This document shows, piece by piece, positions 1 through 64,000 of a stretch of 64,000 nt of DNA. Numbering within the stretch: position 1 is the first letter of the stretch; each line of letters starts with the position of its first letter. Source of the stretch: Bacteroidales bacterium. GTDB taxonomy: Bacteria; Bacteroidota; Bacteroidia; Bacteroidales; UBA932. The stretch is taken from NCBI GenBank assembly GCA_015060225.1, contig SUYX01000009.1, positions 1 through 64,000 of the forward strand, written 5' to 3'. The notes under the pieces were generated by a model. It made no database searches and was not told the DNA's origin. It was given only the letters and a program-made list of their open reading frames with translations. The position numbers and the translations under genes are program-made.

Positions 1-94
1 TGTTCCTTTGTAAAACTAAGCATATGTCTGTATTTTTAAAGTTGAACATTCTTTGTTCTTGGGACCTTTAAATTTACAGACATATTTTTATTCT

Positions 95-155
95 GCCCTC
101 ACGGACACACTTTCTGGGACATTATCCGGGATGAGGGGCGGGGTGTGTTTTTTGT
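95..155 (+). repeat. Hairpin repeat, divergent copy 0
   Basis: The 3' half (about 129-155, GGGATGAGGGGCGGGGTGTG then a T run) is identical to five later copies at 1690, 4170, 5015, 6075 and 8135. The 5' half differs but still contains ACACAC that can pair with GTGTGT. It is the leftmost member of the repeat family that separates the accessory genes of the first 8.2 kb. Only partially conserved, so its boundaries are approximate. Confidence 0.7.
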
Positions 156-184
156 TGTCGGGAGTAAGGATATATTATAATAAA

Positions 185-212
185 TTTGGGCCGGCTTTTT
201 TGCTGGCCCAAA
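185..212. terminator. Hairpin downstream of the ATPase gene
   Basis: TTTGGGCCGGC and GCTGGCCCAAA form an 11-bp stem (one G-T pair) with a T6 loop. It lies just past the stop codon of the minus-strand ATPase gene that ends at 231, so it most likely terminates that transcript. Confidence 0.7.
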
Positions 213-230
213 CTCGTGATATATGGTATG

Positions 231-1424
231 TTAATAAAGAAATCCGAATAGCCACAGCGGAATCTTGTTTCCACGTCCGAACTCAACATTGTCTATTGCA
301 AGGTAGCTGTTCGGGATGTCCTTGATCTGGTTGAAAGATTTGTCGGCTCCTCCAACTTCTATAATTATGTTTTCGTTTATCTGGAAGTCTCCGTTCTTAG
401 GATAGTAAACTTCTGCAGCTCTGCTGACCTGGTTGTAGAAGAAGGTCTCTCTGATAGTTCCTATCTCAGGATTCTTGTTAAAGGCGTACATAAGGTTTGG
501 ATTGTCAAGAAACATCTTCTCCGGTGCAGCCATTTGTTTTACCGCTTTTACCTTGGTTTTGAGGAGCCCAAGTAGCGCACCTCGCTGAAGCAACTCCAGT
601 AGCTTAAGTCCTTGTTCTCTTGTTGTTTCAAGTTGGGTGTATAGGTCTTCCATCTTGGGTACAAAAGGGACTTGCAGGGCAATAATCATCAGCAGTTTCT
701 TCAGTTTCTGTATTGTGATGTATTCCACCTTTTCTACAGATGGAATGTCACTTTCAATTACTTGTCTGCACACTTCGTTCAAGCGTGCATGAAATCCCTC
801 TTTGTCTTCTTTATAAAAAGGATAGTATCCGAATTTGCAGTAGTCCTTGAAATGTGGAATGATTCTGATTGTTTCGGTTATATCTGAAGCAATGGATACG
901 TGCTTTGTCAACAGATCCTCTAATGATATCACCGGATGCTCCAGTATACCCTCGAAGTTCAGATATTCACGGAATGACATTCCGTTCATGGTGTACATAG
1001 CCACTCTTCTTGAAAGATCTCCTTCTCCCTTTTCAATCTGAAGCATCGAACTGCCGGTGAAGACAACTTTCAACGTAGGATAGTTGTCATATATGTTCTT
1101 TATGTATGTCTGCCAATGGGCACACTTATGAATCTCATCCAGGAATAGATGTGTTCCACCATTGACATAATGATACTCTACCAAGTCCATAATGGAGTTG
1201 GTTGCAAACCACATGTCATCCAATGATACATATAATACATTTTCATCCTTCAGGTTTTCTTTGATATATTGAAGGAGCATGGTGGATTTACCGACTCCCT
1301 TAGGCCCCTTGATTCCAATGAAACGGGCATTCCAGTTGATTTTACTGTATAACTCTCTCTTGAATTCAAGACTCTGATGCATTATCAGTCGTCGGGAGTT
1401 TCTGTATAATACGTCGCAATTCAT
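231..1424 (-). CDS. AAA family ATPase (AAA_14/DUF4143 type)
   Basis: A 397-residue P-loop ATPase. It has a Walker A motif (GPKGVGKST, near residue 42) and a Walker B motif (HLFLDEIH, about 50 residues later), followed by a GSS sensor-like segment (FTGSS), the order seen in AAA_14 proteins. The C-terminal part carries a DUF4143-like region that in related proteins resembles a degenerate nuclease fold. Such proteins are common single genes in Bacteroidota accessory regions and their substrate is not known. I chose the ATG at 1424 (MNCDVLYR) because a TATATTTG -7 element lies just upstream on the minus strand at 1446-1453; an open frame continues upstream to 1493 but would overlap that promoter. 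The gene stands alone between two hairpin repeats. Confidence 0.8.
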   Translation of the reverse strand: MNCDVLYRNSRRLIMHQSLEFKRELYSKINWNARFIGIKGPKGVGKSTMLLQYIKENLKDENVLYVSLDDMWFATNSIMDLVEYHYVNGGTHLFLDEIHKCAHWQTYIKNIYDNYPTLKVVFTGSSMLQIEKGEGDLSRRVAMYTMNGMSFREYLNFEGILEHPVISLEDLLTKHVSIASDITETIRIIPHFKDYCKFGYYPFYKEDKEGFHARLNEVCRQVIESDIPSVEKVEYITIQKLKKLLMIIALQVPFVPKMEDLYTQLETTREQGLKLLELLQRGALLGLLKTKVKAVKQMAAPEKMFLDNPNLMYAFNKNPEIGTIRETFFYNQVSRAAEVYYPKNGDFQINENIIIEVGGADKSFNQIKDIPNSYLAIDNVEFGRGNKIPLWLFGFLY

Positions 1425-1445
1425 ACTAATGTCCTTTAACTTTGG

Positions 1446-1453
1446 CAAATATA
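1446..1453 (-). promoter_or_regulatory. -7 element of the ATPase gene
   Basis: TATATTTG on the minus strand matches the Bacteroidota TAnnTTTG element, 22 bases before the chosen ATG at 1424. No convincing -33 TTTG is visible. The rest of the 1425-1792 gap is AT-rich and contains repeat copy 1. Confidence 0.5.
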
Positions 1454-1582
1454 TAAAAACATATTGTAATATGGAAATTCTGTGTAAAAACAATATTGGA
1501 ATATGTTTTATTTTTGTAATTTCAAGAATGCAATCTGCAGATGGGAGAGAGTGGGGAGTATCCTATGCCGTTGTTTGGGTAG

Positions 1583-1745
1583 ATTTTTATCGGGATTATT
1601 TTTTTTTTTTTGAAAAATATTCCAACTTTTTTGAACTTTTTGCTTTAGGTGTTGTTTACATAAGTGAAATAGTTTTTTAAGTTAGGTTAAGTCGGGCACA
1701 CTCCGCTTCTCGGGATGAGGGGCGGGGTGTGTTTTTTGTTTTGGG
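1583..1745 (+). repeat. Hairpin repeat, long copy 1
   Basis: Long form of the repeat: a T-rich block ending in GAACTTTTTGC, then AGTGAAATAG, GTTAGGTTAAGTCGGG, and the hairpin CACACTCCGC / GCGGGGTGTG (10 bp with one wobble) followed by a T run. It matches 4069-4226 and 4913-5068 over about 150 bases. The T run can act as a terminator and also supplies a TTTG at 1735-1738 in front of the TATATTTG at 1756. Confidence 0.85.
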
Positions 1746-1755
1746 TTAAATTTTT

Positions 1756-1763
1756 TATATTTG
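1756..1763 (+). promoter_or_regulatory. -7 element of the DUF2589 operon
   Basis: TATATTTG matches TAnnTTTG, 29 bases upstream of the ATG at 1793. A TTTG at 1735-1738, inside the T tail of repeat copy 1, is 17 bases upstream and could be the -33 element, so the repeat may carry part of this promoter. Confidence 0.5.
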
Positions 1764-1792
1764 TCATAGTCAAATTTTGAGTTTGTTTTACT

Positions 1793-2311
1793 ATGTCTTT
1801 CTGGAATAAGGATAATAATGGTTCCCAGACTTTGTCTGATTTGATTAGGGGTCTGCAGCATTCTGTGAATGCAGCTATGGAGATGATTGAGACAAGAAAT
1901 ATTGAGCTTTTGGCCAGGTATTTCACTGAAGATGGCGTTCCATTGAAGAAGCGTATATGGGTTGATGATAAGACAGCCGTTGATGTTCCACTCATTTCTA
2001 TTGTCAATCCTTCTACTGTTAATATCAAAGAGGTTGAAATGGATTTCCATGTAAATGTCTTGGATGTGGATTTGAAGAAGAAAGTGGCTCAGGCAGGGTT
2101 CAGTACCGGTGAAACGGAAGTTCCATTTGACAATCGCCTTAAACGTTCCAAGCTTGAAGTAAGTTTTGACGGCAAGAATGACCATTCCAGTATGCATGTT
2201 AAAATAAAGTTTGAAGCAACTCCTATTCCTGAAGGGTTGTCCCGTGTTGTAGATGAGTATGACAAGACCATCTCTTCATTTGAATTTGGAGACCCTACAA
2301 GAGAAAAATGA
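1793..2311 (+). CDS. DUF2589 domain protein, first copy
   Basis: A 172-residue cytoplasmic protein without signal peptide or membrane segment. The pattern SLSDLIRG..., then VPLISIVNPSTVNIKEVEMDFHVNV and a later strand-rich C-terminal half fits DUF2589, where a short helical N-terminus is followed by a beta-rich domain with a conserved P-x-x-x-I-x-x-V-x-x-D-F stretch. The function of the family is not established. The next gene is a second, diverged DUF2589 member 35 bases downstream, so the two probably form a co-transcribed pair and may associate. The start is the only ATG before the conserved region. Confidence 0.7.
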   Translation: MSFWNKDNNGSQTLSDLIRGLQHSVNAAMEMIETRNIELLARYFTEDGVPLKKRIWVDDKTAVDVPLISIVNPSTVNIKEVEMDFHVNVLDVDLKKKVAQAGFSTGETEVPFDNRLKRSKLEVSFDGKNDHSSMHVKIKFEATPIPEGLSRVVDEYDKTISSFEFGDPTREK

Positions 2312-2346
2312 TGATTTTAATATAAACAATCTTAATATTTAATACT

Positions 2347-2940
2347 ATGGCAGATAATAATAAGCAGGTTAGTAATCCTGATCCTAACAGCGTGTCAAAC
2401 AAATTTGTTGGTATTCCTATCGCAGAGCTCGTGGCTGCTCCTTTGGTAGCAGTATGTGATTCTCAGAAGAAGCTTGCCCAGTCTGCTTATGAGTTTATGA
2501 CTGAGATAGGTTTTAATGATGAAGGTAAAACCCGTATGGTTGAGTTTAATCTTCAGAGACCTATAGAGGGCTCACCAAAGCCTCAGGATATTAAGGTTCA
2601 GGCACCGTTCCTGGGACTTGTTCCACTTCCGAATCTTCTTATTGATGATGTTCAGGTTGATTTTCAGATGGAGGTTACAGCTACCGAGACTTCAACAGAG
2701 AAGTCTGCCAGTGAGGGGAGCACTAGTGCCAACGCAAATTTTAAGTTCGGCTGTTTTGGTGGTGGTTCTGTAAATGTAAGCGGTAAGGTGTCTTCTTCAC
2801 GTGAGAATACCCGTTCAACCAACCAGACAGCCAAATATCAGGTGCATGTGTCAGCGCGTCAGCAGAGACAGACAGAGGGTTTGAGCAAGCTTATGGATAT
2901 TATGGCTTCTTGTGTTGAGCCGCTGCCTAATAAGGAATAG
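2347..2940 (+). CDS. DUF2589 domain protein, second copy
   Basis: A 197-residue protein with the clearest DUF2589 features in the window: IPIAELVAAPLVAVCDSQKKLA at the N-terminus (typical I-x-x-x-x-x-x-P-L-x-A helix), then LGLVPLPNLLIDDVQVDFQM, then a low-complexity serine/threonine stretch and a glycine-rich loop (GCFGGGSVNVSG) near residue 135. It ends with a helical tail. It is paralogous to the preceding gene but not close in sequence. No catalytic motif is visible. The glycine/serine-rich centre suggests a flexible or assembly-forming segment; that is inference. Confidence 0.75.
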   Translation: MADNNKQVSNPDPNSVSNKFVGIPIAELVAAPLVAVCDSQKKLAQSAYEFMTEIGFNDEGKTRMVEFNLQRPIEGSPKPQDIKVQAPFLGLVPLPNLLIDDVQVDFQMEVTATETSTEKSASEGSTSANANFKFGCFGGGSVNVSGKVSSSRENTRSTNQTAKYQVHVSARQQRQTEGLSKLMDIMASCVEPLPNKE

Positions 2941-2965
2941 CATTTTAAGGATTTTATTTTAGTTA

Positions 2966-3652
2966 ATGTTATTGTTAACTATGTTTTCCAGTGATTACTA
3001 TTTTTATATCGGGAATGAGATTAAGACTTTATGGTCAGATAATGGATTGTATTATAATCCTAAGTATAATATAGATAGATACCCTTTTATTTCATCTGGT
3101 CCAAATGTAAATTCATCAAATCCTTTCCCATCAGATTTTCGTGAAATTGCGTTGTATGGATATGATTTAGGTAAGCATGCCTCTTTTGTTCCTTGGGTAG
3201 ATAATTGTATCTCAGTATTTGAGACTTCTCCTGATAGAATAGCTGTAAGTTATGGGTTCAGTGGATGTTATATGGCCAAATATTCGATTGGTAAAAAATG
3301 TTATATTTCGCATATACAATCAGGGCTCGGAGATACAAAGCATTTATGGAATGGCTTCTGTTATAGGAATCGAAGTAAAGACCTTGTCATCCATGCGTTA
3401 TTTAAGCCAACAAGTATATCTGATTATATATACTCTTATAGAAATAGTCAGCTTAGACGTGGTATTATGTGTACTATTGCAGGTGTTATAATGCCGGATA
3501 ATAGATGTTATGCAGTTGTTGTAAATGTCGCAACACATCTCCCTTTATATATTGCAGAAGTAACAAATAAATATAAATTTTTTATTCCTAATGTTGATTG
3601 GTTAAGTGAAGGACGCGAAGATTTTTATGGTAATATATTTACACGCATCTAA
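2966..3652 (+). CDS. Hypothetical protein linked to the DUF2589 pair
   Basis: A 228-residue protein that I do not recognise. It is rich in aromatic residues and cysteines, with no signal peptide and no obvious transmembrane helix. A central stretch (FSGCYMAKYS, then SHIQSG about 20 residues on) looks like the core of an enzyme-like beta structure with a cysteine and a histidine, but I cannot assign a fold. It begins 25 bases after the second DUF2589 gene and is probably in the same operon. Codon use is more AT-rich than the downstream core genes, consistent with transfer. ATG at 2966 or 2981 are both possible starts. Confidence 0.55.
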   Translation: MLLLTMFSSDYYFYIGNEIKTLWSDNGLYYNPKYNIDRYPFISSGPNVNSSNPFPSDFREIALYGYDLGKHASFVPWVDNCISVFETSPDRIAVSYGFSGCYMAKYSIGKKCYISHIQSGLGDTKHLWNGFCYRNRSKDLVIHALFKPTSISDYIYSYRNSQLRRGIMCTIAGVIMPDNRCYAVVVNVATHLPLYIAEVTNKYKFFIPNVDWLSEGREDFYGNIFTRI

Positions 3653-3654
3653 AA

Positions 3655-3865
3655 TGTATCTATAGAAGGCTGGGGTATTCGGAGTCTTGGATTAATCAGA
3701 GGTTGAAGACTATCGAGATCCGTAAAGGATTGACAGATGAATGGAAAAGAGGTGGCTAGAGATGCGAGGGAGAATGTAGAGAAGCGTCTTGGCAGGAGTG
3801 TGATTTCGTCTGAACGTGCTATACTAAATGAACCGGGTGATTTTGGAACATCTGAAGAAATATAG
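3655..3865 (+). pseudogene. Remnant of a Bro-N type antirepressor
   Basis: Two frames together recall the C-terminal region of Bacteroidota Bro-N/antirepressor proteins. Frame one (3655-3759) reads RRLGYSESWINQRLKTIEIR and on to LTDEWKRGG before a stop. Frame two (ATG 3737 to TAG 3865) reads NGKEVARDARENVEKRLG then VISSERA. In intact relatives, as I recall them, these blocks are separated by roughly 70 residues. Here they overlap at a short sequence (GAATGGAAAAGAGGTGGC) used in both frames, which suggests an internal deletion with frameshift. The N-terminal Bro-N domain is absent. This is probably decayed phage or mobile-element cargo. Confidence 0.65.
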
Positions 3866-4042
3866 ATTGTATTTATCATATAAATGCTGACCAATAATTC
3901 AGAACAAATCATTACAACAATCAACCTTAATATGTTTTATCGGGAGTTAACTTTCTGAATGAGGCCCCAACGTCAAGTGTTTCTGCAGTCAAAATGTATC
4001 GCTGTTCAGATGGAACTTTCATTCATGTTATTGAGTCTCGGT

Positions 4043-4068
4043 GTCCCCTGCCCTATAGGGAAGGGGAC
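4043..4068 (+). terminator. Hairpin with T run
   Basis: GTCCCCT-g-CCCTATAGGG-a-AGGGGAC is an almost perfect hairpin, followed by a run of T at 4072-4076. It lies just before repeat copy 2 and probably ends transcription of the DUF2589 group. The stretch 3866-4042 shows nothing else recognisable. Confidence 0.75.
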
Positions 4069-4226
4069 AGATTTTTATCGGGATTAAAATTTTTTTGAAA
4101 AATATTCTAACTTTTTTGAACTTTTTGCTTTTGGCGTTGTTCTTATAAGTGAAATAGTTTTTTAAGTTAGGTTAAGTCGGGCACACTCCGCTTCTCGGGA
4201 TGAGGGGCGGGGTGTGTTTTTTGTTT
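4069..4226 (+). repeat. Hairpin repeat, long copy 2
   Basis: Near-identical to copies 1 and 3 over about 150 bases, including the T-rich left block, GTTAGGTTAAGTCGGG and the CACACTCCGC/GCGGGGTGTG hairpin with T tail. The T tail lies 30 bases beyond the end of the convergent DUF2442 gene. Confidence 0.9.
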
Positions 4227-4250
4227 CCTTTTGTTTGTTGTGTGAACTTA

Positions 4251-4508
4251 CTATGCAACTACGCCTCTATATAGTTGCTCAATAGGGAAAATCATGTCCC
4301 AATTCTTTCCCCAGACTACATTACCGTGTTCAATAGTGAATTTCTTGAAATTTTTTGGTTCAATGTAGCGGTTATACTGTGGATGTGGATTCGCAAGAAT
4401 AAATGGCTTGAAATCCACAGTTTGGGACGTACCATCGCTGAAGAAGATGTGAAGGCTCACATCTCCTGCATATTCAGCTCGTACGATGTAAAGTCTTGTG
4501 GTTTCCAT
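4251..4508 (-). CDS. DUF2442 domain protein
   Basis: An 85-residue protein with the DUF2442 layout: an N-terminal strand pair (YIVRAEYAGDVSLHIFFSDG), the D-F-K-P motif (VDFKPFI), and the C-terminal block NFKKFTIEHGNVVWG...DMIFP. Members are small DNA- or protein-binding proteins that usually sit next to a DUF4160 gene, a pairing resembling toxin-antitoxin modules. Here the upstream DUF4160 partner (4514-4665) is broken, so the surviving DUF2442 gene is an orphan. ATG at 4508 lies 6 bases after the partner's last stop. The family's biochemical role is not established. Confidence 0.8.
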   Translation of the reverse strand: METTRLYIVRAEYAGDVSLHIFFSDGTSQTVDFKPFILANPHPQYNRYIEPKNFKKFTIEHGNVVWGKNWDMIFPIEQLYRGVVA

Positions 4509-4513
4509 ACTAT

Positions 4514-4665
4514 CTATTTTACTTTTTTAGTAATCTGGGTGCAACGTACTCTCTTCTTTAGCACGAAGAAGTTCATACACTTTTCATAACGTGCACATGG
4601 ATAGGTTCGTGCTCATTAGAGAAAAAGAAGAAGATGAATCCGAAGTATTCGTAAATCTTTGGCAT
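4514..4665 (-). pseudogene. Broken DUF4160 gene
   Basis: The minus strand from ATG 4665 reads MPKIYEYFGFIFFFFSNEHE then PIHVHV, the diagnostic N-terminus of DUF4160, and stops at 4573. A second frame (4576 to 4514) reads NFFVLKKRVRCTQITKKVK, the usual C-terminal end of the same family. The middle of the domain (roughly 50 residues) is missing and the halves are out of frame, so this is a deletion remnant. It is directly upstream of the DUF2442 gene, the normal partner order, and keeps a recognisable promoter. Confidence 0.8.
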
Positions 4666-4906
4666 GGCTCAAATCGTTGTTATCCAAAAGCAAAACTACA
4701 AAAATTCTACCATAATAACAAGTGTGTCATGTTATTGTTTGTTGGGCATAAGTCCGTTTGATCCACCAGTATCCGGAATGACTAATGTGTATCTTCTGGC
4801 TTTGAATAATGCAGAACTGCTGGCCGTGATGCTGGAAGGTTACGGCCAGCGTGGCATATATGCCGACAGGTATACCTTCATGCAGGGGGCTGTGATGTGC
4901 ATGTAG
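4664..4906 (+). other. Possible gene fragment of unknown origin
   Basis: An open frame of 80 codons; only the part from ATG 4778 (MTNVYLLALNNAELLAVMLEGYGQRGIYADRY...) looks protein-like, 42 residues. The first part overlaps the DUF4160 remnant and its promoter on the other strand. I do not recognise the sequence. It may be the tail of a deleted gene, as both other remnants here have lost internal sequence. The stretch up to 5097 otherwise holds only repeat copy 3. Confidence 0.25.
4691..4698 (-). promoter_or_regulatory. -7 element of the DUF4160/DUF2442 unit
   Basis: TAGTTTTG on the minus strand fits TAnnTTTG and lies 26 bases before the DUF4160 start at 4665. It may still drive the intact DUF2442 gene. 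Confidence 0.45.
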
Positions 4907-4912
4907 TGTTTT

Positions 4913-5068
4913 GTCGGGAGGATTCTATTTTTTTTGAAAAAATATTCTAACTTTTTTGAACTTTTTGCGTTTGGCGTTGTTTAGATAAGTGAAATAGTTT
5001 TTTTAAGTTAGGTTAAGTCGGGCACACTCCGCTTCTTGGGATGAGGGGCGGGGTGTGTTTTTTTTGTC
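4913..5068 (+). repeat. Hairpin repeat, long copy 3
   Basis: Matches copies 1 and 2 over its full length with a few substitutions (CTTCTTGGG instead of CTTCTCGGG in the loop, extra T in the tail). Ends 30 bases before the convergent stop of the Fic gene. Confidence 0.9.
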
Positions 5069-5097
5069 GGGGAAGGCAATAGATTCTGGTTTATGCA

Positions 5098-5979
5098 TCA
5101 GTATCTGATTTTGAAGTAATCCAGCAGTGCTTTGTAATGGTCTTGGGCTGTGAGGCAGGTGTCAGTGAGGTATCCGTTGATTTTCCCCCAGTTGCTTAGG
5201 CCTCTGTAGTAGAATAATTTCAATTCATCGGTGATGATGAATGGTACTATCTTGTTTGCAAGGCATTCTTTGAACATGATGAGTCTGCCTACGCGGCCGT
5301 TGCCATCCTGGAATGGGTGGATGCGTTCGAACTGGCAGTGGAAGTTGATGATGTCTTCCAGAGTTTTGTTCCTGATGGCGTTGTATGTGGCCAGTAGGGC
5401 TTTTATTTGGGTGCGGACATCTTCTGGAGCTGTGGTGTTTATTCCGCCTACTTCATTTGGGAGACGCTTGTATTCTCCTACGTTGAACCAAGATTTTCTG
5501 CTGTCTGAGGTGCCGTTTTTCAGAAGATGGTGCAACTCTTTGATCATTGATTCCGTGAGCTTGTCGATTGCGTGGTCAATGATATAGTCGATGCAGCGGA
5601 AGTGGTTGGTGGTCTCAACGATGTCGTCTACGTTTACAGTTTCATTTGTGATGCCGATAGTGTTGGTTTCAAAGATGTATCTTGTTTGTTCGTGTGTGAG
5701 CTTGCTGCCCTCTATATGGTTGGAGTTGTATGTGAGGTCTATCTGGGTGCGGTGATAGATGCCTCCGTTTAGCTTTGCCTCCTTTTCTTCGCGCAGGCGG
5801 TTCAGTAGAGGGGAGATTTTCTGTTTTGTCTTTTCCGGCATAGGTGCATCCGCAGGGATGTTCCAGGTCTTTCCGGTTAAGAATGCTCCTTGAATTTTTC
5901 CTGCAGCACACCAGTTGCGGACTGTTCTTTCGGGAAGTCCGTGAGCATCGGCATATTGTTTTACTGACAAGTATTCCAT
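5098..5979 (-). CDS. Class II Fic protein with N-terminal helix-turn-helix
   Basis: A 293-residue Fic protein, expected to transfer AMP from ATP to a target hydroxyl. The Fic core motif HPFQDGNGRVGR is intact near residue 215. A class II inhibitory helix, with S-x-x-x-E-G in SNHIEG, lies near residue 93, so the enzyme should be autoinhibited until activated. The first 50 residues (YLSVKQYADAHGLPERTVRN) form an excisionase-like winged helix, suggesting DNA binding and perhaps autoregulation. ATG 5979 starts this helix. Upstream lies a -7 element plus a perfect 10-bp inverted repeat. It is flanked by hairpin repeats 3 and 4 and is a typical accessory-region gene. Confidence 0.9.
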   Translation of the reverse strand: MEYLSVKQYADAHGLPERTVRNWCAAGKIQGAFLTGKTWNIPADAPMPEKTKQKISPLLNRLREEKEAKLNGGIYHRTQIDLTYNSNHIEGSKLTHEQTRYIFETNTIGITNETVNVDDIVETTNHFRCIDYIIDHAIDKLTESMIKELHHLLKNGTSDSRKSWFNVGEYKRLPNEVGGINTTAPEDVRTQIKALLATYNAIRNKTLEDIINFHCQFERIHPFQDGNGRVGRLIMFKECLANKIVPFIITDELKLFYYRGLSNWGKINGYLTDTCLTAQDHYKALLDYFKIRY

Positions 5980-6021
5980 AATTGCGTGTTTTATCGGCAA
6001 GTTTTCTGCTGGATTTGCTTA

Positions 6022-6029
6022 CAAATATA
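6022..6029 (-). promoter_or_regulatory. -7 element of the fic gene
   Basis: TATATTTG on the minus strand, 43 bases before the ATG at 5979. The palindrome at 6033-6058 covers the expected -33 position. Confidence 0.6.
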
Positions 6030-6032
6030 ATA

Positions 6033-6058
6033 ATTCTTGCCGATATAGGCAAGAATTA
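6033..6058. promoter_or_regulatory. Palindromic operator candidate upstream of fic
   Basis: AATTCTTGCC and GGCAAGAATT are a perfect 10-bp inverted repeat around GATATA. A further half site (ATCGGCAAG, 5992-6000) lies between the promoter and the start codon. The position over the -33 region and the helix-turn-helix in the Fic protein suggest autorepression. Confidence 0.6.
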
Positions 6059-6065
6059 GTGTGTT

Positions 6066-6129
6066 TAACTTAGGTTAAGTCGGGCACACTCCGCTTCTCG
6101 GGATGAGGGGCGGGGTGTGTTTTTTGTTG
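6066..6129 (+). repeat. Hairpin repeat, short copy 4
   Basis: Starts at TTAGGTTAAGTCGGG and includes the full CACACTCCGC/GCGGGGTGTG hairpin with T tail; the T-rich left block of the long copies is missing. The frame running through its 3' half encodes MRGGVCFLL, which is repeat-derived. Confidence 0.9.
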
Positions 6130-6162
6130 GTAGGTTTTGTTGAGGAACCGGATGTTGTTCAA

Positions 6163-6657
6163 ATGCCTGTCCCAGAGCAATGTGATGAAGGAATTGATGT
6201 TAATTGTATGGATATTCTGCCTGAGGATGTGCCAGCAGGGGATTCGGTTGAGGATAGAAGAATAAGGAGCCGTTTGATTAAGCAGTTTTATTTTCAGTGG
6301 ATGGGTAAGAATAAGGATAAGAGGGTTTTTAATAATTCCTTGAATGATTATATTTATGTAAAGTATATTTCAGTAAATGAAACAGCGGGGCATGCTGCTT
6401 TGCGTTATTTTTCAACTTTGGCAGTGTTGCAATTGGATGCAGTTTTGCCAAACGCTGTATTGAAATATAGCAGGCCTGTGAATCCTAATAAGAAGAATCA
6501 GAGAGGGTTTAAGCGTATGCTTATATTGGAATACATGTGCCCGGCTATTGGCCTTGTGCGATTGACTGTAGGACAGAAGGGTAGTGATGATTCTAAAGTG
6601 CAATATTGTATTACCGCCATTGAAGTGGGGCGTAAAAAGCAAAGCAGTCTCTTGTGA
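6163..6657 (+). CDS. Conserved hypothetical protein
   Basis: A 164-residue protein with no named domain that I can assign. The core from about residue 30, RLIKQFYFQWMGKNKDKRVF then NETAGHAALRYFSTLAVLQL, resembles small Bacteroidota proteins of unknown function found in accessory regions (I recall similar R-V-x-N-x-S-L-x-D-Y-I and E-T-A-G-H-A patterns). The frame is open upstream to 6103, but that part is hairpin-repeat sequence, so I prefer ATG 6163 or 6208. No clear promoter lies between the repeat and the gene, so the repeat may have replaced its original 5' end. The stop codon overlaps the terminator of the opposite-strand RNA. Confidence 0.55.
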   Translation: MPVPEQCDEGIDVNCMDILPEDVPAGDSVEDRRIRSRLIKQFYFQWMGKNKDKRVFNNSLNDYIYVKYISVNETAGHAALRYFSTLAVLQLDAVLPNAVLKYSRPVNPNKKNQRGFKRMLILEYMCPAIGLVRLTVGQKGSDDSKVQYCITAIEVGRKKQSSLL

Positions 6658-6769
6658 GACTGCTTGTGTAGTTTGCCCGGGGAATCGTGGTGGAATTGCT
6701 TTCGCAGGGGCAGATGACGGGACTTTGTACTGAAACTTATTCCCCTTTCCTTTCCACGTTTTACTTCCT
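6633..6769 (-). ncRNA. Candidate small RNA with own promoter and terminator
   Basis: On the minus strand a classic promoter (TACCTTTG at 6776-6783, TTG at 6803-6805, 19-base spacing) is followed by about 137 bases without a credible reading frame. The end is a perfect 10-bp hairpin (AAGCAGTCTC/GAGACTGCTT, loop ACAA, 6642-6665) and a T5 tail. Inside, GTGGAA/TTCCAC encloses AGGGG/CCCCT; an alternative GGGGAAT/ATTCCCC pairing would give a pseudoknot. Family unknown; Bacteroidales-1, 6S-Flavo or another 6S-like class should be compared. It lies between a hypothetical gene and ugd and is divergent from ugd. Confidence 0.6.
6642..6665 (-). terminator. Terminator of the candidate small RNA
   Basis: Perfect 10-bp stem with a 4-base loop. 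On the minus strand it is followed by TGCTTTTT, typical of intrinsic termination; on the plus strand the T tail is poor. Confidence 0.75.
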
Positions 6770-6775
6770 TGAGTG

Positions 6776-6805
6776 CAAAGGTATATTATTTTGTTTAATA
6801 TTCAA
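6776..6805 (-). promoter_or_regulatory. Promoter of the candidate small RNA
   Basis: Minus-strand TTG (6803-6805), 19 bases, TACCTTTG (6776-6783) followed by CAC, an unusually good match to the Bacteroidota vegetative promoter. No open reading frame of plausible length follows it. Confidence 0.7.
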
Positions 6806-6847
6806 TGTGCTTATGGGGAAAAGTAATGTTTGCTTGCAAACTTTTGT

Positions 6848-6855
6848 TAATTTTG
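6848..6855 (+). promoter_or_regulatory. -7 element of ugd
   Basis: TAATTTTG fits TAnnTTTG, 28 bases before the ATG at 6884. A TTTG at 6829-6832 is 15 bases upstream, shorter than usual. Confidence 0.5.
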
Positions 6856-6883
6856 TTCTTGAGTAATTTTTAACTGAGTTTTT

Positions 6884-8125
6884 ATGAGAATTGCAGTTGC
6901 AGGTACGGGTTATGTGGGGCTTTCTATGGCTTGTTTGCTGGCGCAGCATAATAGTGTTGTGGCGGTGGATGTGGTGCCGGAGAGGGTGGAGAAGGTGAAC
7001 AGGAGGGAGAGTCCAATTCAGGATGAGTGGATTGAGAAGTTTTTCAGGGAAAAGGAGTTGGATCTGGCGGCTACGCTGGATTGGGAGTCGGCATATAGAG
7101 ATGCTGAGTTTGTGGTGATTGCTACCCCTACCAATTATGATTCAAGGAAGAACTTCTTTGATACTTCGTCGGTTGAGGATGTGATTGGGAAGGTGATGAG
7201 GGTGAATCCCAGTGCGGTAATGGTTATTAAGAGTACGGTGCCGGTGGGGTATACGTCGGGAGTAAGGTGGAAGTTCGGGTGTGAAAATATCTTGTTTTCT
7301 CCGGAGTTTTTGCGTGAGAGTCAGGCGTTGTATGATAATCTTTATCCTTCGCGTATTATTGTTGGCTTCCCGACAGGTGATGCCGCGATGGAGGAGGCTG
7401 CCCATTCTTTTGCCGATTTGCTCCGGGAGGGGGCTGTGAAGGAGGATGTGCCGGTGCTGTTTATGGGGTTGAAGGAGGCTGAGGCGGTGAAGTTGTTTGC
7501 GAATACTTATCTTGCTTTGAGGGTCTCTTATTTCAATGAGTTGGATACTTATGCTGAGGTGAAGGGGTTGGATACTCAGGCTATCATCAATGGTATTGGG
7601 CTGGATCCTCGTATCGGTACCCATTATAATAATCCTTCGTTCGGTTATGGCGGTTATTGTTTGCCTAAGGATACTAAGCAGTTGCTGGCAAACTACAATG
7701 ATGTACCGCAGAATATGATGAGTGCGATTGTGGAGAGTAACAGGACGCGTAAGGATTTTATTGCGGATCAGGTGCTGGCTAAGGCGGGGTATTATGATTA
7801 TTCTTCCAATAATGAATTTGGTGGTGCGGCTTTGGAGCGTGAGGTTGTTGTGGGAGTTTACCGTCTGACTATGAAGGCGAACTCGGATAATTTCCGCCAG
7901 AGTGCGATCCAGGGTGTGATGAAGAGGATTAAGGCTAAGGGTGCTACTGTGGTGATTTATGAGCCTACGCTGGAGGATGGTTCTACATTCTTCGGGAGTA
8001 AGGTGGTGAATGATCTTGCTGAGTTTAAGGCTCAGTGTGATGCCATTATTGCCAACAGGTATGATTCTTGCCTGGATGATGTGCAGGAGAAGGTTTATAC
8101 GAGGGATGTGTTTAGGAGAGATTAG
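6884..8125 (+). CDS. ugd: UDP-glucose 6-dehydrogenase
   Basis: A 413-residue nucleotide-sugar dehydrogenase that oxidises UDP-glucose (or a related UDP-sugar) to the uronic acid with two NAD+, supplying capsule or O-antigen precursors. The Rossmann motif [14 protein letters not shown] starts at residue 6. The central helical domain follows, and the catalytic cysteine lies in [15 protein letters not shown] near residue 259. Length is normal for the short bacterial form. UDP-ManNAc dehydrogenase is a less likely alternative. It is the most core-like gene in the repeat-bordered zone and is separated from the rfb genes only by the retron, which may have inserted between two surface-sugar loci. 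Repeat copy 5 begins just after the stop. Confidence 0.9.
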
Positions 8126-8129
8126 AGAG

Positions 8130-8181
8130 TTAAGTCGGGCACACTCCGCTTCTCGGGATGAGGGGCGGGGTGTGTTTTTTT
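8130..8181 (+). repeat. Hairpin repeat, short copy 5
   Basis: AGTTAAGTCGGG, the CACACTCCGC/GCGGGGTGTG hairpin and a T7 tail, placed directly after the ugd stop codon, where it can act as terminator. This is the last copy; none is seen in the remaining 55 kb. Confidence 0.9.
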
Positions 8182-8190
8182 GATGTTTCA

Positions 8191-8222
8191 TTGCAGCAGA
8201 TGATTATTTATATTTAAATTTG
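8191..8222 (+). promoter_or_regulatory. Retron promoter
   Basis: TTG at 8191-8193, 21 bases, then TAAATTTG at 8215-8222. It lies immediately before the a1 segment of the retron RNA, so transcription would start about at the beginning of a1, as expected for an msr-msd transcript. Confidence 0.6.
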
Positions 8223-8227
8223 TGGTG

Positions 8228-8354
8228 GCATCTGCCGGTTATTGATTTTCGTTGTGTATCCTGCGACGATTTTAACAGTGTAAGAACATCGTGGCGCTCT
8301 TTGCCGCCGTGTTGGCGGGCGCGTGCTACTTAAAGTAGAATGACCGGTGGGTGC
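8228..8354 (+). ncRNA. Retron msr-msd RNA
   Basis: The ends form the a1/a2 duplex that defines retron RNAs: GCATCTGCCGGT (8228-8239) pairs along all 12 positions with ACCGGTGGGTGC (8343-8354), allowing three wobbles, and four further pairs extend it (8240-8243 with 8339-8342). Inside are a small stem-loop (TCGTTG 8249-8254 with CGACGA 8264-8269), suitable for msr, and a long GC-rich hairpin (GTGGCGC 8291-8297 with 8323-8329, CCGCC 8304-8308 with GGCGG 8314-8318), suitable for msd. G8244, the first unpaired G after a1, is a candidate branching guanosine. The RT gene begins 6 bases after a2. The msr/msd boundary is inferred. Confidence 0.8.
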
Positions 8355-8360
8355 TTTTAT

Positions 8361-10052
8361 ATGAGTATAGAAAACAGGGACATTCTTTTTTATAATGCTG
8401 CTACAAAGGAGATGTTGGCGGCGGCTCTTGGGACCAGGCTGAACAGGCTTGTGTATTATCTGTATGTTGTCCCTGACTCTGAAAGATATACCAAGAAATG
8501 TATCCTTAAGAAATCCGGTAAGGTTAGAAATGTGGCGGCTCCCCGTAGCGGCCTCAAATTTATACAGAGGAATCTTGCTTCAATTTTGAATACATCTGTT
8601 CCACAGAAATCTTGTGTTCATGGTTTTGTGCCAAAGAAGAGTATTATTTCAAATGCAAGTGTGCATCTGAAACGTAATTTTGTGATAAATCTGGATTTGA
8701 AGGATTTTTTCCCATCTATCAATTTTGGCCGTGTCCTTGGTTTGTTCAAATCTGCCCCTTTTAATTTTAATGATGAGGTGGCAGTTACTTTGGCCCAAAT
8801 TTGTTGTTTTGAAGGCAGTTTGCCCCAAGGGGCACCAAGTTCACCCATAATTTCCAATTTGATATGCAGATCTCTGGATAATGATTTGATGAGACTGGCC
8901 AAATCTCTTAAGTTATCTTACAGCAGGTATGCTGATGATATAACGTTTTCTACAAATCTTAAAGAGTTGCCTAAGGGGCTTGGGGAAGAGGTTGAAGGTA
9001 AATTTATCCCTTCTGAAGCATTGGTGGATATTATTGGGAGGAATGGTTTTGAACTCAATTTTAACAAACTGAGATGCAGAAGAAAATGCCAGAGGCAGGA
9101 GATAACAGGTATTGTATCTAACGAAAAGCTGAATGTTCCAAGGAATTATGTACGTAGAGTAAGGGCTATGATTCATGCATGGGAAGTGTATGGCCTGGAA
9201 AAAGCGGCATATGAGCATTTTGGCAAGTATAGCAGACGTCGCTTTCTTTATCCTGAAGCTTCTTTTAGAAAAAGAGTTGCCGGAATGGTAGGATATATTG
9301 GGATGATTAAAGGTGTGGATTCTCCAGTGTATTTGAAACTTTATGAAAAACTTAAGTCTCTTGATGATTCAATTAAGTTGAAGATACCCGAATATAGTGG
9401 TTCGGCTGATATGGTGGTGTATTGTGAAGGCCCTACAGATCCAATGCATTTGAAGGCAGCATTGTACCATTTCAGGTCTAAAGGTATGTTCAATAGTTTG
9501 AAAGTGGATTTCCATATGTATAGGGATGATATGACGGTAGGCCATGGAGAACTATATAATTACATGGTAAGAAAGCATCTTATGAAAAAGGATAATGTTA
9601 TTGAAGTTTACCTTTTTGATAATGATTTGAAGCAGTATGTACAGAAATTGGATGGCAAACCTTTTATTACTGTTGGACATCCAAAGATATATATGGCATT
9701 GTTACCAAAGCCGGAACATCGTGATTTTTTTGAGGTATGTATAGAGCATTTTTATAAGGATGAGGATCTTTGTCGCAAAGATGCCAATGGGAGGAGACTC
9801 TATTTTGCGAGGGAGTTTGATAAAGATACAGGTGCTCATGTTACTGAAGATGTCAGGAGTGTAAAATTGCATCCTCTGAAGCAGCCGGGATATACAATTA
9901 TTGACAATAGAATACTTGATAAGGATGACAGGAGTGTTGCCCTTTCAAAAAAGGATTTTGCTCTGGCGATAATGCATAGGAAAAAGAGTCATTCGGATGT
10001 TGATTTTAGTGCATTTAAAGCTATTTTTGAGATGTTGCAAATGTTGGTCTGA
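8361..10052 (+). CDS. Retron reverse transcriptase fused to TOPRIM domain
   Basis: A 563-residue protein that should copy part of the adjacent RNA into branched msDNA. The RT domain (about 1-330) has the retron-specific NASVH (NAxxH, residues 98-102), NLDLKDFFPSI with the first catalytic Asp, LPQGAPSSP, YADD (190-193) and ITG (248-250, the retron VTG position). From about 350 a TOPRIM-like domain follows: EGPTD (356-360) and DND (420-422) supply the acidic metal-binding residues, and the C-terminus extends about 140 residues further. RT-TOPRIM fusion is known from retron Ec67 (Eco2), an anti-phage retron in which the TOPRIM part is the effector. ATG 8361 is chosen because the upstream in-frame ATG (8340) lies inside the a2 strand of the RNA. 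The gene sits alone between ugd and rfbA. Confidence 0.92.
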   Translation: MSIENRDILFYNAATKEMLAAALGTRLNRLVYYLYVVPDSERYTKKCILKKSGKVRNVAAPRSGLKFIQRNLASILNTSVPQKSCVHGFVPKKSIISNASVHLKRNFVINLDLKDFFPSINFGRVLGLFKSAPFNFNDEVAVTLAQICCFEGSLPQGAPSSPIISNLICRSLDNDLMRLAKSLKLSYSRYADDITFSTNLKELPKGLGEEVEGKFIPSEALVDIIGRNGFELNFNKLRCRRKCQRQEITGIVSNEKLNVPRNYVRRVRAMIHAWEVYGLEKAAYEHFGKYSRRRFLYPEASFRKRVAGMVGYIGMIKGVDSPVYLKLYEKLKSLDDSIKLKIPEYSGSADMVVYCEGPTDPMHLKAALYHFRSKGMFNSLKVDFHMYRDDMTVGHGELYNYMVRKHLMKKDNVIEVYLFDNDLKQYVQKLDGKPFITVGHPKIYMALLPKPEHRDFFEVCIEHFYKDEDLCRKDANGRRLYFAREFDKDTGAHVTEDVRSVKLHPLKQPGYTIIDNRILDKDDRSVALSKKDFALAIMHRKKSHSDVDFSAFKAIFEMLQMLV

Positions 10053-10053
10053 G

Positions 10054-10089
10054 TGTGGATAATGTATTGCAGGAAGGGTGTGGATAACA
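10054..10089. promoter_or_regulatory. Two DnaA boxes upstream of rfbA
   Basis: TGTGGATAA occurs at 10054-10062 and 10081-10089, each the exact complement of the DnaA box TTATCCACA, in the same orientation and 27 bases apart. They belong to a short direct repeat (GTGTGGATAA...TTGC.GGAA). The second box ends just before the -33 element of the rfbA promoter, so DnaA binding could affect it. Confidence 0.55.
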
Positions 10090-10092
10090 TTT

Positions 10093-10123
10093 TGCCGGAA
10101 CATGCATTTTTGTTAATTTTGCT
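10093..10123 (+). promoter_or_regulatory. Promoter of the rfbACDB operon
   Basis: TTTG (10093-10096), 19 bases, TAATTTTG (10116-10123): a full match to the Bacteroidota promoter, 21 bases before the rfbA ATG. Confidence 0.8.
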
Positions 10124-10143
10124 GAACATTAAAATTGCAGTTT

Positions 10144-11049
10144 ATGAAAGGTATTGTTTTGGCGGGTGGTTCGGGTACGAGGTTGTATCCTATTACCAAG
10201 GGGGTGAGCAAGCAGCTGCTTCCGGTGTTTGACAAGCCAATGATATATTATCCTATTTCTGTGCTTATGTTGGCCGGCATAAGGGATATTCTTATTATTT
10301 CTACTCCTCATGATCTTCCGGGGTTCCAGCGTCTGTTGGGTGATGGCAGCGATTATGGTGTGAATTTTACATATGCTGAGCAGCCTTCGCCGGATGGCCT
10401 TGCGCAGGCGTTTATTATTGGTGAGGAGTTTATTGGGAATGACAGCGCTTGTCTTGTGTTGGGTGACAATATTTTTCATGGAAGTTATTTTACCCCTATG
10501 TTGCAGGAGGCTGTGCGTGCTGCGGAGGAGGATTCAAAGGCAACAGTGTTCGGCTATTGGGTGAGTGATCCGGAGCGCTACGGTGTTGCAGAGTTTGATA
10601 AGGCGGGCAATTGCTTGAGCATTGAGGAGAAGCCGGCAAAGCCTAAGAGCAATTATGCTGTTGTTGGCCTTTATTTTTATCCTAACAGGGTGGTTGAGGT
10701 TGCAAAGAATATTAAGCCTTCTGCGCGTGGTGAACTTGAGATTACTTCAGTCAATCAGGAGTTCCTGCAGAGGGGAGAGCTTAAGGTGCAGACTTTGGGG
10801 CGTGGCTTCGCATGGCTGGATACCGGTACTCATGATTCTCTGAGTGAGGCATCTACATTCATAGAGGTGATTGAGAAACGCCAGGGACTGAAGATTGCGT
10901 GCCTTGAGGGTATTGCTTTCAGAAAAGGATGGATTACTCCCGAAAGGTTGCAGCAGGTGGCACAGCCTATGATAAAGAACCAGTACGGGCAGTATCTGAT
11001 GCATTTGGTAGAAGAGTTCAGGCAGGGTAACCTTCAGGATATAGATTAG
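10144..11049 (+). CDS. rfbA: Glucose-1-phosphate thymidylyltransferase
   Basis: A 301-residue RfbA/RmlA that makes dTDP-glucose from glucose 1-phosphate and dTTP, the first step of dTDP-L-rhamnose synthesis. The nucleotidyltransferase signature [11 protein letters not shown] is at residue 8, followed by the metal/substrate region [20 protein letters not shown] near residue 112 and EKP near 162. Length and order are standard. ATG 10144 (MKGIVLAGG) is preferred to a TTG three codons earlier. First gene of a tight four-gene set rfbA-rfbC-rfbD-rfbB with its own promoter; rfbC starts 19 bases after the stop. Confidence 0.95.
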
Positions 11050-11068
11050 TTTTGTGTTATTGAGCGTA

Positions 11069-11650
11069 ATGGAAGTAATAAAAACAGATATAGAGGGCCC
11101 GGTAATCATAGAACCTAAGGTGTTCGGTGATTCCAGAGGATATTTTTTTGAGAGTTTCTCCCAGAGGGATTTTGAAGCACAGGTTGGAAAGATAAATTTT
11201 GTACAGGATAATGAGAGCATGTCCTCATACGGAGTTATGAGGGGGCTTCATTTCCAGAGGCCTCCTTATGCCCAGAGCAAACTGGTACGTTGTGTGAAAG
11301 GGAGGGTGCTGGATGTAGCTGTGGATATCCGCAAGGGGAGCCCAACATACGGAAAGCATGTGGCAGTGGAACTTTCTGAGGATAACCACAGACAGATTTT
11401 CATTCCGAGGGGTTTTGCACATGGTTTTGTGGTGTTGAGTGAGACTGCGGTTTTTCAGTATAAATGTGACAATTTCTATGCTCCTGAGGCAGATGGCGGA
11501 ATAAGCATTCTGGATGGGAGTTTGGGGATTGACTGGAAGATACCTTTGGAGAAGGCATTGTTGTCGGAGAAGGATAAAAAACATCTTCCGCTGAAGGATT
11601 TTGATTCCCCATTTGATTATAATACAAACCTTTATCCTGAGTTTGAGTAG
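11069..11650 (+). CDS. rfbC: dTDP-4-dehydrorhamnose 3,5-epimerase
   Basis: A 193-residue RmlC, the epimerase for the third step of dTDP-rhamnose synthesis. The cupin-type core is clear: FGDSRGYFFESF near residue 19, MRGLHFQ with the catalytic His near 63, KLVRCVKGRVLDVAVDIRKGSPTYG, and PRGFAHGF near 119 followed by QYKCDNFY with the conserved Tyr. ATG 11069 (MEVIKTDIEG) matches the family start; an in-frame ATG-like extension of five codons is not needed. rfbD follows one base after the stop. Confidence 0.95.
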   Translation: MEVIKTDIEGPVIIEPKVFGDSRGYFFESFSQRDFEAQVGKINFVQDNESMSSYGVMRGLHFQRPPYAQSKLVRCVKGRVLDVAVDIRKGSPTYGKHVAVELSEDNHRQIFIPRGFAHGFVVLSETAVFQYKCDNFYAPEADGGISILDGSLGIDWKIPLEKALLSEKDKKHLPLKDFDSPFDYNTNLYPEFE

Positions 11651-11651
11651 T

Positions 11652-12593
11652 ATGAATATTCTTGTAACCGGAGCCAACGGGCAGTTGGGCAATGAGATGC
11701 GCATTGTGGCGCAGGGAAGTAAGGACAATTATATCTTCACCGACGTAAACCGGGTTGAGGGGGTAGAGACCACTTATTTGGATATCACTGATCTGGAGGC
11801 AATCCGCGCCATTGTTGCTGCTGAGAAAGTTGATGCAGTGGTGAACTGTGCTGCCTATACAAATGTTGATGCAGCCCAGACAAATGTGACTTTGGCAGAG
11901 AAATTGAATGCTGATGCACCTGAAAATCTTGCTAAGGCTATGAAAGAGGTTGGCGGGCTGCTGGTGCAGATCTCTACCGATTATGTTTTTGGGAAGGAGC
12001 CTTATAATGTTCCGTGCAGGGAGGACCAGAAGGGGACCCCGTCGGGAGTATATGGGTTGACCAAACTGCATGGTGAGCAGAAAATCCAGGAATCCGGGTG
12101 CAAATATGTGATTATCCGCACAGCATGGCTCTACAGTGAGTTCGGGAAGAATTTCTGCAAGACAATGATGAACCTTACCTCGGCGGAATCTGTTGCAGCA
12201 CGTGTAGCAGCGGGCAAACCTGCAGGGCTTAAGGTGGTCTTTGACCAGGTTGGAACCCCTACATACGCACTGGATTTGGCCAGGGCAATTGAGGTGATAC
12301 TTGCTGATTACAAAGGTGAGATGCGGCAGAGTGAATATTGTAAGGCCGGGATTTACCATTTTTCAAATGAAGGTGTGTGTTCCTGGTACGATTTTACAAA
12401 GATGATTGCAGAATATTCCGGCCAGACCGGGTGCGATGTGCAGCCTTGCCACAGCCATGAGTTTCCAAGCCCTGTAAAAAGGCCTGCCTATTCAGTGCTG
12501 GACAAGACCAGGATTAAGGAGGTTTTTGGAGTTGAGGTCCCTTATTGGACAGATTCGCTCCGCAAATGTATTGCTAATCTGAAAAATGTGTAA
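11652..12593 (+). CDS. rfbD: dTDP-4-dehydrorhamnose reductase
   Basis: A 313-residue RmlD that reduces dTDP-4-keto-L-rhamnose to dTDP-L-rhamnose with NAD(P)H. The Rossmann motif GANGQLGNE begins at residue 7. STDYVF near 112 and YGLTKLHGE, with the catalytic Tyr and Lys, near 135 are the extended short-chain dehydrogenase signatures. RTAWLYSEFGKNF and the C-terminal RPAYSVLD (seen as KRPAYSVLDKTRI) match the family. Spacing of one base from rfbC and one base to rfbB shows translational coupling. Confidence 0.95.
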   Translation: MNILVTGANGQLGNEMRIVAQGSKDNYIFTDVNRVEGVETTYLDITDLEAIRAIVAAEKVDAVVNCAAYTNVDAAQTNVTLAEKLNADAPENLAKAMKEVGGLLVQISTDYVFGKEPYNVPCREDQKGTPSGVYGLTKLHGEQKIQESGCKYVIIRTAWLYSEFGKNFCKTMMNLTSAESVAARVAAGKPAGLKVVFDQVGTPTYALDLARAIEVILADYKGEMRQSEYCKAGIYHFSNEGVCSWYDFTKMIAEYSGQTGCDVQPCHSHEFPSPVKRPAYSVLDKTRIKEVFGVEVPYWTDSLRKCIANLKNV

Positions 12594-12594
12594 A

Positions 12595-13728
12595 ATGAAG
12601 AATATACTAATTACCGGCGGTGCCGGATTTATCGGGAGTCATGTTGTAAGGCTATTTGTGAACAAGTATCCCCAGTACAATATCATAAATCTGGACAAAC
12701 TTACCTACGCAGGTAATTTGGCCAATCTTAAGGATATAGAGGAGAAGCCGAACTACAAGTTTGTGAGGATGGATATTTGCGATTTTGAAGCAATTCTGGA
12801 TTTGATGCAGAAAGAGCAGATAGATGGCATTATTCACCTTGCAGCCGAGAGCCATGTGGACCGTTCCATCAAGGATCCTTTCACCTTTGCCCGTACCAAT
12901 GTTATGGGAACCCTCTCGTTGCTGCAGGCGGCAAAGGTTTATTGGGAGTCTCTTCCCGACAGATACGAGGAAAAAAGGTTTTACCATATCTCCACCGATG
13001 AGGTTTATGGTGCCCTGGAGTTGACCAATCCTGAGGGGATTGAGCCTCCTTTCACCACAACTGCCTCATCTGCGGAACATCACCTTGCGTACGGAAAGGA
13101 TTTCTTCTATGAGACAACCAAATACAATCCTCACTCGCCATACTCGGCATCCAAGGCGAGCAGCGACCATTTTGTGAGGGCTTACCATGATACTTACGGC
13201 TTGCCTACAATTGTTACCAACTGCAGCAACAACTACGGCCCTTACCAGTTCCCTGAGAAACTGATTCCGCTGTTCATTAACAATATCCGCAAACGCAAAC
13301 CGCTTCCTGTATATGGTAAAGGTGAGAATGTCCGTGACTGGCTTTACGTTGAGGACCACGCCAGAGCAATTGACCTTATTTTCCATAAAGGGGCAATTGC
13401 TGAAACCTACAATATTGGCGGTTTCAACGAGTGGAAGAATATAGACCTCATTAAGGTAATGATAAAGACTGTAGATAGAATTCTTGGTAACCCTGAGGGC
13501 TCTTCTGAGGAACTTGTCACATATGTTACAGACCGTGCAGGGCATGATCTCCGTTATGCAATTGACTCCACCAAACTGCAGAAAGAGTTGGGTTGGGAGC
13601 CAAGTCTCCAGTTTGAGGAGGGGATAGAGAAGACAGTCCGCTGGTACCTTGAGAACCAGGAATGGATGGATAACATTACCTCCGGGGATTATGAGAAGTA
13701 TTATGACGAAATGTATAAGGGACGTTGA
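12595..13728 (+). CDS. rfbB: dTDP-glucose 4,6-dehydratase
   Basis: A 377-residue RmlB that converts dTDP-glucose to the 4-keto-6-deoxy sugar using tightly bound NAD+. It has GGAGFIGSHVV at residue 8, AAESHVDRSI near 84, STDEVYG near 134 with the acid/base pair Asp-Glu, and YSASKASSDH near 181 with Tyr and Lys. The region near residue 150-170 is somewhat longer than in E. coli, as usual in Bacteroidota. It closes the rhamnose operon; an AT-rich stretch resembling the left block of the hairpin repeat follows at 13735-13770. Confidence 0.96.
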   Translation: MKNILITGGAGFIGSHVVRLFVNKYPQYNIINLDKLTYAGNLANLKDIEEKPNYKFVRMDICDFEAILDLMQKEQIDGIIHLAAESHVDRSIKDPFTFARTNVMGTLSLLQAAKVYWESLPDRYEEKRFYHISTDEVYGALELTNPEGIEPPFTTTASSAEHHLAYGKDFFYETTKYNPHSPYSASKASSDHFVRAYHDTYGLPTIVTNCSNNYGPYQFPEKLIPLFINNIRKRKPLPVYGKGENVRDWLYVEDHARAIDLIFHKGAIAETYNIGGFNEWKNIDLIKVMIKTVDRILGNPEGSSEELVTYVTDRAGHDLRYAIDSTKLQKELGWEPSLQFEEGIEKTVRWYLENQEWMDNITSGDYEKYYDEMYKGR

Positions 13729-13734
13729 TTTTAC

Positions 13735-13770
13735 TTTGAAAAATATTCCAGCTTTTTTGAATTTTTTATG
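13735..13770 (+). repeat. Partial match to the left block of the hairpin repeat
   Basis: TTTGAAAAATATTCCAGC then TTTTTTGAATTTTTTATG closely matches the T-rich left block of long repeat copies 1-3 (TTTGAAAAATATTC.AAC, TTTTTTGAACTTTTTGC). The hairpin half is absent. It is placed between rfbB and the tRNA-Leu promoter. Confidence 0.5.
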
Positions 13771-13781
13771 ATGTAGAATAG

Positions 13782-13813
13782 TTTGGTCAGTAAAAATATT
13801 TTTACTAATTTTG
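13782..13813 (+). promoter_or_regulatory. tRNA-Leu promoter
   Basis: TTTG (13782-13785), 20 bases, TAATTTTG (13806-13813), 27 bases before the mature tRNA 5' end. Confidence 0.7.
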
Positions 13814-13840
13814 TTCTGCATTTGAGCAAAAGTAAGACGG

Positions 13841-13921
13841 GCCCAGGTGGTGAAATGGTAGACACGCTCGTTTCAGGTGCGAGTGCCGCGAGGCATGCAG
13901 GTTCGAGTCCTGTTCTGGGCA
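13841..13921 (+). tRNA. tRNA-Leu (CAG)
   Basis: Acceptor GCCCAGG pairs with TCTGGGC (one G-T), discriminator A at 13921. The anticodon arm CTCGT-TTCAGGT-GCGAG gives anticodon CAG, there is a long variable arm (GTGCCGCGAGGCAT, class II), and the T arm contains GGTTCGAGTCC. CCA is not encoded. Confidence 0.95.
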
Positions 13922-13999
13922 CACACAACATTACCCTGCAACACATATAAAAAGTGCGTTGTGGGGAATTTTTTTATAAATACTTCAAATACAACACCT

Positions 14000-16153
14000 A
14001 TGGCTATATTTGGAAAAGGCAAAGATCACAAATGGGAGTTTGAAAATGTAGGAGGAACTTCCAGAGTAAAAATCCGTAACGGTTTAGATATCGCATTCCT
14101 CAAATTTCTTGATCCCAAATTGTGGACTGTCCTCTCTTGCCCTGTAAAAGGGCTGGAAATTGATGAGAAGAGCCTATCCTATATAGATACTGATGGAGAC
14201 GGCAAGATACGTGTCAATGACATCATCAATACAGCCAAGTGGCTATCTGATGCCGTAAATGATCCCAACATGCTCCTTAACGGTGAGGACTTTATCTATT
14301 TAAGACATTTTGATACCTCATCAGAGGTGGGTTACAAACTCTACTATGCAGGGGAGCAGATATTGAAGAACCTTGGCAAAAAGGAGCCTTCTGTTTCAAT
14401 AGCGGAGATTTCAGATGTTGCAAAAGTTTTTGCACAGACAAAATTCAACGGTGACGGTATAATTACAGAAGATACAGCTGATGAAGTTGAGGAAAAAGCG
14501 GCCATAAGTGCAGCTATTGCCACACTCGGCGGTGTTAAGGACCGCAGCGGTGCAATGGGCGTGAATGAGGAACTCATTGAGAAGTTCTATGCATCCTTGG
14601 CTGCTTATGATGCATGGCAGAAGGCCGCTGTAGAGGCACCTTTTGGCGCAGATACAGATGCTGTTATTGCGGCGTATAATGCCCTTGATGCAAAAGTGAA
14701 GGATTTCTTCATGCGCAGCAAACTTGCTGCATACTCTCCGGCCAGTACAGAGAAACTTGATGTGCAGATTTCCCAGATAGAGGCTATCAGTTCCGGCAAC
14801 CTTGCAGAGAAGGAGGATGAGATTGCCCAATATCCTATAGCCCGTGTGACAGGTGCTGCAGAGATAGACCTTTCACAATCGGTAAACCCTGTATGGGCGG
14901 CACAGTTCAATACGGTTGTAAAGGCTGCCCTTCCCGACAACAAAACCCTGACTGAGGCAGACTGGGCCGCTATAGCTGCAAAGTTTGCACCATATAATGC
15001 ATGGAAAGGGGCAAAAGCTGGTGCCGAGGTTGAACCGTTGGGATATGATGAGATTAAGGAACTTCTTGCTGAAGACAGGAAGGAGGCCCTTTTGGACCTT
15101 GTTGTCCTGGATGAATCTCTGGCGGAACAGGCCAATAATATAGACATGGTAATCAAATTCCTCTATATATACAGAGATTTCTACAGGTTGCTCAGAAACT
15201 TCATCTCTTTTGATGATTTCTATTCAAAAGAGGTTAAGGTCCCTGCAATTTTCCAGAACGGACGCCTTATAATTGACCAGCGTGAGTGCCGTTTCTGTAT
15301 GAATGTGCTGGATATGGCAAAACACAATACAGGCGCTGCAGCCAGCGGTATGTATCTCCTCTATTGCGATTGTACTTCCAAGGGAAGTGCTGCAAAATTG
15401 CAGATAGTGGCAGCTGTAACAGTAGGAGAGGTGAGGAATCTCACAGTGGGTAAAAACGCCATTTATTACGATAATAAAGGGGTTGAGTGGGATGCTGTTG
15501 TAACCAAGATAGTTGATAATCCTATAAGTATAGGTCAGGCATTCTGGAGCCCGTACCGCAGGATGGCAACAGCGGTTGAAAACCTCATTAACAAGAGTGC
15601 CGCCGAGAAGGATGCCAAGATTATGGCTGATGCTACAGCCAAGATAAATGCAGCTCCTGCAGCTATCCCTGCAGCATCAGGTGCACCTGCAGATGCAGCA
15701 AAACCTGCAGTTGCCCCTCCATTTGACATTGCCAAGTTTGCCGGTATTTTTGCTGCAATAGGTATGGCTTTTGGTATGATTGGTTCTGCATTGGTATCTT
15801 TGTTTGACGGACTTGCAGAACTTGCATGGTGGCAGCTGCTGATTACATTTGTAGCAATCCTGTTGGTAATATCAGGCCCTTCTATGGTAATGGCATGGAT
15901 GAAGCTCCGCCGCAGGAATATTGCACCGCTGCTCAATGCCAACGGATGGGCAATAAATGCAGAGGCCAAGATAAGCATACCGTTTGGAAATACCCTCACA
16001 GATATGGCCAAATTCCCTGCCCTCAAACTTCCTGATCCGTACAAGAAGAAAGGGATGGGCGGCTGGAGCAAGTTTTTCCTTGTTGTGCTGATACTGGCAC
16101 TTCTTGCAGGTGTTGCTGTAGGCCTTATATTTTTTGATGTAATAAATTTATAG
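14000..16153 (+). CDS. Large hypothetical membrane protein with EF-hand-like motif
   Basis: A 717-residue protein of a Bacteroidota-type family without assigned function. Near residue 57 it has DTDGDGKIRVNDI, a canonical EF-hand calcium loop, and a second weaker loop (FNGDGIITEDTADE) near 150. The middle is alanine-rich and helical. QRECRFCMNVLDMA near 425 has two close cysteines. An Ala/Pro-rich linker (about 545-575) precedes two or three membrane helices (IAAIGMAFGMIGSALVSLF region, WWQLLITFVAILLVISG) and a final helix at the extreme C-terminus. There is no signal peptide, so the bulk is likely cytoplasmic. ATG 14000 follows the tRNA by 78 bases; the frame is open further upstream but runs through the tRNA. 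Confidence 0.7.
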   Translation: MAIFGKGKDHKWEFENVGGTSRVKIRNGLDIAFLKFLDPKLWTVLSCPVKGLEIDEKSLSYIDTDGDGKIRVNDIINTAKWLSDAVNDPNMLLNGEDFIYLRHFDTSSEVGYKLYYAGEQILKNLGKKEPSVSIAEISDVAKVFAQTKFNGDGIITEDTADEVEEKAAISAAIATLGGVKDRSGAMGVNEELIEKFYASLAAYDAWQKAAVEAPFGADTDAVIAAYNALDAKVKDFFMRSKLAAYSPASTEKLDVQISQIEAISSGNLAEKEDEIAQYPIARVTGAAEIDLSQSVNPVWAAQFNTVVKAALPDNKTLTEADWAAIAAKFAPYNAWKGAKAGAEVEPLGYDEIKELLAEDRKEALLDLVVLDESLAEQANNIDMVIKFLYIYRDFYRLLRNFISFDDFYSKEVKVPAIFQNGRLIIDQRECRFCMNVLDMAKHNTGAAASGMYLLYCDCTSKGSAAKLQIVAAVTVGEVRNLTVGKNAIYYDNKGVEWDAVVTKIVDNPISIGQAFWSPYRRMATAVENLINKSAAEKDAKIMADATAKINAAPAAIPAASGAPADAAKPAVAPPFDIAKFAGIFAAIGMAFGMIGSALVSLFDGLAELAWWQLLITFVAILLVISGPSMVMAWMKLRRRNIAPLLNANGWAINAEAKISIPFGNTLTDMAKFPALKLPDPYKKKGMGGWSKFFLVVLILALLAGVAVGLIFFDVINL

Positions 16154-16160
16154 AAAATCT

Positions 16161-16215
16161 GATTCCAAAATCGTGTCGCTTCTCCTGTCCGCAGGAGAAG
16201 GACGGTTTTGGAATC
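16161..16215. terminator. Long hairpin between the EF-hand protein and galE
   Basis: GATTCCAAAA (16161-16170) pairs with TTTTGGAATC (16206-16215), and inside CTTCTCCTG pairs with CAGGAGAAG around TCCG. About 22 pairs in all. It ends 17 bases before galE, so it probably terminates the upstream transcript; a T run follows the stem only weakly. Confidence 0.7.
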
Positions 16216-16232
16216 AAATATTATAATGTGGT

Positions 16233-17249
16233 ATGAGTAGAGTATTATTGACAGGAGCAACTGGATATATAGGCTCCCATGTGGCAGTAGAACTTGTGAA
16301 TGCCGGGTACGAAGTCATTGGGGTTGATAACTTCTCCAACTCTACTCCAAAGGTTCTTGACGGAATAGAAAAGATTATCGGGAAGAGGATTGACTTCATG
16401 GAGGTGGACTGTACAGACTGCAATGCATTTGCAAAGGTGTTTGAGCAGTTTCCCGATATAGAAGCGGCAATCCATTTTGCTGCATATAAGGCTGTTGGTG
16501 AGAGTGTTGCTGAGCCTTTGAAATACTTTAAAAATAACCTCCGTTCATTTGAGAACCTTGTAGAACTGATGGTTAACAAAGCAAAAGGGGCAAATATAGT
16601 CTTCTCGTCATCTGCAACAGTCTATGGCCAGCCGGCATTGGAAGACCTTCCCATTAAGGAGGAACTTCCTTATCAGCCTGCATCTTCACCGTATGCCCGT
16701 ACAAAACAGATTGCCGAAGGGATACTCGAAGATTGTGTAAAAGCATATTCCAACTTGAACGGAATTGTTTTGAGATACTTCAACCCCATTGGAGCACACC
16801 CGTCTGCACATATAGGGGAACTTCCCAATGGAGTTCCAAACAATCTTGTCCCTTTCATTACCCAGACAGCAGCCGGTATCCGTGAATGTCTGAGTGTATT
16901 TGGGAATGACTATAATACTCCCGACGGTTCCTGTATCCGCGATTACATATATGTAGTTGACCTTGCCAAGGCCCATGTTAAGGCGGTGGACAAGATGTTG
17001 CAGGAGGGGATCCGATGGAATGTCTTCAACTTGGGTACAGGGAAAGGACTCTCGGTACTGGAACTGGTAAATGCATTCATAAAGGCAACGGGTGTAAATC
17101 TTAACTACAAGATTGCCGGCCGCCGCCCGGGGGATGTTGAGCAGTATTGGGCAGATCCTGCAAAGGCAAACAGGGAACTTGGCTGGAGTGCAGAGACACC
17201 AATAGAGGAGGTGCTCCTTTCTGCCTGGAAATGGCAGCAGACGCTGTAA
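16233..17249 (+). CDS. galE: UDP-glucose 4-epimerase
   Basis: A 338-residue GalE that interconverts UDP-glucose and UDP-galactose with bound NAD+. The motifs are GATGYIGSHVAVEL at residue 7, HFAAYKAVGESV near 80, SSSATVYGQP near 124 with the catalytic Ser, and SPYARTKQIAE near 151 with Tyr and Lys. LRYFNPIGAHPSAHIGE and GTGKGLSVLEL are also characteristic. Length is exactly that of the family. It fits with ugd and rfb as a nucleotide-sugar gene. A strong terminator follows at 17282. Confidence 0.95.
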   Translation: MSRVLLTGATGYIGSHVAVELVNAGYEVIGVDNFSNSTPKVLDGIEKIIGKRIDFMEVDCTDCNAFAKVFEQFPDIEAAIHFAAYKAVGESVAEPLKYFKNNLRSFENLVELMVNKAKGANIVFSSSATVYGQPALEDLPIKEELPYQPASSPYARTKQIAEGILEDCVKAYSNLNGIVLRYFNPIGAHPSAHIGELPNGVPNNLVPFITQTAAGIRECLSVFGNDYNTPDGSCIRDYIYVVDLAKAHVKAVDKMLQEGIRWNVFNLGTGKGLSVLELVNAFIKATGVNLNYKIAGRRPGDVEQYWADPAKANRELGWSAETPIEEVLLSAWKWQQTL

Positions 17250-17281
17250 TTTTTCTCTTTTTGAAATTTACGATTCTAAAA

Positions 17282-17312
17282 AAAGAAATTTCTTCTGTGA
17301 AGGGATTTCTTT
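17282..17312 (+). terminator. galE terminator
   Basis: AAAGAAATTTCTTC and GAAGGGATTTCTTT form a 14-bp stem (two wobbles) with a 3-base loop, followed by a T-rich tail. A TAATTTTG at 17393-17400 downstream may serve the next gene. Confidence 0.8.
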
Positions 17313-17473
17313 TTTCTTTTTCAGGCATCCTTTCTCCCCGGAGCAGACTACTTTTGTTCCCGAGGTGGGGGATGCAGAACCCGTTCTTTGTTTAATTTTG
17401 CTTGTATATTCATCTTCATTTATCCTATCTGTTACGGTTCTGCACTCCTTGCCATTTATTTAAAAAAGTGGTT

Positions 17474-19705
17474 ATGGTAAAGAGATTTCTATATATGCTG
17501 GCAGTGCCCCTTTTGTTGTGCTGCTCTAATGACGGAAAGGTTCCCGGACAAGATAAGGTCTGGTTTTCGTTTGTTATGGATTGTGGTGGAATTACCAAAG
17601 CCATAGATGAGAATCTTGTGCAGGATGTCAATCTTTATATTTTCAATTCCCGTGGAGATATTCTCTCCCATACCTATTGTGCAGGGGTAGCTGAGGTTGG
17701 GGCTGACATATGGTCTGGAGAGAACTGCTCTGTATATGCAATAGCAAATGCAGGAAAAAGTATATTTGCAAATAGCTGTACGGCATTGCAGCAGCTCACA
17801 TTAAGTCCTTCCACAATAGAAGATGGCTCAAAAGTCCTTATGACAGGTAGGCTTGATCCGCAGGTAATGAACGGAGGGGAAAAACTTCCAATCCCTTTGG
17901 AAAGGGGGGTGGCCAAGATTGTACTTAAGACAGATTTCTCAGGGCTCAACAATGATGTCTCAATAAATGTGGAGAAGATATCTCTTAGAAATACTCCGCT
18001 CAAGTTGTCCCCTTTTAGTGCAAGTGCCTTTTCGGATCCGAAGGCTTTTTCAGATGGAGAGAGCATTTCTGATCCTTCAGAGGAACAGCTTCAGCAAGGT
18101 ATCCCCTTTTACCAATATGAGAATATGCAGGGGACTCTTTTGCCCGGCAATACAGACCAGACCAAGAAGGTATGGCCCTTGGAGAGCAATTGGGCCAAGG
18201 TGTGCAGCTATGTGGAACTTGAGGCAAAATATACCTCAGACAAGCAGGAGGGGGATATCATTTACAGATTTTACCTTGGAAGTGATATGGTCTCCAATTA
18301 TGATGTGGAGAGGAACAGACAGTATAATATAAGTATTTCATTTAAGGGTGATGGAGGTGCGGATGAGACCAGTTGGAGGGTTGACAACAGCGGACTGGAG
18401 GATGTGGTTCCCCCTGAAATCTCTTTTGGGAGGAGTGAGGTTCCAATGTATGATTTGGAGGTGGCGGAACTCCCTTTTTCCAAATTGGAGGTTAGTGGCG
18501 GGGAACTGGAGGTTGTCAGTTCAGATCCTTCTGTGTTGCAGGTGCTGGAGTGGAATGGAGAGTATGTAAAGGTAATGGCTCTGGCACCCGGGGATGCAAC
18601 TGTTGTGGCGAGTGTAAAAGGGGTGAGTGCCAGTTGCAATGTAAAGGTTGAGAAGTTAAGGTTAGTTCCCAGCTCGCCCTCCATCTCCCTTTTCAATCAC
18701 TTTTATGAGGATATCGGGTATACAATATACCCTCCTCATGCAGCCGGTCTTGGGGTAAAGCTCTTATCTGCATCAACATCTCTTGTTGCCGCATTTGGAG
18801 GGGTGCCCAACAGGGTTATTCCCCAGTATGACAAGAACCACTCTTTTCCCGTTGAAGAGAAAGTAAAAATCTGCATAGAGGGTAGGGACGATGTAAGTGC
18901 AGAAGTCCCCGTTACTGTCAATCCTATGCTTTCACTCTCCAAAGAGGTTATTGTAAATGCCAATATGGGCAATACCGTAGCAATAAGGCCCCTCGGACTG
19001 AAAACCTCCCCAAGGGCAGAGGTGGATTATGGGTGGATTCCTGCAGATGGAGAGATATTTTACGGCACACCACCGCAAACGGTATCTTATGAAGGTGGGA
19101 ACATAAAGGTGCAGGTCCCCACCAGTGCAAACGGCAGGTACAGACTCAGGGCAGCAGTTGTGGGTGATGACGGCTATGGCGCTTCCGGAGGCGCAGAAGA
19201 GGATGCTGTGGCGTATTGCGATTTGCTGGTATATGAAACAATCTATCTGGTAGGAGTGTCAAAATCAATGACAAGGGAGAGAATCAGCACCTCTCCGGAT
19301 GTTTGGAAATATGAGAATGAGGTTGTTGCAAAATGGCTTTCACATCCCCAGTCACTCCTTTTCCCTGAGGGTGAAGTAGGATTCTGCATGAATTTCATAT
19401 ATAAAGGGGTAGAGTACTCGGATGATTATACAGAATTTTATGAAGAGTTTGAATTTGAGTTCCGGAAAGGTGAGATGTACGAGTATTCTATGGGCAACGG
19501 CTCATTTGTCTATAATGGAACAGCTCCACAAAGCTATTATCAGTATTTTTACCTAAAACCGGTATCTTCCCCATATATAGAGGGGAGTCTTCCCGATAAC
19601 AAACCGTTCATCTATGTTTGTTCAAGGGATTTTGCCAACGGCTTTTCCAAAGATAATGTTCCTGACTGGAAAAAAGTATTTGAATATATTTATCCCCAGA
19701 AGTAA
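17474..19705 (+). CDS. Fimbrillin-like lipoprotein with Big2 domain
   Basis: A 743-residue exported lipoprotein. The start at ATG 17474 gives MVKRFLYMLAVPLLLCCSND, a lipoprotein signal with the lipid-modified Cys near residue 16. The first 300 residues (DVNLYIFNSRGDILS, then SVYAIANAGKS and RGVAKIVLKTD) match the FimB/Mfa2/DUF4906 type of Bacteroidales fimbrial or surface-adhesin protein. A bacterial Ig-like Big2 domain (SSDPSVLQV...VKVMALAPGDATVVASVKG) follows near 350-400. The rest is beta-rich without a named motif. It likely sits on the cell surface in adhesion or fimbria assembly; it is a single gene with no major-fimbrillin partner beside it. Confidence 0.7.
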   Translation: MVKRFLYMLAVPLLLCCSNDGKVPGQDKVWFSFVMDCGGITKAIDENLVQDVNLYIFNSRGDILSHTYCAGVAEVGADIWSGENCSVYAIANAGKSIFANSCTALQQLTLSPSTIEDGSKVLMTGRLDPQVMNGGEKLPIPLERGVAKIVLKTDFSGLNNDVSINVEKISLRNTPLKLSPFSASAFSDPKAFSDGESISDPSEEQLQQGIPFYQYENMQGTLLPGNTDQTKKVWPLESNWAKVCSYVELEAKYTSDKQEGDIIYRFYLGSDMVSNYDVERNRQYNISISFKGDGGADETSWRVDNSGLEDVVPPEISFGRSEVPMYDLEVAELPFSKLEVSGGELEVVSSDPSVLQVLEWNGEYVKVMALAPGDATVVASVKGVSASCNVKVEKLRLVPSSPSISLFNHFYEDIGYTIYPPHAAGLGVKLLSASTSLVAAFGGVPNRVIPQYDKNHSFPVEEKVKICIEGRDDVSAEVPVTVNPMLSLSKEVIVNANMGNTVAIRPLGLKTSPRAEVDYGWIPADGEIFYGTPPQTVSYEGGNIKVQVPTSANGRYRLRAAVVGDDGYGASGGAEEDAVAYCDLLVYETIYLVGVSKSMTRERISTSPDVWKYENEVVAKWLSHPQSLLFPEGEVGFCMNFIYKGVEYSDDYTEFYEEFEFEFRKGEMYEYSMGNGSFVYNGTAPQSYYQYFYLKPVSSPYIEGSLPDNKPFIYVCSRDFANGFSKDNVPDWKKVFEYIYPQK

Positions 19706-19748
19706 TTGTATCATGTAAGCTTGATCAGGACAGTTCCCGTATAAAAGC

Positions 19749-19786
19749 AAACATCCGTTGCAGGCTCAGTTCTGCAACGGGTGTTT
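19749..19786. terminator. Bidirectional terminator
   Basis: AAACATCCGTTGCAG and CTGCAACGGGTGTTT form a 15-bp stem (one wobble) with an 8-base loop. It lies between the convergent fimbrillin-like and PepSY-like genes; T-rich tails are present on the minus strand (GCTTTTAT). Nothing else is seen in 19706-19877. Confidence 0.75.
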
Positions 19787-19877
19787 ACTCTTTACTAACC
19801 TAAAACTATAACTACTTTATGCATTGTTCACTTATATAAACAACTTATGTGCCGTTTTGTTTGCAACGGGAGATAAT

Positions 19878-20402
19878 TTATAGAAACTCCCTGTAATCAT
19901 TGTTGTCCTTCTTCTCATTTGTGAGCACCCCCTTGGAGTTGAAATACAGATATCTCTCAGTATTTCCCTGCTCAACTTCAATAACATACACATTGTCCAG
20001 CCCGTTCCTCTGTATTACATCTGCATCCTCCACTTTCCAGGCACCGTAATTGCTGGTGGTGAATCCTGTCTGCACTGCTTTGGGGAGAACCTTGTACGGT
20101 ACATCAACTACTGTCATCTTCCAGTTTGCCCCCAGATCAAACCACGCCTCAAGATTGAACAGTGTCCCTTGGGGAACATCTTCCAGAGAGAGTTCTGGTA
20201 TATCGGGAATTGTTCCCTTGAACTCTGCAACACAATATTTTCCCTCAATGTCCCAATCAACCTGTACTGCCTGAGGAAATCTCTGCTCAAAGGCCTTGAG
20301 CACCTCAATGCTCACCTTTTTATCATCATTGTTGTCATTTTCACATGCGCAAATTCCAAATGAAAGCGACATGGCCAAAAGTAATAAACCCAAGAATTTC
20401 AT
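19878..20402 (-). CDS. PepSY-like periplasmic lipoprotein
   Basis: A 174-residue exported protein. From ATG 20402 the sequence MKFLGLLLLAMSLSFGICAC is a lipoprotein signal, followed by an acidic linker. The body has two repeats of the PepSY-like (BLIP-like, DUF2874) kind: an alpha helix ending in AFEQRFPQAVQVDWDIEGKY then CVAEF, and later a weaker half with the tail RYLYFNSKGVL. Such proteins are common in Bacteroidales and are thought to act as periplasmic inhibitors or binding proteins; the target is unknown. The frame is open 12 codons further upstream but without a signal sequence there. Single gene. Confidence 0.75.
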   Translation of the reverse strand: MKFLGLLLLAMSLSFGICACENDNNDDKKVSIEVLKAFEQRFPQAVQVDWDIEGKYCVAEFKGTIPDIPELSLEDVPQGTLFNLEAWFDLGANWKMTVVDVPYKVLPKAVQTGFTTSNYGAWKVEDADVIQRNGLDNVYVIEVEQGNTERYLYFNSKGVLTNEKKDNNDYREFL

Positions 20403-20482
20403 AATAGCAAGTTTTTTGTATAATAACACTGCAACCATTGTTTTGTTTTGGGGTTACGACATAAAAAGTTATTTTTTTTATG

Positions 20483-20490
20483 TACCTTTG
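20483..20490 (+). promoter_or_regulatory. -7 element of the acetyltransferase gene
   Basis: TACCTTTG ends only 8 bases before the ATG at 20499, so the transcript would be nearly leaderless. No good -33 element is visible. Confidence 0.5.
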
Positions 20491-20498
20491 ACGCAATT

Positions 20499-21110
20499 AT
20501 GTTTGGGATATTCAAAAGGAAAAAAGACTACTTTGCACACCCTACAGCGGTGATTGACAAAGGTGCCAAAATTGCCAAGGGATGTAAGATATGGCATTTT
20601 TCCCATATTATGGAGGGTGCCACTTTAGGGGAGAGGTGCAATATCGGGCAGAATGTGGTAATTTCGCCTCAGGTTGTGCTTGGGCGCAATTGTAAGGTTC
20701 AGAATAATGTGAGTGTCTATACCGGTGTAATTTGCGGTGATGATGTATTCCTGGGGCCAAGTTGTGTATTCACCAATGTCATAAACCCGCGCAGTGCAGT
20801 AAACCGCAAGAGTGAATATCTCAGTACCCGTGTGGGTAACGGTGCTTCCATAGGGGCAAATGCCACTATAGTCTGTGGCCACAACATAGGGGAGTATGCA
20901 TTCATTGGGGCCGGGGCGGTTGTGGTTGAAGATATCCCTCCATATGCACTTGTGGTTGGAAACCCTTCCCGACAAATTGGCTGGATGAGCCGTGCCGGTG
21001 CCAGATTGCAGTTTGAGGAGTGGGATACAGATGGGATGCAGATTGCCAAATGCCCTTTGTCGGGAGAAACATATCTGTTGCAGGATGGAATTGTAACAAA
21101 AATAAAATAA
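20499..21110 (+). CDS. Hexapeptide-repeat sugar N-acetyltransferase (WbpD-like)
   Basis: A 203-residue left-handed beta-helix acyltransferase. Many I-G-x-x-x-x-I repeats run from about residue 15 to 140 (AKIAKGCKIWHFSHIMEGATLG onwards). The sequence CKIWHFSHI with the conserved His, and FTNVINPRS, are typical of WbpD/WlbB, which acetylate the 3-amino group of UDP-2-acetamido-3-amino-uronic acids used in surface glycans. Length is right. ATG 20499 is preferred because a -7 element lies just before it; the frame is open upstream. It stands alone rather than in a wbp cluster, so the substrate is uncertain. The aldolase gene follows 7 bases after the stop, probably co-transcribed. Confidence 0.85.
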   Translation: MFGIFKRKKDYFAHPTAVIDKGAKIAKGCKIWHFSHIMEGATLGERCNIGQNVVISPQVVLGRNCKVQNNVSVYTGVICGDDVFLGPSCVFTNVINPRSAVNRKSEYLSTRVGNGASIGANATIVCGHNIGEYAFIGAGAVVVEDIPPYALVVGNPSRQIGWMSRAGARLQFEEWDTDGMQIAKCPLSGETYLLQDGIVTKIK

Positions 21111-21117
21111 AACGGTT

Positions 21118-21771
21118 ATGAAATTTTTTATTGACACTGCTAATTTGAGCCAGATTGAGAAGGCTCAAAATATGGGTATTCTTGATGGTGTAACAACCAA
21201 TCCAAGCCTTATGGCAAAAGAGGGGGTAAAAGGTACAGAAGAGATCCGTGCCCACTACAAGAAAATCTGTGATATAGTTGACGGCCCTGTAAGTGCAGAA
21301 GTTTTTGCAAATGATTATGAGGGTATGATTGCAGAGGGTGAGGAGCTTGCAAAGATTGATCCTAAGATTACTGTAAAACTCCCTTGTACAGCTGATGGTA
21401 TACGCGCTGTCAAATACTTCTCACAAAAGGGGATAGCAACCAACTGTACACTTGTATTCTCTGTTGGACAGGCTCTTTTGGCTGCAAAGGCCGGCGCAAC
21501 ATTCGTAAGCCCGTTTGTAGGCCGTTTGGATGATATCTGCGAGGATGGTATAGGTCTTGTTTCAAAGATTGTTGACATGTACCGCTATTACGGTTACGGC
21601 ACTGAGGTTCTTGCAGCCTCTATCCGTCATACACAGCACATTGTAGCTTGTCTTGAGGCTGGTGCAGATGTTGCAACATGTCCGCTTTCTGCAATTGAGG
21701 GACTTTTGAAACACCCTCTTACAGATGCAGGTCTTGCAATCTTCAACAAGGCTGCTGAGGGAATGAAATAA
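21118..21771 (+). CDS. fsa: Fructose-6-phosphate aldolase / TalC-type transaldolase
   Basis: A 217-residue TIM-barrel protein of the short transaldolase subfamily (Fsa/TalC). It contains MKFFIDTANL at the start, GVTTNPSL near residue 25, the Schiff-base lysine in ITVKLPCT near 85, NCTLVFSVGQALLAAKAGATFVSPFVGR, and AASIRHTQHI. In Bacteroidota annotated members may act as transaldolase in the pentose phosphate pathway or as fructose-6-phosphate aldolase; sequence alone does not separate the two. Codon use is strongly biased, indicating high expression. It converges with the RluA gene with no spacer. Confidence 0.9.
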   Translation: MKFFIDTANLSQIEKAQNMGILDGVTTNPSLMAKEGVKGTEEIRAHYKKICDIVDGPVSAEVFANDYEGMIAEGEELAKIDPKITVKLPCTADGIRAVKYFSQKGIATNCTLVFSVGQALLAAKAGATFVSPFVGRLDDICEDGIGLVSKIVDMYRYYGYGTEVLAASIRHTQHIVACLEAGADVATCPLSAIEGLLKHPLTDAGLAIFNKAAEGMK

Positions 21772-22599
21772 TTATTTTCTTCCCGACTGTTTTCTCCCGA
21801 TAGGTTTCCTCCCGGAAGGGAGGTTGCCTGGAACAGTGGAGGCAGAGATTTCTGTAATGAACCCTCGGGGAATTCCGGTGGAGAATTTCATCTCCTTTCC
21901 GGTAACAGGATGGATGAAGTCCAATGCATAGGCGTGCAGATATAATCTGCGCGCTTTTTTGTTTTCAGCAAGGGTGGTGGTGTTCTCCCCAAAATACTTC
22001 CTGTCCCCATAAATAGGGGTCCCCATCTCCTGCATATGTACCCTTATCTGGTTTTTGCGTCCTGTTTCAAGTTCCAGTTCCATAAGGGCCTTTTTTGTAC
22101 AGGGATTATACTCGCGGAGATTGTAATTTGTAATTGCCAGCTGCCCTCCGTTATCCTTGGCAGAAGAGTATACAACATAGGCACTGTTCTCCTTTAGCCA
22201 GCTGGTAATCTGCCCTCTGGAACCATCTTCATCTGTCACCCACTGCACTTTTGTCCCCGGAACCATTCCCCGGCTGCAGTTGACAACTGCCACATAACCC
22301 CTTTTTGTAACCCCCTTCTCCCAGTTCTCCTGCAGCAGATGCTTTACCTGCTCACTCTTGGCAAAAACCATAATTCCGCTGGTCTCCCTGTCGAGACGAT
22401 GCACAATATACACCCTTGCTTCCCTACAATTTCTCCTGTTTCCTCTGTGTGCCCGGGAATCATTTGCATACTCATTGAGAAGAGAGTGGACTGTAACCTC
22501 ATCCCTGCCGCGTGAAGTGCTTACAGAAAGCATCCCTTCCGGTTTCTCAACCACAATAAGGTGGTCATCTTCAAACAATATTTTCAGAGGCTGTTTCAT
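21772..22599 (-). CDS. RluA family pseudouridine synthase with repeated C-terminal tail
   Basis: A 275-residue RNA pseudouridine synthase of the RluA family. The catalytic signature HRLDRETSGIMVFAK, with the essential Asp, is near residue 70. There is no S4 domain, and target RNA cannot be predicted. The start ATG overlaps the stop of the upstream antiporter gene (ATGA), so the two are coupled. The last 16 residues are a low-complexity tail made of three similar units (SGRKP, IGRKQ, SGRK), coded by three copies of a TCGGGAgAAA-like sequence. This tail is outside the conserved fold and looks like a recent expansion of the GTCGGGA word found throughout the window. Confidence 0.88.
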   Translation of the reverse strand: MKQPLKILFEDDHLIVVEKPEGMLSVSTSRGRDEVTVHSLLNEYANDSRAHRGNRRNCREARVYIVHRLDRETSGIMVFAKSEQVKHLLQENWEKGVTKRGYVAVVNCSRGMVPGTKVQWVTDEDGSRGQITSWLKENSAYVVYSSAKDNGGQLAITNYNLREYNPCTKKALMELELETGRKNQIRVHMQEMGTPIYGDRKYFGENTTTLAENKKARRLYLHAYALDFIHPVTGKEMKFSTGIPRGFITEISASTVPGNLPSGRKPIGRKQSGRK

Positions 22600-24050
22600 T
22601 CCAGAGTGTGTTCCGTAGATGAGATGAAGAGCAGTACATCCCCTTCGTGGAGCTCAAGCTGCCCGTCAGGTACAATGTATTGCGAACCGCGCTTGATTAT
22701 CATGGCCAGATGCCCTTTGGGTATATTCATTGTGGCAAGGGTATTGCCGTGTGCAAGCATCTTTTTGGTAAGCTTTATCTCGTTGAGTGATGTGCTCAAT
22801 TCGTCGGGAATATGGATATCGAATGCCTTTTCCGGCTCAGGAGGAAGATCCAGATGGAGCTTCTTTGCAAACCATCCTATGCTCATACCCTGCAGGATGA
22901 GGGAGAGGAGGGTTATGAAGAATACTATGTTGAAGATAATGTTTGAACCCGGTATTTCCGCTACCACAGGGTAGGTGGCAAATATGATTGGGACAGCTCC
23001 CCGTAGTCCCACCCATGAGATGAATGTCTGGGCTTTAAACGGTATATCCTTGAACGGGGCAAGACATGTGTAAATGCTCAATGGACGGGCAACAAACATC
23101 ATGAATGCACCTATCAGCAGGCCGGGAACGGCAACATCCTTGAGCTCGTGGGGGTTAACCAGCAGACCAAGGCTGAGGAACATTATTACCTGGAACAGCC
23201 ATGTGAGCGAGTCCATAAAGAGGCTCATCTCCCTCTTGAGAAGTATTTTGCTGTTTCCTACAACCAGTCCTGTAACATATACGGCAAGGTATCCGTTGCC
23301 TCCAATTGAGTCTGTAACTGCAAACACTATGAATACAATGCTCAGGAGCATTACCGAGTAGAGGGCGGTATTGGAAAGTGAGATTTTGTTTATGAGCCAT
23401 ACAATACCTCTTCCTATGGCTACACTCAGGATTATGGCATAGCCGAACTGCTTGAGCAGATCTGCTGCAATATCCCATCCTCCAACTTCACCAGGGTTCT
23501 GTATTACCTGAATGAGTATTATTGTGAGCATATATGCCATAGGGTCATTACTACCGCTCTCAAGCTCCAGCAGAGGCTTGAGGTTATGCTTGAGCTGCAT
23601 TTTCTGTGAACGGAGTATGCTGAACACTGAGGCAGAATCGGTTGAGGACATTGTGGCGGCCAGCAGGAATGAGGCCATAAGTGAAAACTCCATATTCATT
23701 CCCGAGAACATGCACAGGCAATATATGAAAGCACCTGTAAGCAAGGTGGTAAGGAGCAGGGCCAGTGTGGAGAGTATGAGCCCCGGGGTGACTATTGGCC
23801 TTATGTCTGAAATTTGTGTATCCATACCGCCTGTAAACAGGATAATGCTCAAGGCAATCATTCCTATGAACTGTGCGCTTTCAGGAGAATTGAACTGGAG
23901 CCCAAGTCCGTCTGAGCCACAGCACATTCCCACAAGAAGGAAGAGCAAGAGGGTTGGTACACCAAACCGGAAACCGGTCTTGCTCACAAGAATACTTATA
24001 AATACCAGAACTGCTCCAAGCAACAATATATTCCCACTGGTAAAAATCAT
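22596..24050 (-). CDS. K+/H+ antiporter, CPA1 family
   Basis: A 484-residue inner-membrane antiporter of the NhaP2/CvrA type. About 12 hydrophobic helices are visible, starting ILLLGAVLVFISILVSK. The ion-binding area has SLMASFLLAATMSSTDSASVF near residue 110 and LESGSNDPMAYMLT near 155, where the ND pair is catalytic. After residue 400 a cytoplasmic TrkA_C-type domain follows (GHLAMIIKRGSQYIVPDG, then LHEGDVLLF), as expected for potassium/proton antiporters. It exports K+ in exchange for protons. Coupled to the downstream RluA gene by ATGA overlap. Confidence 0.9.
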   Translation of the reverse strand: MIFTSGNILLLGAVLVFISILVSKTGFRFGVPTLLLFLLVGMCCGSDGLGLQFNSPESAQFIGMIALSIILFTGGMDTQISDIRPIVTPGLILSTLALLLTTLLTGAFIYCLCMFSGMNMEFSLMASFLLAATMSSTDSASVFSILRSQKMQLKHNLKPLLELESGSNDPMAYMLTIILIQVIQNPGEVGGWDIAADLLKQFGYAIILSVAIGRGIVWLINKISLSNTALYSVMLLSIVFIVFAVTDSIGGNGYLAVYVTGLVVGNSKILLKREMSLFMDSLTWLFQVIMFLSLGLLVNPHELKDVAVPGLLIGAFMMFVARPLSIYTCLAPFKDIPFKAQTFISWVGLRGAVPIIFATYPVVAEIPGSNIIFNIVFFITLLSLILQGMSIGWFAKKLHLDLPPEPEKAFDIHIPDELSTSLNEIKLTKKMLAHGNTLATMNIPKGHLAMIIKRGSQYIVPDGQLELHEGDVLLFISSTEHTLE

Positions 24051-24150
24051 TTTTGAATTCCTCTACTGCTTAAAATACAAAGATAAGCATAATATGTTGA
24101 ATAATTTATTCCAAAACCCCACCGGATTCATCTTCCCGACAATTTTTGCT

Positions 24151-24158
24151 TAACTTTG
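24151..24158 (+). promoter_or_regulatory. -7 element of the PAP2 gene
   Basis: TAACTTTG ends 7 bases before the ATG at 24166, giving a very short or absent leader, as at 20483. Confidence 0.55.
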
Positions 24159-24165
24159 TACAGTT

Positions 24166-24945
24166 ATGAAAAAGAATGTGTTTCTCCTGATACTTCTGGT
24201 GTCATTGTATGCAAATGGGTTGTCTGCATTTGGAGGTTTTCAAAGCGATTCTCTCTCAACGGCGCAATTGCACAAGTTCAATGCAAAGGGACTTATTGCT
24301 CCTGCAGCACTTGTAGGGTTGGGTGCAGTTGGATCTGCCATTGATGATTTCAAGGAGTTTGATTTCGGGCTCCGTCCGGAAGATATGCATCACCATAAAG
24401 GGTTTGTGGTGGAGGATGCGCTGCAGTATGTGCCACTGGCCTCAATGTATGCTCTCAGGTTGTCGGGAGTAAAATCTCCCCACAGCTGTTTTGATGCAAC
24501 TGTTCTGGCAGCAGGCTCATATTGCATCACAGGTGCCATAACCTTTGTGTTGAAGAAGGCCGTGGATGAAAGGCGCCCAAACGGAAAGGATTCTGATTCG
24601 TTCCCGAGCGGACATGCGGCAAAGGCATTTGCAGGGGCTGAGCTCCTCAGATTGGAGTATAAGGATGTTTCACCAGCTATCGGTTATGCCGGGTATGCAG
24701 TTGCTGCGGCAAGTTCACTCTTGAGGGTAAAACATTCGGAACATTGGCTTCCCGATATCCTTGCCGGTGCAGGAATAGGAATTCTTGGTACCAAGATTGC
24801 CTGGTGGGTATGTCCCCCTTTGCAGAAGATGCTGTTCGGGAAATGGATGGAGAAGAAGGGGCTTGGCTCACGGGATTTTGCATTTATGGGTGTGCCGTTC
24901 TGTAATGGTAATGTAAAGGGTGTTTCTTTGGCATTGGTGTTCTGA
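24166..24945 (+). CDS. PAP2 family membrane phosphatase
   Basis: A 259-residue exported or membrane phosphatase. A signal peptide (KKNVFLLILLVSLYANGLSA) is followed by the three PAP2 motifs: KKAVDERRP near residue 130, SFPSGHAAKAF near 147, and SLLRVKHSEHWLPDILAG near 190 with the catalytic His and Asp. It probably dephosphorylates a lipid phosphate such as undecaprenyl pyrophosphate or phosphatidic acid on the periplasmic side. The next gene starts about 25 bases later, or overlaps if an upstream start is used. Confidence 0.9.
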   Translation: MKKNVFLLILLVSLYANGLSAFGGFQSDSLSTAQLHKFNAKGLIAPAALVGLGAVGSAIDDFKEFDFGLRPEDMHHHKGFVVEDALQYVPLASMYALRLSGVKSPHSCFDATVLAAGSYCITGAITFVLKKAVDERRPNGKDSDSFPSGHAAKAFAGAELLRLEYKDVSPAIGYAGYAVAAASSLLRVKHSEHWLPDILAGAGIGILGTKIAWWVCPPLQKMLFGKWMEKKGLGSRDFAFMGVPFCNGNVKGVSLALVF

Positions 24946-24970
24946 TGCTGCACGAATATTTTTTTGCGAC

Positions 24971-26809
24971 GTGATTTTAAAGAATTTTCTCATAGAGAAG
25001 TGTGGAACTCCACTTAATGCGGAGCTCAGGAACAGTTTGCCGGATACCTTTACCAATCCGTTCAGCTACTCTCCCCATCCGCTATGTGAGGAGGCCATGA
25101 TGGAAGTATGTTCCTATTTGAATTCCAACAGTAGGATATCCGCTCTTGGGCTTCTTGGAGATGGAAAGATGTTTGGGGTGCTGATTGCAGAGTCTGCTGA
25201 AGGGGAGTTGGGATATCTGGCCGCTTATTCGGGGGTGCTGGATTATCTCAACACACCTTCTCCGCTGGATATGGAGCTTGGCATAGGCAAAGTGGAAGAA
25301 CCGTTTTTTGTACCTCCTGTTTATGATCTTACTTCGCAGGAGAGCTTTTTTCCGGCCGAGGAGAGGGAGATTACCAGTCTGAATGGATATATAAGTGATC
25401 TGGTGCATGATTCTTTTGCCCAGGGGGTCAGTGACAGGATGGAGGAGATAAAAGCTGCTTATAAGGCTGAAATTGATGCACTGCAGCAGAAATATGAAGA
25501 GGGGAAGGCAAGACGTGATGCCCTGAGGAAAGCAGGTGTTGGGGGAGAGGAACTTGAGGCACTTGTCAGGGAGAGCCAGTTCCAGAAGGGGGAGATAAGG
25601 CGTGCTGCCAGAAGGATGAAGGAGGAACTTGAACCTTATGAGCGGGAGTGGAATGCCCATCTTCAGGCGCTGGAGAGTGCCCGTAGGGAGAGGCGTGAGA
25701 AGTCTGCCGCCCTACAGAAGAAGATTTTTGACCATTTTTCTTTTTTGAATGCAAGAGGTGAGGAGTGCTCACTACTGAAGATATTTGGGGATGTTGTACC
25801 ACCTGCCGGTGCAGGGGAGTGTGCTGCCCCAAGATTGCTCCAATATGCATATTTGCATGGTTACAGGCCAATTGCAATGGGGGAGTTCTGGTACGGGAGC
25901 AATAAACTTGGCCGCAGGAACTGTGAGTTCTACCCTTCGTGCAAGGGAAAGTGTGGCCCAATCCTGCGGCACATGCTGCAGGGATTGAAGGTAGATTCCA
26001 CCAGTTTCCACTCCTCATACGGATGTGACCCTCTTCCCGATGACTGTTCCCCCGATATTATCTATGAAGATGAATACATCCTGGCGGTAAACAAACCTGC
26101 CGGGGTGCTCTCGGTGCCTGGAAAAGATGCTGCAGAAAAGAATATGCTGCAGCTGCTGGAGGGTGCTGGTGCTTTGACAGTGGTCCACAGGCTGGATATG
26201 CATACGTCGGGAATATTGCTGTTTGCAAAAAACGGAGAGGTTTATAAAGGGCTGCAGAGGCAATTTTTGCAGAGGAAAGTTGAAAAATGCTATCTGGCGG
26301 TGCTGGATGGTGAGGTCGCACCATCACGCTCCGGATGTGGGGTAATATGGGATTGCGATGTGCCGTCTTTGCCAGGTGGCGGTCCCTTGACCTGTGGTGG
26401 TACTTTGGTTGGTGGCGATGCTTTGGCCGGCGGGGATATCTTGGCCGGTTGGGCGCATTCTTCCGGTGTGCGGGGTACAATTTCTCTCCCTTTGGCAGCA
26501 GATTATGAGAACCGTCCGCTGCAATGTGTGGACTATAAAAATGGCAAGCAGGCCTTTACCAGGTTTGAGGTTATTTCTGTTGCACGAGGCAGATCCCTTG
26601 TGAAGTTTTTCCCTGTAACAGGGCGTACCCATCAGTTGAGGGTACATTCGGCCCATCCAGATGGACTTAATATCCCAATTGAGGGAGATTTGCTTTATGG
26701 CCGCCTCTCTCAGAGGTTGATGCTCCATGCCCATACCCTCAAATTTGAACACCCTGTATTGGGCGCAATGGAACTGGTTGCTCCAATTCCTCCACAGATG
26801 CACTTATAG
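24971..26809 (+). CDS. Long RluA-type pseudouridine synthase with coiled-coil extension
   Basis: About 612 residues. The N-terminal 340 residues are the Bacteroidota-specific extension: SYSPHPLCEEAMMEV, GKMFGVLIAES, FVPPVYDL, then a long charged coiled coil (about 140-260), and PPAGAGECAAPRLLQYAYLH. The catalytic RluA domain follows with VVHRLDMHTSGILLFAK and TGRTHQLRVH. Between them an 18-bp unit repeated four times (26375-26446) inserts a glycine-rich run of six-residue units (GGGPLT, CGGTLV, GGDALA, GGDILA), not expected in this family. GTG 24971 is a likely start; a GTG at 24920 overlaps the PAP2 gene. The stop overlaps that of tilS by 6 bases (convergent). Confidence 0.88.
   Translation: MILKNFLIEKCGTPLNAELRNSLPDTFTNPFSYSPHPLCEEAMMEVCSYLNSNSRISALGLLGDGKMFGVLIAESAEGELGYLAAYSGVLDYLNTPSPLDMELGIGKVEEPFFVPPVYDLTSQESFFPAEEREITSLNGYISDLVHDSFAQGVSDRMEEIKAAYKAEIDALQQKYEEGKARRDALRKAGVGGEELEALVRESQFQKGEIRRAARRMKEELEPYEREWNAHLQALESARRERREKSAALQKKIFDHFSFLNARGEECSLLKIFGDVVPPAGAGECAAPRLLQYAYLHGYRPIAMGEFWYGSNKLGRRNCEFYPSCKGKCGPILRHMLQGLKVDSTSFHSSYGCDPLPDDCSPDIIYEDEYILAVNKPAGVLSVPGKDAAEKNMLQLLEGAGALTVVHRLDMHTSGILLFAKNGEVYKGLQRQFLQRKVEKCYLAVLDGEVAPSRSGCGVIWDCDVPSLPGGGPLTCGGTLVGGDALAGGDILAGWAHSSGVRGTISLPLAADYENRPLQCVDYKNGKQAFTRFEVISVARGRSLVKFFPVTGRTHQLRVHSAHPDGLNIPIEGDLLYGRLSQRLMLHAHTLKFEHPVLGAMELVAPIPPQMHL
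26375..26446 (+). repeat. 18-bp tandem repeat inside the long rluA gene
   Basis: Four direct 18-base units such as GGTGGCGATGCTTTGGCC and GGCGGGGATATCTTGGCC, in frame, coding for six-residue glycine-rich units. Confidence 0.85.
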
Positions 26810-28300
26810 CACCCGTATCTGGAGTATCTGAGTTGTAGAGGTGGTAACCTTCACACTTCCGGCAATCTGGAGTCCGGGGAGGGCGATGATTTTTCCGGAA
26901 GCATCGCACAATACCATGACATTACCTTTGTGAAGGTGTTCAAATTTTATATCAGAAAGGTAATCTGTAACCTTTTTACTTCCACGCAACCCTATTGGAG
27001 AAAAGCGGTCACCAGCCTCAACAGGACGGCATTCCAGGGGCATCTGTACCTTATCTGCGTCCATATAGAGGGTAGGGCAAAGCTCTTCCGAAATATCTTT
27101 TCTGGTGCGCCATCCTTCCCTTGGAATAACAGTAGTGTCAATTTGCAGAGGCTGCACCTGGGCAACATTCAGACAGAACTTCAGCAATCCCCTCTCCTTT
27201 ACTGCAATTATCTCACCGCTTCCCGACAAAAACTTCTTTGGCCCATCCTCTTCTTTGAGGGCATTGCATATATTTTCTATGATTGCAGGGGAGAATCCAA
27301 AAGGATAGGCAATCTGATATACCCAGAACTCCCATTCTGTCTCTTCCATAAGCCGTGAGAGTTCAACAATGCATGTAATCATTGAGAATTTCCCTTCCTC
27401 TGTATCAATGCAGTTGAGTCTCAGATTAAGGCCGCAGAATGAGTGGGAGAACTTGCTCTCCACAAGTTCGTGGAATTGTTCAAAAGTATGGCACAATTCA
27501 TTGCACTTTTCCTCTATATGCTGCTGCAGAATATTCCCAGCCTGTTGGAAATGTCTTATGTTCCTGTTGAAGGTTGCTGTAACTGAGGGGTTTATTTTTG
27601 CCAATTGCGGGAACACATCATTACGTATGCGGTTGCGGGAGAAGTCGCTCATCAGGTTGGTGCTGTCTGTCCGGTAAGGGACCTTGAATTTTAGGGCATA
27701 TTTCTCTATCTGCTGTCGGGAATAGCATAACAGCGGACGGATAATGAATTGGGGTGCACAGGATGCAGCAACACTCTCCCCAGCCGATGCAGTTCCTCCG
27801 GATACTTCCCCCTCTTGTGCAGATGCAAATTCCAGCGCAACTTTCTCCCTTATGCCGGTGATACCCTCAAAACCGCAACCGCGGGTAAGGTTGAGCAGCA
27901 GGGTCTCGGCATTGTCATTTGCATTGTGGGCAATTGCCAGGAAATTATATCCGTGCAGCTGCATAAGTTCATAGAACCATCTGTAGCGCAGTTCCCTGGC
28001 TGCCATCTCAACGGAGATTCCGTTCTGTGCAGCATACTCCTTGGTTTCAAAGCTTGTTGTATGGAGGTATATTCCGTTGTCTGAACACCACTTTACCACC
28101 ATTGCAGTATCTGCATCGCTCTCTTCTCCCCGTAAATTGAAGTTTACATGTGCAACGGCAATTTCCAGATCCAACTGGCAGTGGAGGAGGGCGTCAACCA
28201 TGCACATGGAGTCAACGCCGCCGCTTACAGCTGCCAGCACTTTGTCTCCATAATTCACTCCCAAATCTGAAATATGCTTCTTGAAACCGTATCTGAACAT
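26804..28300 (-). CDS. tilS: tRNA(Ile)-lysidine synthase
   Basis: A 498-residue TilS, which converts C34 of the tRNA-Ile(CAU) anticodon to lysidine. The PP-loop ATP site AAVSGGVDSMCMVDALL is near residue 25, followed by HVNFNLRGEESD and the catalytic region of the N-type PP-loop family (AIAHNANDNAETLLLNLTRG, near 120). A C-terminal TilS_C-like domain is present (RPVEAGDRFSPIGLRGSKKV). It is longer than usual partly because of a low-complexity insert (ASAQEGEVSGGTASAGESVA) near residue 160, another lineage-specific insertion in an essential gene. Divergent from the GH18 gene. Confidence 0.93.
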   Translation of the reverse strand: MFRYGFKKHISDLGVNYGDKVLAAVSGGVDSMCMVDALLHCQLDLEIAVAHVNFNLRGEESDADTAMVVKWCSDNGIYLHTTSFETKEYAAQNGISVEMAARELRYRWFYELMQLHGYNFLAIAHNANDNAETLLLNLTRGCGFEGITGIREKVALEFASAQEGEVSGGTASAGESVAASCAPQFIIRPLLCYSRQQIEKYALKFKVPYRTDSTNLMSDFSRNRIRNDVFPQLAKINPSVTATFNRNIRHFQQAGNILQQHIEEKCNELCHTFEQFHELVESKFSHSFCGLNLRLNCIDTEEGKFSMITCIVELSRLMEETEWEFWVYQIAYPFGFSPAIIENICNALKEEDGPKKFLSGSGEIIAVKERGLLKFCLNVAQVQPLQIDTTVIPREGWRTRKDISEELCPTLYMDADKVQMPLECRPVEAGDRFSPIGLRGSKKVTDYLSDIKFEHLHKGNVMVLCDASGKIIALPGLQIAGSVKVTTSTTQILQIRVL

Positions 28301-28330
28301 AATTTGGCTTTTTTGTGTTCACAAATTTAC

Positions 28331-28338
28331 TATTTTTG
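28331..28338 (+). promoter_or_regulatory. -7 element of the GH18 gene
   Basis: TATTTTTG, 20 bases before the ATG at 28359, with TTTG at 28312-28315 at short spacing. A small hairpin (AGGAT/ATCCT, 28340-28354) lies in the leader. Confidence 0.5.
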
Positions 28339-28358
28339 TAGGATATCACATCCTATCT

Positions 28359-29492
28359 ATGAAAAAACTGTTTTTACAATTTGCCTTGTTGGTTATGGCT
28401 TTCCTTATGGTGAACTGTTCCAAGGATTCATTTGTTGAACCGCCTGCAGAAGAAGATGAGGCACCTTATGTTCCTGCCCCTTATGTTGAGGGGAGGGCCG
28501 CTATAGCATATGTCACCTATTATGGGACAACGCTCCCCAATCCGGAGCTGGTGACCCATATAAACTATGCTTTTGCAGAAATTTATGTAAAGGATGGGAA
28601 GTATAACGGATTCAAACTTCAGGGAAAGGAGAGCAGATTCAACAGTGTAGTGGCTCTCAAGCTGAAGAATCCCAAACTTAAGATACTCCTCTCTTTTACA
28701 AACGGTGTCTCCAATTCCGACAATATGGCCGGAGAGGGGTTCTCTGTTCTGGCACGGAATGCTGCAATGAGGAGGGCATTTGCTGAGGATTGCCTGAGGT
28801 TCTGCAAGGAGAAGGGGATTGATGGGATAGATATAGATTGGGAATACCCCGGGTTGGGATGGAGCGGACAGGCGAGCGATGTTGCAGTTGATACAGATAA
28901 CCATGTACTCCTGATGAAACAGTTGAGGGAGACACTTGGAAATGGATATCTCCTTACCTACGCAGGGTATGTTACAAACAAGAGGAGTGCAGACGGAGGT
29001 TATAAGTATATTGATATAAAGGCTCTGGATGATGTGGTTGATTATGTTAACATAATGACATACGATCTTGATTCGGGAAAGAAACCTCACAATGGATTGG
29101 AGTGTCCCTCTGCCTATTGGGATATAAGCAGAACCTATAACGCTTATATGGCTGCAGGTGTTTCTCCTTCAAAGATGGTGATTGGGATTCCGTTTTATGG
29201 CAGGGTCTCTTTCTCCTCTTCTCCAGGGGCTTTGACCTACAAGTCCATTATGGCATTGAAGGAGAGTGACGGTTACAAGGTGGATAATTGGGATTCAGGG
29301 GCCAGTGTGCCGTATGTCACCAGAAACGGGCAGAAGTACTGTTATTATGACAATGCAAGAAGTATCTCAATAAAGGCAGATTGGGCTTTGGATAGGGGAT
29401 TGTATGGCCTCATGTATTGGGAGAACGACCAGGATGATTATAAGTTTACATTGAGAAAAGCTGTTTGGGACAGTGTAATGGGTTATAAATAA
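28359..29492 (+). CDS. GH18 family lipoprotein (chitinase-like)
   Basis: A 377-residue glycoside hydrolase family 18 protein. The lipoprotein signal ends at FLMVNCSKD, so it is anchored in the outer or inner membrane. The TIM barrel is recognisable: VTHINYAFAEI, KILLSFTNG, and the catalytic GIDGIDIDWEYPG near residue 160, with D-x-x-D-x-D-x-E intact. YVNIMTYDLD and IGIPFYGR follow, and the barrel closes with LMYWENDQDD. It should hydrolyse beta-1,4-N-acetylglucosamine linkages or host N-glycan core chitobiose. No SusC/SusD pair is next to it. ATG 28359 gives the signal peptide; upstream codons do not. Confidence 0.92.
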   Translation: MKKLFLQFALLVMAFLMVNCSKDSFVEPPAEEDEAPYVPAPYVEGRAAIAYVTYYGTTLPNPELVTHINYAFAEIYVKDGKYNGFKLQGKESRFNSVVALKLKNPKLKILLSFTNGVSNSDNMAGEGFSVLARNAAMRRAFAEDCLRFCKEKGIDGIDIDWEYPGLGWSGQASDVAVDTDNHVLLMKQLRETLGNGYLLTYAGYVTNKRSADGGYKYIDIKALDDVVDYVNIMTYDLDSGKKPHNGLECPSAYWDISRTYNAYMAAGVSPSKMVIGIPFYGRVSFSSSPGALTYKSIMALKESDGYKVDNWDSGASVPYVTRNGQKYCYYDNARSISIKADWALDRGLYGLMYWENDQDDYKFTLRKAVWDSVMGYK

Positions 29493-29509
29493 GATTAAAA
29501 TATTTGATT

Positions 29510-30013
29510 ATGAAAAAGTTGTCGTTATTGTTTGCAATTATGTTTTTTGCTGTTTCCCTTTGCGGACAGCAAAAGGGGAAGGAACTGGCTCTTGGTTCGC
29601 CAATGCCCCAGTTCACCCTCAGTTCTTCAGTTTATGGAAATCTTGCCTCTGCAGATTTGAAGGGGAAGGTTGTACTTATAAACATGTTTGCCACATGGTG
29701 CGGCCCTTGCCAGGGAGAATTGGCGGAGATTCAGAAGGTGCTTTGGCCAAAATACAAGGATAATCCCAATTTCTGTCTTGTGGTAATCGGCAGGGAGCAT
29801 ACAGATGAGCAGCTTGCCGCCTACAACAAGAAGAAAGGGTTCACCTTCCCTCTGTATCCCGATCCAAAACGTGGGGCATACTCCAAATTTGCTGACAGCA
29901 CAATCCCGCGCGCCTATCTTTACAATAAGGAGGGTAAGCTTGTATACTCTTCGATAGGCTATTCACAGGAGGAGTTTGCCAAACTGCTTAAGGCTATAGA
30001 GGAGGCACTTTAA
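29510..30013 (+). CDS. TlpA-like exported thioredoxin
   Basis: A 167-residue exported thiol-disulfide protein. After a signal peptide (KKLSLLFAIMFFAVSLCGQ) comes an AhpC/Redoxin-TlpA fold with the active site ATWCGPCQGE near residue 64 and the cis-proline loop region STIPRAYLYN near 128. It acts in the periplasm as a reductase or in stress defence. The stop codon overlaps the next start (TAATG), so it is co-transcribed with the metallophosphoesterase. It starts 17 bases after the GH18 stop, so all four genes 28359-32072 may be one operon. Confidence 0.88.
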   Translation: MKKLSLLFAIMFFAVSLCGQQKGKELALGSPMPQFTLSSSVYGNLASADLKGKVVLINMFATWCGPCQGELAEIQKVLWPKYKDNPNFCLVVIGREHTDEQLAAYNKKKGFTFPLYPDPKRGAYSKFADSTIPRAYLYNKEGKLVYSSIGYSQEEFAKLLKAIEEAL

Positions 30014-31134
30014 TGAAGTTCATGTTTATGGGGATATTGTCTGCCTACCTTGCAGGCAATGTGTATGTGTTTGTACATTTGTGGAGGTTTCTGCACCTTC
30101 TCTCCCCATTTTTCAGGTGGTTGTGCGCACCTCTTTTCTGGTTTGCGGCAGTTTCCCTTTTTATTGCACTTTTTGCAAGGGACCTTCCTCTTCCCGACAG
30201 TTTCTTCAGGATTACCTACAATCTTGGGGCGATTTGGATGGTGTTTATCCTCTATATGACAATTGTATTGCTTGTATCAGATTTGTCGGGATTATTGTTC
30301 CCTATGATAAGAAGGTACTCAAGCTTATACTTTCCGGTGGCGCTGGCATTTGTTGCAGTGCTGCTGTTGTGGGGACATGTAAACTACCTGAATCCGAAGG
30401 TTGAGAGGGTTGCTGTTGATCTCTCTCCCCACAATGGTTCAGGGGATGGCAGACAATCTGCTGATTCTGCTGTGCCGCTGAGGATTGTTGCGGTAAGTGA
30501 TCTCCATCTGGGATATGCTACAGGGAAAAAGGCTCTCGGGAAGTACGTGGAGAAGATCAATTCATTGCATCCTGATGTGGTGCTGATAGGAGGGGACCTT
30601 ATTGACAATTCTGTAAAACCTGTGGCTGAGGAGAAGATGTGGGAGGAGTTGGGGCAGATAGATGCTCCTGATGGGATATTTATGGTGCCGGGAAATCATG
30701 AATATATATCGGGAATAGATTCTGTTTCTGAATTCATCTCCAGGACTCCAATTGTACTGTTGCGTGATTCTGTTGTGCGGTTGCCTGGCGGACTGGCGCT
30801 GGTTGGCAGGGATGACCGTTCCAACCGCAGACGTATGGATCTGGATGAACTGCTCAAGGGTACGGGTGATGCACCGGTGATGCTTCTGGAGCATCAGCCA
30901 TACGACATTGCAACCAAAGATTCACTTGGAATTGCATTGCAGTTTTACGGACATACACATAGGGGGCAAGTATGGCCTATGAGCCTTCTGGTGGATAAAA
31001 TGTATCCGCAGAGCTACGGCTACCGCAAATGGAATAATTCACATGTTATTGTTTCAAGCGGACTCTCTTTATGGGGGCCTCCGTTCAGAATTGGTACCGA
31101 CAGCGATTTGTGGGTAATTGACCTTACATTATGA
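30013..31134 (+). CDS. Membrane-anchored metallophosphoesterase
   Basis: A 373-residue protein with about four N-terminal membrane helices (residues 1-130) and a calcineurin-like phosphoesterase domain. The metal ligands are visible in order: VAVSDLHLGY (D-x-H, near 161), VLIGGDLIDN (GD, near 193), VPGNHEY (GNHE, near 225) and FYGHTHRGQ (GHTH, near 315). Known relatives are YkuE/YaeI-like enzymes that act on phospholipids or UDP-diacylglucosamine; substrate is not decided by sequence. Overlaps both neighbours by 1 and 4 bases. Confidence 0.9.
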   Translation: MKFMFMGILSAYLAGNVYVFVHLWRFLHLLSPFFRWLCAPLFWFAAVSLFIALFARDLPLPDSFFRITYNLGAIWMVFILYMTIVLLVSDLSGLLFPMIRRYSSLYFPVALAFVAVLLLWGHVNYLNPKVERVAVDLSPHNGSGDGRQSADSAVPLRIVAVSDLHLGYATGKKALGKYVEKINSLHPDVVLIGGDLIDNSVKPVAEEKMWEELGQIDAPDGIFMVPGNHEYISGIDSVSEFISRTPIVLLRDSVVRLPGGLALVGRDDRSNRRRMDLDELLKGTGDAPVMLLEHQPYDIATKDSLGIALQFYGHTHRGQVWPMSLLVDKMYPQSYGYRKWNNSHVIVSSGLSLWGPPFRIGTDSDLWVIDLTL

Positions 31135-32072
31135 GCTATTTGGGTGAAATTATCTCTTTGATAGTTGCATTTTCGTGGACTGTTACGGCACTTTTTGCCG
31201 AGGTGGGGAGTAAGAGGCTTGGCTCCTTGCAGTTGAATGTGATTAGGATGCTCCTTTCCCTTGTAATGCTGGGAGGGTGCTTGTGGTGGTTTACAGGCTC
31301 TCCATATCCCCTGTATGCTGATGCGGATGCCTGGTTCTGGCTCTCCTTTTCCGGTTTTGTGGGGTATCTGTTGGGAGATTATTGCCTTTTCAATTCATAC
31401 ATCATCATCGGTTCCCGCTTCGGGCAGCTCTTCATGACATTGGCTCCCCCTACAGCTGCCGTTGCGGGATGGCTTATTTTGGGAGAGAAGATGCCTTTGT
31501 CCGCTGTAGCCGGAATGTTTGTTACCCTTATGGGTATTGGCATTTCTCTCTTCAATAAGGGGACAGGAGAAGGTGTACAGGGAAAAATATCGCTTAAATT
31601 GCCTCTCAAAGGGGTACTTTTGGGTATCGGAGCCGGAGTGGGGCAGGGTATAGGTCTTGTATTGAGCAAGGTTGGAATGAATTATTATGAGGCAGGTGTC
31701 CCTTCTTGTGAAGAGGAGGTGGCCATGATGCTTCCGTTTGCTTCCACTTTTATAAGGGCCGTTACCGGTGGTATCGGTTTCCTTGCAGTAATGATATTGC
31801 AGAAAAAACTGGGCACACTGGCAGTTGCCGTAAAGGACCGTAAAGGTATGAATGCCGCTTTTTGGGCCACTGCTACCGGACCGTTCCTGGGGGTATCCCT
31901 CTCCCTTATGGCTGTCCGCTACACCGAGGCAGGTATAGCCTCAACTCTAATGGCCCTCACACCAGTATTGATTTTATGGCCTGCCCACCTTATTTTTGGC
32001 CAAAAAGTTACATTCAAAGAGGTTCTTGGAGCAATAATTAGTGTAGCAGGTGTCTCTTTGTTTTTTATCTGA
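31131..32072 (+). CDS. DMT/EamA family transporter
   Basis: A 313-residue inner-membrane protein with ten hydrophobic helices arranged as two EamA repeats (SLIVAFSWTVTALFAEVGSK at the start, LGEKMPLSAVAGMFVTLMGI before the centre, FGQKVTFKEVLGAIISVAGV at the end). These carriers export amino acids or other small metabolites; the substrate is not predictable. It overlaps the previous gene by ATGA and ends 29 bases before the convergent acetyltransferase-like gene. Confidence 0.88.
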   Translation: MSYLGEIISLIVAFSWTVTALFAEVGSKRLGSLQLNVIRMLLSLVMLGGCLWWFTGSPYPLYADADAWFWLSFSGFVGYLLGDYCLFNSYIIIGSRFGQLFMTLAPPTAAVAGWLILGEKMPLSAVAGMFVTLMGIGISLFNKGTGEGVQGKISLKLPLKGVLLGIGAGVGQGIGLVLSKVGMNYYEAGVPSCEEEVAMMLPFASTFIRAVTGGIGFLAVMILQKKLGTLAVAVKDRKGMNAAFWATATGPFLGVSLSLMAVRYTEAGIASTLMALTPVLILWPAHLIFGQKVTFKEVLGAIISVAGVSLFFI

Positions 32073-32101
32073 TAATGAGTGCTTTGTAAAAAAAGACAAC
32101 G

Positions 32102-33193
32102 TCACGGCAACTGCAAAAGGAACTTCTTGCTCCCAAGGTTGCGTATTGTGTAGAAATCTTCCGGTTGGGCTCCTGCAAGCAGCTCTTTTTCGTACAGGCG
32201 CTGTGAGTAGCGGATATAGGTTTTCCTGTTTACAAAATATTCTACAGGGGGACGCTCTCCGGCATATTTGAATCCAAGTTTTTCATAAACATGGCCGTTT
32301 CCCCATTCAGAATCTGAGTAGGTCATTACCTCAAGAGGTGTACCGGGTTCTATTCTGGTATAGCGCTCCTCTATGAATGCGTTGAGGAGTCTTCCCATTC
32401 CCCCAACAACCCTTACACCCGGAAGGGAGGCGTAACGGACCCACTCATAAGAGTCAAATATCAGTATTTCAGCATTTTCCTGCTCCTCTTTCGGGACATT
32501 CTGCAGCAGGGAACCAATCTTGCGCACCATTGGGCGCCCTTCTGAGAATGTAGCAACAGCTACAATCTCCCCTTCGTATTCCAGGGCATATCTGTAACGG
32601 CATTTTGCGCTGGAGTAGGAGTGGTGCTTGTGCAGAAATTCCCTCACCTGCTCTGCTACAGCCTGGTTTCCTCTTCCCGATATCACTTTGCACTTTCTTG
32701 CAAATATGCTCCTGAACCTCTCCAGACGGGCAAGTATCCTCTCCTGTACCATCTCCCTGGTACTCCACCAGCGGTCTTCGTAGAGATATACTTTGTCTGT
32801 GGCATCCGGAGGATTGGTGTTGCCTGTTGCATTCCCATGCTGGTAAGGATATGCTGCGGCACTGCCCTCAGGTCTACCGGTGGCTGAGGCAATCCCTGCG
32901 CCGGGCCACTCCGGTGATGGGTTTTCGGAGGCTGAGGCAATCCCTGCGCCGGGCCACTGCGGAGGTGGGTTTTCGGAGGCTGAGGCAATCCCAGCACCGG
33001 GCCACTGCGGAGATGGGTTTTCGGAGGCTGAGGCAATCCCTGCACCGGGCCACTGCGGAGGTGGAGTGCCGGCAGGGACAAGTTCTGCGGTAAACTCATA
33101 ATCCGGAAACACGAACAGATTGCCGTACTCTATGAAATCTATATATGAAGAGTCCAGAAAACTCCTGAAACTGCTTTTGAATGTGCTGTCCAT
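32102..33193 (-). CDS. Acetyltransferase-like protein with 16-residue repeats
   Basis: A 363-residue protein. The C-terminal 220 residues (RKCKVISGRGNQAVAEQVRE on, with YALEYEGEIVAVATFSEGRP and LEVMTYSDSEWGNGHVYEKL, then GFKYAG) look like a GNAT-type fold related to Mom/phage-like acyltransferases; I am not certain of the family. The N-terminal part contains four copies of a 16-residue unit with the core QWPGAGIASASENP, coded by a 48-bp tandem repeat, joining a normal N-terminus to the catalytic part. Such a Pro/Gly/Ala-rich linker would be flexible, and copy number may vary among strains. Divergent from tRNA-Lys. Confidence 0.6.
   Translation of the reverse strand: MDSTFKSSFRSFLDSSYIDFIEYGNLFVFPDYEFTAELVPAGTPPPQWPGAGIASASENPSPQWPGAGIASASENPPPQWPGAGIASASENPSPEWPGAGIASATGRPEGSAAAYPYQHGNATGNTNPPDATDKVYLYEDRWWSTREMVQERILARLERFRSIFARKCKVISGRGNQAVAEQVREFLHKHHSYSSAKCRYRYALEYEGEIVAVATFSEGRPMVRKIGSLLQNVPKEEQENAEILIFDSYEWVRYASLPGVRVVGGMGRLLNAFIEERYTRIEPGTPLEVMTYSDSEWGNGHVYEKLGFKYAGERPPVEYFVNRKTYIRYSQRLYEKELLAGAQPEDFYTIRNLGSKKFLLQLP
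32882..33073 (-). repeat. 48-bp tandem repeat inside the acetyltransferase-like gene
   Basis: Four units begin at 32882, 32930, 32978 and 33026. Core words are GGCTGAGGCAATCCC and CGGGCCACTGCGGAG. Units two to four are almost identical, which points to recent expansion; the period is a multiple of three and keeps the frame. Confidence 0.93.
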
Positions 33194-33243
33194 AACCCAA
33201 AATTAGAAAATAAAACTCAAATGTTAACTTTTAAACAAATAAA

Positions 33244-33274
33244 TTTGCAGTTTGTCAAATTATGGCTATATTTG
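33244..33274 (+). promoter_or_regulatory. tRNA-Lys promoter
   Basis: TTTG (33244-33247), 19 bases, TATATTTG (33267-33274), 17 bases before the mature tRNA. Confidence 0.75.
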
Positions 33275-33291
33275 CAGTCCCAAAACGGGAT

Positions 33292-33364
33292 GATTCGTTA
33301 GCTCAGCAGGTAGAGCACAACACTTTTAATGTTGGGGTCCTGGGTTCGAGCCCCAGACGGATCA
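33292..33364 (+). tRNA. tRNA-Lys (TTT)
   Basis: Acceptor GATTCGT pairs with ACGGATC, discriminator A at 33364; D arm AGCTCAGCAGGTAGAGC; anticodon arm CAACA-CTTTTAA-TGTTG with anticodon TTT; T arm CTGGGTTCGAGCCCCAG. CCA is not encoded. A terminator follows directly. Confidence 0.96.
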
Positions 33365-33398
33365 CAAAAGAGGCTTCTGGAAACAGGAGCCTCTTTTG
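33365..33398 (+). terminator. tRNA-Lys terminator
   Basis: CAAAAGAGGCTTCTG and CAGGAGCCTCTTTTG form a 15-bp stem with a GAAA loop, ending in a T run. Confidence 0.85.
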
Positions 33399-33418
33399 TT
33401 TGTGTATCTTGCGGAGAA

Positions 33419-33571
33419 GGGGTGCCTGAAGTGGTATTTGTCACAGAATGCGGGGATTTCGTGATAACTTGGGTGCCGGGAGTGGCATTTGTCACAGAAT
33501 GCGGGGATTCCGTGACAACTGAGGTGCCTGGAGTGGCATTTGTCACAGGGGAAGGGGATTCCGTGACAACT
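33419..33571. repeat. 51-bp tandem repeat, intergenic
   Basis: Three units of 51 bases, each with GGTGCC.G.AGTGG.ATTTG and TCACAGAATGCGGGGATT then CGTGA.AACT. They lie in the gap between tRNA-Lys and clpC. An open frame runs through them on the plus strand, but only because the period is a multiple of three and it has no plausible start context. Confidence 0.85.
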
Positions 33572-33588
33572 GCGGTGCCCGGTGCAGC

Positions 33589-33795
33589 CGCCTGTCCACG
33601 GAGAGGGTGCCTGGTGTGGATGTGCGGTGCCAGGAGGTGACATTTGTCCACGGAGAGGGGTGTTTTTGTGGACGCAGAAAAGAAATGCAATCGCCTGTCC
33701 ACGGAAAGGGTGCCTGGCGTGGACGTACGGTGCCTGGAGGTGACTTTTGTCCACGGACGGGGGTATTTTTGTGGATGCACGGTGCCCGGAGGGAC
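33589..33795. repeat. 103-bp duplicated repeat, intergenic
   Basis: Two units of about 103 bases starting at 33589 and 33692 (CGCCTGTCCACGGA...GGTGCC.GG...TTTGTCCACGGA...TTTTTGTGGA). Each contains TCCAC and GTGGA words in both orientations. The 3' end reaches the clpC stop codon at 33801. It occupies the remainder of a 430-base gap without a gene. Confidence 0.8.
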
Positions 33796-33800
33796 AAATG

Positions 33801-36323
33801 TTATTTCAGGGTGATTGTCTCTCCAGGTTTCACTTCGCCACTTATTATCTTTTCGGCCAGAGGGTCTTCTATGTAGCGCTGGATGGCACGTTTGAGCGGG
33901 CGTGCACCATATTGCGGGTCAAATCCTGCGTCGGCTACAAATTTTTTCATTTTCTTGCTCAGTTTGAGGGTAAATCCGGCCTGTGAAACCCTCTCGTACA
34001 AATCTTTGAGCTCAATATCAATAATCCTCTCAATATCCTCACGGGTGAGAGGGTTAAAGAGTATCTGTTCATCAAGCCTGTTAAGGAATTCAGGTGTGAA
34101 GGCTTTTTTAATCGCCTTCTCAATAATCATCCTGCTGTTTGCTGCTGTGTCCCTTTTTGTTGCATTTGAGAAGCCAAGTCCCTTTCCAAAATCTTTCAGT
34201 TCTTTGGTTCCTATGTTTGAGGTGAGGATAAGCACTGTGTTCCGGAAATCTATATGACGGCCGTTGCTGTCGGTAAGACGCCCTTCGTCAAGAACCTGCA
34301 GCAGCAGGTTGAAGATGTCGGGATGAGCCTTCTCTATCTCATCCAGCAGCACTACTGAGTACGGTTTGCGGCGTACCCTTTCGCTGAGCTGCCCCCCTTC
34401 GTTGTATCCTACATAGCCCGGAGGGGCACCTATCAGCCTGCTTACAGCATGTTTCTCCATATACTCGCTCATGTCTATGCGGATGATGCTGTCGGGAGAA
34501 TCAAACATGTATTGTGCAAGGACTTTTGCAAGTTGTGTCTTTCCTACGCCTGTAGGGCCCAGGAAGAGGAATGTCCCTATTGGCTTGTTGGGATCTTTCA
34601 ATCCGGCCCTGTTGCGCTGGATGGCTCTGGTTACCGTATCAACAGCCTCATCCTGCCCAATTATCCTCTCCTTGAGCGTTGCCCCCATAGCTGCAAGCTT
34701 GTTCCCCTCACTTTGGGCAATTTTGCTTACCGGAATATTGGTTGCCATGCTCAATACTGCAGCCACATCCTCTGCGGTTACACGTGCTGGGGTGGCATTC
34801 TGTTTCTTCTGCCATTTTGTCCTCTCCTCATCCAGCTCTGCCCGTTTGCGCTTCTCAATGTCGCGGTACATGGCTGCCTTCTCAAAATCAGACTCTGCTA
34901 CCGCATCCTGTTTCTCTGCAACAATTATCTCAATGGCCTTCTCCAGTGTCTGGATCTTCTTGGAAACCTTAATGTTCTTCAGGTGTACACGGCTTCCTGC
35001 CTCATCCATTATGTCAATGGCTTTATCGGGAAGGCAGCGGTCTGTTATATACCTTTGGCTCAGTGAGATGCATGCTTTTATAGCCTCATCTGAGTAAACC
35101 ACGTTATGGTGTCTCTGGTATCTCTCCTTTATGTTCTGGAGGATGTCAAGTGTCTGCTCGAAATTGGTTGCCTCCACAATCACCTTCTGGAAACGGCGCT
35201 CCAGGGCTCCATCCTTCTCTATGAACTGGCGGAATTCATCCAGTGTGGTGGCTCCAATGCACTGGATCTCCCCTCGTGCAAGGGCCGGTTTCAGCATGTT
35301 TGCGGCATCCAGCGACCCTGCGGCACCACCTGCCCCCACAAGGGTATGCATTTCATCAATGAACAGGATTATATTGGGGTTTTTGCCCAGTTCATTGAGT
35401 ATGGCCTTCATCCTCTCCTCAAACTGGCCGCGGTATTTGGTACCTGCTACAATTGAGCCTATATCCAGTGAGACAACTCTCTTGTCGAGCAGTACCCTTG
35501 AGACATCCTTTCGGGCAATCCGGATTGCCAACCCCTCTGCAATGGCAGATTTTCCCACACCAGGCTCTCCAATGAGTACAGGATTGTTCTTTTTTCTCCT
35601 TCCAAGAATCTGGGCAAGCCTTTCAATCTCCTTTTCCCTCCCGACAACAGGATCCAGTTTGTCTTCCAGGGCAGCTTTTGTAAGGTCATAACCGAAACTG
35701 TCCAGTACAGGAGTCTTTCCGCTTTGTGTCCCTTTCTTCATCCCGATTTTTATAGTGTGGGTCTCCTTCTTTTCCTCTTTTTGCTGCTCCTCACTCCCCC
35801 TTTCAAGTATCTCCCCTTCGCCGTCATTCTCCTCCTGCATCCCAGGTGATTCAGACTCGGGATCTGCAGATGTTTCATCCTCCAGGATATTGCCTGAAGC
35901 GAACAGTGCCCTCATTTTGCTGTAGGTTATGTCCAGCTGCTCCAGCCACTTTACTGCATTGCCGTCCTGTGCCCTGAGGATTGCCAGCATAAGATGGCTG
36001 GAATCAGGCTTGATTACATGAAGCGAGCGTGCTTCCAGAAACATTATTTTAAGGGCGTTCTCGCTTGCTTTGGAGAGTGAGAGCATGTTCTCCTTTTCAA
36101 TGGGTACAGGCTCCTTGGCCATCACAGCCTCCTCAATGTGGGCCTTCAGTTGTGATATGTTGGCTCCAAGCGAAACAAGTGCCTCAACGGTAATGTTTAC
36201 GTTATGTCTCAATATGCCCAGTATAAGATGGTCCGTAGAGATTATGTAGTTGCCCAATCTCATCGCCTCCTCTTTGGCGTAGGCAAGTATGTCGTTCAGT
36301 TCGTTGCTCAGTTGTAATTGCAT
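33801..36323 (-). CDS. clpC: ATP-dependent Clp protease ATP-binding subunit ClpC
   Basis: An 840-residue AAA+ unfoldase that feeds substrates to ClpP. The double Clp_N domain covers residues 1-145, then comes an unusually long acidic linker (about 155-195, DPESESPGMQEENDGEGE), D1 with GEPGVGKSAIAEG and FIDEMHTLVGAG, a UVR-type middle segment (ESDFEKAAMYRDIEKRKRAE), and D2 with [23 protein letters not shown] and SEYMEKHAVSRLIGAPPGYV. The UVR/short middle domain distinguishes it from ClpB. It is divergent from gyrA, with a 110-base gap holding the gyrA promoter. A second Hsp100, ClpB, is encoded at 61257. Confidence 0.95.
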   Translation of the reverse strand: MQLQLSNELNDILAYAKEEAMRLGNYIISTDHLILGILRHNVNITVEALVSLGANISQLKAHIEEAVMAKEPVPIEKENMLSLSKASENALKIMFLEARSLHVIKPDSSHLMLAILRAQDGNAVKWLEQLDITYSKMRALFASGNILEDETSADPESESPGMQEENDGEGEILERGSEEQQKEEKKETHTIKIGMKKGTQSGKTPVLDSFGYDLTKAALEDKLDPVVGREKEIERLAQILGRRKKNNPVLIGEPGVGKSAIAEGLAIRIARKDVSRVLLDKRVVSLDIGSIVAGTKYRGQFEERMKAILNELGKNPNIILFIDEMHTLVGAGGAAGSLDAANMLKPALARGEIQCIGATTLDEFRQFIEKDGALERRFQKVIVEATNFEQTLDILQNIKERYQRHHNVVYSDEAIKACISLSQRYITDRCLPDKAIDIMDEAGSRVHLKNIKVSKKIQTLEKAIEIIVAEKQDAVAESDFEKAAMYRDIEKRKRAELDEERTKWQKKQNATPARVTAEDVAAVLSMATNIPVSKIAQSEGNKLAAMGATLKERIIGQDEAVDTVTRAIQRNRAGLKDPNKPIGTFLFLGPTGVGKTQLAKVLAQYMFDSPDSIIRIDMSEYMEKHAVSRLIGAPPGYVGYNEGGQLSERVRRKPYSVVLLDEIEKAHPDIFNLLLQVLDEGRLTDSNGRHIDFRNTVLILTSNIGTKELKDFGKGLGFSNATKRDTAANSRMIIEKAIKKAFTPEFLNRLDEQILFNPLTREDIERIIDIELKDLYERVSQAGFTLKLSKKMKKFVADAGFDPQYGARPLKRAIQRYIEDPLAEKIISGEVKPGETITLK

Positions 36324-36403
36324 CTCTCGTTATCTCCCTTAATTTTTCCGCTAAAATAACTAAAAATTGTTTGGTGTGGCTTTATTTAATCAAAAATAAT
36401 GCG

Positions 36404-36411
36404 TAATTTTG
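36404..36411 (+). promoter_or_regulatory. -7 element of gyrA
   Basis: TAATTTTG, 22 bases before the gyrA ATG at 36434; no TTTG at the usual distance. Confidence 0.5.
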
Positions 36412-36433
36412 TATGTTAAATTAACAAATAAAT

Positions 36434-38926
36434 ATGGAAATAGAAGAAACACAAGGAAGGATACATCAGATCAACATTGAGGATCAGATGAAGAGTGCGT
36501 ATATAGACTACTCAATGTCTGTGATTGTATCCCGAGCACTTCCGGATGTAAGGGACGGTCTCAAGCCTGTTCACAGAAGGGTTCTTTTTGGTATGAGCGA
36601 GCTGGGTCTTACATCGGGAGGACAATTCAAGAAATCTGCCCGTATTGTGGGAGAGGTTTTGGGTAAATACCATCCTCACGGAGACTCAAGTGTTTATGAT
36701 GCAATGGTAAGGTTGGCCCAGAACTGGAGCATGAGGTACATGCTTGTGCAGGGACAGGGTAACTTTGGTTCCATAGACGGTGACTCTGCTGCTGCAATGC
36801 GATATACCGAGGCAAGGTTCAATGCTATGGCGGAGGAGGTCCTTCTGGATCTTGACAAGAATACAGTTGATTTCAGGAATAACTTTGACGATACTCTTCA
36901 GGAGCCTGTTGTGCTCCCTGCAAAAGCTCCGCTTCTGCTGTTGAACGGTGCTTCAGGTATTGCGGTAGGTATGGCTACAAATATGGCTCCACACAACCTC
37001 AATGAGATATGTGATGCCATTATAGCTTATATCAACAATAATGACATCACTACAGATGAGCTCATGGAGCATGTGAAAGGACCTGATTTTCCTACTGGCG
37101 GTATCATTCAGGGATTCCAGGGTATCAGGGATGCTTTTGATACAGGAAGAGGCAGGATTGTAGTGAGGGCCAAGACTGACATTGAAGTGAGTGAGAGCGG
37201 CCGTGAGACAATTGTGGTAACTGAGATTCCTTATATGGTGAACAAGAGGGAGCTTATTGAGAAGATTGCAGAACTTGTCGAGGATAAAAAGATTGAGGGT
37301 GTATCTTATGTGAATGATGAGAGCGACCGTACAGGTATGCGTATTGTCATAAAGCTTAAGATGGGTGCAGTTGCAAATGTGGTGCTCAATACACTGTTCA
37401 AATATACAGCTCTCCAGAGCAGTTTCTCAGTAAACAACATTGCCCTTGTGGACGGCAGGCCAAGATTGCTCAATCTCAAGCAGCTTATCAAATATTATGT
37501 ACGCCACCGTCATGATGTAGTGGTGCGCAGGGCCCAGTTTGAATTGAACAAGGCTGAAACAAGGGCCCATATCCTGGAAGGATTGCTCAAGGCTCTTGAT
37601 GTTATGGATGAGGTGATTGCAATCATCAGGAGTTCCAAGACTGTGGATGATGCCAAACAGGGCCTTGTAGAGAGGTTCCAGTTTACAGATGTGCAGGCAT
37701 CTGCAATAGTTGAGATGAGGCTCCGTCAGCTTACAGGTCTTGAAAGGGAGAAACTCCAGAATGAGTATGATGAGCTTATGAAGCTGATCAATCATCTGAA
37801 GGAGGTTTTGGCAAGTATAGATTTACAGATGGGCATCATCAAGGATGAGCTTGTTGCCCTCAAGGCAAAATTCGGTGATGAGAGGAGGACTGCAATAGTC
37901 CCTTCTGCAGATGAATTCAATCCGGAGGACTTTTATCCCGACGAGGATGTTGTAATTACAATTTCACATCTGGGCTACATCAAGAGAACTCCTCTCAACG
38001 AGTACCGTCTCCAGAACAGGGGCGGTGTAGGAGCAAAGGGAAGCACAACCCGTGAGGAGGATTTCATAGAGCACATTTATGTTGCCAACATGCACAGTAC
38101 AATGATGTTCTTCACCCAGAAGGGAAGATGTTTCTGGCTCAAGGTATATGATGTTCCTGAGGGGACCAAGACATCCAAGGGGCGTGCAATACAGAATGTG
38201 ATAAACATTGAGCAGGATGACAAGGTTTGTGCATATCTGAATGTCCCTACCCTTAACGATGAGGAGTACATCAACAACAACTATATAGTTCTTGGAACCA
38301 AGAGGGGTACAATAAAGAAGACCTCGCTTGAGGCATATTCAAGACCTAGGGTGAACGGCGTAAATGCCATTACTGTAAGGGAAGGTGACGAACTCATTGA
38401 GGCAATGCTCACCAACGGAAACAATGAGATTCTCATTGCAGGACGGGACGGCAAGTGTGTAAGGTTCAACGAGCAGGATGCAAGAGCTATTGGCAGAACA
38501 AGTTCCGGAGTGCGTGGAATCACTATTGAGGATGATGATGAAGTGGTTGGTATGATTTGTGTAGATGCAGATACAGCAGTTGCTGAAAACCGTACAATCC
38601 TTGTGGTGAGTGAGAACGGATTTGGCAAGAAATCGGAGTTGGAAGACTACAGACTAACAAATAGAGGTGGAAAGGGTGTAAAAACTTTGAATATTACAGA
38701 AAAAACCGGTAAACTTGTAGCTTTAAAATCTGTGACCGAGGAGAATGACCTGATGATTATCAACAAATCCGGCATAACAATACGTGTTGCTGTATCTGAT
38801 ATAAGGGTTGCAGGACGAGCCACACAAGGTGTGAAACTGATAAACCTAAGGGAAGGTGACAGTATCGCAGCCGTTTGTGTTGTAAATAAAAGTGAAGACA
38901 AACCTGTAGAGATACCGGAAGAATAA
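36434..38926 (+). CDS. gyrA: DNA gyrase subunit A
   Basis: An 830-residue GyrA, the breakage-reunion subunit of gyrase. It has [20 protein letters not shown] near residue 30, the active-site Tyr in [10 protein letters not shown] near 120, and the quinolone region [12 protein letters not shown] with Ser and Asp at the E. coli 83 and 87 positions (the usual sensitive state). The C-terminal beta-pinwheel repeats follow, with the GyrA box [10 protein letters not shown] near 530. The C-terminal tail is short and acidic. The TPR gene follows 26 bases later. Confidence 0.97.
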
Positions 38927-38952
38927 TTTATTAATATTTTAATTTATACGAG

Positions 38953-40281
38953 ATGAAAAAATTATTGATTTTAGCTGTTGCATTGATGACCCTTGCAACA
39001 CAGGTAAACGCTCAGAGCAAAGTTGTAAGTGATGCCGTAAAAGCTATGATGAAAGCAAAAGCTGATTCTGAGAATCCTAAAAAGGCTGCAGCTTCTGCAA
39101 CATGGGTAAAATTGGCAAATGCTTACATTGCATGCTATGATGCACCTGCTGACGGTTTGCTGCCAGGTTCTCCTAAAATGCAGACAGACCTTATCCTTAA
39201 GGGTCAGCCGGCTCTTTCAACTGAGCAGGTAGAGAAGGGCGGTGAGCTTCTAACTGCTGTAACTTATGTGGACAAAGTCCTTTATTATAATGAGGGCGGT
39301 TCCCTTATGGCTTGGACTGTAACAAAACCTGCCGTTGAGAATGCATTGGCTCTTGCAGTTGAGGCTTTGACAAAAGCCAGCGAACTTGATACCAAAGGTG
39401 CTCAGGGCAAAGCTATCACTGATGCTTTGAATGCTATCAAGAACAAATATTTTGATGGTGCAATGTTTGACAATACTCTTGGCAACTATGCTTCTGCATC
39501 AATTGGCTTTGAGAATGCAATGAATGTTGCTGCTCATCCTGTTCTTGGCATGGTTGATTCAACATTGGCTTACTACACAGGTGTAACAGCTACCATGGCT
39601 GCAGACAACCAGAGAGCAATCAAATTCTACGAGTACTGCCAGTCAATCAACTTTGAGCAGAACGGTGAGGTTCCTGCAGCTTTGGCTGATGCTTACAAAC
39701 AGACAGGTGACACAGTTAAATGTAAAGAGGTTCTTACTGCAGGTTTTGCCAAGTTCCCTACTAACCAGTCAATTCTTGTAGCTCTTATCAATGTTTACAG
39801 GGAGTCTAATGAGGATCCTGCCAAAGTTCTTGAGATTTTGAAAGTTGCTCAGCAGAATGAGCCATCAAACGCCAGCCTTGTATATGCTGAGGCAGATGTA
39901 TACAAACAGCTTGGTGACCTTGAGAAAGCAATTGCAACATTCAAGAAATCAGGTGAGATTGATCCTAACTATGTTTACGCTCCATATTCTGAGGGTGCCA
40001 CTTACTATGACTTGGCTGTAGCTATCCAGGCTAAAGCTCAGGAAGAATTGGATGATGCCAAATATATGGCTCTATTGGAGCAGATGGAGAAAGCATTACA
40101 GGATGCAATTGCTCCATTTGAGAGGGCATTTGAGGCTGCTGCTGACAAACCTGAGTACAAAGACCTTAAATTTGCTTGCGCAGAGTACTTGAAGAACATC
40201 TATTTCCGTTTCCGTGACAAAGATGAGCAGAGCAAAGCAAACTATGACAAGTACAACCAGTATGTAGAGGATAACAAATAA
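38953..40281 (+). CDS. Exported TPR protein
   Basis: A 442-residue exported protein: signal peptide KKLLILAVALMTLATQVNAQ, then TPR helices, clearest in the middle and C-terminal half (AALADAYKQTGDTVKCKEVL, SLVYAEADVYKQLGDLEKAI, ATFKKSGEIDPNYVYAPYSE). Codon use is strongly restricted (GCT, AAA, GAG, CTT), much more than in its neighbours, suggesting high expression. A periplasmic scaffold role is likely; the partner is unknown. A perfect terminator follows. Confidence 0.85.
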   Translation: MKKLLILAVALMTLATQVNAQSKVVSDAVKAMMKAKADSENPKKAAASATWVKLANAYIACYDAPADGLLPGSPKMQTDLILKGQPALSTEQVEKGGELLTAVTYVDKVLYYNEGGSLMAWTVTKPAVENALALAVEALTKASELDTKGAQGKAITDALNAIKNKYFDGAMFDNTLGNYASASIGFENAMNVAAHPVLGMVDSTLAYYTGVTATMAADNQRAIKFYEYCQSINFEQNGEVPAALADAYKQTGDTVKCKEVLTAGFAKFPTNQSILVALINVYRESNEDPAKVLEILKVAQQNEPSNASLVYAEADVYKQLGDLEKAIATFKKSGEIDPNYVYAPYSEGATYYDLAVAIQAKAQEELDDAKYMALLEQMEKALQDAIAPFERAFEAAADKPEYKDLKFACAEYLKNIYFRFRDKDEQSKANYDKYNQYVEDNK

Positions 40282-40302
40282 ATTACAATTTATACAGATA
40301 GG

Positions 40303-40334
40303 AAGGGCAACACAACGGTGTTGCCCTTTTTTTT
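40303..40334 (+). terminator. Terminator of the TPR gene
   Basis: AAGGGCAACAC and GTGTTGCCCTT form an 11-bp stem with a 4-base loop, followed by a run of eight T. Confidence 0.92.
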
Positions 40335-40335
40335 A

Positions 40336-40343
40336 TATCTTTG
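40336..40343 (+). promoter_or_regulatory. -7 element of the HAMP-like gene
   Basis: TATCTTTG, overlapping the T tail of the preceding terminator and 20 bases before the ATG at 40363. The terminator and promoter are thus merged. Confidence 0.6.
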
Positions 40344-40362
40344 TGACGATATATTTATTATA

Positions 40363-41127
40363 ATGGCAATAAAGAAGAAAATATCACTCGGTTTTGTTGT
40401 TATTGGAACTATTTTGCTGGTATCCAGTGCAATTTCAATTTATGAGTTTATAAGGATGCGTAATACGGTTTCCAATCTCATTATTGATAACATTTCAGCC
40501 ATCAATACTTCAAGGCTGATGCTTGAGGTTTGTGATGAGTACAACTTTAATCTGCTGAAAGGATTGGGGGATGAAAGTGGAGATTTAAACATCAAATCCA
40601 AGGATGATACCCGTTTCCGTGATTACCTCAATGAAGTCAGGGACAAGTATACAACAGAAGCAGAGCGTCAGTATGCAGATTCGGTCAGGTATGCCTATTC
40701 AACATATATAATTGTGATGAATGATGCCCAAAAAGTGTGGCATGAGGAGTATTCATCCCGCAGGAATTGGTATTTTAACAGGTTGTATCCCATATATATG
40801 CAGTTGAGGGGATATCTCCAGAGCCTTACCCATACAAGCCAGCTGGCTCTTGCAGACAATTCAAAAATAATGTCCGATAGTTTCTACCGCAGCATCATGC
40901 CAGGTGTTGTTGCTGTAGTTGTGGGTATTGTCCTTGTATTTCTTTTCAATTATTTCATAAACAAGTATTTTATCACTCCATTCCATAAAATGGCAGAGGG
41001 AGTTAATGACTACATAAACAGAAGAAGAAGTTATACGCTCGTAATTGACGGAGATGAGGAACTGGAAGAGTTCAGTGAGAATATAAAGGAGCTTGTTGAG
41101 ACCAACAAGAAGCTCACAAAAAAATAG
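40363..41127 (+). CDS. Membrane sensor-like protein with HAMP-like end
   Basis: A 254-residue protein with two membrane helices (GFVVIGTILLVSSAISIYEF at residue 9 and VVAVVVGIVLVFLFNYFI near 185) enclosing a helical periplasmic domain resembling the four-helix bundle of chemoreceptors (MCP_signal/CHASE3-like). After the second helix a HAMP-like segment (ITPFHKMAEGVNDYINRR ... EELEEFSENI) ends the protein; there is no kinase, methyl-accepting or cyclase domain. It is thus a truncated or stand-alone sensor. It lies 6 bases before trkH and the RecD-like gene, likely in one operon. Start chosen at ATG 40363 after the -7 element. Confidence 0.75.
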   Translation: MAIKKKISLGFVVIGTILLVSSAISIYEFIRMRNTVSNLIIDNISAINTSRLMLEVCDEYNFNLLKGLGDESGDLNIKSKDDTRFRDYLNEVRDKYTTEAERQYADSVRYAYSTYIIVMNDAQKVWHEEYSSRRNWYFNRLYPIYMQLRGYLQSLTHTSQLALADNSKIMSDSFYRSIMPGVVAVVVGIVLVFLFNYFINKYFITPFHKMAEGVNDYINRRRSYTLVIDGDEELEEFSENIKELVETNKKLTKK

Positions 41128-41133
41128 GTAAAG

Positions 41134-42579
41134 ATGAATATAAGTGTAGTTTCAAGAAATATAGGCATTGCACTCCTTTTCAACGCTCTTTTCATGTTTT
41201 TGAGCGCTGCGGTTTCAGTTGTCTATGACTTTGATTCTGCATTTTCCCCACTTCTGCTAAGTGCTGTAATCACATTTACAACAGGCCTTTTTCCACTTAT
41301 TTTTGTAAGAAAGCATGAGGAGATACACATTAAGGAGGGGTTTACCATAATTGTGCTTTCCTGGATTCTCTCGTGTATTTTTGGAATGTTGCCCTATGTG
41401 CTTTGGGGAGGGGAGTTCACCCTTATAAATGCCTGGTTTGAGAGTGTGTCGGGTTATACCACTACCGGTGGTACAATTCTGCAGGATATTGAGGCACTGC
41501 CAAAGAGCCTCCTTTTCTGGAGGTCTTCCACCCACTTTATTGGAGGTATTGGTGTTGTAGTGTTTATGTTGCTCATTCTCCCTATGGTGAGTACTTTTAA
41601 GATGAGGCTCAGTAAATTGGAGATGACTTCTCTTTCTAAGGAGAATTACCGTCTTAGGACAAAGGAGGCTATAAGGGTTATTTCTACTGTGTTTGTGGGG
41701 CTTACAATTGCATCTGCAATGGCTTTTATGTTTGCCGGAATGGGTCCGTTTGATGCTGTGAATCATGCTTTCAGTGTTGTTTCTACCGGAGGGTTCAGTA
41801 CAAAGAATGCATCTATTGGGGCTTTTGATTCGTTTCCTATTGAGTTGGTGGCTGTTGTGTTCATGATTTTGGGGGGTATGCATTTTGGCCTTATTTATAA
41901 TACGTTTTCGGATAGGTCTGCCAAGTTGTTCAGGTCACCTGTTACCAAACTTTATTTAGGGACTATTGTTGTGGTTTCTGTTATTATTTCGGCTGATCTT
42001 TTTATTCACGGAGCCGGTACGGGTTTCTGGAGAACAGTGTGGAACAGTGTGTTTAATGTTGTTTCGTATATTTCCACTACAGGTTTTGCTACGGTAGACT
42101 GCTCTGTGTGGCCACCTCTTTCTATACTTATGCTTATGTTCCTTTCTGTGCAGTGTGCCTGCTCGGGTTCTACGTCGGGAGGATTGAAGACTGACAGGAT
42201 TCTCATTTTCTGGAAGAGTCTTAGGGTACAGTTGCGCAAGCAGATGCATCCAAGTGCGGTTATCCCTATAAGAGTGGGTACAAGTATTGTTGATACCCAG
42301 ATGGTTGCTGCAGTTAATCTGTATATTGTGGTTTATTTCCTTTTTATGTTTGTGGGGGCGGCTTTGTTGTGTATGATGGGGGTTGATTTTATGGATGCTT
42401 TTTCTGCTTCTGTCGCAAGTTTGGGTAATGTGGGTCCCGGGTTCGGTTCTGTAGGGTCGCTTGAGAATTTCTCACAAATTCCTTTTATGGGCAAGTTCAT
42501 TCTTGCGGCGCAGATGCTTTTTGGCCGTCTTGAGATATATTCACTTATAATAATGTTCTCTATCTGGAAATGGCGTTAG
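41134..42579 (+). CDS. trkH: Trk-type K+ uptake protein
   Basis: A 481-residue potassium channel-like transporter. Four pore segments with the selectivity-loop glycines are visible: SVSGYTTTGGTIL near residue 108, SVVSTGGFSTKN near 215, YISTTGFATVD near 312 and ASVASLGNVGPGFG near 425. It imports K+ together with a TrkA-type regulatory subunit; no trkA is adjacent in this window. It overlaps the following helicase gene by 10 bases. An opposing K+/H+ antiporter is encoded at 22596. Confidence 0.92.
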   Translation: MNISVVSRNIGIALLFNALFMFLSAAVSVVYDFDSAFSPLLLSAVITFTTGLFPLIFVRKHEEIHIKEGFTIIVLSWILSCIFGMLPYVLWGGEFTLINAWFESVSGYTTTGGTILQDIEALPKSLLFWRSSTHFIGGIGVVVFMLLILPMVSTFKMRLSKLEMTSLSKENYRLRTKEAIRVISTVFVGLTIASAMAFMFAGMGPFDAVNHAFSVVSTGGFSTKNASIGAFDSFPIELVAVVFMILGGMHFGLIYNTFSDRSAKLFRSPVTKLYLGTIVVVSVIISADLFIHGAGTGFWRTVWNSVFNVVSYISTTGFATVDCSVWPPLSILMLMFLSVQCACSGSTSGGLKTDRILIFWKSLRVQLRKQMHPSAVIPIRVGTSIVDTQMVAAVNLYIVVYFLFMFVGAALLCMMGVDFMDAFSASVASLGNVGPGFGSVGSLENFSQIPFMGKFILAAQMLFGRLEIYSLIIMFSIWKWR

Positions 42580-43991
42580 AGGAGTATTACACACAGATTT
42601 TCATAAAGCAGTTGGGAATGGAGCCAACAAAAGGGCAGAGGGAGCTTTTTGAAAAATTGGGTAAATTTCTTGTCCTTCCTCCCGACGAATTTCCTCTTCT
42701 TGTGGTGAGGGGTTATGCCGGTACTGGAAAGACAACTGCAATTTCCACTTTCATAAAGGTTCTTAAGGAATTCAAGAAGAAATGTGTGCTTCTTGCTCCT
42801 ACCGGTAGGGCGGCCAAGGTGCTGTCCAATTATTCAGGAGTGCAGGCGAAGACAATCCACAAGCAGATATACAGGCAGAAGTCACTTTCAGACAAGGAGG
42901 CCCGGTTTGCGATAGACTTCAACAAGAGCAAGGATACAGTCTATATTGTTGATGAGGCATCTCTTATTACTATTGGAACAGGTATGGAAGGGCCAATTTT
43001 TGGAAGCGGTGACCTGTTGGACGACCTTATTTCCTACATCAGACAGAACACCGGCAACAAGCTTATCCTTATGGGAGATTCGGCCCAGTTGCCTCCGATT
43101 GGCCTTGAGGAGAGCCCTGCCCTGGATTTTGATTATGTTTCGCAATATTCCCATTGCTCTGAAACGGTAACCCTTAAAGATGTTGTAAGACAGGCCGGAG
43201 AGAGTGGAATCCTCTATAATGCAACTTTGCTCCGCGGGGAGATTGAAAAAGGAGATATGGATGCCCCTCGGTTCAGGTGTGGAGGGTTTGATGATTTCAA
43301 AAGGATATCGGGAGGAGAGCTGATAGAGGAATTGGACAGAGCAATCTCAAAATATGGATTGGATGAGGTTGTGGTGCTGTGCCGCTCCAATATGAGGGCA
43401 AACCGGTACAATATGGGCATAAGGCAGACTGTCCTGTTTATGGAGGAACAGCTCACCAGAGGGGACAAACTTATGATTGTGAAGAACTGCTACCAGTTTC
43501 TGGAGAATGTCCCTGATCTGGATTTTATTGCAAACGGAGATGTCGCCGAGCTTGTGAAGATTGGGGATTATGAGGAACGGTACGGGCTACATTTTGCACA
43601 GGCTACTCTCAGATTCCCTGATTATAACAATGTTGAGATAGATGCGAAGATAATCCTGGATACCCTCACATCAGTTTCTCCTGCCCTTGATAGAGAGCAA
43701 CAGAAGGCTTTGTTTGATGGGGTTTATGCTGATTACGAAGATGTTACTGTAAGGAAGAAGAGGATGGAGAAGGTTAGGGAGGACAAATATTACAATGCTC
43801 TGCAGATTAAATATGCGGCTGCCATAACCGGACACAAGTCTCAGGGTGGACAGTGGAAATGTGTTTTTGTAGATAATAACCTGTGGAAGGATGAGATATC
43901 TTTGGATGACAAGAAATGGCTCTATACGGCAATGACCAGGGCAGTTGAGAAGGTGTATCTTGTGAATTTCAATGACAAGTATTTTGAATGA
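42570..43991 (+). CDS. RecD-like superfamily 1B helicase
   Basis: A 473-residue helicase. It has Walker A VVRGYAGTGKTTAIST near residue 45, motif Ia LLAPTGRAAKVLSN, Walker B VYIVDEASLI near 125, motif III MGDSAQLPPIG near 168, and a C-terminal UvrD_C_2 block YAAAITGHKSQGGQW near 415 with the final arginine motif TAMTRAVEKVYLV. This is the short RecD2/Dda-like form seen in Bacteroidota, without the N-terminal regions of RecD. It likely unwinds DNA 5' to 3' in repair or replication restart. Overlap with trkH suggests coupling, though functions are unrelated. Confidence 0.9.
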   Translation: MALEEYYTQIFIKQLGMEPTKGQRELFEKLGKFLVLPPDEFPLLVVRGYAGTGKTTAISTFIKVLKEFKKKCVLLAPTGRAAKVLSNYSGVQAKTIHKQIYRQKSLSDKEARFAIDFNKSKDTVYIVDEASLITIGTGMEGPIFGSGDLLDDLISYIRQNTGNKLILMGDSAQLPPIGLEESPALDFDYVSQYSHCSETVTLKDVVRQAGESGILYNATLLRGEIEKGDMDAPRFRCGGFDDFKRISGGELIEELDRAISKYGLDEVVVLCRSNMRANRYNMGIRQTVLFMEEQLTRGDKLMIVKNCYQFLENVPDLDFIANGDVAELVKIGDYEERYGLHFAQATLRFPDYNNVEIDAKIILDTLTSVSPALDREQQKALFDGVYADYEDVTVRKKRMEKVREDKYYNALQIKYAAAITGHKSQGGQWKCVFVDNNLWKDEISLDDKKWLYTAMTRAVEKVYLVNFNDKYFE

Positions 43992-44037
43992 TTCCAAAAA
44001 GTTGGTAACTTTATTTTTTGAGACAATTTTTATTACT

Positions 44038-46215
44038 ATGAAGCTATACAGATTTTTATTTGCAGTTGCTTTGGTGTTTTCATGCGCTGCCGCCTCTTAT
44101 GCTCAGGAGGTTGAAAGGAAGAGACTTACCCCGGAAGAGATTGTCGGGAGGCTCCCACAAGGTATTGTAAACCAACTTCCTATGGTTACCGGATGGAAAG
44201 ATGCCAAAACCGTTAACCTTGCCCAGAGAGAGGGGAGAGGGTACAGTATGTATGAGTACAATATTAAAACAGGTGAAAAGGTTGCAGTGGAGAATGCTCC
44301 AAAGGAGATGAATCCGGCACCTGAGGCAATGGAGAAATTCAGGAAACTCCCTTTGGCAAAAGAGGTAAAGAATCCTACTCTTTCTCCCGACGGAATTAAG
44401 GTTGCCTTCACCGACAAGGATAACAATTTGTGTGTGTGGAACTCTTTAGATGGTAAAGTTGCAAAACTTACCTCCGATGGTACCAATGTCATTATGAACG
44501 GATATGCCTCATGGGTTTATTATGAGGAGATTCTTGGCAGGCCTTCGAGGTACAGGGCCTTCTGGTGGAGCCCAGACAGCAGGACCATAGCATTCTACAA
44601 GTTTGATGACAGTGAGATTTCCATGTTCCCAATCTATGATTCCCGAGGCAAGCACGGTTTCATTACCGAGACCCGTTATCCTAAAGCAGGAGACAAGAAT
44701 CCTGAGGTTAAGATAGCCTTTGTGAATGTGGAGGATGGGGCAACAGTATGGGCAGATTTTGACCACACTTTGGACCAGTATTTCGGTATTCCGTTCTGGA
44801 ATGCAGACGGAAGCCGTTTCATTATCCCTTGGATGCCAAGGGAGCAGAACAATCTGGTGCTCTATACTGTAAATCCTGCAGACGGCTCAAAAGAGTCTAT
44901 CTATAACGAGAACCAGAAGACCTGGATAGACTGGATGGAGGATATGCAGTTTGTTGAGGACGGATTCTTTATGGTTAGGGATTTTGAGATGTGGGAGCAG
45001 ATTTATTTCCAGTCGTTTGACGGGAAACGCCTTGAGAAGATTACCGACGGCAAGAACTGGGGTATCCGTTTTGTAAAGGTTGATATGAAGGAGGGCTCCA
45101 TCTACTTCACTGCCCGCAGGGAGGTTTCTACAAGGAACGACTTCTATAAAGTTGACCTCAAGACAAAGAAGATTACAAGACTCTCTTTTGGTGATTATAA
45201 TTTTGTGGGTGTACGCATTGCTCCCGACAACAGATATTATGTTGCACAGTATTCAAATTCAACCACCCCAACCAAATTGGCAGTTGTTGATGTAAAGAGT
45301 GCTGCAAAAGCCTCTTCAGCCAAAGTTGCCCCTAAGGTTGCTTTTGAAAAATCATCGGGAGTAAAGGTGATTGCCGACAGCAAAGGTGAGAAGTTTGACC
45401 AGTACAAACTTGCAATTCCTCAGATGTTGTCCATTACTGTTGACGGCTATGTGCTTCCTGCTCAGGTGATTTGGCCGGTTGACCTTGACCCTTCCAAGAA
45501 ATACCCTGTACTTGTGAGCATGTATGGAGGTCCTAATGCCGGTACTGTTATGGATACCTGGAAAGGTATTGGAGAAAACAACCAGTGGTGGGCGAATGAA
45601 GGTGTGATACAGATTTCAATTGACCACAGGGCCAGCGGACACTGCGGTAAGGAGGGATTGAATTATCTTCACAGAAATCTGTTGAACATTGAGTTGAAAG
45701 ACTACATTGAGTGGATAAAATATCTCCGTGCCGAGTTCCCGTTTGTAAATGCAGACAAGGTTGGCATTACAGGTTTCTCTTACGGCGGCAGCATGACCAC
45801 ATTGGCTTGTACCGAGGGTAGTGATTACTTCAAATACGGTATTGCGGGTGGCGGTGTGTATGATTATCAGCTTTATGATACACATTATACTGAGCGTTAT
45901 ATGGACCGTCCACAAGATAACCCCGACGGTTATGCCAATACCGTTCTTGGTAACAGGATTTCAAAATACAAGGGTGACAAGACCAACTACCTTAAGATTA
46001 CCCACGGTACTTCAGATGACAATGTGCACATGCAGAATACCATGCACTTGATAAATGCAATGCAGGATGCGGGCAAACAGTTTGACCTTATGATGTACCC
46101 GGGTGAATTCCACGGCTACAGGGGCAAAAAATCTGTACATTCCAAAGCCGGCGACTATATCTTCTGGTACAGGCATCTGCTGGAAAAGGAGGCTCCTGCA
46201 ATTTTGCTGCGTTAA
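44038..46215 (+). CDS. Dipeptidyl peptidase IV-like S9 peptidase
   Basis: A 725-residue exported serine peptidase. The signal peptide (MKLYRFLFAVALVFSCAAAS then YAQ) starts at ATG 44038. A DPPIV_N beta-propeller covers residues 90-450. The alpha/beta-hydrolase domain follows with the nucleophile in GITGFSYGGSMT near 580, the acidic residue in HGTSDDNVH near 658 and the His in GEFHGYRG near 690. It removes N-terminal dipeptides, often X-Pro, in the periplasm or on the surface, fitting peptide use by Bacteroidales. The C1 aminopeptidase genes at 56-58 kb may act in the same process. Convergent to a structured element. Confidence 0.93.
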   Translation: MKLYRFLFAVALVFSCAAASYAQEVERKRLTPEEIVGRLPQGIVNQLPMVTGWKDAKTVNLAQREGRGYSMYEYNIKTGEKVAVENAPKEMNPAPEAMEKFRKLPLAKEVKNPTLSPDGIKVAFTDKDNNLCVWNSLDGKVAKLTSDGTNVIMNGYASWVYYEEILGRPSRYRAFWWSPDSRTIAFYKFDDSEISMFPIYDSRGKHGFITETRYPKAGDKNPEVKIAFVNVEDGATVWADFDHTLDQYFGIPFWNADGSRFIIPWMPREQNNLVLYTVNPADGSKESIYNENQKTWIDWMEDMQFVEDGFFMVRDFEMWEQIYFQSFDGKRLEKITDGKNWGIRFVKVDMKEGSIYFTARREVSTRNDFYKVDLKTKKITRLSFGDYNFVGVRIAPDNRYYVAQYSNSTTPTKLAVVDVKSAAKASSAKVAPKVAFEKSSGVKVIADSKGEKFDQYKLAIPQMLSITVDGYVLPAQVIWPVDLDPSKKYPVLVSMYGGPNAGTVMDTWKGIGENNQWWANEGVIQISIDHRASGHCGKEGLNYLHRNLLNIELKDYIEWIKYLRAEFPFVNADKVGITGFSYGGSMTTLACTEGSDYFKYGIAGGGVYDYQLYDTHYTERYMDRPQDNPDGYANTVLGNRISKYKGDKTNYLKITHGTSDDNVHMQNTMHLINAMQDAGKQFDLMMYPGEFHGYRGKKSVHSKAGDYIFWYRHLLEKEAPAILLR

Positions 46216-46290
46216 AGTGATGCGGATATTTTGTACAATAGCTCTTATAGGAGTATAAATAAGTGCTTGGAGATTGTACATTAGTTAAGA

Positions 46291-46403
46291 AATAGAAGGT
46301 AATTCATCTTTAAAACTGAATCCCTCCCAAATCTGTTATTTGGGCCCCTCCCGTTCACGAGACCACGGGCGGTCACGGTTTTAAAGATGGATTTCCTTCT
46401 ATT
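46291..46403. repeat. 113-bp inverted-repeat element
   Basis: Two 26-base arms, 46291-46316 (AATAGAAGGTAATTCATC... AAAAC) and 46378-46403, are inverted copies with two mismatches. The interior holds CCCAAAT/ATTTGGG and CCCGT/ACGGG pairings, so the whole unit can fold into a branched hairpin. It occupies the gap between two convergent genes and could be a MITE, a large terminator or an RNA. No other copy is seen here. Confidence 0.8.
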
Positions 46404-46460
46404 TTATCTTATCCTATTGCTGATGTTACTCTTGGACACCCTCTTTTATTGGAATGTTGT

Positions 46461-47960
46461 TCAGTGAGTGGGATTGGTTACTATAAGTACCTTGTCTCCG
46501 TTGTGGAGTGTGGTGGCAAAAATATGCCTCTCTCCTCCATCCTTTATGCCTGAGAGTTTTTTGAGGGCATTGGTGTCCAGCGGAAAATTTCTGGCCGTAA
46601 TATCAGCCTTAGGGAACCTCTTGGCAAGTTCCTTGAGGCTTTTCTTATTGAACTGAATTACCTCTTCCACCCTGTAGGCTTTCCCGGGAAACTCATTTAT
46701 CTGCTCTTGTGAAGTGTACAGATGGGTACTTACCGCCAGTTTTTCACAATTGTACCTCTGGCTTGCCAAATTGAACGCCCCCGCCTTCAACCACCCCTTG
46801 CCAAGTTCATAAAGATATGACTTTACTTGGCTGGTGTAGGTGGCAACACCTTTCTCTGTTACGTTGTCTTTTTGTACAATTAATTCAAAATCAGATACTT
46901 CTAAATTTGATTTTATTGCACATTCAGATTTATTGTTTTGTATTTTATTGATATTCAGCTTATTGTACAAAAAGACAACGTTAATATCAGGTGCCTTTTT
47001 ATTGTTTCTGTTGAGGAGGAAGAGGAGTTCTTTACACTCGTTGTCAACGGTTACAATATAAACGGCTGAGGCATTAGGCAAAAGTTTGAGGTTCAGGGAG
47101 ATGTCTGCCATAGGGGAGACTTTTACAAGGATAAGGGGGCTCACTTCAAACATCTTTTCCTGAAGGTCCACCACATTGGGCTCGTAATCCTGAAGGAGTA
47201 TGGCTTTCTTTCCGTCTGCCAGTCGGCGGGCTGGGTCAATATACAGCAGATCAATACCTTGCCCCTTAAGTTCCTCCAGGGCTGCACATCCGTCTGCGGT
47301 AATGTCGCGGTTGGAGACAATAATGTTTTCCGCACCCAATTGCCCGAAATTGTATGCAGTAGCCTCACACAATTCTGTATTGCGCTCAAAATAGTAATGT
47401 TTTTCGGCAATTCTGGAGATAAAGAAGGAATCTATCCCCATACCGCCGGTAAGATCAGCAGTAATGATTCCTCTTGCTCTTCCCGACAAATTCTGCTTTC
47501 CGTCCACAAAAGCACCCCTGTTTGTGGATGTGCTGCTGGAAATGTCTGTTCCGTCCACAAATGCGCCCCCGTTTGTGGATGTGCTGCTGGAAATGTTTGT
47601 TTCGTCCACAAATGCACCCCCGTTTGTGGATGTGCTGCCGGAAATATCTGTTTTGTCCACAAAAGTGCCCCCGTTTGTGGATGTGCTGCTGGTGGATGGA
47701 CGGAGATGCTCCAGGATGAGTTGTTGTTTGAATAGGGCGGTGGCCTGTGAACTTCCTTGCTCCACGGATACTGAGAACGGGTAAACCAGCGAAGGGGATG
47801 AGTGCCAGAGGGGGGCTTTGATCTTCATTTTCTTACGCGCCTCAATGCATTTGACACACAATGGCACATTTATTCCGGCAGGGTGGCGGCCCAGCAACAG
47901 GCGGGAGGTTTCTGCCCCATCATTTTCCAAGATGTACTGTATTTCTTCCGGTTTCAGCAT
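46461..47960 (-). CDS. THUMP-like SAM methyltransferase with inserted repeats
   Basis: About 499 residues. The methyltransferase core has ITADLTGGMGIDSFFIS (SAM motif I) near residue 168 and LLYIDPARRL (N/D-P-P-Y-like motif) near 238. The C-terminal half resembles the PG_1098/THUMP-like proteins of Bacteroidota. The substrate is unknown, possibly RNA. Between residues 95 and 155 four 17-residue units (core STSTNGGAFVD.T.IS) are inserted, coded by 51-bp repeats. The first 60 residues (ILENDGAETSRLLLGRHPAG) are the normal family start. ATG 47960 chosen; TTG 47969 is also possible. A 27-bp repeat array lies directly upstream. Confidence 0.78.
   Translation of the reverse strand: MLKPEEIQYILENDGAETSRLLLGRHPAGINVPLCVKCIEARKKMKIKAPLWHSSPSLVYPFSVSVEQGSSQATALFKQQLILEHLRPSTSSTSTNGGTFVDKTDISGSTSTNGGAFVDETNISSSTSTNGGAFVDGTDISSSTSTNRGAFVDGKQNLSGRARGIITADLTGGMGIDSFFISRIAEKHYYFERNTELCEATAYNFGQLGAENIIVSNRDITADGCAALEELKGQGIDLLYIDPARRLADGKKAILLQDYEPNVVDLQEKMFEVSPLILVKVSPMADISLNLKLLPNASAVYIVTVDNECKELLFLLNRNNKKAPDINVVFLYNKLNINKIQNNKSECAIKSNLEVSDFELIVQKDNVTEKGVATYTSQVKSYLYELGKGWLKAGAFNLASQRYNCEKLAVSTHLYTSQEQINEFPGKAYRVEEVIQFNKKSLKELAKRFPKADITARNFPLDTNALKKLSGIKDGGERHIFATTLHNGDKVLIVTNPTH
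47501..47700 (-). repeat. 51-bp tandem repeat inside the methyltransferase gene
   Basis: Units begin at 47501, 47552, 47603 and 47654. Each has CGTCCACAAA.GC.CCC, GTTTGTGGATGTGCTGC and GGAAAT.T.TGTT. The TCCACAAA...TTTGTGGA words within one unit are inverted relative to each other. In frame. Confidence 0.95.
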
Positions 47961-47989
47961 TATTTTCAATTTATATCATCATGTTCTGT

Positions 47990-48165
47990 GGCCGTACTTT
48001 GTTGTTCAAATGTTATGGCCGTACTTTGTTGTTCAAATGTTATGGCCGTACTTTCTTGCTCAATTGTTATGGCCGTACTTTGTTGTTCAAATGTTATGGC
48101 CGTACTTTCTTGCTCAATTGTTATGGCCGTACTTTGTTGCTCAAATGTTATGGCCGTAATATTAT
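47990..48165. repeat. 27-bp tandem repeat between methyltransferase and MATE genes
   Basis: Seven units begin at 47990, 48017, 48044, 48071, 48098, 48125 and 48152, core TATGGCCGTACTTTGTTG then TTCAAATGT. Two variants (TTGTTGTTCAAA and TTCTTGCTCAAT) alternate. Minus-strand translation gives a nine-residue unit (STAITFEQQ), but there is no ATG. It lies in the likely 5' leader of the methyltransferase gene. Confidence 0.93.
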
Positions 48166-48212
48166 ACCTGCAATTTATACCCAAATACCGTTCTGCGGGG
48201 TAATGGTATCCG

Positions 48213-49574
48213 TCATATTATTTTTTTGCTGCTGTTGGTGGTAAAGTTCCTGGTAAGTTTGTTGAATCTGTACAGGAACAGTATTGCGGCCAACATGAGT
48301 CCCAGCAGCAGTCCCAGCCATACACCTACTGGGCCAAGGCCTATCATAGTCCCTGCAATGTATGCGAATGGAACACCTACTGAATAGTATGAGAAAATAG
48401 ATGTAATAAGGGGCCATTTTACGTCGGCAAGGGCCCTCAGGGATGCCAGGGCTGAGAGTTGCACAGCATCAAACAGCTGGAAGGCTGCGGCAACGTACAG
48501 TAGTTTGGCTGCAATCTCCGCCACTTGCGGGTCTTGAGTGAAAATATATGGAATTACATCATTGAAGATTATGAATGATATGCCGGCCAGGGCCATAAGT
48601 GCTATGCTTATATGTGATGCCGCAAAACCTGCCTTGCGGGCATCTGCAAATCTCCCTTCTCCGTATTGGTGTGAAACCCTGATTGTTGCGGCTACTCCTA
48701 CACCTTGGGCCACCATAAACGAGAAGGTGATTATAGTCTGTGAAGCCTGGTGTGCTGCCATTGCAATCTCTCCGAACCACCCGGCCATAATGCCGGCGAT
48801 GCTGAAGGTGGTAACCTCAACCAATCCCTGGAAAGATATCGGGAAGGAAGTTTTCATAATCTCCTTGAACTGTTTGAGTTTCAGTGCCCTGAATTTTATG
48901 TCAGCGAGGTATCTCTGATATAGTTTTCCCGACAGCAATATTGTAATTCCAATCCCCATCATTACGCATCTGCTGATGAAAGTTGCCCAGGCTGCACCAG
49001 CAACCCCCATTGGCTGTATGCCAAGGTGCCCGAAGATAAGAACCCAGTTGAGGAATATGTTGAGGATATTGCAGAATACCGTAATGTACATTGTGTATTT
49101 GGTGTTGCCTACCCCTTCAGTCAGTGCCCTTATTACATAAAATATTACAAAGGGGGCAAGGGAATAGACCATTATTGTGTAATACTCTCGGGCATAACCA
49201 AGAATTTTAGGATCCTGTCCCATGTGGTCCATCAAAGGTACAACAGCCATCATTATGGCCATTACAGCCAAGCACATTATTGTGTCGAGCAACAGCCCGT
49301 TTGTAAAGTATTCCGATACCTTCTTGTGTTCCCCTCTTCCAAAACTCTGGCCTATGAAAGGTATCACTCCTTGGGTAAAGCATGTACAGAAGACAAGTCC
49401 TATGGAAAACAGTGCATTTGCAAAGCCCACACCTGCAAATTGGCTGGTTCCCAGGTGTCCTACCATTATGTTGTCTGCAAACTGTACAACCATTTGTCCG
49501 GCCTGGGTTATCATTACCGGGAAGGCCAGCGAAAGGTTGCGTTTGTAAAACGGTATGTAACTTTTCAGATTCAT
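48213..49574 (-). CDS. MATE family efflux transporter
   Basis: A 453-residue inner-membrane exporter with twelve hydrophobic helices in two MATE halves. PVMITQAGQMVVQFADNIMV near residue 20 and FPISFQGLVEVTTFSIAGIM near 235 are the paired first helices of each half; QGVIPFIGQSFGRGE and ATIRVSHQYGEGR are the matching loop motifs. It exports cationic drugs or metabolites using Na+ or H+. ATG 49574 is chosen since the classic promoter TACCTTTG at 49599-49606 (minus strand) would start transcription near 49592; a frame extends to 49601. Divergent from the phosphoglucomutase gene. Confidence 0.92.
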   Translation of the reverse strand: MNLKSYIPFYKRNLSLAFPVMITQAGQMVVQFADNIMVGHLGTSQFAGVGFANALFSIGLVFCTCFTQGVIPFIGQSFGRGEHKKVSEYFTNGLLLDTIMCLAVMAIMMAVVPLMDHMGQDPKILGYAREYYTIMVYSLAPFVIFYVIRALTEGVGNTKYTMYITVFCNILNIFLNWVLIFGHLGIQPMGVAGAAWATFISRCVMMGIGITILLSGKLYQRYLADIKFRALKLKQFKEIMKTSFPISFQGLVEVTTFSIAGIMAGWFGEIAMAAHQASQTIITFSFMVAQGVGVAATIRVSHQYGEGRFADARKAGFAASHISIALMALAGISFIIFNDVIPYIFTQDPQVAEIAAKLLYVAAAFQLFDAVQLSALASLRALADVKWPLITSIFSYYSVGVPFAYIAGTMIGLGPVGVWLGLLLGLMLAAILFLYRFNKLTRNFTTNSSKKII

Positions 49575-49598
49575 TCCATATCTTTTTTCGGAGGGTTG

Positions 49599-49606
49599 CA
49601 AAGGTA
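49599..49606 (-). promoter_or_regulatory. -7 element of the MATE gene
   Basis: TACCTTTG on the minus strand followed by CA, 24 bases before the chosen start. Confidence 0.6.
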
Positions 49607-49641
49607 GGTATTTTTTGCTAAATTCGCCTTCATAAATACTA

Positions 49642-51312
49642 ATGCATAAATTTATGGAAAATTACTACTTGGAAGTTGCTCAGCAGTGGCTGGGCGCTGA
49701 TTATGACGAGCAGACACGTAAAGAGGTAAAGGACCTTATGGACAACAATCCAAAAGAGCTTGAGGAGAGTTTTTACAGGATGCTTGAGTTTGGTACCGGC
49801 GGTTTGCGCGGAATTATGGGTGTAGGAACAAACAGAATGAACAAATATACAGTGGGTATGGCTACCCAGGGAGTTGCTAACTACCTCAAACAGTGCTACA
49901 AGGATCTTCCACAGATTTCAGTTGCAGTTTCGTTTGACAGCCGTAACAACAGTGCATATTTTGCAGAGATTACTGCAAATGTATTTGCTGCAAACGGAAT
50001 AAAGGTTTATCTGTTTGAGTCGTTGCGTCCGGTACCTGAGTTGAGTTACACTATCAGACATCTCAAATGCCAGAGCGGTGTAATGGTAACTGCTTCACAC
50101 AATCCTAAGGAGTACAACGGTTACAAGGCTTACTGGGAGGACGGTGCGCAGGTTACTTCACCACACGATACCAATATTATTGATGAGGTAAGAAAGATTA
50201 CCTCTCCTGCACAGGTGAAATTTACCGGTGGCCAGGAGAATATACAGATGATTGGAGCAGATGTAGACGAGGCTTATCTGAATGATGTTTCTACACTTCT
50301 CCTTTCTCCTGAGGCTGTTGCCAAACATGCAGACATGAAGATGGTATATACCCCTCTTCACGGAACAGGAATTACCCTTGTGCCAAAGATCTTCAAGAAA
50401 ATGGGTTTCACCAACCTTTCACTTGTTGAGGCTCAGGTAGAGAGCAACGGTAACTTCCCTACAGTAAAATCTCCTAATCCAGAGGAGAATTCGGCTCTTG
50501 AGATGGCAGTTGCCCAGGCTGAGGCTATTGGAGCAGACCTTGTAATGGCAACAGACCCTGATGCAGACCGCGTAGGTATTGCAATCAGGGACAATGAGGG
50601 GAAGATTACCCTTTTGAACGGTAACCAGACCGCTTCCCTTCTTACTTATTATCTGCTTCAGCGCTGGAGCGAACTTGGAAAACTCAATGAGAATACATAC
50701 ATTGTAAAAACTATTGTTACTACAGAACTTATGGCGGCAATGGCCAAGAAATACGGTGTAAAATGCTACAATGTACTTACAGGTTTCAAACATATTGCTA
50801 CAATTGTACGCAACAATGAGGGTAAGGCTACATTCATTGGAGGTGGCGAGGAGAGTTACGGTTACAATGCCGGTGAGTTTGTAAGGGACAAGGATGCTGT
50901 AATCACTTGTGCTTTGGTAGCAGAGTGCGCTGCATGGTGTGCTGAGCAGGGCAAGACATTGTATCAGTTGCTTCAGGATATCTATGCTGAGTACGGTATG
51001 TACAAGGAGTCTCTTCTATCACTTACAAAGAAAGGAAAGGCAGGCTTGGAGGAGATTCAGGCAATGATGGCTTCTTACAGGTCCAACCCTCCAAAAGAGT
51101 TGGGCGGTTCTCCTGTTGTTAAGGTTATTGACTACAACAAACCTGAGGAGACAGGCCTTCCAAAATCAAATGTACTGCAGTTCTATATGGAGGACGGAGC
51201 TGTGGTATCTGTACGTCCAAGCGGTACTGAGCCTAAGATCAAGTTCTATTTTGGTGTAACAGGTGCTGATTGTGACGCCAAGATTGCAGCACTTAGAAAA
51301 GAGTTTGAGTAA
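49642..51312 (+). CDS. Phosphoglucomutase / phosphomannomutase
   Basis: A 556-residue alpha-D-phosphohexomutase. It has the phosphoserine loop MVTASHNPKEYNGYK near residue 146, the metal loop ATDPDADRVGIAI near 308, the sugar loop GGGEESYGY near 400 and the phosphate-binding loop RPSGTEPKIKFYFG near 525. It interconverts glucose 1- and 6-phosphate (or the mannose forms), supplying rfbA, galE and ugd with precursor. ATG 49642 or the ATG four codons later are both possible. Codon bias indicates high expression. Confidence 0.93.
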   Translation: MHKFMENYYLEVAQQWLGADYDEQTRKEVKDLMDNNPKELEESFYRMLEFGTGGLRGIMGVGTNRMNKYTVGMATQGVANYLKQCYKDLPQISVAVSFDSRNNSAYFAEITANVFAANGIKVYLFESLRPVPELSYTIRHLKCQSGVMVTASHNPKEYNGYKAYWEDGAQVTSPHDTNIIDEVRKITSPAQVKFTGGQENIQMIGADVDEAYLNDVSTLLLSPEAVAKHADMKMVYTPLHGTGITLVPKIFKKMGFTNLSLVEAQVESNGNFPTVKSPNPEENSALEMAVAQAEAIGADLVMATDPDADRVGIAIRDNEGKITLLNGNQTASLLTYYLLQRWSELGKLNENTYIVKTIVTTELMAAMAKKYGVKCYNVLTGFKHIATIVRNNEGKATFIGGGEESYGYNAGEFVRDKDAVITCALVAECAAWCAEQGKTLYQLLQDIYAEYGMYKESLLSLTKKGKAGLEEIQAMMASYRSNPPKELGGSPVVKVIDYNKPEETGLPKSNVLQFYMEDGAVVSVRPSGTEPKIKFYFGVTGADCDAKIAALRKEFE

Positions 51313-51331
51313 TAATTTTCAACTATAAAAC

Positions 51332-53665
51332 ATGTTGGGAAAACAATTTTTAAATAGAGCTGCTGCGGCAGCTCTATTGCTGTTGATAATGATGCCGGCC
51401 TCCATGTTTTCATACGGTGGGTATAAAGGCAAATCGTACAAGCAGTACAAACATAATTATCCGTCTCAGGAAAAAATTGACAGACAGGTAGATTCTGTAT
51501 TCCGCAAACTTTCCACAAGGGAGAAGATTGCCCAAATAATGATCATTGAATTCTCTTCAGAAGAAAAGGGGAAGAAACTTGCAATGCAGAAAAGGCTTAT
51601 CCAGAAGGAGAAGATAGGCGGCCTCATTCCTATGAATGATGTACTCATTCCTGCAATGAAAAGGATGAACCAGCTCAACAGGTGGGCAAAGATTCCTATG
51701 ATTGTGGCCATTGATGCCGAGTGGGGTGCCAGCATGCGCTGGAAAGAGATTCCGGCTTTCCCGCGCTTCATGCAGCTGGGTGCCCTCAGCAGCGATTCGC
51801 TCGTATACGAGATGGGCAGGCAGATTGGTATGGAGTGCCGTGAACTGAAAATGCATGTTAACTTTTCTCCCGATATCGACATCAACAACAACCCCAATAA
51901 TCCTGCAATCAACACAAGATCTTTCGGTGAGGACAAGGAGAAGGTTGCACAGTATGGTATTGCCATGATGCGGGGTATGCGTGACGGCGGTATTGCCGGT
52001 TCTGCAAAACACTTCCCGGGACACGGTGATACAGATGTGGACTCCCACTTGGGACTTCCGGTACTTCCGTTCACCAAAGAGAGGTTGGATTCCCTTGAGA
52101 TGTATCCGTTTAGGAAACTGGTTGCCGATGGTGTTGAGATGGTGATGGTTGCACATTTGAGCATACCTGCACTGGATCCGTCGGGAACACCGTCTTCAAT
52201 TTCAAAACCTATAGTAACAGGTTTGCTCAGGGAGAAGATGGGTTATGACGGTATCATCTGTACAGACGCCCTGAATATGGATGGTGTTGCAAAGGAGAGT
52301 GGTCTGGAGAAGAAAGATATTCCGCTTGCGGCTTATAAGGCCGGCGCAGACCTGCTCCTTATGCCGGAAGATGTTGAGAACTCAATTACCGTTATTGAGA
52401 AGGCTCTCAAACGTGGCGAGATTACTATGGAGGGGCTCAATATGAGGGTAAAGAAAATGTTGGCCCTTAAAGCCCGCCTTGGAGTGTTTGACAAAAGTTA
52501 TGACCCTTATGTGGATATGGATCGCCTGACTGATTTTACAGACCAGGAAATTATACGCACTGAAACTACCCTTATGGAGCTTAAACTTGATCTCATCAAG
52601 CGTATTGCCAAAGAGTCCATGACCCTCCTTTACAATGACAACTCTGCCGGATACGGCATCCCTGTTTCATTTGAGGGTAAAAAAGTGGCATATGTAGGTT
52701 ATAAAAATCCACAGTTGGGACACGAGTTTGGTACACTTGCAAAACGTTACGGCCAGATTGATACAATTCTCCTTGGTAATGACGCTTCAATTGCAGCCCT
52801 CAGGGAGGCAAAGAACAGGTTGAAGGACCATGACCTTGTAATAATGGGTTTCAATCAGACCGACCAGCGCCCCCACAAGAACTATGCAATTAATGTGGAG
52901 GACGTGAACTTCATTACCGACTGGGCAAAGGAGCAGCCTATGATTGCCGTATATCTTGGTTCTCCATACGCACTTACCCGCATCCCGGGCCACAAGAACT
53001 TTACAGCACTGCTGCTCGGTTACATAAATACCCAGGTGAACAACTTTGCCGCTGCACAGGCAGTTTTTGGCGGCATTCCAATAAAGGGTGTACTTCCGGT
53101 AACAGCTGCATCGTTCAAGGTAGGGGAGGGTATCCATATTCCCGACAGATACAGGGAGGAGTATCCTGATTTTGTAGGGTCATCAATGGATAAAATGTTG
53201 TTTAATCCTAAGCCGATGAACTTTAAGGAATTGAGTGCACAGTTTACCGTTCTTCCACAGATTGCGGAGATGATTGCCGGCGGCAAAATCAAATTGTCCG
53301 ATACAGTAGGGCAATTGCTTGAGGCAGATGACAGGAATGCATCCATGACAGTGGATCAGCTGCTGAAAGGTTTCAAGAATGACGTAAATGCATATTATAT
53401 TCAGGCAATTATTGAGAAATACCGCAGATATGTAACAATAGAGGAAGCGGCCCAGTACATGTTTGTGCAGATGGGCATGCAGTCTGCAAAATTTGCCGGC
53501 GGAAGGGTTTTGACAAGCGGTTACAGCGTTCCGGAAGTAATAATGGATGTATATGATCTTACCAAATTCCATTTTACTGTACGCAATGGCGGATCTTATG
53601 CCGGTAAACAGGTTTTTAGTGCCCAAGCAGCGGAGATAATTAAAAAATATATTATTGGATTGTGA
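51332..53665 (+). CDS. Exported GH3 hydrolase with C-terminal extension
   Basis: A 777-residue exported protein. After the signal sequence (residues 1-30) the GH3 N-terminal barrel runs to about 390, with NagZ-like AGSAKHFPGHGDTDVDSH near 225 holding the His-Asp dyad loop and VMVAHLSIPALD and ICTDALNM further on. A GH3 C-terminal alpha/beta domain covers about 430-600. The remaining 150 residues (KELSAQFTVLPQIAEMIAGG, then LSDTVGQLLE) resemble part of the serine beta-lactamase-like domain that follows GH3 in many Bacteroidota proteins, but without its catalytic motifs. Beta-N-acetylhexosaminidase activity is likely. First of two tandem paralogues; its stop overlaps the next start. Confidence 0.88.
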   Translation: MLGKQFLNRAAAAALLLLIMMPASMFSYGGYKGKSYKQYKHNYPSQEKIDRQVDSVFRKLSTREKIAQIMIIEFSSEEKGKKLAMQKRLIQKEKIGGLIPMNDVLIPAMKRMNQLNRWAKIPMIVAIDAEWGASMRWKEIPAFPRFMQLGALSSDSLVYEMGRQIGMECRELKMHVNFSPDIDINNNPNNPAINTRSFGEDKEKVAQYGIAMMRGMRDGGIAGSAKHFPGHGDTDVDSHLGLPVLPFTKERLDSLEMYPFRKLVADGVEMVMVAHLSIPALDPSGTPSSISKPIVTGLLREKMGYDGIICTDALNMDGVAKESGLEKKDIPLAAYKAGADLLLMPEDVENSITVIEKALKRGEITMEGLNMRVKKMLALKARLGVFDKSYDPYVDMDRLTDFTDQEIIRTETTLMELKLDLIKRIAKESMTLLYNDNSAGYGIPVSFEGKKVAYVGYKNPQLGHEFGTLAKRYGQIDTILLGNDASIAALREAKNRLKDHDLVIMGFNQTDQRPHKNYAINVEDVNFITDWAKEQPMIAVYLGSPYALTRIPGHKNFTALLLGYINTQVNNFAAAQAVFGGIPIKGVLPVTAASFKVGEGIHIPDRYREEYPDFVGSSMDKMLFNPKPMNFKELSAQFTVLPQIAEMIAGGKIKLSDTVGQLLEADDRNASMTVDQLLKGFKNDVNAYYIQAIIEKYRRYVTIEEAAQYMFVQMGMQSAKFAGGRVLTSGYSVPEVIMDVYDLTKFHFTVRNGGSYAGKQVFSAQAAEIIKKYIIGL

Positions 53666-55437
53666 TAAAGGTAAATTTCAACAAGACAGTTTTTGCAAGC
53701 CTGCTGTTGTGCATGTTGTCCCCTTTTGCCGCGCAGGCCGACGGATTCAAATTCCCGTCTGAAGAAAAAATTGAGCATCAGGTAGACTCGGTGTTCCGCA
53801 AACTCTCTACAAGGGAGAAGATTGCCCAGATAATGATTATTGACATGACTTCGCGCGACAGCAAGGAGATGCGAAAAATTCAGAAAAGGCTGGTGAAAAA
53901 GGAGAAGGTTGGAGGCCTTATCCCTTTGGGAGATGTTTATCGCCCTGCAGTGGAGAGGATGAACCAGCTGAACAAATGGGCCAAGATCCCTATGCTTATG
54001 ACCATAGATGCTGAGTGGGGTGTAGGAATGCGCTGGAAAGAGGTTCCTTCACATCAGTTCTTCATTCAGCTGGGTGCGCTTACCAGCGATTCACTGGTAT
54101 ATGAGATTGGCAGATCCATTGCAGACGAGTGCCGTGCATTCAAGTTCCAGGTGAATTATTCACCTGTTGTGGACATAAACAATAATCCCGACAAATTCAT
54201 TGTAAACTTCAGGACTTTTGGAGAGGACAAGGATAAGGTTGCAAGATATGCATCTGCCATGATGCGCGGAATGCGTGACGGCGGCCTTGCAGGTTCTGCA
54301 AAACACTTCCCAGGACATGGCGAGACAAATGTGGATTCACATCTTGCTCTCCCTTTGCTTCCATTCAGCGCAGAAAGGCTTGATTCACTTGAACTCTATC
54401 CGTTCAGGAAACTGATTGCAGACGGTGTGGATATGGTGATGGTGGGACATCTTAATGTGCCTGCCCTGGATCCGTCGGGAGCACCATCTTCAATTTCCAA
54501 ACCTATTGTAACCGGTTTGTTGAGAGAGAAAATGGGATATGACGGCATTATCATTACTGATGCCCTCAATATGTATGGTGTGGCAAGGGACAGCGGCCTG
54601 GAGAAGAAGGATATTCCGTTGGCTGCATATAAGGCAGGTGTTGACATCCTTCTTATGCCGGAGGATGTGGAGAATGCCATCAGCCAGATTGAGAATGCTC
54701 TTGAGGCTGGAGAGATTACTATGGAAGGGCTTGATATGAGGGTAAAGAAGATGCTTAGACTGAAAGCCCGCTATGGAATCTTTGACAAGAGTTATGACCC
54801 AATTGTGAGGGATCTTGACATTTTTACAGATACCACTGCTCCTGATGCAAGGATGAAGGCCAAACTGAGCCTTATTAAGAAAGTGTCAGAGGAGACAATG
54901 ACAGTGGTGTTCAACGACAATAGCCAGGGTCTTGGACTTCCTGTATCGTGTGAGGGCAAGAAGGTTGCATACGTAGGTTTCATGAATCCCCAGCTCGGAC
55001 AGCAGTTTGGTGAGGTTGCAAACAGATACGGACAGGTTGATACCGTACTTCTTGGCGATGATGCCGCATTGGAAGAGTTGAAGGCTGCAAAGGAGAAGGT
55101 GAGCGGTTATGATCTTGTGATTTTTGGTTTCAACAAGTCGCTGCAGAGCATCAAAAGGAACTTTGGTCTTGAGGAGGCGCACATGAAATTCATTACAGAT
55201 TGGGCAGCTGACCAGCCAATGGTTGCAGTATTCCTTGGTTCTCCTTATGTTCTCAAGAGGATGCCGGGCCACGAAAATTTCAAGGCTTTTCTAATTGGAT
55301 ATGAGGCAACCCGTTTCAACAATGAGGCTGCTGCCAAGGTGGTGTTTGGAGAGATTGCCGCAAAAGGTATCCTCCCTGTAACTACAGCTTCATTCAAAGT
55401 TGGCGAAGGCGTTTATATCCCTGCTAAACAGAAGTAG
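53662..55437 (+). CDS. Exported GH3 hydrolase, second paralogue
   Basis: A 591-residue paralogue of the preceding protein, about two thirds identical by eye in the barrel (SVFRKLSTREKIAQIMII, SAKHFPGHGETNVDSHLALP, IITDALNMYGVARDSGLEKK). It keeps the signal peptide, the GH3 N and C domains and the His dyad motif, but lacks the extra C-terminal domain. It begins with GTG at 53662, overlapping the previous stop (GTGA), so the pair is translationally coupled. Likely a periplasmic beta-N-acetylglucosaminidase. A terminator follows at 55490. Confidence 0.88.
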   Translation: MIKVNFNKTVFASLLLCMLSPFAAQADGFKFPSEEKIEHQVDSVFRKLSTREKIAQIMIIDMTSRDSKEMRKIQKRLVKKEKVGGLIPLGDVYRPAVERMNQLNKWAKIPMLMTIDAEWGVGMRWKEVPSHQFFIQLGALTSDSLVYEIGRSIADECRAFKFQVNYSPVVDINNNPDKFIVNFRTFGEDKDKVARYASAMMRGMRDGGLAGSAKHFPGHGETNVDSHLALPLLPFSAERLDSLELYPFRKLIADGVDMVMVGHLNVPALDPSGAPSSISKPIVTGLLREKMGYDGIIITDALNMYGVARDSGLEKKDIPLAAYKAGVDILLMPEDVENAISQIENALEAGEITMEGLDMRVKKMLRLKARYGIFDKSYDPIVRDLDIFTDTTAPDARMKAKLSLIKKVSEETMTVVFNDNSQGLGLPVSCEGKKVAYVGFMNPQLGQQFGEVANRYGQVDTVLLGDDAALEELKAAKEKVSGYDLVIFGFNKSLQSIKRNFGLEEAHMKFITDWAADQPMVAVFLGSPYVLKRMPGHENFKAFLIGYEATRFNNEAAAKVVFGEIAAKGILPVTTASFKVGEGVYIPAKQK

Positions 55438-55489
55438 GATTGCTGTTTGCCAAACAAACTTTAACTGTTAATATAAGTTAATAAGGTTG

Positions 55490-55519
55490 CGGGCGGGATT
55501 CCAGTTGGAGTCCCGCCCG
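55490..55519 (+). terminator. Terminator of the GH3 pair
   Basis: CGGGCGGGATTCC and GGAGTCCCGCCCG pair along 13 positions (one T-G) around AGTT, followed by TTATTTT. It also faces the convergent pssA gene. Confidence 0.85.
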
Positions 55520-55575
55520 TTATTTTCTGTTTGCTTGATTTTTGCTTGCTTGATTGATTTCCGGCTGCAGGAATA

Positions 55576-56277
55576 TCATTTCTGGAATGCAACCGAGATT
55601 ACATTTACAAGGATGTAGGCAGTGAAGACTGCAAGTACAAATACGCTCCAGTTGAGATCAAGAACCAGTACGGCAATGCCCAATATTGCTGCAAGTGCAA
55701 GGAATGAGAAGCGGGCACTGTTGTCTGCCCATTTTAGTGATTTGAACTTGAAAGAGAACATGGGAATTTCACATATCAGCAGGTAGCACAACACAAGGGA
55801 GATCATTGGTACAATGTATGATTTGGCTGTGAGGAAGTCGTACAATGCGGGATAAATTTCGCTTGCGTATATGAGTGACCCGCAAATAAGGGCGCATGAT
55901 GGGGTTGCGAGGCCAATAAAATTCTCGCTCTGGCGTGTATCTATATTGAATTTCGCAAGCCTCAGACCGCTGAATACAGCTATCAGGAGAGGAAGGTAAA
56001 CAAGGAAGTTTGACTCTGCCTGAAACCGGAACATTATCATTGCAGGGGCAACGCCGAATGTAACCATATCTGCGAGGGAATCCAGCTCCTTTCCCATAGG
56101 GGAGTAAGCCTTTAGTGCACGTGCTGCCAAACCGTCACAAAAATCAAATACTGCACCTGCAATGATGCACAGGAAAGCTGTCTTGAAGTTGCCCTGAAGT
56201 GCAAAAATGGTTGCAAAGCATCCGCTCAAAAGATTCATTGAAGTGATGCTGTTAGGAATATGTCTGATAATGCCCAT
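55576..56277 (-). CDS. pssA: CDP-diacylglycerol-serine O-phosphatidyltransferase
   Basis: A 233-residue membrane enzyme that makes phosphatidylserine, precursor of phosphatidylethanolamine. The CDP-alcohol phosphotransferase motif is intact: DGLAARALKAYSPMGKELDS then LADM (D-G-x2-A-R-x8-G-x3-D-x3-D) near residue 48. Six to seven hydrophobic helices follow. The start ATG is directly preceded by a 70-base gap to the C1 peptidase gene. Single gene on the minus strand, possibly co-transcribed after the peptidase. Confidence 0.92.
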   Translation of the reverse strand: MGIIRHIPNSITSMNLLSGCFATIFALQGNFKTAFLCIIAGAVFDFCDGLAARALKAYSPMGKELDSLADMVTFGVAPAMIMFRFQAESNFLVYLPLLIAVFSGLRLAKFNIDTRQSENFIGLATPSCALICGSLIYASEIYPALYDFLTAKSYIVPMISLVLCYLLICEIPMFSFKFKSLKWADNSARFSFLALAAILGIAVLVLDLNWSVFVLAVFTAYILVNVISVAFQK

Positions 56278-56345
56278 TGTTTATTGTTTTTTAAATAAGG
56301 GTGCTCCTTGAGTGGAGCACCCTGGATATTGGTGTAGGGAATAAA

Positions 56346-57452
56346 TTATTTTATACCCAATTTCGCTCTGATGGCTTTAGGAATAGAATTCTTGTTTACA
56401 AGGATAGAGATGGTCTTTGCCTTTACATAGTTCTCTGACATGTAGTGGTAACCGTCTCCGTTTCTCTCAGTACCCCATGAGTTTTTGGTCTTGTAGTATT
56501 TTACACCCTCCTGGTCCTTTACAATACCTGTAATGTGCTCCAAGTGGTCATCTACAGTTACAAAAGCCTCAAAATCAGCCTGCCTGCTCTCCTGAGTTAC
56601 AGGAAGTTCCTCTGCTCTTTTCTCAATCTGTTTCATACCTCTGAGATTGTCTTTTGTCTGAACTGCAATTGAGTGCTGGAATGCATAGCCCGGTTCGCTG
56701 ATGTCACCATCCCATGCCACTGTGTAGCCGGTATTGATTGCATTGTCAATAATCTGCATCATCTCATCCAGAGGTACATTGTACATAAGGGCGTGATCCC
56801 AGTTGTCTGGAACCTCTACAGGTACCAACTGGTAGAAAGGATGATGTGTGAAGCTTGTAATCTCTACATAATCACTTGCTTTCAGGCCAAGGCTCTGGTA
56901 GAATGATTTTGCAGTGTACTCTTTTCCTCTGTAGGTGAACTTCTCAGGAACTTCACCAAGATAAGCATCCAAAAGGCCCTCCAACATTGGCTGAGGAATG
57001 CGTTTCTTCATTTCAACAGACTGATTGCTCAAAGTCTTTACCCATGTGCTCAAATCGTTGTGGTTGTGGGTAGGAGAATCGTAGTTGATACCGTCATAAA
57101 CCTCGTCGGGAAGAAGGCCGTTTTTGGCCATCTCGTTGATGTACATATGTGCAAGGCTGCCGGGATTTACATTGCCTTTACCCTCCCTTATATAGTTGTC
57201 TGCAATTCTGGTAAGGTAGTTGTTCCTTACAATGAACATCTCTGAAAGGTCATGCTCACCCTTGCCCATCCTTATAAGCTCAGATTCAATGAATGAGTTG
57301 GTGGCAAAGCACCAGCATGTGCCGGTTCTTGCCTGATTCTTTACAGGTGTTGCCGGATTTTCCTTAACGACAGTATACTCATATTTGTACTGTGCAGAAA
57401 CAGCAGTGCCAATACAAATCAGTGCCAAGGTAATAAATAATGATTTTCTCAT
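56346..57452 (-). CDS. C1-family aminopeptidase (PepC/bleomycin hydrolase-like), copy 1
   Basis: A 368-residue exported papain-like peptidase. It has a signal peptide (RKSLFITLALICIGTAVSAQ), then the catalytic cysteine in NQARTGTCWCFATNSF near residue 46, His in TVDDHLEHITGI near 307 and Asn in KNSWGTERNG near 328. The layout is of the C1B aminopeptidase C type. The residue after the Trp is Cys, giving CWC, where the paralogue downstream has CWS. It likely trims peptides in the periplasm with the DPP-IV-like enzyme. It lies 77 bases from its paralogue, same strand. Confidence 0.9.
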   Translation of the reverse strand: MRKSLFITLALICIGTAVSAQYKYEYTVVKENPATPVKNQARTGTCWCFATNSFIESELIRMGKGEHDLSEMFIVRNNYLTRIADNYIREGKGNVNPGSLAHMYINEMAKNGLLPDEVYDGINYDSPTHNHNDLSTWVKTLSNQSVEMKKRIPQPMLEGLLDAYLGEVPEKFTYRGKEYTAKSFYQSLGLKASDYVEITSFTHHPFYQLVPVEVPDNWDHALMYNVPLDEMMQIIDNAINTGYTVAWDGDISEPGYAFQHSIAVQTKDNLRGMKQIEKRAEELPVTQESRQADFEAFVTVDDHLEHITGIVKDQEGVKYYKTKNSWGTERNGDGYHYMSENYVKAKTISILVNKNSIPKAIRAKLGIK

Positions 57453-57529
57453 AGTGTATAGTTTTATAAGTGCTGTGTAAAAAGAGAGGAGGGAAACGGC
57501 AATTTCACCACTTCCCTCCCGACAAATTC

Positions 57530-58744
57530 TTATAGACCCAATTTAGCTCTGATTGCTGCAGGGATTGCATTTTTGTTCACTACAATGTTCATGGTCTTGT
57601 ACTGAACGAAAGGAGCTGATACATACCAGATACCTTTGTATTTGCCAGTAGGACCCCATGAGTTTTTAACCATGTAGTATTTTGTACCGTTCTGGTCTTT
57701 TGCAATACCGTAGATATGCATACCGTGGTCATCGGTAGTTGTTTTATTGTCATAACCGGCCTGTCTCATCTCCTGAGTGATAACCAGCTCTTTGCCAGGA
57801 GCATCCTGGTTGTTCATAGCAGCATTTTTCTGCTCTGGAGTCTTGCCTATCCATTTTGCCTCATCAGAACCTGCCTCTTTCTGGTTTGCTGCAACATCAG
57901 GAACAATACCAAGACCGTTTCTGCTGAAACCTCTCTCGCTTACATCTGAGCCCCAAGCAATAGTATAGCCGTTCTCAATAGCATAGTCAAAAATCTCCAT
58001 CATCTCCTCCATTGGAACATTGTAAGAAAGATCCCAACGCCAGTTGTCAGGAACCTCAATCGCAAACTGGCTGTAGAATGGATGGTGTGTGAAAGAAGTG
58101 ATTGAAACATAGTCATCTGCATTAAGTTTCAAGTACTCTTTAGCGTAAGTCTGAGGAGTATACTCTTTACCGTTTACGGTGAATTTCTCAGGACGCTCGC
58201 CAAGGTAAGCGTCAAGAATGCCTGTAAGGCCTTTATGCCATGCTGTAGAAAGTGTTCTGTTAGGTTTCTTGTTCACTGCATTGACATAAGCTTTAAGAAC
58301 GGCGCACAACTCACCGTGCTTGTTCATAGGCTCACCGTAGTTAAGCCCCTCCATCTCTTTCTGAGGAACCATACCGTAGTGTTTTAGGGTGTAGATTACA
58401 TCACCAAAAGAACTTCCCTGCTCATAGTTGAGGAAACCGTCCAGGCGTACAAATTTCTCAGCTTTATCTGCATAACCGTTCCAAACAGGGTACATCTCAG
58501 CAAGATCTATATCTGCAGGAGCACCATTTTTTATAGCTTCACTCTCAAGGAACGAAATTGTTGAATATGACCAGCAGGTACCCGAGTTTGCCTGGTTCTT
58601 GATAGGGGTTACAGGGTTCTCTTTAACAACTGTAAACTGGTAACCCTCAGGCTGCTCAGCAGCTTTTTTAGATTTTTTCTGTGCATACACAGAAGTCATT
58701 GCCACTGCTACAAGCAACAATGTGGAAAGTGTTTTCTTAAGCAT
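57530..58744 (-). CDS. C1-family aminopeptidase, copy 2
   Basis: A 404-residue exported paralogue. The signal peptide LKKTLSTLLLVAVAMTSVYA is followed by a Lys-rich linker, the catalytic NQANSGTCWSYSTISF near residue 56, His in TTDDHGMHIYGI near 343 and Asn in VKNSWGPTG near 364. It is somewhat longer than copy 1 through a loop near 275-305. Codon use is strongly biased, so it is probably abundant. A -7 element is visible at 58794-58801. Confidence 0.92.
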   Translation of the reverse strand: MLKKTLSTLLLVAVAMTSVYAQKKSKKAAEQPEGYQFTVVKENPVTPIKNQANSGTCWSYSTISFLESEAIKNGAPADIDLAEMYPVWNGYADKAEKFVRLDGFLNYEQGSSFGDVIYTLKHYGMVPQKEMEGLNYGEPMNKHGELCAVLKAYVNAVNKKPNRTLSTAWHKGLTGILDAYLGERPEKFTVNGKEYTPQTYAKEYLKLNADDYVSITSFTHHPFYSQFAIEVPDNWRWDLSYNVPMEEMMEIFDYAIENGYTIAWGSDVSERGFSRNGLGIVPDVAANQKEAGSDEAKWIGKTPEQKNAAMNNQDAPGKELVITQEMRQAGYDNKTTTDDHGMHIYGIAKDQNGTKYYMVKNSWGPTGKYKGIWYVSAPFVQYKTMNIVVNKNAIPAAIRAKLGL

Positions 58745-58793
58745 AGTAACGTTTATTAAGTTAATAATTTCAAATGCAATTTTTTCGTATCTA

Positions 58794-58801
58794 CAAATAT
58801 A
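58794..58801 (-). promoter_or_regulatory. -7 element of C1 peptidase copy 2
   Basis: TATATTTG on the minus strand, 50 bases before the ATG at 58744. The 58802-58888 stretch upstream shows nothing else. Confidence 0.55.
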
Positions 58802-58888
58802 ATATTTTTTTTGTAAATCATCCTAACACTCCTTACAAATCTAATGTTTGGACGCGGATGACGGCGATTTGCGGTAGAGGTAGCCGGA

Positions 58889-59449
58889 GTAATTTGACTG
58901 GTTGGCAAAGTTTGAGTCATAGGTGACTGTTTTTGCAGCGGGAATGGTTGTGCGGTGTGGAACTGCTTCATGATTGGGCATTTTTGCAGCGGGAATGTTT
59001 GCGCGGCGTGGAACTGCTCCATGATTGGGCAATTTTGCAGCGGGAATGGTTGTGCGGTGTGGAACTGCTTCATGATTGGGCATTTTTGCAGCGGGAATAG
59101 TTACGCTGTATGGAACTGCTTCGTGATTGGGCATTTTTGTAGCGGGAATGTTTGCGCGGTGTGGAACTGCTTCGTGATTGGGCAATTTTGCAGCGGGAAT
59201 GGTTGTGCGGTGTGGAACTGCATCAAAAAAAGGCAATTTTGCGGCACGAATAGTTACGCTATATGGAACTGCTTTAGGATTGGGCAATTTTGCAGCGCGA
59301 ATAGTTACGCTGTATGGAACTGCTTCAGGATTGGGCATTTTTGCAGCGGGAATAGTTACGCTGTATGGAACTGCTTCGTGATTGGGCATTTTTGCAGCGG
59401 AGATGGTTGCGGCTAAAGGGATTGCTTCAGAAGTTGACGCTTTTGTGGC
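58889..59449. repeat. 51-bp tandem repeat array left of the transposase
   Basis: Nine clear units start at 58940 and every 51 bases to 59348, with degenerate units at 58889 and 59399. Shared words are GGAACTGCTTC, GATTGGGCA and TTTTTGCAGCG. Units differ mainly in the first 25 bases (AATGGTTGTGCGGTG versus AATAGTTACGCTGTA). Open frames exist on both strands because 51 is a multiple of three; none has a promoter or a start that I trust. Confidence 0.95.
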
Positions 59450-59455
59450 CGGAAT

Positions 59456-59477
59456 CTATTTATAAATAGCTTTTTTT
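59456..59477 (+). terminator. Palindrome with T run
   Basis: CTATTTATAAATAG is a perfect palindrome followed by C and seven T. It lies between the left array and the transposase gene. Confidence 0.45.
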
Positions 59478-59596
59478 CTATTTTCAGCATCACAGAATTT
59501 TGCTCTTTTTAGAATTGACTAAAGTTTTACAATTTTTTCTTTTTCACGCATCCTGTTGCGTAGAATGTGGTTATCATTGTCAAAAAATTGTTGTTT

Positions 59597-60520
59597 ATGG
59601 CTTTAGATGATGAAATTCTTCTCAGGTTCAAAAATGACGGACCGTTTTGGCATTTGTGCACTCCAGGACAGTTGTCGGGAATATTATTTTGTGCCAAGAA
59701 GGATTATGTTTATGCAATGAATTTGGTGGCTTTGTGCATCGCTATCCATTGCGGCAGGGTGAAAATTTATACTTTTCAGATTATGAGCAACCACTTCCAT
59801 TTTGTATTGTCGGGAAGTAAGGAAAATGTTCTGTTGTTTTTCAATGAGTTGAGGAGGCGTCTTCACAGATTTTTTGCATATAGGAAGGAGGCTGCCAAAA
59901 TGAAGGAGTTCGAGTGCAATCTCTTTGAAGTATGTGATTTGATGTATTTGAGGAGTGTTATAGCATATGTTAATAGGAATGGTTTTATGGTAAACAGACG
60001 GGTGACTCCGTTTTCTTATCAGTGGGGTGCCAATAGGTTTATGTTCAGTCAACTGCATCTTTTTGAGCAGATGCGTCCGATTTCTGATGTGCCCCAGAGG
60101 GAACGTCAGAGGATTTTTCATTCTCATTTCAATTGTTTTCCCGACAGTTATTTTTTTGTAAATGATTATGTGTCACCTGTCTGCTACTGTAAAATTACTG
60201 AGTGTGAGAGTTTTTTCTTTAGTTCTCACCATTATTTTTCGTTTCTTTCCCGACGGGTTGAGGCGTTTGCGGATATTGCACGGGAACTGGGGGATATGAT
60301 TACTTTTACAGATGATGAGATTTATCTTGCTGCACTTTCGTATTCAAATAAGCAATTTAATGAGAAGTCCATTAAGTCACTGGATAAAACGCAGAAGACT
60401 GAGCTTGCGAAAGTGTTGCGGTACAATTATAATGGCACACATAAGCAGATAGCCAGGGTGCTTAATATGGAATTGAGATACATTGAGGCGCTTTTTCCTG
60501 TGCCTATTGGTGGAAAGTAG
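59597..60520 (+). CDS. IS200-like HUH (RAYT-type) transposase
   Basis: A 307-residue Y1-type single-strand DNA transposase-like protein. The HUH motif is seen as MSNHFHFVL (His-Phe-His) near residue 70, and the candidate catalytic tyrosine lies in VIAYVNRNGF near 129, followed by SYQWGANRFMF. The longer C-terminal part and the absence of IS200/IS605 ends place it with domesticated REP-associated proteins rather than an ordinary insertion sequence. It is bracketed by two direct arrays of related 51-bp units, one ending 150 bases before and one starting 20 bases after, which strongly suggests a functional link. ATG 59597 is chosen; GTG 59567 is possible. Confidence 0.82.
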   Translation: MALDDEILLRFKNDGPFWHLCTPGQLSGILFCAKKDYVYAMNLVALCIAIHCGRVKIYTFQIMSNHFHFVLSGSKENVLLFFNELRRRLHRFFAYRKEAAKMKEFECNLFEVCDLMYLRSVIAYVNRNGFMVNRRVTPFSYQWGANRFMFSQLHLFEQMRPISDVPQRERQRIFHSHFNCFPDSYFFVNDYVSPVCYCKITECESFFFSSHHYFSFLSRRVEAFADIARELGDMITFTDDEIYLAALSYSNKQFNEKSIKSLDKTQKTELAKVLRYNYNGTHKQIARVLNMELRYIEALFPVPIGGK

Positions 60521-60538
60521 AGGTGCATGTAGTTAGTA

Positions 60539-61048
60539 AAGCGTTGTTGCGCGGTATGGCACTGCATCAGAAAAGGGCAATTTTGCAGCGCGAATAGTTA
60601 CGCTGTATGGAACTGCTTCGGGATTGGGCAATTTTGCAGCGGAGATGGTTACGGTGAGTGGCATTGCATCAGAAAAGGGCAATTTTGTAGCGCGAATAGT
60701 TACGCTGTGTGGAACTGCTTCGGGATTGGGCAATTTTGCAGCGGAGATAGTTACGCTGTATGGAACTGCTTCAGGATTGGGCATTTTTGCAGCGGAGATG
60801 GTTACGGTGAGTGGAACTGCATCAAAATAGGGCAATTTTGCAGCACGAATAGTTACGCTGTATGGAACTGCTTCGGGATTGGGTATTTTTGCAGCGGAGA
60901 TGGTTACGGTGAGTGGAACTGCATCAAAATAGGGCAATTTTGCAGCGCGAATAGTTACGCTGTATGGAACTGCTTCGTGATTGGGCATTTTTGCAGCGGA
61001 GATGGTTACGGTGAGTGGAACTGCATCAGAAAAGGGCAATTTTGCAGC
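60539..61048. repeat. 51-bp tandem repeat array right of the transposase
   Basis: Ten units (starts 60539, 60590 and every 51 bases to 60998), in the same orientation as the left array and sharing GGAACTGC, GGGCA and TTTTGCAGC. Two subtypes mostly alternate: GCGAATAGTTACGCTGTA and GGAGATGGTTACGGTGAG, giving a 102-base higher-order unit. From 61049 to 61160 short AGTGCAG/ATCAG words recur without clear period. Confidence 0.95.
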
Positions 61049-61242
61049 GCGAATTTAGTGAAAGTAGTGAGATCAGTGCAGTCCGGCGCATATTAGTGCA
61101 GATCAGAGCGGATTAGTGTATATCAGAACATATCAGTGCAGAACAGTGCAGAGAGAGTCGGATACTGCCAAATTGTCATAAAAATTCATTTGGTCAATTA
61201 TTTGAACGGATTCTGTTGTGAGATGTTTAATTATTTACAATT

Positions 61243-61251
61243 AAAGGAGGT
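61243..61251 (+). promoter_or_regulatory. Strong ribosome binding site of clpB
   Basis: AAAGGAGGT, 5 bases before the ATG. Most other genes in the window lack such a site, and its position supports 61257 as the true start and therefore the absence of an N-terminal domain. Confidence 0.7.
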
Positions 61252-61256
61252 AAGAG

Positions 61257-63482
61257 ATGAACAGTTATAATCAGCAGAATGAGCAGGGTGGCGCTTTGGA
61301 GCGCTATGCGGTGAATTTGATCAAATTGGCCAGACAGGGAAAATTGGATCCGGTTATCGGGAGGGATGAGGAGATAAGGAGGGTACTTCAGATTTTGAGC
61401 CGCAGGACCAAGAACAATCCTATTCTTGTTGGTGAACCGGGTGTGGGCAAGACTGCCATTGCAGAGGGGCTTGCACAGAGGATAGTTAGCGGTGATGTGG
61501 CTGAGAACCTCAAGAACAAGCTCATTTATTCCCTTGATATGGGTTCCCTTATTGCAGGTGCTAAGTATCAGGGTGAGTTTGAGGAGCGTCTTAAAGGGGT
61601 TGTTAAGGAGGTGATTGACAGTCAGGGTGAGATTATTCTGTACATAGATGAGATTCATACTCTTGTGGGGGCAGGCAAGAGCAGCGGTGCAATGGATGCG
61701 GCAAATATTCTTAAGCCTGCACTTGCCCGTGGCGAGTTGCGTACCGTAGGTGCTACTACATTGGATGAGTATCAGAAATATTTTGAGCAGGACAAGGCCC
61801 TTGAGCGCCGTTTTCAGATGGTTATGGTGGATGAGCCTACTCCGGCCGAGAGCATTTCCATTCTCCGCGGCCTTAAGGAGAAGTATGAGAACCACCATAA
61901 GGTCCGTATTGAGGATGATGCAATCATCGCAGCAGTTGACCTTTCGCACAGGTACATTACCAACCGTTTTCTTCCCGACAAAGCCATAGACCTTATTGAT
62001 GAGGCGGCTTCAAAACTCCGTCTGGAGATGAACTCGGTGCCGGAGAAGATTGATGAACTGAACAGGAAGATCAAGCAGCTGGAGATTGAGAAGGCAGCCA
62101 TAAAGAGGGAGGGCAAGTCTCCTAAACTTCAGGAGATTGTCTCGCAGCTGGAGAGCCTCCAGACTGAGCAGAAGGTGTATGACAAGCAATGGCGTCAGGA
62201 GAAAAAGCTGCTTGATTCTATCCAGAGCAAGCGGCTTGAACTGGAGAATCTTAAGATTAAGGCAGATGAGGCCGAGCGTAACGGTGATTACGGTAAGGTG
62301 GCGGAGATCCGTTATGGAAAGATGGTTGAACTGCAGAATGAGATAGATTCATTGCAAGCTGAGAAGGCTGCCAACGAGAATCCTCTTATAAATGAAGAGG
62401 TTAATCCTGAGGATATAGCGGAGGTGGTATCACGCTGGACAGGGATTCCTGTCAAGAGGATGCTCCAGAGCGAAAAGGACAAGCTGCTGCATCTTGAGGA
62501 GGAACTTCACAAGAGGGTTGTTGGGCAGGACGAAGCAATTAAGGCGGTATCTGATGCCGTAAGGCGCTCACGTGCAGGTTTGCAGAATGAAAAACGTCCA
62601 TTGGGGTCGTTCCTGTTCCTTGGTACTACCGGTGTGGGCAAGACCGAGCTTGCGAAGGCTTTGGCAGAGTTCCTGTTCAATGACGAGAATCTGATGACCA
62701 GAATTGATATGAGCGAGTATCAGGAGAGCTTTGCCGTTACCCGTCTTGTAGGTGCGCCTCCGGGTTATGTAGGATATGATGAGGGGGGACAGCTTACAGA
62801 GGCAGTGCGCCGCAAACCATATTCGGTAGTTTTGTTTGATGAGATAGAGAAGGCTCATCCCGATGTTTTCAATCTCCTTCTTCAAGTACTTGATGATGGC
62901 CGCCTTACTGACGGCAAGGGGAGAACTGTGAATTTCAAGAACACAATTCTTATTATGACCAGTAATGTGGGGAGCGACATCATACAGGAGTATATGGGGA
63001 GGATAAATGCCCTTTCGGATGGTACTGTTTCCTCTTCGGATGGTCCAACAGAAGAAATGGCTGCAGGAAGCGGAAGAAGCGGCAAGTTGGCAGAGCAGAA
63101 GGATATGCTGCTGGAAGATTGCAAGAATGCAGTTATGGAGGTGCTGAAAAGGAGTGTAAGGCCGGAGTTCCTCAACAGGATTGATGAGGTGATAATGTTT
63201 GAACCCCTCACTGCTGCCAATATAAAGGAGATCCTGATGCTTCAGATACACCAGATTCAGGCAATGCTTCAGGAGAAGGGTATCAACCTTACATTTACTC
63301 CGGAGGCTCTTGATTACCTGGCATCCAAAGGCTATGATCCTGCATATGGTGCAAGGCCAATAAAGCGTTTGCTGCAGAAGGAGCTCATCAACGAACTTGC
63401 TACCCAGATTATTGGGGGAAATGTCTCCGCCCAGGGTGAGGTTTCGGTAGATTGCACAGATGGTGCACTGAGTATTTGTTGA
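61257..63482 (+). CDS. clpB: ClpB-type disaggregase lacking the N-terminal domain
   Basis: A 741-residue Hsp100. It starts almost directly at D1 ([20 protein letters not shown] at residue 14) with no Clp_N domain, so about 140 residues of the usual ClpB are missing. D1 has [13 protein letters not shown] and [13 protein letters not shown] full coiled-coil middle domain (about 250-375) marks it as ClpB. D2 has [14 protein letters not shown] and [10 protein letters not shown]. In D2 a Ser/Gly-rich insert ([20 protein letters not shown] then SGRSG) near 580-605 is unusual. It refolds aggregates with DnaK. ATG 61257 follows a good ribosome site (AAAGGAGGT, 61243-61251), rare in this genome. Confidence 0.92.
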
Positions 63483-63539
63483 TTGGGTGCCGCTATTATG
63501 ATAAACTGGGTGACTCCAATGCCCGTTTATGAGTAGGTA

Positions 63540-63569
63540 ACCCCCGTCAGAATTTGTTCTGGTGGGGGT
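63540..63569 (+). terminator. clpB terminator
   Basis: ACCCCCGTCAGAA and TTCTGGTGGGGGT pair along 13 positions (two wobbles) around TTTG. TATCTTTG (63571-63578), a possible -7 element, follows directly. Confidence 0.85.
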
Positions 63570-63599
63570 ATATCTTTGTCATGATGATTTTTTGTCACC

Positions 63600-63760
63600 C
63601 TAATTTGTGGACGGACGCTCCCCTTCAGGTTGCTTTTGTCCATGCTGGGGATGCCTGGCATGGATGTAAGCCGCCACTAAGTTGTGTTCATTTACGCTGG
63701 AGGGTAATTTTGTGGAAGTAGTGCCGGACAATGTGGCTTGCCCATAAACGGTGGTATTTT
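63600..63760. repeat. Degenerate TTTGTGGAC / TTTGTCCA repeats
   Basis: TTTGTGGACGGACG, TTTTGTCCATGCTGGGGATG then CCTGGCATGGATG, TTTTGTGGAAG and TTTTTGTGGATGG resemble the units at 33589-33795. Too degenerate for a period. No gene is seen between 63483 and 63811. Confidence 0.45.
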
Positions 63761-63769
63761 TGTGGATGG

Positions 63770-63800
63770 TTTGAGAGTGACGGTATTTTTGCTAATTTTG
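63770..63800 (+). promoter_or_regulatory. Promoter of the truncated last gene
   Basis: TTTG (63770-63773), 19 bases, TAATTTTG (63793-63800), 11 bases before the first ATG at 63812. Confidence 0.75.
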
Positions 63801-63811
63801 CAGATATTTGG

Positions 63812-64000
63812 ATGATTATGTTCAGTTTTGTAAAAAATAGTATTAGACGTAGGGTGCTGAAGGGTGTTGAGCCGTTCAGAGGGGCAAAGCAGGAGTTTCC
63901 ACAGATTGATAAGATCAGTTGTCTGGGGGTATTGTGCAAGGTGGAGAGTATAGCTGATGTGGAGGCTTTTGGGGAAATGGTTCAATTTTTGAAAGGTTTT
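63812..64000 (+). CDS. Hypothetical protein, cut by the window end
   Basis: Open from ATG 63812 (or 63818) to the end of the window, 63 residues visible, no stop. The sequence IRRRVLKGVEPFRGAKQEFP then IDKISCLGVLCKVES recalls short Bacteroidota proteins of the DUF6913 type, but only the N-terminus is available, so the family is tentative. It has no signal peptide. A full promoter lies directly upstream. Confidence 0.6.
   Translation, partial: MIMFSFVKNSIRRRVLKGVEPFRGAKQEFPQIDKISCLGVLCKVESIADVEAFGEMVQFLKGF

Follow-up and report, generated by a model that had tools for sequence, protein, structure and literature searches.

A RAYT-like transposase gene between head-to-tail 51-bp repeat arrays in a Bacteroidales genome, and gene-array pairs among its relatives

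The closest described counterparts of the locus presented here are the REPtrons of E. coli, Stenotrophomonas and Xanthomonas, in which a Y1 HUH transposase gene (RAYT or TnpA_REP) lies between arrays of palindromic repeats (BIMEs), each gene having its own repeat family with copies elsewhere in the genome, and gene copies being of low identity (PMC2817692, PMC8266576, PMC6006769; here and below, in the available parts of the cited papers). In E. coli, BIME-2 elements stand on either side of rayt; BIMEs are immediate neighbours of roughly a third of RAYTs, and X. campestris has regularly spaced clusters of alternating REPs (Nunvar 2010, PMC2817692). In view of these descriptions, the statement of the first-pass annotation that long arrays beside the gene fall outside the known RAYT arrangement is not supported. 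In Pseudomonas fluorescens SBW25, three RAYTs are each accompanied by ordered tandem clusters of REPs and REPINs of a type specific to that gene, and evenly spaced arrays exist (Bertels 2011, PMC3116915). Among the TnpA_Y1 subclasses of Quentin 2018 (PMC6006769), subclass 2.6 is found mostly in Bacteroidetes and has atypical secondary structures, with copies elsewhere; the GT[AG]G foot, canonical in REPs, is reported to be lacking in subclasses 2.6 and 3. The TIRYTs (subclass 2.1) have a C-terminal HTH/DnaA_C-like extension (PMC6006769, PMC3733652). Proteins of subclass 2.3 likewise have a C-terminal extension and, at a median of 325 aa, are similar in length to the present protein, but no REP-like repeats were found beside the genes of either subclass (PMC6006769). 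TIRYT genes instead carry terminal inverted repeats of the GGGGWSAS type, though some of these families are clustered (PMC3733652).

The locus lies in a 64,000-nucleotide stretch of the genome of a gut bacterium of the Bacteroidales (contig SUYX01000009.1, assembly GCA_015060225.1), hereafter the window. Its features are:

58825..61165, no strand: whole element of 2,341 bp (left array, gene and right array), delimited by comparison with L219
58930..59411, no strand: left array, period 51 bp, 9.5 copies, 85% matches (Tandem Repeats Finder)
59597..60520, + strand: RAYT-like HUH/Y1 transposase gene, 307 aa, ATG at 59597, with GTG 59567 as a possible alternative start
59792..59800, + strand: HUH motif H66-F-H68 within NHFH; N65, H66 and H68 invariant in alignments
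59966..59968, + strand: Y124, the presumed catalytic tyrosine (Y-x-x-x-N128), invariant in alignments
60311..60493, + strand: C-terminal four-helix domain, residues 239-299
60546..61054, no strand: right array, period 51 bp, about 10 units of two sub-types that largely alternate (Tandem Repeats Finder)

The gene is a RAYT-like HUH transposase, as the first-pass annotation had proposed. H66, H68, Y124 and N128 are invariant in two alignments, of 26 and of 51 sequences, and the protein thus combines the HUH motif with a single presumed catalytic tyrosine in the Y-x-x-x-N context that defines RAYT/TnpA_REP; its predicted fold is that of a Y1 transposase close to TnpA_REP. The residue after N128 is mostly G, S or P in the family, the published class-2 signature being Y---NP (PMC6006769). 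The C-terminal four-helix domain is perhaps DnaA-domain-IV-like or HTH-like. The model NF047646 matches 15 of 26 family members at E<=0.1, the window protein not among them, and neither of two HMM libraries names the window protein itself. The near-identical gene copies within one genome by which IS200/IS605 elements are recognised were not found, since segment-by-segment identity between the other family copies and the window protein is 25-49%.

The position of the gene between two related 51-bp arrays was confirmed. The right array is called by Tandem Repeats Finder at period 51 (60546-61049, 9.9 copies, 77% matches) and also at 102 bp (60546-61054, 5.0 copies, 89%), a higher order due to the mostly alternating sub-types; when the arrays are cut at a shared word, 9 units result on the left and 10 on the right. 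As had been stated, both arrays are direct repeats of one family (D1) in the same orientation, and they lack the alternating REP orientation that characterises published BIMEs. In Stenotrophomonas the inter-REP segments vary substantially in length, whereas here the units run head to tail with a period of 51-52 bp that is common to unrelated sequences; in SBW25 the REPINs are inverted REP pairs of 71/110 bp, the array spacings are 112/72 bp and there is no common 51 bp (PMC3116915). The description of the units as non-palindromic holds for the window consensus, in which inverted repeats do not exceed shuffles in either array (40 shuffles each; p 0.88 and 0.50). It fails for most arrays of relatives: of the 55 whose units measure 49-53 bp, 31 contain an inverted repeat that beats 40 shuffles at p<=0.05, the arms being 7-20 bp long and the spans 26-49 bp. 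Orientation is poorly defined in such palindromic arrays. Folding of three window-type units is no better, or only slightly better, than that of shuffles (z +0.38, +0.51 and -1.60). A related gene-less repeat on contig C25, found through its similarity to the window array, folds strongly into a hairpin (-9.8 kcal/mol), so the palindrome may have decayed in the units of the window.

The pairing of gene and array recurs. A protein query of this genome returned six family members, the window gene included, on contigs C20, C27, C28, C41, C31 and C40, and all six adjoin an array of period 51, 102-104 or both; arrays are on both sides in four, downstream only on C31 and upstream only on C40. A seventh match, on contig C62, is distant and covers the core only. 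Around the C40 gene (L042) there are arrays of several periods (20, 51 and 82 bp), unlike in the four closest paralogues. Across the genus, protein matches were found in 23 of 39 genomes and profile matches in 30 of 39. We assembled 125 distinct loci, the window locus included, from 55 genus loci and the 80 listed of 372 named-genome matches, less 10 duplicates, and took the best tandem period in each 1-kb flank with a score of at least 30, counting 50-53 or 101-105 bp as 51-type. One listed relative (L142) sits in a record titled as a Fibrobacter sp. MAG, through transfer or a binning error; the records of the other 79 bear the titles Bacteroidales, Bacteroidia or genera taken as Bacteroidales.

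A score of at least 30 was reached by 42 of the 122 left near flanks and 48 of the 125 right ones, and 64 of these 90 (26 left, 38 right) are 51-type. In control stretches 2-3 kb away, 6 of 107 and 2 of 112 reach the same score (8/219), with 3 and 1 of 51-type, and inside the genes none of 125 does. The association of gene and array is therefore far above chance. This bears on the reading of the arrays as ordinary minisatellites that expanded beside the gene by chance: tandem arrays of other periods do have a density of about 35 per Mb, whether the sampled genomes are carriers or non-carriers, but a 51-type best period is seen in 64 of 247 near flanks and in 4 of 219 stretches farther out, and unrelated sequences have this period in common, so that the flank control already contradicts this explanation, which we regard as highly improbable. 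A 51-type array lies in either near flank of 50 of the 125 loci, in both flanks of 17, and in a far flank of 4; by the best-period measure of 1-kb flanks it is absent in 75. The gene without arrays, named beforehand as an outcome that would speak against the pairing if it occurred at random, is thus frequent, but the absence is not random, because 11 of the 12 closest loci have 51-type arrays on both sides; the twelfth (L048) has a period of 93. When one best period is counted for each of the 60 loci with a strong array, it is 51 in 23, 52 in 11, 50 in 4, and 102 or 104 in 6; the period is therefore common to loci although the unit sequences are not. A coding role of the arrays, for a protein built of 17-residue repeats (51 = 3 x 17, with several frames open), is suggested by open frames of 129-182 aa crossing them on both strands. 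Yet differences between units lack codon phase (63/78/88 for 8 of 9 left units, 110/114/94 for 9 of 10 right units), and a best period of 52 or 104 in 13 of the 60 strong-array loci would shift the frame, which makes a coding role extremely improbable.

The left flank of a gene has more 8-mers in common with its right flank than the 99th percentile of mismatched pairs in 48 of 110 loci. The GT[AG]G foot is absent: among the 36 of 55 arrays with p<=0.10, which do not include those of the window, 2 of the 72 arm feet have it, where 3.1 would be expected. We do not file the family as a canonical GTAG REP system. Cognate flanking repeats and dispersed copies are present, while the significant palindrome is found in relatives and not in the two arrays of the window. 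The repeat arms track the protein in both orthologue pairs compared between genomes G000 and G007, with TTGTCAC arms at both loci of the pair L038/L046 (proteins 86% identical) and GTCCAC arms at both of L040/L047 (80%), whereas paralogues within one genome differ. Since many relatives pair the same kind of gene with repeats of the same length and different sequence, enzyme and repeat look like matched partners, and the first-pass proposal that the arrays are the product or the substrate of the protein is plausible. Cognate repeats and their clustering are consistent with earlier work (PMC8266576, PMC3733652). The system differs from REPtrons in the missing foot and in its protein, which is about 300 aa long and has an additional C-terminal domain, and from subclass 2.6 in length (median 179 aa) and in its fixed-period tandem arrays, which are not among the features given for that subclass in the part of PMC6006769 compared. 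In the parts of the RAYT/REP literature compared, no description was found of a 51-52-bp head-to-tail unit common to unrelated sequences, of a form of about 300 aa with such arrays, or of a unit-count series.

Repeats of this kind also occur away from the genes. In the window and a 344-kb sample of this genome, seven gene-less 51-type arrays were found, three of them in the window:

33419..33579, no strand: gene-less 51-bp array sharing words with the RAYT locus of contig C27 (TTGTCAC arms), 25 shared 7-mers, shuffle maximum 7
33589..33779, no strand: gene-less array of period 103 sharing words with the RAYT locus of contig C41 (GTCCAC arms), 70 shared 7-mers, shuffle maximum 10
47498..47692, no strand: gene-less 51-bp array sharing words with the RAYT locus of contig C41, 48 shared 7-mers, shuffle maximum 11

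For six of the seven, the number of repeat words shared with one of the six RAYT repeat types is above that in all 50 shuffles, and two of those six also exceed shuffles for a second type. The array at 33419..33579 is less clean, with two other repeat types above the shuffle maximum (18 and 8), and that at 47498..47692 overlaps the N-terminal part of a mechanically called ORF (46461-47969, - strand). Two more sites on C25, chosen by similarity or by eye, match RAYT repeat types as well. The window-type repeat itself recurs as 11 units on contig C18 (L190, 11582-12248), and when its consensus is set against those of the two window arrays, all three agree at 22 of the first 31 letters and at 5 of the last 20. 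A gene-less 51-bp array at L175 (16155-16430) matches none of the six types and was perhaps left by a lost RAYT. No gene-less 51-type array was found in 352 kb of samples from three other RAYT-bearing genomes, and the dispersal may for that reason be special to this genome; in 659 kb from four presumed non-carriers there was one gene-less array, with a period of 156, and the comparison of carriers with these genomes gives p 0.054.

The element lies between what we take to be a C1-type peptidase gene and a clpB-like gene. In G007, whose clpB product is 93% identical to that of the window, the same spacer holds 6 bp in place of 58825-61165, and comparison of this spacer with the element boundaries showed no target duplication. 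G009 and G018 carry in this spacer a RAYT with arrays of other repeat sequences, 61% and 50% identical to the window protein, respectively; the G009 protein is its sister (SH-aLRT 99), and the G018 protein (L044) is not. For the window/G009 pair dN is 0.34, 6-8 times that of the two neighbouring genes. Either rapid evolution of the RAYT-like protein together with its repeats or a refilling of the site would account for this. The clean presence and absence between close relatives, and the occupation of one spacer by a RAYT of another lineage in G018, would fit a compact insertion sequence that moves as one 2.3-kb unit with the arrays as its ends. However, the low identity of the other copies in the genome is unlike that of a recently active element, and loss in G007 explains the empty site equally well, because G009 carries a sister RAYT there. 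Identical whole-element copies at different sites were not seen among the genomes compared, which are of different species. We consider this explanation unlikely.

Unit number differs by whole units at one orthologous locus: in three species, L061, L062 and L063 have 3, 1 and 2 palindromes at 52-bp steps, the left flanks of L062 and L063 being 98% and 94% identical to that of L061 and the proteins 98.6% and 93.1%. The main rival account, possible though doubtful in our judgement, is that the arrays are double-stranded operator or anchoring sites, that the protein binds the phased arrays through its C-terminal domain for self-regulation or DNA organisation, and that replication slippage and unequal recombination are the sole causes of change in unit number. 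We favour another reading, that the locus is probably a REPtron-like unit in which a RAYT-class Y1 (HUH) transposase of domesticated type processes its own cognate head-to-tail arrays, in whole units of a private repeat. This rests on the predicted fold and active-site residues, the pairing of gene and repeat type, the whole-unit difference, the gene-less arrays and the empty site. Against it speak the 75 of 125 loci that lack a 51-type array, with only 17 having one on both sides, the poor folding of window-type units, the missing GT[AG]G foot, the lack of gene-less 51-type arrays in the samples of three other carriers, and the failure of both HMM libraries to name the window protein. The protein would bind its repeat unit as single-stranded DNA via the HUH core, perhaps with the aid of its C-terminal helical domain, and the tyrosine would cut at unit boundaries before rejoining. 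Gain, loss and copying to other places would thus proceed by whole multiples of a unit (51/52 or 102/104 bp), changes that would build the flanking arrays and seed gene-less ones in trans; protein and repeats would diverge together, and each paralogue would therefore have a private repeat. We infer the cutting, the single-stranded intermediate and the meaning of the 51-52-bp period, about five helical turns, which may reflect protomers that need units in phase. More speculatively, these RAYTs might be enzymes devoted to making and maintaining bacterial satellite DNA, each writing and homogenising a private five-helical-turn repeat beside its own gene and in trans, with such fast co-evolution of enzyme and repeat that spacing and not sequence is selected, for instance for a phased protein-DNA complex. 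The six paralogous gene-array pairs of one genome, with different repeats and one common period, are natural specificity swaps, and the orthologous loci of its relatives, which hold 1, 2 and 3 units, together with an empty site make unit gain or loss directly countable; with these loci the roles of repeat sequence and repeat spacing are separable.

Other repeats were noticed in the window. A 48-bp tandem repeat (3.9 copies, 32878-33064) lies inside an ORF (32102-33193, - strand) and may be a coding repeat, and a 27-bp tandem repeat (6.3 copies, 47989-48158) is located near the gene-less array at 47498..47692. The 9-mer TGTCGGGAA occurs 15 times against 0.30 expected, a count reached by none of 100 shuffles; 12 of the 15 are on the - strand and three are inside the RAYT-like gene. 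Example places are:

7367-7375, - strand: 9-mer TGTCGGGAA
59673-59681, + strand: 9-mer TGTCGGGAA

It is found 65 times in the 344-kb sample of this genome versus twice in 200 kb of G033, and is possibly a Chi-like or other polar short motif.
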